A DNA stretch of 35,074 nucleotides from Thermotogae bacterium (lineage in GTDB: Bacteria > Thermotogota > Thermotogae > Mesoaciditogales > Mesoaciditogaceae), in NCBI GenBank assembly GCA_026988035.1, contig JALSLY010000075.1, positions 1 to 35,074 of the forward strand, given 5' to 3'. This document shows positions 1 through 35,074 of this stretch, piece by piece. Each line of letters opens with the position of its first letter. Positions within the stretch are counted from its first letter, which is position 1. The notes under the pieces are model-generated. The model was not told the DNA's origin and searched no databases. It saw only the letters and a list, made by a program, of their open reading frames with translations. The position numbers and the translations under genes were made by a program.

Positions 1-92
1 GCAGTAGATGAGCTAGCTACTCCCATTTCTCCTGGATCCAACTTGTATCCTAAAATAGGATTATATGTTTCTGCATTGATCACGTTATTCAT
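1..92 (-). CDS. 5' end of an unrecognised protein (runs off left edge)
   Basis: An open frame starts with ATG on the minus strand and is still open at the window edge, giving 30 codons. The peptide begins MNNVINAETYNPILGYK and continues with LDPGEMGVASSST. An SD-like GAGGCGAG lies a few bases upstream of the ATG. An in-frame upstream ATG at 131 would add 13 residues but lacks a good SD. I do not recognise the family. The frame sits behind a plausible promoter and tandem repeat (143-177) and is divergent from the antiporter gene, which supports it being real. Confidence 0.45.
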   Translation of the reverse strand, partial: MNNVINAETYNPILGYKLDPGEMGVASSST

Positions 93-142
93 AACTCGCC
101 TCAATTGTTTCAAAGTATGAAATGCCATCTCAGGCAAAACCC

Positions 143-177
143 ATTGATCACTAATTGATCACTAATATTGTATCACA
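143..177 (-). promoter_or_regulatory. extended -10 promoter with tandem 11-bp repeat (candidate operator)
   Basis: On the minus strand TGATACAAT (175-167) is an extended -10 element. I see no good -35. Just downstream, at the expected start of transcription, ATTGATCACTA is repeated twice in perfect tandem on the plus strand (143-153 and 154-164), each copy containing the palindrome TGATCA. The position from about -4 to +18 would suit a repressor site. The region 93-411 otherwise contains only the opposing promoter and the antiporter leader. Confidence 0.4.
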
Positions 178-330
178 CACTATCAATTCAGAGATACATT
201 CGTACATATTACTCAACATGTACTTCTTGTAAAGAATGCGGAAAAATTTGTAGAATCAAACCTATATTTGTTTATATTCTTATCCTTGTAACACAATGAG
301 TGCTTAGTCGAAAAGTGTATTACTAAGACT

Positions 331-342
331 TGTGATACAATA
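331..342 (+). promoter_or_regulatory. extended -10 promoter of the antiporter gene
   Basis: TGTGATACAATA contains an extended -10 (TGaTACAAT) about 70 bases upstream of the antiporter ATG, predicting a leader of roughly 60 nt. The same 12-mer occurs in inverted orientation at 177-166 in front of the divergent gene. No convincing -35 hexamer is present. Confidence 0.4.
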
Positions 343-411
343 AATCGGTTTAAAGAGCATTGCCCTTTGGCACGTACAGAGCTCACTATGTAATAAGGAG
401 TGATAACATTT

Positions 412-1683
412 ATGCATGTCGATATAGTGATTTTAACACTTGCCGTGGTTATGACCTTAGGGGTTATTGCATTTCTTTTCAGTGAAAAGACACACATATC
501 GGCAGTCCCGATACTCATAATTCTCGGATTGCTTTTTGGGCCTGTATTAGGACTTATAGAACGGCCAATTGCGCATGAACTTTTCAAGTATGTAAGGGTT
601 TTTGGCCTTACCATAATTCTTTTTGCAGAAGGTCACAACTTAGAATGGCCATTACTTAAAAAGCATATGGCAACTATAGGCATCCTTGACACTGTGGGAC
701 TCTTTGTGACAGCCATTATTTCTGCCTTTTTCTTTTCATGGTTTTTCCATCTTCCATTTCTTGTTGGTTTTCTTTTTGGAGCCATTATATCCGCAACAGA
801 TCCAGCAACGCTGATTCCACTTTTCAAACAGCATAAAATCAACAAGGATGTGAAAACAGTATTGGTGACAGAATCCATTTTTAATGATCCACTCGGGATC
901 GTTTTAACCACTTTGGCGGTTGCTTTAGTGATGCCTCAAGCATCAAGTGCGAAATTCGTAGAATCTATAGCACACTATACGACTCTTTATCCCGCTGCAG
1001 TGGTTTTCTTCTTCTACGAAATTGGAATTTCTGTTGCGATCGGTCTCGTTTTTGGAATAGTTGGGTACTGGTTTATAAGGCTATTTAAGCTTCAGAATTT
1101 TTCTGAAATTTATTCTCTTGCATTGGCATTCAGTGGTTTTTTCGTTGGTGAGTGGCTTCAGGCTTCTGGTTATCTTGTAGCCACAACTGTGGGCATTGTG
1201 TTTGGGAATCATGCTATTTTCTTTAAAAGACGTGGATTTTCAAATGTAGCGAGTAACGCCATAGAAAAAGAATCGCATTTTAATGAAATTCTTTCTGATT
1301 TTTCAACGATCTTTATCTTTATATTGCTTGGTGCAAGTCTTGATCTCAAGGAACTTGGAAATGGCACTTTTTTAGCAATTGTACTTGCGTTTACAGTCGT
1401 ACTCATTGCGAGGCCCGTTGCTGGTCTTACTCTTGTGCCACTTGGAAAATGGTCAAGAAAAGAGTACTTGTTTTTTTCTCTCGAGGGTCCAAGAGGTGTG
1501 GTTCCATCTGCTTTAGCAAGTTTTCCTTTGACTTTGGGAATTACCTACAAAGATCCCCAAATGATTGGCTGGGGAGAAACGATACTCACTGCAACGGTTA
1601 TAACTGTGCTTGTTTCTGTTATTGCTGAAACCTTGTGGATGCCAAAACTTAACAAGGAGCTTCTTGAAAATATTGGTGCGTAA
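412..1683 (+). CDS. nhaP: CPA1-family Na+(K+)/H+ antiporter, NhaP type
   Basis: This is a polytopic membrane protein of 423 residues, close to the usual length of the transport domain of CPA1 cation/proton antiporters, which exchange Na+ or K+ for protons. Visible family motifs are ATDP at about 128-131, SIFNDPLG at about 155-162 with the transport-site Asn-Asp, and GPRGVVPSALA near the C-terminus. There is no long soluble regulatory tail. I start it at the ATG at 412, 11 bases after AAGGAG. A GTG at 400 overlaps that SD and cannot use it. The gene is monocistronic, divergent from the partial gene at the left edge, and followed by a repeat-rich spacer. Ion specificity cannot be read from sequence. 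A sodium cycle would fit the Na+-type ATP synthase at 10-16 kb. Confidence 0.9.
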   Translation: MHVDIVILTLAVVMTLGVIAFLFSEKTHISAVPILIILGLLFGPVLGLIERPIAHELFKYVRVFGLTIILFAEGHNLEWPLLKKHMATIGILDTVGLFVTAIISAFFFSWFFHLPFLVGFLFGAIISATDPATLIPLFKQHKINKDVKTVLVTESIFNDPLGIVLTTLAVALVMPQASSAKFVESIAHYTTLYPAAVVFFFYEIGISVAIGLVFGIVGYWFIRLFKLQNFSEIYSLALAFSGFFVGEWLQASGYLVATTVGIVFGNHAIFFKRRGFSNVASNAIEKESHFNEILSDFSTIFIFILLGASLDLKELGNGTFLAIVLAFTVVLIARPVAGLTLVPLGKWSRKEYLFFSLEGPRGVVPSALASFPLTLGITYKDPQMIGWGETILTATVITVLVSVIAETLWMPKLNKELLENIGA

Positions 1684-1857
1684 GCCTATTTGTAGAAAAC
1701 AAAAGTAACTAATAACTCATATTGTGCAACAAACATTGCAAGATGATCCAAACCTATAAAGAAAGAAGTTTTTTTTACAGCTTACTCGAAGTTTTCGTCA
1801 AAACATATGAGCTCGCTATCTGAAGCTTACAAGATGTGAGCGGTAGCCGAGTAGGGG

Positions 1858-2074
1858 ACCGCGTAGCGGTGGAAGGTGTTAAGTATGCAGCGTGCTTTAC
1901 ACAAAGTCTTTGACTATAACATCATTCCGGCCTACGAGCCGGAATCTGAGGCACTAAGTCAAATAAGAGATGCCGTATCAGGTACGGCATGACCTTCGCA
2001 ACAAGTTGCTACGCTGAATCAAGTATGAGATCCCGGATCAGGTCCGGGACGACCTACGGTCGGTTCAGGATGAG
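1858..2074. repeat. cluster of palindromic (REP-like) hairpin repeats
   Basis: The 564-bp spacer 1684-2247 holds no credible gene but a chain of hairpins: ACCGC/GCGGT (1858-1870), ATTCCGGC/GCCGGAAT (1924-1945), ATGCCGTA/TACGGCAT (1970-1990), GCAAC/GTTGC (1998-2009), TCCCGGA/TCCGGGA (2031-2049) and CGACC/GGTCG (2050-2062). The third and fifth share the loop TCAGG and similar flanks (GAGAT before, GACCT after), so 1964-2022 and 2024-2074 are two units of one repeat. Their stems differ at two positions, and both changes are compensated on the opposite arm. The segment is visibly richer in GC than the flanks. It resembles the dispersed GATC..CAGG..GGGA palindromes found in many bacterial genomes. 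Genome copy number is unknown. Confidence 0.75.
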
Positions 2075-2210
2075 CCTTGATAAGACTTCGAAAAAAATTC
2101 CTTTATCTCTTGAAAAGCGATGTTTATTCGATAAATCTTATAGGTTGTAAAGTGGTTGACGTACAACTTAAATTACTTAATATTGATGCACAACGTGAGT
2201 TAACAATAAG

Positions 2211-2235
2211 TAAAAAGGACTCCTTTAGGAGTCCT
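2211..2235 (-). terminator. rho-independent terminator after nuoF
   Basis: A perfect 8-bp stem, AGGACTCC with loop and GGAGTCCT (2216-2235), is followed on the minus strand by TTTTTA. It begins 12 bases after the nuoF stop codon, so it ends the minus-strand nuoEF transcript. It also stops read-through into the repeat cluster. Confidence 0.85.
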
Positions 2236-2247
2236 CTTGGAGATTAT

Positions 2248-3873
2248 TTATCTTTTGATTTTGACTTTTTTAATGTGAGGCTTTTCAAATTCACAAATAC
2301 CAACTGGACATTCCTTTGCTCCTATGTGAGCTATGAATTCGTCCTTAAAATTTTCATAGATACTGAGAAGAGGAAGGTTTATGAACTGTCCAAGTGGACA
2401 AAAAGCCGTGTCTACAATTCTTTTAGATATTTCCTGGATCTGATCAAGTTGCTCTGTTTTGCCCTTCCCTTTAGAAATGTCGTCTAATATTTTATAGATC
2501 ATGCGTGTTCCTTCTCGGCATGGTGTACATTTTCCGCAAGATTCGTGCATGTAAAATTTAGCTGCTTTTTTGGCTAAGTCTACCGCACAATTTGTATCGT
2601 CTATCACAAGTATTGCCCCAGAGCCAAGAGAAATGCCATCTTTTATGGATTCATAACTCATAGGAATATCAAGTTTGTCTGGTTTTACAAATGTTCCAGC
2701 AGTTCCACCGGTTTGAATCATTTTTAAACTTTTTCCATTGGCAACTCCACCGCCAAAGCCATAAAGAATTTCTTTTAAGGTGGTTCCCATCTCAAGTTCT
2801 ACAACTCCACGATTTACCACATTACCAACAAGCGAAAAAACCTTGGTACCTGGGGAATCCTCTGTTCCGTAACTTCTAAAGGCTTCTGCACCATTCAAAA
2901 TTATCCACGGAATATTTGCTAATGTTTCTACATTGTTGATGAGCGTTGGTTTCCCAAATAAACCGTGCTCGGTAGGATAGGGCGGTTTCATTCTTGGGCG
3001 CCCAGGCTTTCCTTCGAGAGATTCCATCAAAGCAGTTTCGTCACCCACAACGTATGCACCTGCTCCAGGTCTCACAGAAATCTTAAAAGAAAAATCACTT
3101 CCTAATATATTTTCGCCAAGCAATCCAATTTTTTCTGCTGTTTCTATAGCTTTTTGAATTCTTTCAATTGATTCGTAATATTCTCCTCTAATATATATAT
3201 ATCCCGTGTCAGATCCTATAGCGTACCCAGCAATTGTCATCGCTTCTAAGATCGAATAAGGATCACCTTCAAGGATTAATCTATCTTTGAATGTTCCAGG
3301 TTCTCCCTCATCAGCATTGCATAAAACGTATTTTTTGTTGCTTTTGGAATTTTTTGTCATCTCCCATTTTAAGCCTGTTGGAAATCCAGCACCTCCTCGT
3401 CCTCGAAGTCCTGAATCTTTTATAGGTTGGATCACTTCGTCAGGTTTCATTTTCAAAACATTTGCCAAAGCAGCATATCCATCTCTTGCTATGTATTCTT
3501 CGATATTGGATGGATCTATTGAACCGGCATTTCTGAGTACAATACGAGTTTCTTTTGTTTCGTGAACTTTTGATAATTTCAATCTTTTCAGATCTATGGT
3601 AAGGTTGACGACTTCTCGCCCTTTTAAGAGATGTTCTTCGAAAATTTTTAGAACATCTTTTGAAGAATTAACCACATAGTAAACATTGTCAGGAAGGATT
3701 TGTAGGACTACTCCCTTGCCATAGATTCCATAAGTTCCGGTTTCAATAACCTGAATTAGATCAGACATGTTATGGTCGTTGATCAGCGATTTCAACAGTT
3801 CTTCATATTCTTTAGCACCACTCAAAAGGCTGTTGGAGTCCATTGAAATTAGGATGGTTGTCACTTGTCTCAT
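2248..3873 (-). CDS. nuoF: NuoF/HydB-like NADH-binding flavoprotein subunit without ferredoxin tail
   Basis: This 541-residue protein belongs to the NuoF/HndC/HydB family, which binds FMN and NAD(P)H and passes electrons to Fe-S clusters. The N-terminal ~110 residues look thioredoxin-like but contain no cysteine, so that domain cannot ligate a cluster. The FMN/NAD core shows GRGGAGFPTG (158-167), CNADEGEPG (185-193) and GAGAYVVGDETALMESLEG (270-288). The [4Fe-4S] site is SCGKCTPC (C446, C449, C452) plus C492. The chain ends shortly after CPVGIC (522-527), where hydrogenase HydB proteins continue into a 2[4Fe-4S] ferredoxin domain. The start overlaps the nuoE stop by one base (TAATG), so the pair is translationally coupled. 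No hydrogenase catalytic subunit or other complex I gene is nearby. The electron partner is therefore unknown. Orthology to T. maritima TM0010/TM0011-like proteins is a guess from memory. Confidence 0.9.
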   Translation of the reverse strand: MRQVTTILISMDSNSLLSGAKEYEELLKSLINDHNMSDLIQVIETGTYGIYGKGVVLQILPDNVYYVVNSSKDVLKIFEEHLLKGREVVNLTIDLKRLKLSKVHETKETRIVLRNAGSIDPSNIEEYIARDGYAALANVLKMKPDEVIQPIKDSGLRGRGGAGFPTGLKWEMTKNSKSNKKYVLCNADEGEPGTFKDRLILEGDPYSILEAMTIAGYAIGSDTGYIYIRGEYYESIERIQKAIETAEKIGLLGENILGSDFSFKISVRPGAGAYVVGDETALMESLEGKPGRPRMKPPYPTEHGLFGKPTLINNVETLANIPWIILNGAEAFRSYGTEDSPGTKVFSLVGNVVNRGVVELEMGTTLKEILYGFGGGVANGKSLKMIQTGGTAGTFVKPDKLDIPMSYESIKDGISLGSGAILVIDDTNCAVDLAKKAAKFYMHESCGKCTPCREGTRMIYKILDDISKGKGKTEQLDQIQEISKRIVDTAFCPLGQFINLPLLSIYENFKDEFIAHIGAKECPVGICEFEKPHIKKVKIKR

Positions 3874-4364
3874 TATTTTTCACCTCGATAACTATCGATT
3901 ATTTCTTTTACTCGATCTGGTGTCAGATTCCCGTATGCTTCGCCGTCTATCATCATTACTGGTCCAACTCCACACAATCCAAGACAAGAAGATGTTTCAA
4001 GTGTGAAAAGACCATCTTTTGTAGTTTCTCCCACTTTGACACCAAGTATCTTTTTTAGAGCCTCCGTTACCTCTCTTCCACCAACAACATGACATGGCAA
4101 GCTTTCACAAAACCTGATTAAATGTTTACCTCTTGGTCGCGTAGAGTACATGCTATAAAATGTGGCTAACTCGTACACCCTGTTCATTTTTACTTTTAAC
4201 ACCTCAGATATAACTTCTGCTGCTTTGATGGGAATAGAGTTATTGAAAAGTTCTTGAGCAGTGTGCAGCGCCATCAAAAGTTCGTCTCCACTTTCCATCT
4301 TCTGCGTTTTTATTTCTTCTACACGTGCTTTGAGTTGTTGAATTTCATTCATCGTAAACTTCAC
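3873..4364 (-). CDS. nuoE: NuoE/HydC-like [2Fe-2S] subunit
   Basis: This 163-residue protein has the NuoE layout: an N-terminal helical part (HTAQELFNNSIP, then the family stretch VYELATFYSMYS at about 63-74) followed by a thioredoxin-like [2Fe-2S] domain. The ligands are visible as C86 and C91 (CESLPC) and C127 and C131 (CLGLC). It would relay electrons between the NuoF flavin and an unknown acceptor. The start is GTG at 4364 with GGAG 8 bases upstream. An ATG at 4352 is the alternative. The gene lies 50 bases downstream of tRNA-Ser on the same strand and is coupled to nuoF. Confidence 0.9.
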   Translation of the reverse strand: MKFTMNEIQQLKARVEEIKTQKMESGDELLMALHTAQELFNNSIPIKAAEVISEVLKVKMNRVYELATFYSMYSTRPRGKHLIRFCESLPCHVVGGREVTEALKKILGVKVGETTKDGLFTLETSSCLGLCGVGPVMMIDGEAYGNLTPDRVKEIIDSYRGEK

Positions 4365-4414
4365 ACCTTCCTCTCCAATGTAATGTGAAATTTATAACAT
4401 TAACACCTAAAAAA

Positions 4415-4502
4415 TGGCGGAGGTGCTGGGGCTCGAACCCAGAAGGCGCATAGCGCCACCGGTTTTCAAGACCGGCCCCTTAGCCAATTCGGGCACACCT
4501 CC
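4415..4502 (-). tRNA. tRNA-Ser (anticodon UGA)
   Basis: A full class II tRNA can be folded by eye. The acceptor stem GGAGGTG pairs with CACCTCC. The anticodon arm is CCGGT-CTTGAAA-ACCGG with anticodon TGA (codon UCA). The long variable arm GGCGC-TAT-GCGCC is typical of serine tRNAs, and the T arm is CTGGG-TTCGAGC-CCCAG. CCA is encoded (TGG at 4415-4417 on the plus strand). It starts 15 bases after the stop of the ABC ATPase gene and is followed by a run of six T, so it is probably processed from a transcript shared with its protein-coding neighbours. Confidence 0.97.
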
Positions 4503-4517
4503 GTCCTGCAATTTTAT

Positions 4518-5696
4518 TTACTTCGAATGGTTGTTTCCAGATATACGCCCATTTTTACTATCTCTAAGACCACTTTCAAGTTTTTCTTTAGTTATTATAG
4601 CTTTTTGGGTTTGAATGTCAAAGGCACGCATCATTGACATGTCAAATACCAGATCCATTTCTTGCCCAACGTTAGCCTCGGTTTTAGGATCTATCGACGC
4701 AACTATAGTATCATTCCCCAAAGTAGCGTGCAAAATTGTTTGGTTGCCAAGAGGTTCCAGTATATCCACTTTTACTCTTACTGTATTTTCTGGTTTGGCT
4801 GCGACAGCAAACATCTTATCATAAATATCCTCTGGCCTAATTCCGGTCAAGATTTCTTTGTCTTTATACTCCATAAACTCTTCTTCATAAATCTTTGGAA
4901 TTTTTAAAAGTATACCATTTCCGAGTCGAATCCACAACCCTCCATCCTTTCCGACCACTGTTGCTCTCAGAAAATTCATAGCTGGAGAGCCTATAAATCC
5001 AGCGACAAAAGTGTTTTTAGGGTAATGGTAAAGATTGAATGGAGAATCTATTTGCTGAACGATACCATCTCTAATGACAATTATTTTATCCGCCATCGTC
5101 ATGGCTTCGACTTGATCGTGTGTGACATACACCATAGTGGCATTTAATCTGAGATGAAGTTTTTTCAATTCACTTCTCATTTGAACTCTCAACTTTGCAT
5201 CGAGGTTGGATAGCGGCTCATCAAAGAGAAAAACTTTTGGATCTCTGACTATAGCTCGTCCTAAAGCAACACGCTGCCTTTGACCACCCGAAAGTTGTTT
5301 CGGTTTTCTATCAAGAAGATTTTCTATTCCAAGAATTCTAGCTGCTTCTTTTACTCTTTTGTCTATCTCAGCTTTGGGGAATTTTCTCAGTCTGAGTCCA
5401 AAGGACATGTTTTGATAGACTGTCATATGTGGATACAAGGCATAATTTTGGAAAACCATTGCTATGTCTCTGTCTTTTGGTTCTACATCGTTGACTATTT
5501 TATCGCCGATTTTTATGGTTCCTTTTGTTATTTCTTCCAGTCCCGCTATCATTCTAAGGGTAGTCGTTTTCCCACAACCGGAAGGTCCTACTAAAACCGC
5601 AAATTCCTTGTCTTCAATGGCTATATTTGCATCTTTTACAGCTTCAACCTTTCCGTCGTAAATTTTCCATACATGATCGAGCAATACATTTGCCAT
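4518..5696 (-). CDS. msmK: carbohydrate ABC transporter ATP-binding protein (MalK/UgpC/MsmK type)
   Basis: This 392-residue ATPase energises sugar import. All ABC motifs are present: Walker A GPSGCGKT (37-44), Q-loop Q83, signature LSGGQ (135-139), Walker B VFLFDE (155-160) with catalytic E160, and H193 in THDQ. From about 240 onward a TOBE/MOP-type regulatory domain follows, as in MalK and UgpC. The final 25-30 residues are hydrophilic and look dispensable. No permease or binding-protein genes are adjacent. The protein is therefore probably a shared ATPase serving several sugar transporters, as MsmK does in Firmicutes. GGAGG lies 7 bases before the ATG and overlaps the end of the upstream antitoxin gene, which implies co-transcription with it. 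MsmK versus UgpC cannot be settled here. Confidence 0.9.
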
Positions 5697-5708
5697 ATTT
5701 ATACCTCC

Positions 5709-5954
5709 TCAATTTTCTTTGAGAATATCATCAATTGGATCTTTGATTTCTTCCAAACCAATATCTAAAAGATAAAGATCCTTGACTTTTTCCATAAAAT
5801 CCACCATTTCAACATATCTCTCGTACTTCATTACAGCAGCTACCGGCGCACCGTTTTTTGTGATCACACTATCGCGATTATCAAGATCCGCTATTAACTT
5901 TGACAATTCTGCTTTTGCTTCTGCTACACTGTAAAACTTTAATTTCCCAAGCAT
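5709..5954 (-). CDS. Phd/YefM-family antitoxin-like protein, no toxin partner
   Basis: This 81-residue protein has the N-terminal Phd/YefM DNA-binding fold: FYSVAEAKAELSKLIADLD (about 7-25) followed by VITKNGAPVAAVMKYERY (30-47), the usual strand-turn-strand segment. The acidic C-terminal half (about 50-81) is where such antitoxins wrap their RelE/Doc toxin. No toxin gene is adjacent. The next gene is the ABC ATPase, 12 bases downstream. The ATG has GGGGTGG about 5 bases upstream, and the leader is only about 13 nt from the predicted transcription start. A palindrome over its -10 suggests autoregulation. It could be an orphan antitoxin or a co-opted repressor of the ATPase gene. Confidence 0.85.
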   Translation of the reverse strand: MLGKLKFYSVAEAKAELSKLIADLDNRDSVITKNGAPVAAVMKYERYVEMVDFMEKVKDLYLLDIGLEEIKDPIDDILKEN

Positions 5955-5966
5955 TTTCCCACCCCG

Positions 5967-5984
5967 TGACCATAATTATAGTCA
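5967..5984. promoter_or_regulatory. palindromic operator over the antitoxin -10
   Basis: TGACCATAATTATAGTCA is an 18-bp inverted repeat with one mismatched pair, centred on the -10 hexamer of the antitoxin promoter. Phd/YefM antitoxins usually repress their own promoters by binding such palindromes, so this is the natural candidate operator. Binding is inferred, not shown. Confidence 0.55.
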
Positions 5985-6003
5985 TAATTTTGTATTTTGT
6001 CAA
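5975..6003 (-). promoter_or_regulatory. consensus sigma-70 type promoter for antitoxin-msmK
   Basis: On the minus strand TTGACA (6003-5998), a 17-bp spacer and TATAAT (5980-5975) form a perfect match to the housekeeping promoter consensus. Transcription would start near 5968, giving a leader of about 13 nt. Confidence 0.9.
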
Positions 6004-6009
6004 GCATTA

Positions 6010-6038
6010 GTGCAATTTTTTGTTAAGAGTGTTATAAT
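6010..6038 (+). promoter_or_regulatory. probable promoter of recJ and the long plus-strand gene run
   Basis: TATAAT at 6033-6038 is a perfect -10. The -35 region 17 bp upstream (GTGCAA, 6010-6015) is weak. It lies immediately behind the divergent antitoxin promoter, so the two -35 regions are only about 7 bp apart. Transcription would begin near 6045, 30 bases before the recJ TTG. Confidence 0.5.
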
Positions 6039-6075
6039 CTTTAAGAAAAGCGAAAGAGATAGGAGAGGATGTGAA

Positions 6076-9000
6076 TTGAAAAGTGAATGGGAAATTGCCA
6101 AGTCCCAGAAAGAATGGGAAGTTTTTTTGTGCAAAAAATTTAATATAAGTCCCCTTCTTGCGCATCTTCTTGCCAACAGGGGAGCTGATTCTGTAGAAAA
6201 AGTAGAGCAATTTTTAATGCCAGACAAAATTCGTTTGGACGATCCATATAAGATGCTGGATATGGATAAGGCTGTTGAAGAATTGTTGAAGATCAGGGAG
6301 AAGAAAGAGCCTATGGTTATATATGGTGATTATGATGTAGATGGGGTTACAGGCACTTCTTTGTATTATTTGGTTCTCAAAAAATGGGGATGGAACGTTA
6401 AAACTTACATTCCAAAACGTTTAGATGATGGATACGGATTGAGCAAAGATTCGATACTGGCATTACACAATAAAGGAATGAACAGGCTCATCACTGTTGA
6501 TTGTGGAATTACGTCAGTTGAGGAAATTGAATATGCCAATTCTCTGGGATGCAAGGTAATTGTGACAGATCACCATGAAGTAAAAGATAAAATTCCTCCT
6601 GCTGTTGCCGTTGTGGATCCAAAACGCCCTAAGGATTCATATCCATTCAAGGATTTTTCTGGTGTAGGTGTTGCATATAAAGTTCTTCAGGCTCTTCAAA
6701 AGAGAATCGGAAACAGTGATGATTTAGAAGAGTATCTTGATATAGTTGCTTTGGGCACGATAGCAGACATAGTGCCAATTCTCTGGGAAAATAGATATTT
6801 TGTTTATAAAGGCATCAATCTTTTTGGAAGTAAAAAAAGAGTTGGAATTTCAAAACTCATGGAGCTCTCTAATGTTAAGCCTGAAGATATCAAAGCCCAT
6901 GATATAGGATATAAAATCGCTCCCAAAATAAACGCTGTTGGTCGAATAGATAGTGCATATACAGCACTTAAACTTATCTTAGAAGAAGATCCTGAAAAGG
7001 CGCATAAATTGGCTCAAAAGCTCCTTGAGAAGAATCAGGAGAGGCAATCTATAGAAAATCAGATTTATCAACAAGCCTTAGCTCAATTGGACGTCATGAA
7101 AGATCTCGATAAACGGAGAATACTTGTTCTCTCCGGTAAAGGATGGCATCCAGGTGTTATAGGAATTGTGGCTTCAAGAATCCTTTCTATTTACCATAGA
7201 CCAACACTTATGATATCGGTTGAAGGTGAGATCGCTCGAGGATCTGCTCGAAGTGTTGAAGGTGTGAATATTGTGAAGATTCTTAAAGAAGTTGATGATC
7301 TACTCGAAGAATATGGTGGCCACAAAATGGCTGCTGGTTTTTCTCTAAAAAAAGAACTTATTCCAGAATTTGATCAACGCCTTCAAATTGTTATGGAGAA
7401 GTATGATCCGCAAATTCTCATCCCTAAAATCAAAGTAGATGCGAAGATAGAACTTTCCGATGTCAATGACTCTCTCTTCTCGGATATTGAAAGGCTTAGA
7501 CCTTATGGTAGCGGTAATCCAGAACCAATTTTCGCTTTTGAGGATCTTGAAATAGGTCGGTTGAGAAGTGTTGGGAAATCCGGAAAACACGTAAATGCCA
7601 TTCTTTGGAAAAATCAAAGCAGAGTAGATGCCATAGGTTTTGGTTTTTCTCACTTATTTGATAGTGTGACTATTCCAAGTGAGTTTGCAAGATTGGATGT
7701 GGTATCAAACATCTGGAAAAATTCATGGAATGACAAGGTAAAATATCAGTTAAATATCGTAGACATGGATATCAAGTTTGAAGATAGGTACAGAGTCAAC
7801 TCTTCAAGAAAAGCTGAGATCAGGAAGGGAAAATTTGAGAAGATCTTAAACCTAAATTCAGACGTTTTAATAATTGGGGATCCTTACATAGAAGAAAGAG
7901 TGATACTCGAAGCGTCACTAAAAAAAGCGGGAAGACTTGTGGTAGTAACTCCAACTAATTCAATGCTGAGAGAACTTTATAATTCTTTGAACCTTATGAT
8001 GAGAAAAGTTGGTGTGACATCTTCTTATGTGGATGCCCTTCATACATCAAACGATTCAAAAGATGTGATTTTCACTAATGCAATTTCGTTGTTTAAAGTT
8101 TTAAAAGGTGGAGAAGTTGTAATTCTTTGTGAGCCTCAATTGATGGTTGAAACGAATCTAATAAATGAAATATCTGAACTTGTGATTGCTAAAAAGCCTA
8201 AACGTCTTCTTTTATTGTCTTCTTTTCTGAGTCGTGATGCCAAATCAGAAATACTTGATCTTTTTTCCATTAAAGAGATCTTTCACGAATTTCATAAGAG
8301 GGATATTGGAATTATAGACGACAGAAATACAAATGATAAAATTGCGATATTGATGAAACTTGTGAAAAGCGAACGCAGCAGAATGGCGATTGTCTTTTCA
8401 AATATTCAAAATCTTAAAAAGATTCTTTCGATTCTTTGTGATGAATATCCTCAAATGTGTAAGAGTGATCAGATCACCTCATACATCCCAAATTTAAGCC
8501 TTTATCACTATCATCGTGTTGTAGATCTCGTCAAAAAAGGGAAAGTCAAGGTGCTCTTAACAACACCCGTGTATGCTTCTTCATTGGAAAGAATCAACAG
8601 GATTGTCTATTATGATTTTCCGAGGAACCATATATCTTTCTTAAAACCTCCTTCACTCTTCGACAAAAAAAATTCCATGTCTGTTATACATATGTTGTTC
8701 GGAGAAAAAGATGTTGATAAGAACATTAAGGACATTGATCTGCTTTTTCCTTCTTCTGAACGTGTTGTGGAAGCGGCATACATGTTAAGCGAGAAAAGTG
8801 AAGATCCTGAAAAGCGTCTTGTGGAAATGGGTTTTGCGAGTTCAAAGGTGTTTTCGAAATTGTACATTTCCATGTTTGAGGAGATGGGAGCATTTGATGG
8901 AGAGAAAGTTACGAGAATTCCAACTAAAGACGAGGTAAATTTGACTTTGCGAGAAAGAGAAGGAATAGCAGAGAAGAAAATTCTTAGTAGTTTGAAACGT

Positions 9001-9081
9001 GAACTCATGGATCGAAAATCGCGTGATATAGCGAGGATCTTTCACAATCCATTTGAAGATTATGCGAAAAGTAGCAATTGA
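6076..9081 (+). CDS. recJ: single-strand DNA exonuclease RecJ with degenerate helicase-like C-terminus
   Basis: The N-terminal ~580 residues are RecJ, the 5'-3' single-strand exonuclease of recombination and repair. Visible motifs are DYDVDG (85-90), VDCG (141-144), DHH (165-167), LGTIADIVP (226-234), GGH of the DHHA1 domain (414-416) and YGSGNPEP of the OB-type domain (477-484). The protein is 1001 residues, against about 580 in E. coli and 790 in Bacillus. Residues ~590-1001 follow the order of an SF2 helicase core: IIGDPY where Walker A should be (599-604), VVVTPTNSMLREL (622-634, motif Ia), VVILCEPQ (681-688, motif II position), LLLLSS (711-716), MAIVFSN (770-776) and VKVLLTTPVYASSLE (824-838). 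Walker A and DExH residues are missing, so ATP hydrolysis is unlikely. The start is TTG at 6076 with GAGG 7 bases upstream. Upstream in-frame codons precede the promoter. Confidence 0.93.
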   Translation: MKSEWEIAKSQKEWEVFLCKKFNISPLLAHLLANRGADSVEKVEQFLMPDKIRLDDPYKMLDMDKAVEELLKIREKKEPMVIYGDYDVDGVTGTSLYYLVLKKWGWNVKTYIPKRLDDGYGLSKDSILALHNKGMNRLITVDCGITSVEEIEYANSLGCKVIVTDHHEVKDKIPPAVAVVDPKRPKDSYPFKDFSGVGVAYKVLQALQKRIGNSDDLEEYLDIVALGTIADIVPILWENRYFVYKGINLFGSKKRVGISKLMELSNVKPEDIKAHDIGYKIAPKINAVGRIDSAYTALKLILEEDPEKAHKLAQKLLEKNQERQSIENQIYQQALAQLDVMKDLDKRRILVLSGKGWHPGVIGIVASRILSIYHRPTLMISVEGEIARGSARSVEGVNIVKILKEVDDLLEEYGGHKMAAGFSLKKELIPEFDQRLQIVMEKYDPQILIPKIKVDAKIELSDVNDSLFSDIERLRPYGSGNPEPIFAFEDLEIGRLRSVGKSGKHVNAILWKNQSRVDAIGFGFSHLFDSVTIPSEFARLDVVSNIWKNSWNDKVKYQLNIVDMDIKFEDRYRVNSSRKAEIRKGKFEKILNLNSDVLIIGDPYIEERVILEASLKKAGRLVVVTPTNSMLRELYNSLNLMMRKVGVTSSYVDALHTSNDSKDVIFTNAISLFKVLKGGEVVILCEPQLMVETNLINEISELVIAKKPKRLLLLSSFLSRDAKSEILDLFSIKEIFHEFHKRDIGIIDDRNTNDKIAILMKLVKSERSRMAIVFSNIQNLKKILSILCDEYPQMCKSDQITSYIPNLSLYHYHRVVDLVKKGKVKVLLTTPVYASSLERINRIVYYDFPRNHISFLKPPSLFDKKNSMSVIHMLFGEKDVDKNIKDIDLLFPSSERVVEAAYMLSEKSEDPEKRLVEMGFASSKVFSKLYISMFEEMGAFDGEKVTRIPTKDEVNLTLREREGIAEKKILSSLKRELMDRKSRDIARIFHNPFEDYAKSSN

Positions 9082-9889
9082 TTTCGGATTTAAAAGGACT
9101 GGCATTGCCATAACAGATCCGAGCGGAGAAATTGTAACTTCTGCGAAAACCATAAAACCTTCTGAAATTATAAAAGAATTGGAAAGGGTTGATTCACTTT
9201 CGGAAGTGGTTTTTGGTTTTCCGGTAAATTTAAAAATGCAGTTTACAAAATCAACGATAGGAGCTGTTGATAAATCGATTGAAGTTGCTCAACTTATTGC
9301 CCCCGTTCCGGTTTATCTGGTAGACGAACGTTTCACTTCATCGATTGCAAACTCTCGAATAAAATCTTCAAAGGATCGCAAATCGATCGTTGATGGACTT
9401 AGTGCTTCGATAATTCTTGAAGACTACATTCGCGGAATGAAAGCTCATCGAGTTATGTGGAAACTCCCAACGATATCAAATAAAATGATTTCTTTTATCA
9501 ATGCGATAGGGCATTTCGAAAAGGTTTGTCTTGTGGGAAGCGGTTTGCGAGGAGTAGAGTTTTCCATTGTTGCAGAAAAGTTTGACATCTTTGAAGATGA
9601 TCCCGCTTACTTCAGAATGAGGCAAAAAAGAATTAACAATATGGATATCCGTGCTTCTTTGCATTTTGGAGTATTTTGGGATATAATTTTGCGTAGATTA
9701 AATGAAGCAAATTTACTTGTTTGTGACGAAGAAAATATGAATGAAATAGATCAACAAGCGCTTCCTCCCAATATGCTGGTGATTGTCGAAGAAACAAGGA
9801 GAATCGGAAGTGTCGATGATGCACGTCTTTCTAAAAATAGAGGAGCGGTGTATGTGGGTGGACGATTGCTAAGGATTTTAAGAACGTAA
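9062..9889 (+). CDS. ruvX: YqgF/RuvX Holliday-junction resolvase-like protein with extra C-terminal domain
   Basis: Residues 1-125 are a YqgF/RuvX RNase H-like domain: AIDFGFKRTGIAITD with acidic D7, FGFP (51-54), LVDERFTS with E89 (86-93) and DGLSA with D111 (111-115). The family is implicated in Holliday-junction resolution and in 16S rRNA maturation. Normal RuvX ends near 140 residues, but this one has 275. The added ~145 residues contain KVCLVGSGLRG (154-164), an acidic IFEDD stretch (176-180) and a C-terminal GGRLLRIL. The first two resemble the first beta-turn and following strand of a Rossmann nucleotide-binding fold. I do not recognise the domain. The gene overlaps the recJ end by 20 nt. 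TTG at 9053 is an alternative start. The next gene, atpZ, begins 4 bases after the stop. Confidence 0.85.
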   Translation: MRKVAIDFGFKRTGIAITDPSGEIVTSAKTIKPSEIIKELERVDSLSEVVFGFPVNLKMQFTKSTIGAVDKSIEVAQLIAPVPVYLVDERFTSSIANSRIKSSKDRKSIVDGLSASIILEDYIRGMKAHRVMWKLPTISNKMISFINAIGHFEKVCLVGSGLRGVEFSIVAEKFDIFEDDPAYFRMRQKRINNMDIRASLHFGVFWDIILRRLNEANLLVCDEENMNEIDQQALPPNMLVIVEETRRIGSVDDARLSKNRGAVYVGGRLLRILRT

Positions 9890-9893
9890 ATCA

Positions 9894-10142
9894 ATGAAAA
9901 GAAAAATTCCAATATCTTTTTTAAAACATTCAAATATAGTTTTCAATTTTGGTGTTACTGTTATAAGCAACGTTTTAGTAGGAGGATTGATTGGTTATTA
10001 TCTTGACAAATGGACTTTCAACAATAAGGTTCTGCTCATTGTTTTCCTTTTTCTTGGCATCGTATCTGGTATGTACAACGGTATGAGACTTCTACTTGAG
10101 GAAGCAAAAAAAGCAGATGATGAGAAAAACAGAAAAAGTTAG
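9894..10142 (+). CDS. atpZ: AtpZ/AtpI-family ATP synthase accessory membrane protein
   Basis: This 82-residue protein has two hydrophobic segments (about 18-38 and 45-65) flanking a short loop with GYYLDKW, and a charged lysine-rich tail. That is the shape of the AtpZ family encoded in front of many bacterial atp operons, where it works with AtpI in Mg2+/cation supply or c-ring assembly. It starts 4 bases after ruvX and overlaps the next gene, so it opens the atp cluster inside a longer transcript. Assignment rests on size, topology and position more than on a strict motif. Confidence 0.75.
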   Translation: MKRKIPISFLKHSNIVFNFGVTVISNVLVGGLIGYYLDKWTFNNKVLLIVFLFLGIVSGMYNGMRLLLEEAKKADDEKNRKS

Positions 10143-10461
10143 TTGGTCGTTGAATCTTTGGCTATCTTATATGCCATTTGCTTTTGCTTTTTTAAATTTT
10201 GGATGGAAATGTTTTCTCGGGTTTTCAATTGGAGCAATCGGCTCTGAATTATCTCTGATTATGATGATAAAGGATGTTGAGTACTTTAGGTTATATGGAG
10301 TTCGCGCTTTGAGATTTGGATTTTTGAAAAGATACACATTGAGTGCCATTGTTCTTGGTATTTCATCTGTTTTATCAGTATGGAGTCTTGTATTTGCTTT
10401 TTTGGGATTGGGACTTTTGAGGCTTACACTTACTACTTTTGCGAGGAGTGGTGAGATTTGA
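10120..10461 (+). CDS. atpI: AtpI-like ATP synthase accessory membrane protein
   Basis: This protein of about 113 residues has four likely membrane segments and no catalytic motif, placed between atpZ and atpB exactly where subunit I is found. AtpI assists c-ring assembly and is poorly conserved, so position is the main evidence. I start it at ATG 10120, overlapping atpZ by 23 nt. ATG 10117 and TTG 10096 are in frame upstream. The stop overlaps the possible TTG start of atpB, indicating coupling. Confidence 0.65.
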   Translation: MRKTEKVSWSLNLWLSYMPFAFAFLNFGWKCFLGFSIGAIGSELSLIMMIKDVEYFRLYGVRALRFGFLKRYTLSAIVLGISSVLSVWSLVFAFLGLGLLRLTLTTFARSGEI

Positions 10462-10463
10462 AA

Positions 10464-11569
<1,106 letters not shown>

Positions 11570-11584
11570 CGAGGAGAGATAAAA

Positions 11585-12082
11585 ATGGCAGGAAGTTTCG
11601 TGAACTTTAACGGTACTTCTATACTCCAGTTGATGAGCTTTTTCATCCTCATGTATTTTCTTATCAAATTTCTTTATAGACCCTTCCTAAATATAATTGA
11701 CAAGAGAACTGAAGAAATAAAAGGTGAATATGAAAAAGCGGATAAAGCTCACAAAGAAGCCGAAGAACTTAGAAAAAAAGCCAAGATTGAATTGGAAAAG
11801 CTAAATGAGCGCATTAATCAGATGTATGAGGAAGCTAAATCAAGGGTTAGTGAATATGAAAAAAAAGAGAAAGCTCGCGTTCAGTTTGAAGTGGAAGCAA
11901 TTATGAAAAGGGCGAGGAACGAAATTGAGGAGGAACGTACAAGAGCTGAGGAAACTCTTAGGGCAAATGTAATTACGTTGGCAGTTGCTCTTGCATCACG
12001 GATCATTCAGAAGGATATAGATGAAAAATCAAAGCGTGAGTTTTTGATGGACCAACTTTCCAAGGTCAGGGATGGAAGGTGA
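11585..12082 (+). CDS. atpF: F-type ATP synthase subunit b
   Basis: This 165-residue stator subunit has one N-terminal membrane helix (about 12-30) followed by FLYRPFLNIIDKRTEEI and a long charged coiled coil (about 40-140). It links the membrane subunit a to the F1 head through delta. GAGGAG stands 7-8 bases before the ATG. Its stop codon overlaps the GTG start of atpH (GTGA). Confidence 0.94.
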   Translation: MAGSFVNFNGTSILQLMSFFILMYFLIKFLYRPFLNIIDKRTEEIKGEYEKADKAHKEAEELRKKAKIELEKLNERINQMYEEAKSRVSEYEKKEKARVQFEVEAIMKRARNEIEEERTRAEETLRANVITLAVALASRIIQKDIDEKSKREFLMDQLSKVRDGR

Positions 12083-12618
12083 AGACAAGTCGTGCGATTG
12101 CTTTCAGGTATGCAAAAGCGCTCTTTGAGCTAAAAGATGAAAAATGTCTTGCGTTTATTGGTACTTTAGCTTCGATTAAAGATGACGAAGTGAGACTGTT
12201 TATAGGTGATCCTACCATTTCACCGAAAGTCAAAGCAGAAATCATTGCTCGTTCTTTTGGTATGAATAAAAGTTGTGAGAATTTGTTGAAAGTTATATTT
12301 GAACACAAGCGCTTTCAAATGTTTCATGATCTTTATCAAATAGCGCAAGCAATGTGGTTGAGAGCAAGTGGGAAAGAACGTGTAATTGTGAAGAGCGCTC
12401 AGATTCTTAATGAAGATGAATTGAATGCGATCGCAAAAGTTGTGAAGCAGGTTAGGAGGTCAGAACCTGTTTTTGAGGTGGTGTACGATCCCGAACTTTT
12501 AGCAGGGATCACTATGGATTTTGAAGATTCAGTTGTGGATCTTAGTGCTGCTGGTGCACTTAAAAAAGTAGCCAGTCTTATGCATGGAGGGCGATCAGAT
12601 GCGTATAAACCCAGATGA
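12079..12618 (+). CDS. atpH: F-type ATP synthase subunit delta
   Basis: This 179-residue subunit carries the N-terminal RYAKALFEL motif (about 10-18) and the C-terminal region with [15 protein letters not shown], both diagnostic of the OSCP/delta family. It binds the top of the alpha/beta head and holds the peripheral stalk. It begins with GTG overlapping the atpF stop (GTGA), and its 3' end overlaps the first 20 bases of atpA, whose SD lies inside it. Confidence 0.94.
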
Positions 12619-14110
12619 AATTACAAAAGTTTTGCGTGAGAAAATAGAGAGCTTTGAAAATCTTCCTAATCTCAAAGAAGTGGGACGCGTCATACAGGTC
12701 GGTGATGGAATAGCACGTGTTTACGGCCTCGAAAACGTAATGTCCAATGAATTGGTAAAATTTCAAAACGAAAGTATGGGAATAGCCATAAATCTTGAGG
12801 AAGATAATGTCGGTGTGGTTATACTTGGAGAGTACAAAAACATAAAAGAAGGAGCCCTTGTCGAGAGAACACACAAAATAGTTGAAGTACCGGTTGGTGA
12901 AGAACTAATTGGAAGAGTCATCAATCCATTAGGCGTGCCGTTGGATGGAGGAAGCCCCATATTGGTAAAGAAAACCCGTCCGGTAGAGAGAAAAGCAGTT
13001 GGTATAATTGAAAGGCAGCCTGTTGACACGCCGCTGCAGACGGGTCTAAAATCCATAGATTCTATGATCCCGATAGGAAGAGGTCAAAGAGAACTCATAG
13101 TCGGTGACAGGCAAACAGGTAAGACAGCTATTGCAGTTGACACGATTATTAATCAAAAAGGAAAAGGTGTTTACTGTGTATATGTGGCAATAGGGCAAAA
13201 AGGTGCAGCGATTGCAAGAACTGTGGAAAAGTTCAGACAGTATGGAGCAATGGATTACACAACAGTTGTGGTTGCATCTGCAAGCGATTCAGCTCCGTTG
13301 TTGTATCTTGCCCCATACGCCGGGGTGGCAATTGCGGAAGAAATGATGTTTTCTGGAGAAGATACGCTTATTGTGTATGATGATTTAAGCAAGCATGCCG
13401 TTGCATATAGAGAGATGTCACTTTTGTTGAGACGCCCCCCTGGGCGCGAAGCTTATCCTGGTGATATATTTTATCTTCATTCCAGATTACTTGAACGTGC
13501 CGCAAGACTGAGTGATGATCTTGGTGGAGGTTCCATGACCGCGCTTCCGATAATAGAAACTCAAGCGAATGATGTGAGTGCTTACATTCCAACAAATGTG
13601 ATTTCCATAACAGATGGACAGATATATCTCGAACCCGGGCTCTTCTATTCGGGATTTAGGCCTGCAGTAAACGTTGGTTTGTCTGTTTCACGTGTTGGTG
13701 GTGCTGCTCAAACAAAGGCCATGAAAAAAGTAGCGGGAAATCTTAGAATAGAATTGGCACAGTTTAGAGAATTAGAAGCATTTGCTCAGTTTTCGACAGA
13801 ACTTGATCCCTCAACTCAAGCACAGATAACAAGAGGTCAGCATTTGATGGAGCTTTTGAAACAAGAACAATACAATCCTATGCCCTTTGAAGAACAAGTT
13901 GTTGCATTGTATGTGGCTGTTAAAGGGTATTTAGATGATATTCCAATTGAATCTGTTAGGAAGTTCGAGAATGAATTTCTTTCCTATATGAGAAGAGAAT
14001 ACATAGATGTGCTTAAAGCTATAGAGCAATCAAAAGATCTGGAAGCAGAGACCGAAGTTTTGCTTGAAAAAGCAATTGAAGGGTTCAAAGAAAAGTTCAA
14101 GGTGATATGA
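12599..14110 (+). CDS. atpA: F-type ATP synthase subunit alpha
   Basis: This 503-residue non-catalytic nucleotide-binding subunit is the standard length. The Walker A loop is GDRQTGKT (169-176), and the family signatures [12 protein letters not shown] and [19 protein letters not shown] are present. The N-terminus [12 protein letters not shown] is typical. I start at ATG 12599, 7 bases after GGAGGG. An in-frame ATG at 12584 would place the SD inside the gene. The next gene, atpG, begins directly after its stop. Confidence 0.97.
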
Positions 14111-16376
<2,266 letters not shown>

Positions 16377-16378
16377 AC

Positions 16379-16777
16379 GTGTTTCGAGTAGTCATCATCA
16401 CTCCTGAAAAACGTGTGTTTGATGGGAAAGCGCGTTTTGTTGAGTTTAAAACCAGTAGTGGCGCTATGGGCACGCTTCAAAACAGGGCTCCGCTTTTAGC
16501 AGCGATGGCAATCTCGGAATTTGAGATAAAAGATGAAAACGGCACAAAACAAATTTTTGCAGTTCACGGAGGGATATCTGAATTTTTCAACAATACCTTC
16601 ACAGTGATATCAGATGCAGCTGAAAGAGCAGATGAAATAGACGTTGATCGTGCAAAACGTGCTTTGGAAGTTGCAAGGGTAGAACTTAAAAGTATTGAGA
16701 GTAAAATTCGTAAGAGAGAGGCGGAAGGAAAAATTCAACGCGCGTTAGTGCGTTTGAAAATTTCGCAGAAAAAGTGA
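16379..16777 (+). CDS. atpC: F-type ATP synthase subunit epsilon
   Basis: This 132-residue subunit has the N-terminal beta-sandwich (VVIITPEKRVFDG, then the conserved GTLQNRAPLLAAM and FAVHGGISEF) and the C-terminal two-helix domain (AKRALEVARVELKSIESKI) that can inhibit ATP hydrolysis. It starts with GTG 7 bases after AGGAG. With it the operon order BEFHAGDC is complete and standard. Confidence 0.94.
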   Translation: MFRVVIITPEKRVFDGKARFVEFKTSSGAMGTLQNRAPLLAAMAISEFEIKDENGTKQIFAVHGGISEFFNNTFTVISDAAERADEIDVDRAKRALEVARVELKSIESKIRKREAEGKIQRALVRLKISQKK

Positions 16778-16784
16778 GGCGATG

Positions 16785-17810
16785 ATGTTGAGGATAGCAA
16801 TATTAACAGGTGGAGGAGACTGTCCAGGGCTTAACGCTGTTATCAGGGGAATAGTCAAGGCACGGAGAGAAGAAGATGAAGTCATAGGCATCAAGCGTGG
16901 TTGGAAAGGTGCCGTTGAGGGTGTGTATGTGAATCTCTCTGATGATGATGTGGAAGGTATACATCTTTTGGGTGGAACAATTCTTGGCACATCGAGGGTA
17001 AATCCATTTACCGTTAAGAATGGTGTCGAAAAAGCCGAAAATAATTTTAGGAATGCCAAGATAGACGCTTTGATCGCTATCGGAGGGGATGATACTTTAA
17101 GTGTGGCTGCTAAGTTTTCTTCCAAGGGATTAAAAGTTGTTGGTGTTCCCAAAACAATAGATAATGATGTGTCCAACACCGATTATACTTTTGGGTTCCA
17201 CACAGCCGTTAATGTTGGAGCTGATGCCATAGACCGTCTTCAATCCACGGCTAAATCTCATGAGCGTATAATGTTTGTGGAGCTTATGGGAAGGGATGCC
17301 GGATGGATAACAGTGGAGGCCGGACTTGCGGCTGGGGCTCATCTCATTTTGATCCCCGAGTTTCCAAGAACAATAGACGAGATCATAGAAATACTTGATA
17401 AGAGAATGAAAACAAAAAGATATGCGGTGGTAGCTGTTGCAGAAGGATTTAAACCAACGGAACTTGAGACTGTGGTAGGAGATAAGACAACGGTAGACGC
17501 GTTTGGACATATAAGATTAGGTGGAATAGCACATTATTTGGCAGAGATAGTTGAGCAAAAGACTGGTTATGAGACTCGCTCGGTAGTTTTAGGGCATCTT
17601 TTGAGGGGTGGTACTCCAACAGCGTTTGATAGAATTCTTGGCACCCGCTATGGTGTTGAAGCCATGAAGCTGGTACAAAGGGGCGATTTTGGGCGTATGG
17701 TTGCGTTACGTGGGAATGAGATCATTTCTATTCCGCTTGAATACGGTGTTGCAACCAAAAAAGTTGTACCTTACGAATACTATAAACTTGCGGAGATGTT
17801 TTTCGGATGA
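16785..17810 (+). CDS. pfp: 6-phosphofructokinase, predicted pyrophosphate-dependent type
   Basis: This protein of about 341 residues phosphorylates fructose 6-phosphate to the 1,6-bisphosphate in glycolysis. Motifs are TGGGDCPGLNAV (about 8-19), GTSRVNPF (about 68-75), GGDDT (about 100-104) and VPKTIDNDV (about 121-129). ATP enzymes carry Gly at the fourth residue of GGDG, and the E. coli type also has Gly before TIDND. Asp and Lys at these two places are the accepted marks of PPi-dependent enzymes, which work reversibly. It follows atpC by 7 bases and overlaps the next gene (ATGA). ATG 16782, 16785 or TTG 16788 could be the start; GAGG at 16776 fits the later ones best. Confidence 0.92.
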   Translation: MLRIAILTGGGDCPGLNAVIRGIVKARREEDEVIGIKRGWKGAVEGVYVNLSDDDVEGIHLLGGTILGTSRVNPFTVKNGVEKAENNFRNAKIDALIAIGGDDTLSVAAKFSSKGLKVVGVPKTIDNDVSNTDYTFGFHTAVNVGADAIDRLQSTAKSHERIMFVELMGRDAGWITVEAGLAAGAHLILIPEFPRTIDEIIEILDKRMKTKRYAVVAVAEGFKPTELETVVGDKTTVDAFGHIRLGGIAHYLAEIVEQKTGYETRSVVLGHLLRGGTPTAFDRILGTRYGVEAMKLVQRGDFGRMVALRGNEIISIPLEYGVATKKVVPYEYYKLAEMFFG

Positions 17811-18331
17811 AAGGGAAACATCCTTTTGTAAAATGGGCAATAAAAGTGATAGAATCTAAAATTAGGGACGGAATTGAATTAAAACCAGATCCAAAAGAAC
17901 TGCCGTCGGAACTCTTTGAACGAAGAGCAGGGGTCTTTGTAACGCTTCACAAAGCAAGTGGTGAATTGAGAGGTTGCATAGGAACTTTTTTACCAACAAC
18001 TACTGATATTGCCCATGAAATCGCACGAAATGCTATCTCAGCTGCCTTGGAGGATCCAAGATTTGAACCAGTTAATGTAGAAGAACTGGACTCCATAATT
18101 GTAAGTGTAGACGTACTTTCAACACCGGAGGAGATCGGATCACTTGATGAACTTGATCCCAAGAAATATGGGATAATAGTTGAAAGCGGTTGGAGGAGAG
18201 GCTTATTGCTTCCTGACCTCGAAGGGGTTGATACGATCGAGCAACAGATTCAAATTGCCAAAGCGAAAGCGGGGATTTATGGGCAAGAAAATGTCAAAAT
18301 TTACCGTTTCACCGTTGAAAGATACCATTAA
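17807..18331 (+). CDS. AMMECR1 domain protein
   Basis: This 174-residue protein has the AMMECR1 fold signature LRGCIGTFLPTT (about 53-64) and the downstream SALEDPRFEPV-like stretch. Such proteins are widespread in archaea and some bacteria, often beside radical-SAM AmmeMemoRadiSam genes. Their biochemical role is not established. The ATG overlaps the phosphofructokinase stop (ATGA). No AmmeMemoRadiSam partner gene is in the window. Confidence 0.88.
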   Translation: MKGKHPFVKWAIKVIESKIRDGIELKPDPKELPSELFERRAGVFVTLHKASGELRGCIGTFLPTTTDIAHEIARNAISAALEDPRFEPVNVEELDSIIVSVDVLSTPEEIGSLDELDPKKYGIIVESGWRRGLLLPDLEGVDTIEQQIQIAKAKAGIYGQENVKIYRFTVERYH

Positions 18332-18348
18332 AAAGAGGTGGGGTAGCA

Positions 18349-18996
18349 ATGGTAGAGAAAAGCCTTGAAGAACTTGAGAAAGTGTTGACGTCTCTCGATG
18401 GAATTGAGAAAGCCAAAGTAATAGTTGATGAAGACACAGGAGAAATGAGGGAAATTCACATTCTTTCTTCTGGTGACAAGAGCTCTAAGCAAATAGTTAG
18501 AGATGTAGAGACGGCTATTCTTACCATCATTGGCGAAAGAATAGATCGAAGAATAATAAGTGTAGCTCAAATGACTGGTGGATATGCTAAAAGTGAAGAA
18601 AAAGCAGGGAATGGTAGTGATTTTAAAATCGATTCGGTTGGATTTTCAGAAGATGGTATAGAGATCGAAGTGAATGTGGGAGTGACGAAAGGTAGAGCAA
18701 TAAAGGAAATTTCAAAGCGAGGTGGCAAATCTTTTAAGAATGTGCTTAAATTATCTGCAGAATCTGCGATAGAAGCGATTGAAGGATTGATGACCTCTGA
18801 AGTTCGTCTTTCTCTGGACGAAATAAGAGAGGTTTCTACGGGGGAGAAAAAGTTTTTTCTTGGAGTAATGACAGTTCTTAAATCTGGTGGGATGAGCAAG
18901 GAGCTCGTTTTTGCAGGAGCTGTTGGTTTCAATCCTGTTAAAAATGTGGCTGAGGCTATAGTTGATAAGGTGAATTCCACGAGTTTAGACTTTTAA
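18349..18996 (+). CDS. conserved protein of unknown function, two domains
   Basis: This 215-residue cytosolic protein has no signal or membrane segment. Residues ~1-75 form a compact unit with LDGIEKAKVIVDEDTGEMREIHIL and IVRDVETAILTIIGERIDRRIISVAQM; similar segments occur, from memory, in uncharacterised Firmicutes proteins. Residues ~95-210 form a second alpha/beta unit containing VRLSLDEIREV and FFLGVMTVLKSGG. No catalytic motif is evident. GAGGTGG lies about 8 bases before the ATG. It sits directly before minD in the gene run. Confidence 0.75.
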   Translation: MVEKSLEELEKVLTSLDGIEKAKVIVDEDTGEMREIHILSSGDKSSKQIVRDVETAILTIIGERIDRRIISVAQMTGGYAKSEEKAGNGSDFKIDSVGFSEDGIEIEVNVGVTKGRAIKEISKRGGKSFKNVLKLSAESAIEAIEGLMTSEVRLSLDEIREVSTGEKKFFLGVMTVLKSGGMSKELVFAGAVGFNPVKNVAEAIVDKVNSTSLDF

Positions 18997-19011
18997 GAAG
19001 GTGATGTGTGG

Positions 19012-19824
19012 TTGGCAAAAGTATACGTTTTAACTTCCGGAAAAGGCGGAGTTGGCAAAACAACTCTGGCAGCGAATTTAGGAACAGCCATGGCACTTAA
19101 AGGAGAAAGAGTAGCTTTAATAGATGCCGATATAGGTTTAAAGAACTTGGACGTTGTAATGGGTTTAGAAAACAGAATCGTTTACACGCTGATCGATGTC
19201 GCTAACGGTAAGGTTCACGTATTTGACGCGCTTGTAAGACATAAACAACTCAAAAATTTGAGCTTACTCCCAGCTTCCCAGATTGCTACAAAAGAAATGA
19301 TATCTCCAGACGATATGAAACGAATAATTGGAGAAATGAAGGAAAGATTTGATTATATTTTTGTAGACTGCCCGGCCGGAATAGAAAGAGGATTTAGAAA
19401 TGCTGTTGCGGGGGCAGATGAAGCTCTAATTGTGACCACTCCTGAACTTCCAGCAATAACCGATGCTGATAGGGTTATTGGTTTGCTAGAAAATATGGGG
19501 TTTGAAGATGACAAGATACATCTAATTGTCAACAGGTTCAAAGCTCATATGGTAAGAAATGGAGATATGCTTAACATTGATGATATAAAGTCGGCTCTTT
19601 CTATAGAGGTCATGGGAATAGTTCCTGATTCGGAAGAGGTGATAATTTCTACGAATAAGGGCGTTCCTCTCTCGTTAAATGGCGCTGATGGTAGGATGAA
19701 TAAAATCCTTGATGGGATCGTTCGGAGACTTGAAGGAGAGGATGTTCCGATCCCAAATCTCAACGATTTAGCAGAAAAAAACAGTTTATGGAATGTGATA
19801 AAATCACTTTTCAGACATCGTTGA
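19012..19824 (+). CDS. minD: septum-site determining ATPase MinD
   Basis: This 270-residue ParA/MinD ATPase places the division septum through membrane cycling with MinE. It opens MAKVYVLTSGKGGVGKTTLA with the deviant Walker A KGGVGKT, then has LIDADIGLKNLDVVMG (Walker A') and FDYIFVDCPAGIE (Walker B). The C-terminal SLWNVIKSLFRHR is an amphipathic membrane-targeting helix. TTG 19012 follows GGTGAT by 6 bases. GTG 19006 would sit on the SD. minE follows 12 bases later. minC is not in this window. Confidence 0.95.
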   Translation: MAKVYVLTSGKGGVGKTTLAANLGTAMALKGERVALIDADIGLKNLDVVMGLENRIVYTLIDVANGKVHVFDALVRHKQLKNLSLLPASQIATKEMISPDDMKRIIGEMKERFDYIFVDCPAGIERGFRNAVAGADEALIVTTPELPAITDADRVIGLLENMGFEDDKIHLIVNRFKAHMVRNGDMLNIDDIKSALSIEVMGIVPDSEEVIISTNKGVPLSLNGADGRMNKILDGIVRRLEGEDVPIPNLNDLAEKNSLWNVIKSLFRHR

Positions 19825-19836
19825 ATCGGAGATGAG

Positions 19837-20130
19837 ATGATAATGAGCTTCTTCAGCATATTTACAAGAAGGAAAAGACGCAAAGAAGTTAAAGCACGTG
19901 ATTCAGCAAGGGAAAGGCTTAAAGCTCTTGTTGGGAACGGAAGACGTATGGTATATAGAATAGATGATTTCGAGAGCCCTGAAGAACTTGCGGAAAAGGC
20001 CGAAAAAATAAAAGATGAGATTCAGAAGAAAGCTTCTCAGTTGTTTAATACCGATGAAAAAAGGGTTAAAGTTGTCGTTGAGGAGCACAATGGATATGTT
20101 GTTATAATAGCGAACATAAACTTTGAGTGA
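19837..20130 (+). CDS. minE: cell division topological specificity factor MinE
   Basis: This 97-residue protein matches MinE in size and layout: an N-terminal amphipathic membrane segment MSFFSIF plus a basic stretch, then ARERLKALVGNGRR (about 24-37), the MinD-binding region, and a C-terminal alpha/beta dimer domain with VKVVVEEHNGYVVIIANINF. It stimulates MinD ATPase and restricts division to midcell. Position right after minD confirms it. GGAG is 5 bases before the first ATG. A second ATG at 19843 would shorten it by two residues. Confidence 0.92.
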   Translation: MIMSFFSIFTRRKRRKEVKARDSARERLKALVGNGRRMVYRIDDFESPEELAEKAEKIKDEIQKKASQLFNTDEKRVKVVVEEHNGYVVIIANINFE

Positions 20131-20136
20131 GGATTT

Positions 20137-20532
20137 ATGGAAGAGATAGCAATAAAGAGTTCAAAACACTTCGAGTTTATAGATATAACGAGAGAGATTC
20201 AAAATGTCGTACGTAAAAATAGAGTAAGTGAAGGGATTTGCCACCTTTATGTTCCGCATACTACTGCTGCGATCACGATCAATGAAAATGCGGATCCAGC
20301 TGTAAAGAATGATATAATTTCCACCTTTGCAAAGCTTATTCCGTGGAATGGATTTTACACGCATTTGGAGGGAAATTCCGCCGCTCACATACTTTCAACT
20401 ATTGTGGGAGTGTCTGCTGTTATTCCGATTTCGAGAGGTGAATTAACACTTGGAAGATGGCAAGGAATTTATTTTTGCGAATTTGACGGACCGCGTATAA
20501 GACGCTTAATTGTGTCGATCATGGGGGAATAA
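20137..20532 (+). CDS. yjbQ: YjbQ/UPF0047 family protein
   Basis: This 131-residue single-domain protein shows the UPF0047 signature VPHTTAAITINENAD (about 39-53), with later histidines in THLEGNSAAHI and the C-terminal LGRWQGIYFCEFDGPR. Some members have weak thiamine-phosphate synthase activity, but the physiological role is unsettled. The gene starts 6 bases after minE with GAGGA as SD, and its stop is 2 bases before the next gene. Confidence 0.88.
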   Translation: MEEIAIKSSKHFEFIDITREIQNVVRKNRVSEGICHLYVPHTTAAITINENADPAVKNDIISTFAKLIPWNGFYTHLEGNSAAHILSTIVGVSAVIPISRGELTLGRWQGIYFCEFDGPRIRRLIVSIMGE

Positions 20533-20534
20533 AT

Positions 20535-21284
20535 ATGAGAAAAGCTTATTTCGTTTTTGTCGTATTGATGATTGGTCTAATGCTTTTTGCTTTTGCAGTG
20601 AACTTTCCATCAGAAAGTGTTATGAATTTCAACCCAGCTTACATGGTATCAAATCAAAAATGGTCGATTTCGTATGAGACTTATTTTGGTAATAAAGGAA
20701 TGGATTTTGCTGTGTTTCAGCCTTTTCAGAATGGTTTTGCAGGTGAATTTGGACTGTATGCAAATGAAAAGACAAGTGGCATGATCTATTCAATAGCATC
20801 TTCGCTTGGTAAGACATTCGTGGGTGCAAGCTTTGATCTTTCAATTGAAGGAACGTCCATTAAAGTGAACGCTGGTTTTGGTGCAGTTCAAAGAATTTGG
20901 GAAAATCTTAATCTTGAGTTTCGAGTTCCAAGTGTTGTTACGTACATTTACAATAGTGGCTTTGCGGTTGAGCCTAATTTTAAGGTGGCACTCAGTTTAC
21001 TTTCTAAAAATTGGAATGCCGCTGCATTCGTGGGAGTCAAATATCCGTGGGTAAAGACAGGTCTTTGGGGTGGAATTTCATTTTGGGGTGCTCAACTATT
21101 TGGACAGTACACGTATGAGTACAATTCAGAAATGTCTTCGGCCATAAACGGGCAGATTTTCGATTTAACGGCACAGTATTCTGTTGGCGCGATGAAGTTT
21201 GCTTACATATATGAGAGCAGAAAATACTCCGATACACATTTAAATGAGGAATGTACTGGATTGAGATTCACTGTGGAATGGTGA
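20535..21284 (+). CDS. exported beta-rich protein, putative toga/outer-membrane protein
   Basis: This 249-residue protein has an N-terminal signal peptide: basic MRKAY, a hydrophobic core of about 16 residues, and a likely cut near FAFA-VNF. The mature part shows alternating polar and hydrophobic residues, many aromatics and glycines, and strand-turn patterns such as WGGISFWGAQLFGQYTYEY. It ends in FRFTVEW-like strand chemistry (final residues FTVEW), close to the C-terminal aromatic signature of outer-membrane beta-barrels. I do not recognise the family. Its place between yjbQ and obgE, with gaps of 2 and 6 bases, is unusual for an envelope protein. It could also be a periplasmic lipid-binding protein. 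Confidence 0.65.
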   Translation: MRKAYFVFVVLMIGLMLFAFAVNFPSESVMNFNPAYMVSNQKWSISYETYFGNKGMDFAVFQPFQNGFAGEFGLYANEKTSGMIYSIASSLGKTFVGASFDLSIEGTSIKVNAGFGAVQRIWENLNLEFRVPSVVTYIYNSGFAVEPNFKVALSLLSKNWNAAAFVGVKYPWVKTGLWGGISFWGAQLFGQYTYEYNSEMSSAINGQIFDLTAQYSVGAMKFAYIYESRKYSDTHLNEECTGLRFTVEW

Positions 21285-23134
<1,850 letters not shown>

Positions 23135-23146
23135 GGAGGGGAAAAA

Positions 23147-24181
23147 ATGCACGAGATCGTAGATGTAACTTTTGAATTGAAAACTTATGAATACTCAGAA
23201 CCTTTTAGAATAGCTAACAATGTTGAAAATAAGGCCAACAATATCGAGGTAAGAGTATACTTGAAAGATGGAACAATTGGAATAGGCGAGGCTTCATCTT
23301 CTTATAGGGTCAACGGTGAAAAGGTACCTGCCTTGTTTGCCCTTCAAGACACTGTCAAAGAAATGATTGCTGGTGAGGATGTTGGAAACTACAGACGAAT
23401 TTTTGATATTATGGATGGTTTTTCAAGAACGGCACCCAGCGTAAAAGCTGCTGTTCAATATGCCACTTTGGATGCTTTAGGTGTTGTTATGGGCATCCCG
23501 GTATATCAAATACTTGGTGGAAGCAAAAGCAAAATTCATACTGATAAAACGATTGGAATAGATACTATCGACGTGATGGTTGAAAAAGCTCGTAAGACTT
23601 TTGACGAAGGCTTTAAGACCCTAAAGATAAAAATCGGAGAGAACTTGAAAGAGGATATTAAAAAAATGGTAGCTATCTCAGAAGCCACTCCAGGAGCCTC
23701 TTACATAGTAGATGCAAATCAAGGATATACAGCCAAAATGGCTATACAGTTTGCTCAATCGGTTTATGCACAAAATGTTAATGTAGCCGTCTTTGAACAA
23801 CCTATCATGTGGAATGACCTTGATGGATTAAAACTTTTAAGGTACAATTCTCCGTTTCCAATCGCTGCGGATGAGAGTGCAAAAACGAGGCATGATGTCT
23901 ACACTCTGATCCGAAATGAATGTGTTGATTTTGTGAATATAAAACTCATGAAATCTGGGCTTTCAGATGCGCTAAGCATAGTAGAGCTGGCAAAGACAAC
24001 AAATATCGGACTAATGATAGGATGCATGGGAGAATCAAGTGTGGGGATAAATCAAAGTGTTCATTTTGCAGCTGGAACGGGAGCATTTGCTTATCACGAC
24101 CTTGATTCACACATGATGCTAAAAGAAGAATTTCGCGGGAAATTCAAGCAAGAAGGCGATGCTTTAATACCAAATGTTTAG
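23147..24181 (+). CDS. enolase-superfamily dipeptide epimerase (L-Ala-D/L-Glu type)
   Basis: This 344-residue member of the enolase superfamily resembles, from memory, the T. maritima dipeptide epimerase. The KxK catalytic pair is K160 and K162 (LKIKIG). Metal ligands are D189 (VDANQGY), E217 (FEQP) and D242 (ADES), and the opposing base is K266 (NIKLMKSG). The family epimerises dipeptides such as L-Ala-D-Glu in peptidoglycan recycling. Residues around IGCMGESSVG near the C-terminus match this subgroup. It lies 12 bases after nadD with GGAGGGG as SD. Exact dipeptide specificity cannot be read here. Confidence 0.88.
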   Translation: MHEIVDVTFELKTYEYSEPFRIANNVENKANNIEVRVYLKDGTIGIGEASSSYRVNGEKVPALFALQDTVKEMIAGEDVGNYRRIFDIMDGFSRTAPSVKAAVQYATLDALGVVMGIPVYQILGGSKSKIHTDKTIGIDTIDVMVEKARKTFDEGFKTLKIKIGENLKEDIKKMVAISEATPGASYIVDANQGYTAKMAIQFAQSVYAQNVNVAVFEQPIMWNDLDGLKLLRYNSPFPIAADESAKTRHDVYTLIRNECVDFVNIKLMKSGLSDALSIVELAKTTNIGLMIGCMGESSVGINQSVHFAAGTGAFAYHDLDSHMMLKEEFRGKFKQEGDALIPNV

Positions 24182-24192
24182 TGAGGTGCAAT

Positions 24193-24726
24193 TTGAGTGT
24201 TTTTTTTGTCGCAGTGATGAGCGCAAATGGCAAGATTTCTCGCTCACATACTGCATTGGTAGATTGGACATCGAAAGCAGATTTAAAATGGTTTAAGGAT
24301 ATCACAACAAAAACTGGTGTTGTAGTGATGGGAAGAAAGACGTTTGAGACTCTGAGATTCCCGCTCCCCGATAGACTGAATGTGGTCATGACACATGAAC
24401 CCCATCTATATCACAATAAATGCTCAAATGTGCTGTTTACTGACATTCTCCCAGATCAACTTATTAAAATGCTTGAGAAAAAAGGTTATAACAATATTGC
24501 TGTTGTAGGTGGTCAATCAATTTTTACTCTTTTCTTAAAAGAAAAATTGGTAGATGAAATGTATTTGACTTATGAACCAATAATTTTTGACGGTATAGAT
24601 CCTTTTTTGGATTTAAATGAAGAGGTTAGAATGAAAACAATGAATGTAAAATTTTTAGATTCAGGAGCTTGGGTTGTGCATTACAAAATTATACATTGGG
24701 AGAACGAGAATGGAAAAGGAATTTAA
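24193..24726 (+). CDS. folA: dihydrofolate reductase
   Basis: This 177-residue protein has the DHFR/RibD-C fold: FFVAVMSANGKI at the N-terminus, WTSKADLKWFK with the catalytic-type acidic residue D30, VVVMGRKTFETL (cofactor-binding GRxT), and AVVGGQSIFTLFL (the GG loop). The ADLKWFK segment parallels E. coli ADLAWFK, which favours a true DHFR over a RibD-like reductase. The start is TTG at 24193 behind GAGGTG. GTG 24181 overlaps the upstream stop and has no SD. The end overlaps marR by 17 nt. Confidence 0.85.
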   Translation: MSVFFVAVMSANGKISRSHTALVDWTSKADLKWFKDITTKTGVVVMGRKTFETLRFPLPDRLNVVMTHEPHLYHNKCSNVLFTDILPDQLIKMLEKKGYNNIAVVGGQSIFTLFLKEKLVDEMYLTYEPIIFDGIDPFLDLNEEVRMKTMNVKFLDSGAWVVHYKIIHWENENGKGI

Positions 24727-25150
24727 AGAAATAGAACTGCTTCTAAGGGGGATATGCTTCCGAGTAAAAGTTGTTGGAAGATTCGTTTTGAAAGATTTTG
24801 ACTTAAGTGCTTCTCAATTTGATATTCTTCAATATCTTTATTTTGAAGGGCCAAAAAGGATGTCGGAATTGAGTAAAAAAATGGGTGTAACGAAGTCTAC
24901 AATGACGGGGCTGGTATCAAGAATGGAGAGCACAGGTTACGTCGAAAAACGCCCTTTTGAAAAAGATAGGAGAGTTATTCTTGTTGAAATTTCCTCGCAG
25001 GGAGAAGGAATCATAAAAAAAGTCATAGAAAAACGTGTGAAGTTTGTGGCAAGCTCTCTTAAAAACATTGATCGCTCAGAGCTGCTTGATAACCTTCGGA
25101 AAGTGAATGTGGCAATTTCTAAGGAATTTGATCAATTGAAAGGAAACTGA
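24710..25150 (+). CDS. MarR-family transcriptional regulator
   Basis: This 146-residue winged-helix regulator has the standard MarR plan: N-terminal dimer helices, LSASQFDILQYLYFEGP (about 36-52), the recognition helix MGVTKSTMTGLVSRMES, and a wing with FEKDRRVILVEISSQG. MarR proteins bind palindromic operators and respond to small ligands. Its ATG (24710) has GGGAG 8 bases upstream and lies inside the DHFR gene. It is the last gene of the long plus-strand run. Its final 19 bases overlap the end of rnhB on the other strand. Its target is unknown. Confidence 0.92.
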   Translation: MEKEFKEIELLLRGICFRVKVVGRFVLKDFDLSASQFDILQYLYFEGPKRMSELSKKMGVTKSTMTGLVSRMESTGYVEKRPFEKDRRVILVEISSQGEGIIKKVIEKRVKFVASSLKNIDRSELLDNLRKVNVAISKEFDQLKGN

Positions 25151-25803
25151 AGTGTCTCGGCTTTTATACGAGTGGGAGAAATTTTTTTTGATACGATCCA
25201 TTCCTTCAAAATTCTTTCATCCAAAGCATTTCTGACTGGTGCATATGTTAAACGATGGAAAAGAGTAGGACCATTTTTTTTGAGAGCACGAATATGTTCG
25301 GGAGTACCGTAACCCATGTTGTGTTCAAATCCGTAATGATCAAAATGAATCGAGATTTTTTTCATGATCTCATCTCGAAATACTTTAGCTGCTATCGAAG
25401 CTGCGGCTATTGATGGACTTTTTTCATCTCCCTTTACAATACACTCGTGAAAAAAATTAAGACCTATTTCCAAACCGTCGACGAGAACAAAAGATTTTAT
25501 TCCCAAAGCTTTGTAGGCTCTTTCCATAGCAAGCTTAGTTGCTCCAACCACATTATGAATATCTATTTCAGTTGGAGTAGCCATTCCAAATGCGATCTGG
25601 GCATTTAAAAGTAAATTTTCAAAAAGGCTTTCACGTTTTTTACGATTTATCTTTTTTGAGTCATTTACTCCGTCAACCCATTTTTTTAGCAAAACAGCTG
25701 CAGCTACCACCGGTCCTGCCAAGGCACCACGTCCAACTTCATCTATGCCTATTACTGAACCGTATTTCGAAATAAAAGGATAATCAAAATCTCTCTTTAT
25801 CAT
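25132..25803 (-). CDS. rnhB: ribonuclease HII
   Basis: This 223-residue enzyme removes ribonucleotides from DNA. The catalytic pair D-E is in [13 protein letters not shown] (about 19-31), and further acidic ligands lie in VLVDGL and in the helix containing [13 protein letters not shown]. The tail [20 protein letters not shown] is typical. The start overlaps the uvrB end by 20 nt. The 3' end overlaps marR tail to tail. On the plus strand a T8 run at 25182-25189 inside this gene could terminate marR transcripts, but its hairpin is weak. Confidence 0.95.
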
Positions 25804-27781
25804 TTTTACTCTTTACCTTCTTTAGTTCATCACGATAAATGGCTGCTTCTTCAAATCTCCAGTCATCTGCCGCTTCACTCATTTTTTGTTCCAAAACTGT
25901 TATGTACTCTTCTGTGTCGATCTTTTCTTTGAGTGCCAATATCTCTTTGATATCTTCTCCAATTTTACTGTATTCTCTGCTTTCCTCTCCCTGAAGTTGC
26001 ATGAAAAATTCATCGATCTCCTTTTGAATCGTTTGGGGTGTTATGGAATGAACTTCATTGTATCGTAATTGTTTTTCTCTACGACGACGTGCCTCATCAA
26101 TTGCTCTTTTCATGGAATCCGTGATCGTGTCTGCATATAAGATGACTTTTCCGTTGATATTTCTCGACGCACGTCCCATGGTTTGTACAAGAGACGTTGT
26201 GGATCTTAAAAATCCTTCCTTGTCTGCATCTAATATAGCGACAAGTGAAACTTCGGGTAAATCGAGCCCTTCTCTTAAAAGATTAACACCTACTACAGCG
26301 TCTATTTTCCCCTTTCGGAGCTTTGTAAGAACTTTCATCCGATCTATTGTATCAAGATCCGAATGAACGTATTCTGCGCGATATCCCATTTCAACTAAAT
26401 ATTGGCTAAGTTTTTCAGACATATCCTTTGTTAAAGTTACTATCAAGGCACGCTCATTTTTGGCTTTGACACTTTCAAGTTCATCCATTAGGTTATCTAC
26501 TTGGTTGAGAGTTGGTCTCACTTCAACCTCAGGATCAACAAGTCCAGTTGGTCTGACAATTTGCTCGACGATCCTATCTGACACTTCTCTTTCATAGGGC
26601 CCTGGAGTTGCTGAAACAAAAACAATCTGTGGAGCCCTTTCTAGGAATTCGTTGAACTTCAAAGGTCTGTTATCGTACGCGCTTGGTAAGCGAAATCCAT
26701 AATCAACCAAATTCTGTTTTCGGCTTCTATCCCCCCTGTGCATTCCTCTTATCTGAGGCACCGTTATGTGTGATTCGTCAATGAAGACCAGCAGATCCTC
26801 AGGAAAATAATCCATCAAAGTCCAGGGTGGTTCGCCGGGTGCTTTTCCACTGAAGTGGCGTGAATAGTTTTCTATTCCGCTACAATACCCCATTGTGTCA
26901 AGCATTTCTAAATCGTAAAGAGTTCTTTGGCGCAAACGCTCCGCTTCCAGCAATTTTCCTTGGCGATTCAGCTCTAAGAGTCTTTGATCCAATTCATCTT
27001 TGATAGATTTAATGGCACGCTTTACTTTTTCTTGACTCGACGTGAATTCCTTTGCTGGGTACAAAACCAATCTGTCAATTTCTTCGAGAGTTTTTCGTGA
27101 GACGGGTTCAACGAGTAGAATTCTTTCTATATCGTTGTCAAAGAATTCTACTCTTACAATATTTTCCTCGTATGGAGGATGAATTTCCAAAACCTCACCA
27201 TGAAGCCTAAAAGTACCAGATTCAATTTCAGAATCAGAACGTTTGTACTGCATAGCTGCAAGTTTTTTTAGCATTTCTCTTCTATTTAAGCATTCTCCGC
27301 GTTTGATTGAAAGGTTGATATCTCGAAAATCTTCAGGATCACCAGATGCATATATACATGAAACGCTTGCCACTACTATGACATCACGACGTGTTATAAC
27401 AGATTTCATTGCCGAGAGGCGCATTCTTTCCAATTCTTCGTTTATATCAGCCTCTTTTTCTATATACACATCTTTAGATGGAAGATAGGCTTCAGGTCGG
27501 TAATAATCATAGTAGCTAACGAAAAATTCAACACGATTTTTCGGGAAGAATGCTCTAAATTCCCGATACAATTGAGCCGCAAGAGTTTTATTTGGGGATA
27601 CCACCAATACTGGTCGATTAAAAGCTGCTATTATATTAGCCATTGTGAAAGTTTTTCCTGAACCAGTGACACCTAATAATGTTAAAAATCTTTCTCCGTT
27701 TCTTATCCCATTTTTTAGTGATTCTATTGCTTCTGGTTGGTCACCCATGGGAGAAAATTTGCTATCAAGTTCGAAATTCAT
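25784..27781 (-). CDS. uvrB: excinuclease ABC subunit B
   Basis: This 665-residue damage-verification helicase of nucleotide excision repair is full length. Walker A is GVTGSGKT (37-44). The beta-hairpin segment is [10 protein letters not shown]. The DExx motif is FIDESH, motif III is VSATPGPYE, and motif VI is QTMGRASRN. The C-terminal UVR domain that binds UvrC lies at about 625-660. Its ATG is 10 bases after the DUF212 gene, and its stop falls inside rnhB. Confidence 0.98.
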
Positions 27782-27791
27782 GCAAACCGCC

Positions 27792-28202
27792 TCACAAAAA
27801 CCATCCCACTACTGCTCCAATGATCAGACCAACTACCACCTCTGACATTCTGTGGCCTGAAGAAGTGTTAAACTTTTCTTTTGTAAGCTTTTCAAGAACT
27901 TCAGAATGCCTACCTACCTCTTGTCTTAAGTGTAAAGCGTCAGTAATCACAATTGTTGCGAAAATAAGCGCTATGGCAAATTGGGAACTGGAAAATCCTA
28001 TACCTCTACCTACTGCCATAGCCAAACCTGAGACCGTTGCAGTGTGTGCACTTGGCATCCCTCCAGTGGAGGCATACACTTTAAAGTCCCATCTTTTTTT
28101 CTTAGACAAGTTTAAAAGTAATTTTACACTTTGTGCTACCATCCATGAGAGCACAGCTGCCCACAAATAAGTGTTCCAGAACAACCTTATAACCTCATCC
28201 AT
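27792..28202 (-). CDS. divergent PAP2-family (DUF212/YuiD-like) membrane protein
   Basis: This 136-residue membrane protein has three to four hydrophobic segments, with [17 protein letters not shown] (about 45-61) and [19 protein letters not shown] near the C-terminus. Both resemble the phosphatase motifs of PAP2 enzymes in reduced form. DUF212 proteins have no settled biochemical role; a lipid phosphate phosphatase activity is a reasonable guess. It follows the metallophosphoesterase gene by 3 bases and precedes uvrB by 10. Confidence 0.82.
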
Positions 28203-28205
28203 GAT

Positions 28206-29423
28206 TCAACTGATCCTTGTTCTGCTGATTAGTCTTGTTTCGATCACGAATTCGTTGTTATCTTTTCTAACTAATATGTAATTCATTTCGATCTTCTTGT
28301 GAAAAGTAATTTGCCCATACTTTCCAACAGATCTTTCAACCAATGGTCTCCATGTTCCCGTATTTGCGTAATACTTTGAGCCTGATGACGTTGGAATAAT
28401 ATAGAAATCAGGCATGTGGTTGTGCCCAAAAAACACCATTTTCAGATGAGAATAATCTATATCAGGTGGCTTTTTAGAATATCCAGCCACATTCTCGAGA
28501 GTCAACTTCCATTCTGGATTTGTTTCGGCATTTAATATTTTTTCTGCTCTCATTTTAAGGTAATTTGTTTCTTTAAATCTGAAAATGTCGTCGATAAACT
28601 TAGCAATTTTTCTTCCAAATTCAAACCACCCCGCTCTCTGAGTGAAGAAATCGCTAAGCCAGTAACTATGAGGAAATCTCACCCGACTCCACGATCTGGC
28701 TTCTTCGCTTCGAAAGGCCATGAAAAAACTTCTTCTCCACTCTTTCATGAGATCAACGGGAAGTTTATAGATATATGTTATGTACTTTAGCCAGTCCATT
28801 GCATAAGAAAGCGGTCTTACGTTGTCATAGTCTCTGATCACATCTTCAGGTAGATTCATAGATCTTAAGACAGGTTCAAAATATTTCATGGTGTACCGTG
28901 TTATATAATCTCCAATCGGAGGAATTAAATATCCTTCTCGCATATAGGCAAAAGAGTTGGCCACATCGTACTGATTTCCGTGTTGCGCAAAAATGCCAAA
29001 TTCCTCATCGTAAAAATGGGGAACAATTTCAAGGTTTGGAGATGCAAGTTTTTCAAGCAAAGCTCTCCTCAATTTATCGTTTACAAGTATGTAGTAATCA
29101 TGGTTTCCAACTACATATATGATTTTATGATGCTTAGCAAATTTTGAGAGAGCATCAAAAAAAGTTCGATGCTTATCAAAGATCATTTCGATAACATCTC
29201 CATCTAGTGAATCGCAAAGCGTGGAAAAGTTGGTAAGACCAAGTTGTCTTACCGCTTCGCTCTCGAGAATTTCAAAACCGTCTCCGATTATTATGAGCTC
29301 TGCTTTTTCATCAGCTTCGTCGACATCTTCTAAAAGTTTAGAAAACTCATGATCATAAGCAAAATCATCGCTTGCCGATCCATCTCCGATGTGGAGATCG
29401 CTGACGAAGAGTTTCAAAGACAT
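28206..29423 (-). CDS. calcineurin-like metallophosphoesterase
   Basis: This 405-residue protein has the binuclear-metal phosphoesterase motifs in order: SDLHIGD with D9 and H11, IIGDGFE with D48, GNHD (106-109), QHGN with H148, and FFGHNHMPDFY near the C-terminus with the final histidines. A central insertion of about 150 residues, rich in aromatic and basic residues (RRSFFMAFRSEEARSWSRV), separates the last two blocks and could contact membranes or lipids. The pattern is nearest to UDP-diacylglucosamine pyrophosphatase-like enzymes, but the substrate is unknown. It starts 2 bases after the phosphoglucomutase stop. Confidence 0.85.
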   Translation of the reverse strand: MSLKLFVSDLHIGDGSASDDFAYDHEFSKLLEDVDEADEKAELIIIGDGFEILESEAVRQLGLTNFSTLCDSLDGDVIEMIFDKHRTFFDALSKFAKHHKIIYVVGNHDYYILVNDKLRRALLEKLASPNLEIVPHFYDEEFGIFAQHGNQYDVANSFAYMREGYLIPPIGDYITRYTMKYFEPVLRSMNLPEDVIRDYDNVRPLSYAMDWLKYITYIYKLPVDLMKEWRRSFFMAFRSEEARSWSRVRFPHSYWLSDFFTQRAGWFEFGRKIAKFIDDIFRFKETNYLKMRAEKILNAETNPEWKLTLENVAGYSKKPPDIDYSHLKMVFFGHNHMPDFYIIPTSSGSKYYANTGTWRPLVERSVGKYGQITFHKKIEMNYILVRKDNNEFVIETRLISRTRIS

Positions 29424-29425
29424 GT

Positions 29426-31096
29426 TTATACGGCGCTCACAATCTTTGAAATTTCATTTTTTGCTCTATTTAAAAGTGATAAAGCGTCTTTTTTCCTTTC
29501 AAAATCCATGACCATTATATAAAATTTTATTTTTGGCTCCGTTCCAGAAGGTCTTGCATATATCATTAAGTTACCTCCAAATTCCATTTTCAAGACATTT
29601 GAGGGTGGAATATCTCTCACACCTTGGATGTAATCAGTAACTTTATTTAGCTTATAACCAGCAAACTCAGAGGGAGGGTTCTTACGTAAGGAGTCCATTA
29701 TGAAATCTATTTTGTCCATTCCTTTTTCTCCCTCGAAAACGGGTGCAAATTGGGATTCAAAGTAATAACCGTACTTTTTATATGCTTCGTTCAAAACATC
29801 GACAAGTGTCATTCCACGCTTCTTATACTCAGAAGCCATTTCACAAGTGAGCATTATTGCGGTGGCAGAATCCTTATCATATACAAAATCCCCAATGTTG
29901 TATCCATAACTTTCTTCGTAAGAAAAAAGTACATGTTTCCCCGATTTCCTAAGTTCGTCTGCTTTGTTACATATCCACTTGAATCCTGTGAGCACCTCTA
30001 CAACTTCAACACCAAAAGAGTTTGCGATTTTTGCAAATAACTTGGATGATACTATCGATTCGATAACAATGGGATTGGATGGCATCCCATCTTTTGAGTA
30101 TTTATCGAGAATAAAGTTTAAAAGTAATGCGCCCATTTGATTGCCATCTATTCTGACAAATTCACCATTATGTTTTACCATAACGCCCATGCGGTCCGCA
30201 TCTGGATCGGAAGCAAGAATAATATCTGAATTCAATCTTTTTGCGTCTTCTATTGATAATTTAAAAGCTTTAGGATCTTCTGGATTTGGGTATTCAACTG
30301 TTGGGAAATTGCCATCTGGAATTCCTTGTGATTCTTGAATGTACGGGCGAAATCCATCTTTTTCAAGAAGTAGCGGCACAATCTTTATACCCGTCCCATG
30401 AAGTGGAGTATAAACGATCTTCAGAGAAGGATCCGCCTCGTGAAACGAGAGTGACAGAGCTTTTTTGAAATACACATCGTCTATCTCTTTTCCTATCATT
30501 TGAATCAATCCTTGTTTTTTAGCTTCTTCTATTGGTGTACGTTTGATCTCTCCAAATGACTCAATAGCTTTATATTCTTGGATGATCCCTTCATCGTGTG
30601 GGGGTATAACTTGAGCACCATTTGACCAATAAGCTTTGTAACCATTGTATTTGGGTAAGTTATGACTTGCCGTGATCATAACACCACCAGTTGCCTTTAA
30701 CAACCTTACAGCAAAAGACAATATAGGGGTTGGTCTGAAATCTTCAAACAAATACGCTTTTATACCATTGGCAGCAAATATTTCTGCAGTTTCGACAGCA
30801 AATTCAGGAGACATGTGACGTGTATCATAGGATACCACTACACTCTTAGAACCACCCACGCTCTTGTTTATATAATTTGCAAAAGCTTGGGAGGCTCTTC
30901 CGACGGTGTAAAGATTCATTCTATTATCCCCAAGACCTATTATACCGCGCATTCCACCTGTACCAAATTCAAGTTCTTTGTAAAACGCATCTTGAAGTTC
31001 ATTATCATCTGTGTTGCGCAGCTTTTCTTTATCCTCCTTGGAAATGCTTGGATCTGAGAGCCATTTTTTGTACCTCATAAGAGCTTCTTTTTCCAC
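29426..31096 (-). CDS. pgcA: phosphoglucomutase/phosphomannomutase (PgcA type)
   Basis: This alpha-D-phosphohexomutase of about 556 residues interconverts hexose 1- and 6-phosphates, supplying sugar nucleotides for glycans. Motifs are the active-site serine loop TASHN, the metal loop DPDADRMG, the sugar loop EESYGY and the phosphate loop RPSGTEPKIKFY. In most relatives TASHNP is followed by an acidic or polar residue, whereas here it reads TASHNLPKYNGYK, so a residue is substituted or shifted just after the catalytic loop. I prefer GTG at 31096, 12 bases after GAGGAG. GTG at 31108 is in frame but touches the SD. It heads a five-gene minus-strand run down to rnhB. Confidence 0.92.
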   Translation of the reverse strand: MEKEALMRYKKWLSDPSISKEDKEKLRNTDDNELQDAFYKELEFGTGGMRGIIGLGDNRMNLYTVGRASQAFANYINKSVGGSKSVVVSYDTRHMSPEFAVETAEIFAANGIKAYLFEDFRPTPILSFAVRLLKATGGVMITASHNLPKYNGYKAYWSNGAQVIPPHDEGIIQEYKAIESFGEIKRTPIEEAKKQGLIQMIGKEIDDVYFKKALSLSFHEADPSLKIVYTPLHGTGIKIVPLLLEKDGFRPYIQESQGIPDGNFPTVEYPNPEDPKAFKLSIEDAKRLNSDIILASDPDADRMGVMVKHNGEFVRIDGNQMGALLLNFILDKYSKDGMPSNPIVIESIVSSKLFAKIANSFGVEVVEVLTGFKWICNKADELRKSGKHVLFSYEESYGYNIGDFVYDKDSATAIMLTCEMASEYKKRGMTLVDVLNEAYKKYGYYFESQFAPVFEGEKGMDKIDFIMDSLRKNPPSEFAGYKLNKVTDYIQGVRDIPPSNVLKMEFGGNLMIYARPSGTEPKIKFYIMVMDFERKKDALSLLNRAKNEISKIVSAV

Positions 31097-31126
31097 GACA
31101 TTAAACACTCCTCTCTATTCTTGTCC

Positions 31127-31156
31127 TTGACATCTTTGTTGTATATATTGTACAAT
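31127..31156 (+). promoter_or_regulatory. promoter of tRNA-Val
   Basis: TTGACA (31127-31132), an 18-bp spacer and TACAAT (31151-31156) stand 14 bases before the tRNA. The -10 lies in the perfect palindrome ATTGTACAAT (31147-31156), so the minus strand also carries TACAAT and could drive the divergent phosphoglucomutase gene, though without a good -35. Confidence 0.8.
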
Positions 31157-31169
31157 AAATTTCGCGAGC

Positions 31170-31244
31170 GGGTGTGTAGCTCAGTGGGAGAGCGCTTCCT
31201 TCACACGGAAGAGGGCGTAGGTTCAATCCCTATCACACCCACCA
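31170..31244 (+). tRNA. tRNA-Val (anticodon CAC)
   Basis: A complete cloverleaf folds by eye. The acceptor stem GGGTGTG pairs with CACACCC. The D arm is GCTCAGTGGGAGAGC, and the anticodon arm CTTCC-TTCACAC-GGAAG gives anticodon CAC. The T arm contains GGTTCAATCC, and CCA is encoded at 31242-31244. It stands alone between a consensus-like promoter and a terminator. Confidence 0.97.
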
Positions 31245-31269
31245 AAAGACCGCCTAAGGCGGTCTTTTT
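31244..31269. terminator. bidirectional rho-independent terminator
   Basis: AAAAGACCGCC, loop TAA and GGCGGTCTTTT form an 11-bp stem, giving a T run on the plus strand right after tRNA-Val. On the minus strand the same stem follows the acyltransferase stop codon (31270-31268) at once and ends in TTTT, so it serves both converging transcripts. Confidence 0.92.
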
Positions 31270-32341
31270 AAAAGATTGTCGCATAGATTTTTTTATTCCA
31301 TTTCCAAACACTCTTGACTGTAAAAAGTAAAAGAGTCACAGAAATTGAAAATCCTATAAAATTTATCCATAAAGCACTTCTTTCGGCAAGAAACGGAAAG
31401 ATGGAAATCGCAATTACAAGTGTTCCCGCGTCAAAAAAATCGTTGGCAAGATATATACCAAGTGTGTGTCTTCCATACATTCCCAGAAGTTTCGACAAAA
31501 ACCAAGACTTTTGTGATATAAGATATGCGATCCTTAGGCTCACCGGAAGAGCTAAAGTGTAATATATGAATCCGATAGGGCCGAGTAGTGGGACGCCTGG
31601 TTGGTATTTTCCTGGCATCATGTAAAGTTCCATTGCTGCTGCAATGTAAGCCAGAAGTGCTGTGATCTTCAGGTATTTGGGAATTGGTTTTCTCCAATAC
31701 ATTCCTTTAGTTTTGATAGATTTGGACGTATACATCCCCCATATATAGAAAAACATCCATATTAGTGGATTTCTCAGAGCAACAAGAAGTGGAACCAATT
31801 CCCTTCCGAAATACAAAGGTATGTAGTAAATAGATGAACATGCGATCATTGCTATAAAAAGTGGTGGCAAGATTTTTTTCAGCTGATCGGCATTCATATC
31901 TGAGAAAAGCGGTGTGATTGCGTAAAAGATAAAGAGAACGAATAAAAAGTAATAGGAAGTGGCTGCATTTCCCAAAATGTACTTTTCAACGACATCAATT
32001 GGTCCTAATTTTATTCCGAAATCTGTCCCAACTATCCATTCTGCCAAAATGTAGACAGTTGACCATATGAAATACGGGGGGAGAAGCAGGCGAAATCTTG
32101 AGGAAAGAAAATGCTTTTTGTTTCTTTGAGCACTTCTCATTGAATAGTATCCGGTTATGAAATAAAAAATTGGTATGACAATAGCGAAGATCTTCCCAAG
32201 TGAGAATCCGACGGCGACTGCTATTTGACAGTCAAAAGTTTCGATGCGGTAAAAAAGTGTATGAGAGAGCACAACCACAATTATGGCGAATCCTCTTAAA
32301 ATATCAAATTCTCCAAAAGCGTGTCGACTATTACTGCTCAT
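31268..32341 (-). CDS. acyltransferase 3 family membrane protein
   Basis: This 357-residue protein has about ten hydrophobic segments and the N-terminal signature EFDILRGFAIIVVVLSHTLF, with the histidine thought to be catalytic in the acyltransferase 3 family (OafA and relatives). Such enzymes O-acylate, often O-acetylate, surface glycans or lipids. I start at ATG 32341, 7 bases after GGAG and overlapping the upstream stop by 11 nt. An upstream in-frame extension of 33 residues is coding sequence of the neighbour in another frame. It is the last gene of the four-gene membrane operon. Confidence 0.88.
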   Translation of the reverse strand: MSSNSRHAFGEFDILRGFAIIVVVLSHTLFYRIETFDCQIAVAVGFSLGKIFAIVIPIFYFITGYYSMRSAQRNKKHFLSSRFRLLLPPYFIWSTVYILAEWIVGTDFGIKLGPIDVVEKYILGNAATSYYFLFVLFIFYAITPLFSDMNADQLKKILPPLFIAMIACSSIYYIPLYFGRELVPLLVALRNPLIWMFFYIWGMYTSKSIKTKGMYWRKPIPKYLKITALLAYIAAAMELYMMPGKYQPGVPLLGPIGFIYYTLALPVSLRIAYLISQKSWFLSKLLGMYGRHTLGIYLANDFFDAGTLVIAISIFPFLAERSALWINFIGFSISVTLLLFTVKSVWKWNKKIYATIF

Positions 32342-33602
32342 ACGAAATCTCCGAAAATAATTTCTTAATGCCCAACATGGTTGCTGGAAGCATGAAAATG
32401 TATGCAGGCATAAGTATTCTAACTTCTTCCACCATACCACCTACGAGATCTATAAAAAGAAAAATCACGAGCGCAATCATAGTTCTTTTGTAAAACGTGT
32501 GCTTAAAAAGTTCACTTAGAAATAAAAGTTCAATGTTGAAAAGCAATAAAACGTACACGTACGCCCAAGGATTTGTGAAATTGTAGAGAAGATTGGACGG
32601 TGGATAATTGTTCGGCGTATTTGGAAATAGGACAAACATGAGTAAACCCATGACAGCAAATGGAATTACGCACATTGCCACTCCGTTCCAGAGTTTAGAT
32701 AGCTTGCGCTCTTTCTTTTTCCTGAAGAGCTGATTTGAGAGGTAGACCAACGCGATAAACAGCATTTGATCTGCTCTTGCAAAAGAACCAACAGCCACTA
32801 AAAACAATATCCATCCTGGTTTGATGTCTCTCACTACCATATAAAATCCGATTGTTACGAGCATGAGCGCTAAAGCGCTTTCGGGAGCAGTGACGTTGAA
32901 AGTTAATGGCAAAGTAGCCGAGAATGCCAAAAGTCCGATGAATGCATATTTATCATCCGTAAACTTTTTTAAGATGAGAAACAAAAAGAGCATGGTGAGA
33001 ATAGTATAAATGAATTCGCTCGTTATGGCCCCATTAACTACCGAATATTCGTACGTTCCAGAATGATCAACATTTGAAAATCCGGGAAGTAATGTGTCCA
33101 AAACTCTGAAAGAGGTCGATCCGATTGTGCGTATGCTTTCATACCAATTCACCGTTGGTGCGATAAGTAAGAAAAAGAATCTGTATTTGGGAGATACTCC
33201 TAATTTGACCAGAGCGTTCCTTAAATAATCAACCACATTCCTGTTAAATACACGTTTTGATGGGAGAACACTTGCTATTTTGCTTTTGGCAGGGTTTAAA
33301 AGCGTTGTGAGGGCCGTATTGGTTTTGAGTCCGTTCTCCACAATTTCTCCCATATCATCTCTCCATGGAATGGCAATATGCCGAAAAACAAACTCTACCA
33401 GCAATGGCTGAAGTATTCTGTACTGAAATGGTGCGAAACTTTTGCCAATAAGCGTTATCTGATTCATTTTCACGTAGGCGTATTTAGTGAATTCACCCAC
33501 TCTGCTGTAAAAAGTCCAGTTGTTCAAACTGGTAAGTATATAAGAGAAGGAGATTATGAACACAATTACAAAAAGCAAAAATCTCCTTTTATTTTGCATC
33601 AT
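32331..33602 (-). CDS. polytopic membrane protein, possible GT-C type glycosyltransferase
   Basis: This 423-residue protein has roughly ten membrane segments. After the first helix comes a loop of about 40 residues ending in APFQYRILQPLLVEF. Related PFxYRxLxP segments occur, from memory, in uncharacterised polytopic proteins of surface-glycan clusters. Other fixed-looking stretches are SFARADQML and GGMVEEVRILMPAYIFML near the C-terminus. The topology suits GT-C enzymes, which use polyprenyl-phosphate sugars outside the membrane, but a clear GT-C acidic motif is not visible. The ATG lies 21 bases after the small transporter gene; two adjacent ATGs (33602, 33599) are possible. Function is inferred mainly from context. 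Confidence 0.6.
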   Translation of the reverse strand: MMQNKRRFLLFVIVFIISFSYILTSLNNWTFYSRVGEFTKYAYVKMNQITLIGKSFAPFQYRILQPLLVEFVFRHIAIPWRDDMGEIVENGLKTNTALTTLLNPAKSKIASVLPSKRVFNRNVVDYLRNALVKLGVSPKYRFFFLLIAPTVNWYESIRTIGSTSFRVLDTLLPGFSNVDHSGTYEYSVVNGAITSEFIYTILTMLFLFLILKKFTDDKYAFIGLLAFSATLPLTFNVTAPESALALMLVTIGFYMVVRDIKPGWILFLVAVGSFARADQMLFIALVYLSNQLFRKKKERKLSKLWNGVAMCVIPFAVMGLLMFVLFPNTPNNYPPSNLLYNFTNPWAYVYVLLLFNIELLFLSELFKHTFYKRTMIALVIFLFIDLVGGMVEEVRILMPAYIFMLPATMLGIKKLFSEISYEQ

Positions 33603-33623
33603 AATACTCGCCTCCGCAGAATT

Positions 33624-33977
33624 TCAAGTTCTTGATATGATCCATATTCCCGCGATCATCAGCAATATTCCTATCACTCTAAGCAAAGATATATGTTCAG
33701 AAAAAAGAAAGAATGATGCAGTAATGATTATGAGAAACCCTCCTGTGGTCATTATCGGGTAAGCAAGACTGAGGTCCATTTTTGTGAGAACAAGTGCATA
33801 TCCGCCAAATGCTATTCCAAAACATGCAATGCCAAGCCATACCTTCCAACTTGTGATTGCGTAAAGTGCGAGTGAAAGCATTCCCACATTTGAAGGAGCA
33901 TCTTTCATCGCATATTTTGCCAACAGATTTCCGGTGGCATTCAAAGCGAGAGAAACGATAAGCAGAATCCAGTACAC
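33624..33977 (-). CDS. SMR/EamA-like small membrane transporter, candidate lipid-sugar flippase
   Basis: This 117-residue protein has four membrane helices in the SMR/half-EamA arrangement, with LAYPIMTTGGFLIIITASFFLFSE typical of the third helix and loop (about 70-93). The first helix reads LALNATGNLLAKYAMK. The glutamate essential in EmrE-type drug exporters is missing, as in ArnE/ArnF-like flippases for lipid-linked aminosugars. Located between a polyprenyl-phosphate pentosyltransferase and a GT-C-like protein, it is a candidate flippase for the lipid-linked sugar. It starts 13 bases after the ubiA-type gene. Confidence 0.75.
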   Translation of the reverse strand: MYWILLIVSLALNATGNLLAKYAMKDAPSNVGMLSLALYAITSWKVWLGIACFGIAFGGYALVLTKMDLSLAYPIMTTGGFLIIITASFFLFSEHISLLRVIGILLMIAGIWIISRT

Positions 33978-33990
33978 GTGAAAGTCTCCT

Positions 33991-34875
33991 TTACTTAATG
34001 TAAATGAAAATCAAAACAGCGACGAACCACGCCAATACCGATGATACTATTCCCCAATCTTTCGAGACAATTTCCACTGGATCGCCACCTTCATTTTTCA
34101 CGTAAACGATGTACATGTATCGAAATAAACCGTAGATCACCAGAGGCACCGTGTAAACAAGATTACGAGTTCCAAACTTTGCGACGACAGATGGATCTAT
34201 CGTGTAAAGAGAATAGAAGACAATGGTTGTTGCTACTGTTGTGGTGATCATTTCATCTGTGAATTTTTCGCTGTACATTGACAAGACACTTCTGTGATTG
34301 GACGCATTTTCTCCAAGAGAGACAATTTCATAGCGCCTTTTTGCAAACCCAATGAATAAAGATATGGAAAAAGTTGTGAGCAACATCCAATTTGAAAGAT
34401 ACACTTTTGTTGCCACACTCCCTGCCATGATCCGTAGAATAAATCCAACGGCGATTATCATAACATCTATTATTACCATGTTTTTCAAATAAGTACTATA
34501 CAGGAGGTTCATTGTTACATATGATCCAACCACTACTACAACATTTAAACTTGTTAAACTGGAGAGCATGATTGCGATAGATAATAAAACGCCGAAAAGG
34601 ATCCATGCAGATCCCACCTTTACCCTACCTGAAGCTATCGGGCGCTTTCTCTTAACAGGATGATTCACATCCAATGCTCTATCATGAATGTCATTGAACA
34701 CATACACGGCACTTGATCCTGCACAAAAAGCCGTGAATGCAAGGGTATTTGAAAGCAATTCAGGTACTTTCAAAAGTTTTAAAGAGAAGATAATTGGAGC
34801 AAAAACGAACACGTTTTTCATCCAATGTGAAGGTCTTATGAGTTCTACATAGTCTCTCCACTTTGTTTGATTCAA
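33991..34875 (-). CDS. UbiA-family polyprenyl-phosphate phosphoribosyltransferase (DPPR synthase-like)
   Basis: This 294-residue integral membrane prenyltransferase carries RPSHWMKNVFVFAPI (14-28), the first metal motif NDIHDRALD (61-69) followed by HPVKRKRPIASG (72-83), and a second block LKNMVIIDVMIIAVGFILR. These match 5-phospho-alpha-D-ribosyl-1-diphosphate:decaprenyl-phosphate phosphoribosyltransferase (Mycobacterium Rv3806c) better than quinone or haem prenyltransferases. It would make polyprenyl-phospho-5-phosphoribose on the cytosolic face. The start is TTG at 34875, 7 bases after AAAGGG. The longer in-frame ATG at 34941 lies upstream of the promoter -10. It heads a four-gene operon. 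Confidence 0.85.
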   Translation of the reverse strand: MNQTKWRDYVELIRPSHWMKNVFVFAPIIFSLKLLKVPELLSNTLAFTAFCAGSSAVYVFNDIHDRALDVNHPVKRKRPIASGRVKVGSAWILFGVLLSIAIMLSSLTSLNVVVVVGSYVTMNLLYSTYLKNMVIIDVMIIAVGFILRIMAGSVATKVYLSNWMLLTTFSISLFIGFAKRRYEIVSLGENASNHRSVLSMYSEKFTDEMITTTVATTIVFYSLYTIDPSVVAKFGTRNLVYTVPLVIYGLFRYMYIVYVKNEGGDPVEIVSKDWGIVSSVLAWFVAVLIFIYIK

Positions 34876-34914
34876 TTTCTTACCCTTTCCATTTACTTTA
34901 CCCAATTTTTTCAA

Positions 34915-34941
34915 ATTATAGCATATATCCCACTTTTGCAA
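34915..34941 (-). promoter_or_regulatory. promoter of the membrane-glycan operon
   Basis: On the minus strand TGCTATAAT (34923-34915) is a perfect extended -10. TTGCAA at 34941-34936 is a plausible -35 at a short 15-bp spacing. It gives a leader of about 30 nt before the TTG start. Confidence 0.6.
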
Positions 34942-34955
34942 TGTAAGAGTGTGTA

Positions 34956-34961
34956 TATAAT
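34956..34961 (+). promoter_or_regulatory. possible -10 for the right-edge gene
   Basis: TATAAT stands about 80 bases before the ATG at 35037. TTGCAA 14 bp upstream is too close for a standard -35, and no other good hexamer is seen. The AT-rich stretch is followed by a purine-rich leader (34975-35002). Confidence 0.3.
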
Positions 34962-35002
34962 AAAGGGGTGTGGTTAAAAAAGGAGAAGGGAGGCAGAAGG
35001 AA

Positions 35003-35023
35003 GGCTTCCCCTAAGGGGAAGCC
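35003..35023. repeat. strong palindromic hairpin in the leader of the right-edge gene
   Basis: GGCTTCCCC, loop TAA and GGGGAAGCC form a perfect 9-bp stem. No T run follows on either strand, so it is not a normal terminator. It lies 13 bases before the ATG at 35037, just after the purine-rich GGGAGGCAGAAGGAA, and may be a dispersed palindromic repeat or a translation-control structure. Confidence 0.6.
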
Positions 35024-35036
35024 AGCACAAGAAACC

Positions 35037-35074
35037 ATGTTCGAGTCAATTATACCAGATGAGTTCAAGGATGT
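35037..35074 (+). CDS. 5' end of a gene running off the right edge (possibly YqeG-like)
   Basis: Twelve codons are visible, MFESIIPDEFKD, with an open frame to the window edge. The pattern of a short N-terminus with PDE-(Y/F) recalls YqeG-type HAD phosphatases, but 12 residues cannot prove this. There is no SD at normal distance. The nearest purine-rich stretch lies beyond the hairpin at 35003-35023. Confidence 0.3.
   Translation, partial: MFESIIPDEFKD

Follow-up and report, generated by a model that had tools for sequence, protein, structure and literature searches.

What is made, and for which destination, by a minus-strand operon of a Thermotogae bacterium whose four genes encode a UbiA-type protein, a small transporter, a polytopic membrane protein and an acyltransferase? 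The envelope glycans of Thermotogota are little known, and no structure was found in the literature searched. The compact operon probably serves to couple ribose to a lipid of the membrane, to bring it to the outer side and to hand it over to a molecule at the cell surface, which would extend the three-component pentofuranose pathway of 2024 to the Thermotogota, here in a heat-loving host.

The operon and its borders

The window, that is the whole stretch of DNA analysed (35,074 nucleotides, with the contig end at 35074), holds the following features.

33991..34875, minus strand: gene 1, predicted UbiA-family polyprenyl-phosphate phosphoribosyltransferase (DPPRS/PPPRS type), 294 aa, TTG start (PF01040, NF008977, PDB 8J8J)
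33624..33977, minus strand: gene 2, SMR / ArnE-ArnF-like small transporter, putative lipid-linked pentose flippase, 117 aa, GTG start (PF00893)
32331..33602, minus strand: gene 3, polytopic GT-C-like protein, 423 aa, ATG start (topology, family in Thermotogota)
31268..32341, minus strand: gene 4, acyltransferase 3 (AT3), facultative member, 357 aa, ATG start (PF01757)
34923-34915, minus strand: extended -10 element TGCTATAAT of the operon promoter (read in the sequence, footprint in G015)
31244..31269, no strand assigned: terminator-like hairpin common to the operon end and tRNA-Val (read in the sequence)
31170..31244, plus strand: tRNA-Val(CAC), a fixed landmark beside the operon (ARAGORN)

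A preliminary description of this DNA had proposed a four-gene operon with its own promoter and terminator, with gaps of 13 nt between genes 1 and 2 and of 21 nt between genes 2 and 3 and an overlap of 11 nt between genes 3 and 4; on re-reading the minus strand, genes and spacings were recovered exactly so. The promoter, although missed by a consensus promoter scan, is recognized by the extended -10 element TGCTATAAT located 40 nt before the start codon of gene 1, and its footprint is retained in G015, a sister genome, where it aligns with a score of 52 against a maximum of 38 in 300 shuffles. Likewise, at about 31269-31244, directly past the last stop of the operon, the sequence GACCGCC-TTA-GGCGGTC-TTTT reads as a clear hairpin that is missing from the output of a consensus terminator scan. 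It borders on the tRNA-Val(CAC) gene, which runs on the opposite strand, probably serves as terminator for both transcripts and is also found, with compensating differences, in G015 and G016.

Eight relatives likewise have the tRNA-Val gene next to the phosphoglucomutase gene. A recent insertion of the operon at this tRNA gene can be rejected because G015 retains a deletion scar: the operon has been lost from the 5' leader to the last acyltransferase codons, and the promoter footprint and these last codons are still in place. With a GC content of 0.38-0.41 in its genes, close to the 0.39 of the window, the operon shows no sign of recent transfer in its base composition either.

The first gene and its lipid product

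Assignment of the gene 1 product to the DPPR-synthase type of UbiA proteins, which the preliminary description had made, is well supported at the sequence level. Besides the match to PF01040 (UbiA; E 5e-23), the protein passes the curated cut-off of the decaprenyl-phosphate phosphoribosyltransferase model NF008977 (287 bits, cut-off 234) and that of NF008978 (207.7 bits, cut-off 207), and it aligns over its full length to the solved structure of Rv3806c (phmmer to PDB 8J8J, 4.9e-30). The Mg/PRPP-binding residues N61, D62, D65, D69, K20 and K131 are conserved and invariant across the family alignment; N61, D65, K20 and K131 are the equivalents of Asn73, Asp77, Lys28 and Lys143 of Rv3806c, whose roles have been described (PMC10994848), with Gln135 replaced by Asn and Lys208 by Ser as exceptions. 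This first step is homologous to that of an essential tuberculosis enzyme, and heat-stable relatives may therefore aid structural work as well.

The UbiA superfamily is broad and the SMR match of gene 2 is weak taken alone, so that the first protein might be imagined to make another lipid, say one of archaeal type or a prenylated quinone, with a drug exporter and membrane proteins of no related function as its neighbours. Such a reading is, however, highly improbable, as the best model of a UbiA subfamily other than the phosphoribosyltransferases reaches 60.7 bits versus 287 and as the gene is linked across phyla to HAD phosphatases, sugar epimerases and PMT/GT-C proteins. Placement in another UbiA subfamily and loss of gene linkage in all relatives had been named beforehand as refuting outcomes; neither occurred, since NF008977 was passed and gene order is conserved in Thermotogota.

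The transporter and the polytopic protein

Gene 2 matches Multi_Drug_Res (PF00893; E 4.5e-6, 27.5 bits, cut-off 23.7), and its top NCBIfam match is ArnF (1.2e-8), at 35.4 bits under the cut-off of 99; the ArnE model gives 27 bits under a cut-off of 92. In an alignment by eye, Asn13 lies opposite Glu14 of EmrE and the protein consequently lacks the drug-exporter glutamate, in agreement with the preliminary description. A function as drug exporter was rejected in view of this missing residue and of the linkage across Thermotogota, where the SMR gene adjoins the UbiA gene in nearly all modules.

The gene 3 product finds no match in Pfam or NCBIfam. Hydropathy averaged over 12 homologues gives a first transmembrane segment at residues 5-24, a loop of about 170 residues (24-196) and then about eight further segments; a single large loop after the first segment is the topology expected of GT-C proteins. 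One homologue matches EpsG (1e-6, 28.6 bits, under the cut-off of 30.1). The AlphaFold2 model, computed from four sequences as input, is with a mean pLDDT of 49 too poor to confirm the fold, and compared with the PDB by Foldseek it returned nothing below E = 1 (best E 1.0); ALG9 and OST-B are among these non-significant matches. Classification as a GT-C glycosyltransferase is thus provisional, for gene 3 as for its family, a putative transferase family which is named by no library and is added to the pathway by this analysis. Position 32, in the first loop, carries D or E in all 21 sampled homologues linked to a DUF362 gene; the protein studied here has Y32 instead, with E37 nearby, so that catalysis must differ or use E37.

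Distribution in Thermotogota and relation to known systems

Among 103 Thermotogota genomes, the UbiA protein and the gene 3 family are encoded by 20 each and by 19 together, and the two genes are adjacent wherever contigs permit this to be seen; linkage is almost constant and extends to 18 genomes outside the family of the window. The order of the module is conserved, which bears out the proposed linkage of UbiA with the SMR and the polytopic protein. Its usual form, found once or twice per genome in genomes of the Mesotoga and Pseudothermotoga type, is UbiA-SMR-DUF362-GT-C. The UbiA, SMR and gene 3 families and their order agree with those in the window, whereas the operon studied here lacks DUF362, has an acyltransferase and carries Y32/E37 in place of D/E32. 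The further DUF362 gene, being absent from the window, is invisible in the window sequence alone. The complete four-gene operon occurs again in G012, with 73-80% identity at a different chromosomal location.

While the preliminary description held the end product in Thermotogota to be undescribed, the scheme has been known since the biochemical demonstration of three-component pentofuranose transfer in Citrobacter, whose authors call it common (Kelly et al., 2024; PMC11127046). In Citrobacter youngae O1/O2 the components are the PPPRS ORF15, the flippase ORF14 and the GT136 protein ORF12 (PMC11127046), and genes 1-3 fit this architecture of linked PPPRS, flippase and GT-C protein, with the GT-C nature of gene 3 being provisional. 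In both cases a PRPP-dependent UbiA-type synthase, an SMR/ArnE-like flippase and a GT-C-type transferase are encoded together and an epimerase is unnecessary if the product is ribose; the operon of the window differs in that it has no fused HAD phosphatase domain, has a third protein of an unnamed family lacking a carbohydrate-binding domain, ends in an acyltransferase and resides in a member of the Thermotogota. With the mycobacterial decaprenyl-phospho-arabinose pathway (Rv3806c, Rv3807c, DprE1/DprE2, Rv3789, Emb/Aft) it shares the homologous first enzyme (Rv3806c, 8J8J), but neither a DprE1-type match nor an adjacent PAP2 phosphatase, and the transferase belongs to a different family. ArnE/ArnF-ArnT, which delivers Ara4N to lipid A, likewise combines an SMR-type flippase and a GT-C transferase with a polyprenyl-phosphate pentose, but there another enzyme supplies the donor, and the scores of gene 2 stay under the ArnE/ArnF cut-offs.

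We regard it as reasonably probable that this operon encodes a variant three-component system, one which does without an epimerase and exports and transfers ribofuranose. The UbiA protein, in line with its well-supported family assignment, would use PRPP to charge polyprenyl phosphate with phosphoribose at the cytoplasmic face of the membrane, and an enzyme encoded elsewhere would remove the 5'-phosphate. Family and linkage suggest that the SMR protein may then flip polyprenyl-phosphate-ribofuranose across the membrane, while topology and linkage point to the polytopic GT-C-like protein as candidate for transfer of ribofuranose to an envelope glycan or protein; the acyltransferase might conceivably acylate the same glycoconjugate or act on it independently. 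Points against this reading are the poor model of gene 3, its Y32 and the two exchanged residues of the UbiA protein, and also that the operon has no 5'-phosphatase gene; when the HAD proteins of related loci were compared with the window, no such enzyme was found there either. The DUF212 protein (divergent PAP2, 27792-28202) was rejected for this role, as it is part of a phosphoglucomutase-metallophosphoesterase-DUF212 block conserved in module-free relatives.

Which pentose is delivered

Nearly all relatives have the extra DUF362 gene between the SMR and GT-C genes, a slot taken by an SDR epimerase in those of the other relatives that are closest; the operon in the window has neither. As the preliminary description had noted for DprE1, no DprE1-type (ALO, PF04030) match is present in the genome of the window (G000), nor in G012, G088, G022 and G063, with a positive search control in Corynebacterium glutamicum. 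Neither an orthologue of the SDR epimerase nor a DUF362 protein of the module subfamily was found in the genome of the window, whose only DUF362 is a ferredoxin-type protein; at an assembly completeness of 97.6%, an epimerase of unknown family could be encoded elsewhere. As no epimerase of the three candidate types was found, ribose is the expected cargo in preference to arabinose or xylose.

Elsewhere, in other Thermotogota and in other phyla, the UbiA gene adjoins a DUF362 or SDR epimerase gene, and epimerised products are therefore probably the commoner output; SDR and DprE1/E2 variants have both been described (Kelly et al.; PMC11127046). For the operon studied here, delivery of epimerised arabinofuranose or xylofuranose, with an epimerase elsewhere in the genome or of another type, is nevertheless unlikely given the missing candidates, and the two genomes whose operon lacks DUF362, G000 and G012, have a diverged gene 3 in common, as expected if donor or acceptor has changed.

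The acyltransferase as a loose partner

Gene 4 belongs to Acyl_transf_3 (PF01757; about 5e-24, 85.4 bits, cut-off 31) and shows the motif R16-X10-H27 when read in the sequence. The preliminary description read it as the last member of the scheme, in charge of O-acylation of the pentose, a role which is weakly grounded. The 11-nt overlap with gene 3 and the persistence of all four genes at another location in G012 argue for a fourth component dedicated to this task; the deletion in G015 took the operon including nearly all of the acyltransferase, yet a single deletion removes contiguous genes regardless of function. Against it, no acyltransferase homologue was found in the 18 Thermotogota genomes outside the family of the window that carry the gene 3 module, and homologues occur without UbiA in G008-G011, G013, G015 and G016, in G016 without genes 1-3 at the very tRNA-Val/phosphoglucomutase locus of the window. 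Dedicated O-acylation is hence possible but doubtful; absent from 18 relatives and alone in several others that lack genes 1-3, the acyltransferase is, as judged by gene content, a loose partner of the module.

A candidate role for DUF362

The DUF362 subfamily accompanies the module in other Thermotogota and many phyla, and this uncharacterised conserved protein sits in the slot filled by an epimerase in known systems; no paper tying DUF362 to a pentofuranose-transfer pathway was found in PMC. Its AlphaFold2 model (pLDDT 86, pTM 0.88) matches 4nar (4.6e-4) and 9q3k (1.0e-3) in Foldseek, both with a probability of 1.00 and a TM of about 0.4, so that the predicted fold resembles that of lactate racemase (LarA); profile-profile comparison with LarA is not significant (probability 0.4%, E 0.14), with the invariant H..G..K columns in register. 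A classical nickel-pincer enzyme was rejected, as LarC (PF01969), encoded by 15 of the 103 genomes, is found in none of the 18 that carry the DUF362 gene, and a role as the missing phosphatase is less likely, since HAD phosphatases co-occur with DUF362 in L087 and L111.

We tentatively suggest, as a speculative reading, that the subfamily might be an epimerase with a LarA fold, associated with the membrane and independent of the nickel-pincer cofactor, which acts on polyprenyl-phosphate pentofuranose; the operon in the window would then be a natural epimerase-free relative with a transferase re-tuned for ribose. If true, DUF362 would be a third way, undescribed so far, of carrying out the step of DprE1/DprE2 or of the SDR enzyme. 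The slot which the protein occupies offers a role for part of DUF362 that can be tested directly, together with a forecast of the sugar displayed by each organism. The protein is strongly conserved, with 48-89% identity across phyla in the samples aligned.

The components of the operon

The operon resembles the three-component system of Citrobacter, in which a UbiA-type polyprenyl-phosphate phosphoribosyltransferase, an SMR-like putative flippase and a GT-C transferase cooperate (PMC11127046). All four minus-strand genes of the preliminary description are present with exactly the spacing it gave, and its terminator is borne out by a strong hairpin 3′ of the last operon gene, beyond which tRNA-Val(CAC) lies on the opposite strand. 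The proposed own promoter was missed by a consensus scanner, but an extended −10 element is conserved in the sister genome G015.

34923-34915, minus strand: extended −10 TGCTATAAT, from sequence and conservation in G015
33991-34875, minus strand: gene 1, UbiA protein
33624-33977, minus strand: gene 2, SMR protein
32331-33602, minus strand: gene 3, polytopic GT-C-like protein
31268-32341, minus strand: gene 4, acyltransferase 3

Gene 1 is DPPR-synthase-like, as proposed: it matches the decaprenyl-phosphate phosphoribosyltransferase model NF008977 with 287 bits (cut-off 234), the best unrelated subfamily model reaching only 60.7 bits, and two Rv3806c structures are its sole phmmer matches in the PDB (8J8J, 4.9e-30). 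In this alignment Asn73 and Asp77 of Rv3806c, which handle Mg and ribose, Lys28 (5′-phosphate) and Lys143 (pyrophosphate) (PMC10994848) correspond to N61, D65, K20 and K131, invariant in ten Thermotogota UbiA proteins; Gln135 is replaced by Asn throughout the gene 1 family and Lys208 by Ser in the window's protein.

Gene 2 scores above the PF00893 cut-off and, as anticipated, lacks the drug-exporter glutamate, EmrE Glu14 aligning by eye with Asn13. Its top NCBIfam model is ArnF (1.2e-8), far under the ArnF cut-off. Family and linkage make it a putative flippase, the same grounds on which this role was assigned in published systems (PMC11127046).

Gene 3, whose family occurs in 20 of 103 Thermotogota genomes, received no family name from Pfam or NCBIfam. 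In the averaged hydropathy of 12 members, TM1 is followed by a loop of about 170 residues and then by about eight further segments, in agreement with the suggested GT-C layout; structure prediction of the fold was poor. One member matches EpsG at 1e-6, slightly under the cut-off. Invariant residues include Q60, R62, E241, R276, D278, E393 and R395.

Operon boundaries and history

The window contig stops at 35074. A divergent sugar-binding-protein gene flanks the operon's locus in G015 and in another relative, G016, and in the window's genome stands at the end of contig G000:C8. This contig end matches the G015 intergenic region up to a point 18 nt short of where the window's own alignment to that region starts. 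The operon therefore very probably starts with UbiA, and very probably no gene such as DUF362 is concealed past the contig end, barring one in the unassembled stretch between both contigs. The break upstream of the operon lies at dispersed non-coding repeat-like DNA (window 34942-35074; G000:C8 26270-26784), the G000:C8 end being 73-91% similar to window 1711-2153. The operon of genome G012 is likewise situated at the end of a contig, together with a repeated 21-mer. About 520 nt of non-coding DNA between its UbiA and SMR genes (L046 12577-13098), against 13 nt in the window, resemble an inserted repeat element.

The tRNA-Val-phosphoglucomutase-metallophosphoesterase-DUF212 block is fixed in nine relatives. 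The operon is missing from G015, the closest relative (phosphoglucomutase 89% identical), yet two pieces of it survive there. One is the promoter region (score 52, against at most 38 in 300 shuffles); the other, about 85 bp long, comes from the 3′ end of the acyltransferase gene and retains its in-frame tail and stop codon (score 84, against at most 36 in shuffles).

L180 6300-6490 (G015:C1 about 26299-26489): deletion scar beside tRNA-Val, joining the operon promoter to the last acyltransferase codons and stop

From these sequence remnants we infer that the common ancestor possessed the operon, which was later lost from G015 by deletion; the remnants rule out a recent insertion. Base composition of the operon is ordinary.

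DUF362, SDR epimerase or neither

Elsewhere in Thermotogota (Mesotoga- and Pseudothermotoga-type genomes) the usual module runs UbiA-SMR-DUF362-gene 3, frequently with two copies of gene 3. Members of the DUF362 subfamily are present in 18 genomes, all those with the gene 3 family minus the window's and G012. Position 32 of gene 3, which follows TM1, is D or E in 21 of 21 sampled DUF362-linked homologues and Tyr in the two proteins without a DUF362 partner, those of the window and G012, which gain Glu at 37. In genome G088, UbiA-SMR is accompanied by two polytopic proteins from a different family and by a divergent SDR epimerase.

In a set of 80 UbiA loci drawn from further genomes and phyla, with neighbours scored within 4 kb, DUF362 lies near 20, SDR-type epimerase relatives near 8 and both together near none. 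Mutual exclusion of the two partners is suggestive only: by a hypergeometric estimate, chance would produce such a lack of overlap in about 9% of cases, and the loci do not represent independent samples. HAD phosphatases stand beside both types. A quick UbiA tree places the window and G012 together with G088 and two Spirochaetota (L062, L085) in a group of support 85, separate from a DUF362-linked clade (support 99); the loci of both Spirochaetota, like that of G088, carry SDR epimerases. The DUF362 subfamily is often 64-75% identical across phyla where it adjoins polyprenyl-phosphoribose synthases (loci L050, L051, L054, L056, L058, L059, L064, L083, L087, L088, L104, L109, L111, L113, L127, L128 and others).

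The predicted DUF362 fold (pLDDT 86) is LarA-like (Foldseek probability 1.00, TM about 0.4 to the LarA-family structures 4nar and 9q3k), with amphipathic or hydrophobic helices at the C terminus; a Pfam clan joins DUF362 and LarA (PMC11770544), and an invariant His and Lys ten residues apart recur in the Thermotogota LarA proteins aligned. Since larC was found in none of the 18 DUF362-module genomes, a nickel-pincer cofactor is unlikely, and on these grounds DUF362 might, with modest probability, epimerise a lipid-linked pentose by means of another hydride acceptor. G022, G060 and G063 possess LarA homologues (Lar_N), and larC was not found in them.

Because neither a DprE1-type gene, agreeing with the preliminary description, nor a DUF362 partner or SDR orthologue was found for the window's operon, it most likely delivers ribofuranose itself. 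Gene 1, by family assignment, would make the ribose donor on the lipid, an unlinked enzyme would dephosphorylate the product, and lipid-linked ribose would be flipped across the membrane and ribofuranose transferred outside. Citrobacter and mycobacteria already provide examples of this overall logic (PMC11127046); the novelty lies in the transferase family, the phylum, the alternation of DUF362, SDR or none, and the loose acyltransferase.

The acyltransferase

A domain match confirms gene 4 as an acyltransferase 3. Homologues occur in 11 of 103 Thermotogota genomes, nine of them within the window's own family, and in none of the 18 DUF362-bearing genomes. G016, without genes 1-3, has an orthologue (49%) at the same locus, between tRNA-Val-phosphoglucomutase and the sugar-binding-protein gene. 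In G012 the acyltransferase accompanies genes 1-3 at another chromosomal place; by this distribution gene 4 is a facultative operon partner. The suggested acylation of the pentose draws on this shared movement, the occurrence of acyltransferase homologues without genes 1-3 speaks against it, and it is a guess. A second acyltransferase 3 of the window's genome (G000:C59 48942-49931) is 35% identical to gene 4, has homologues in most genomes of the window's family and adjoins polysaccharide-type genes (L149).
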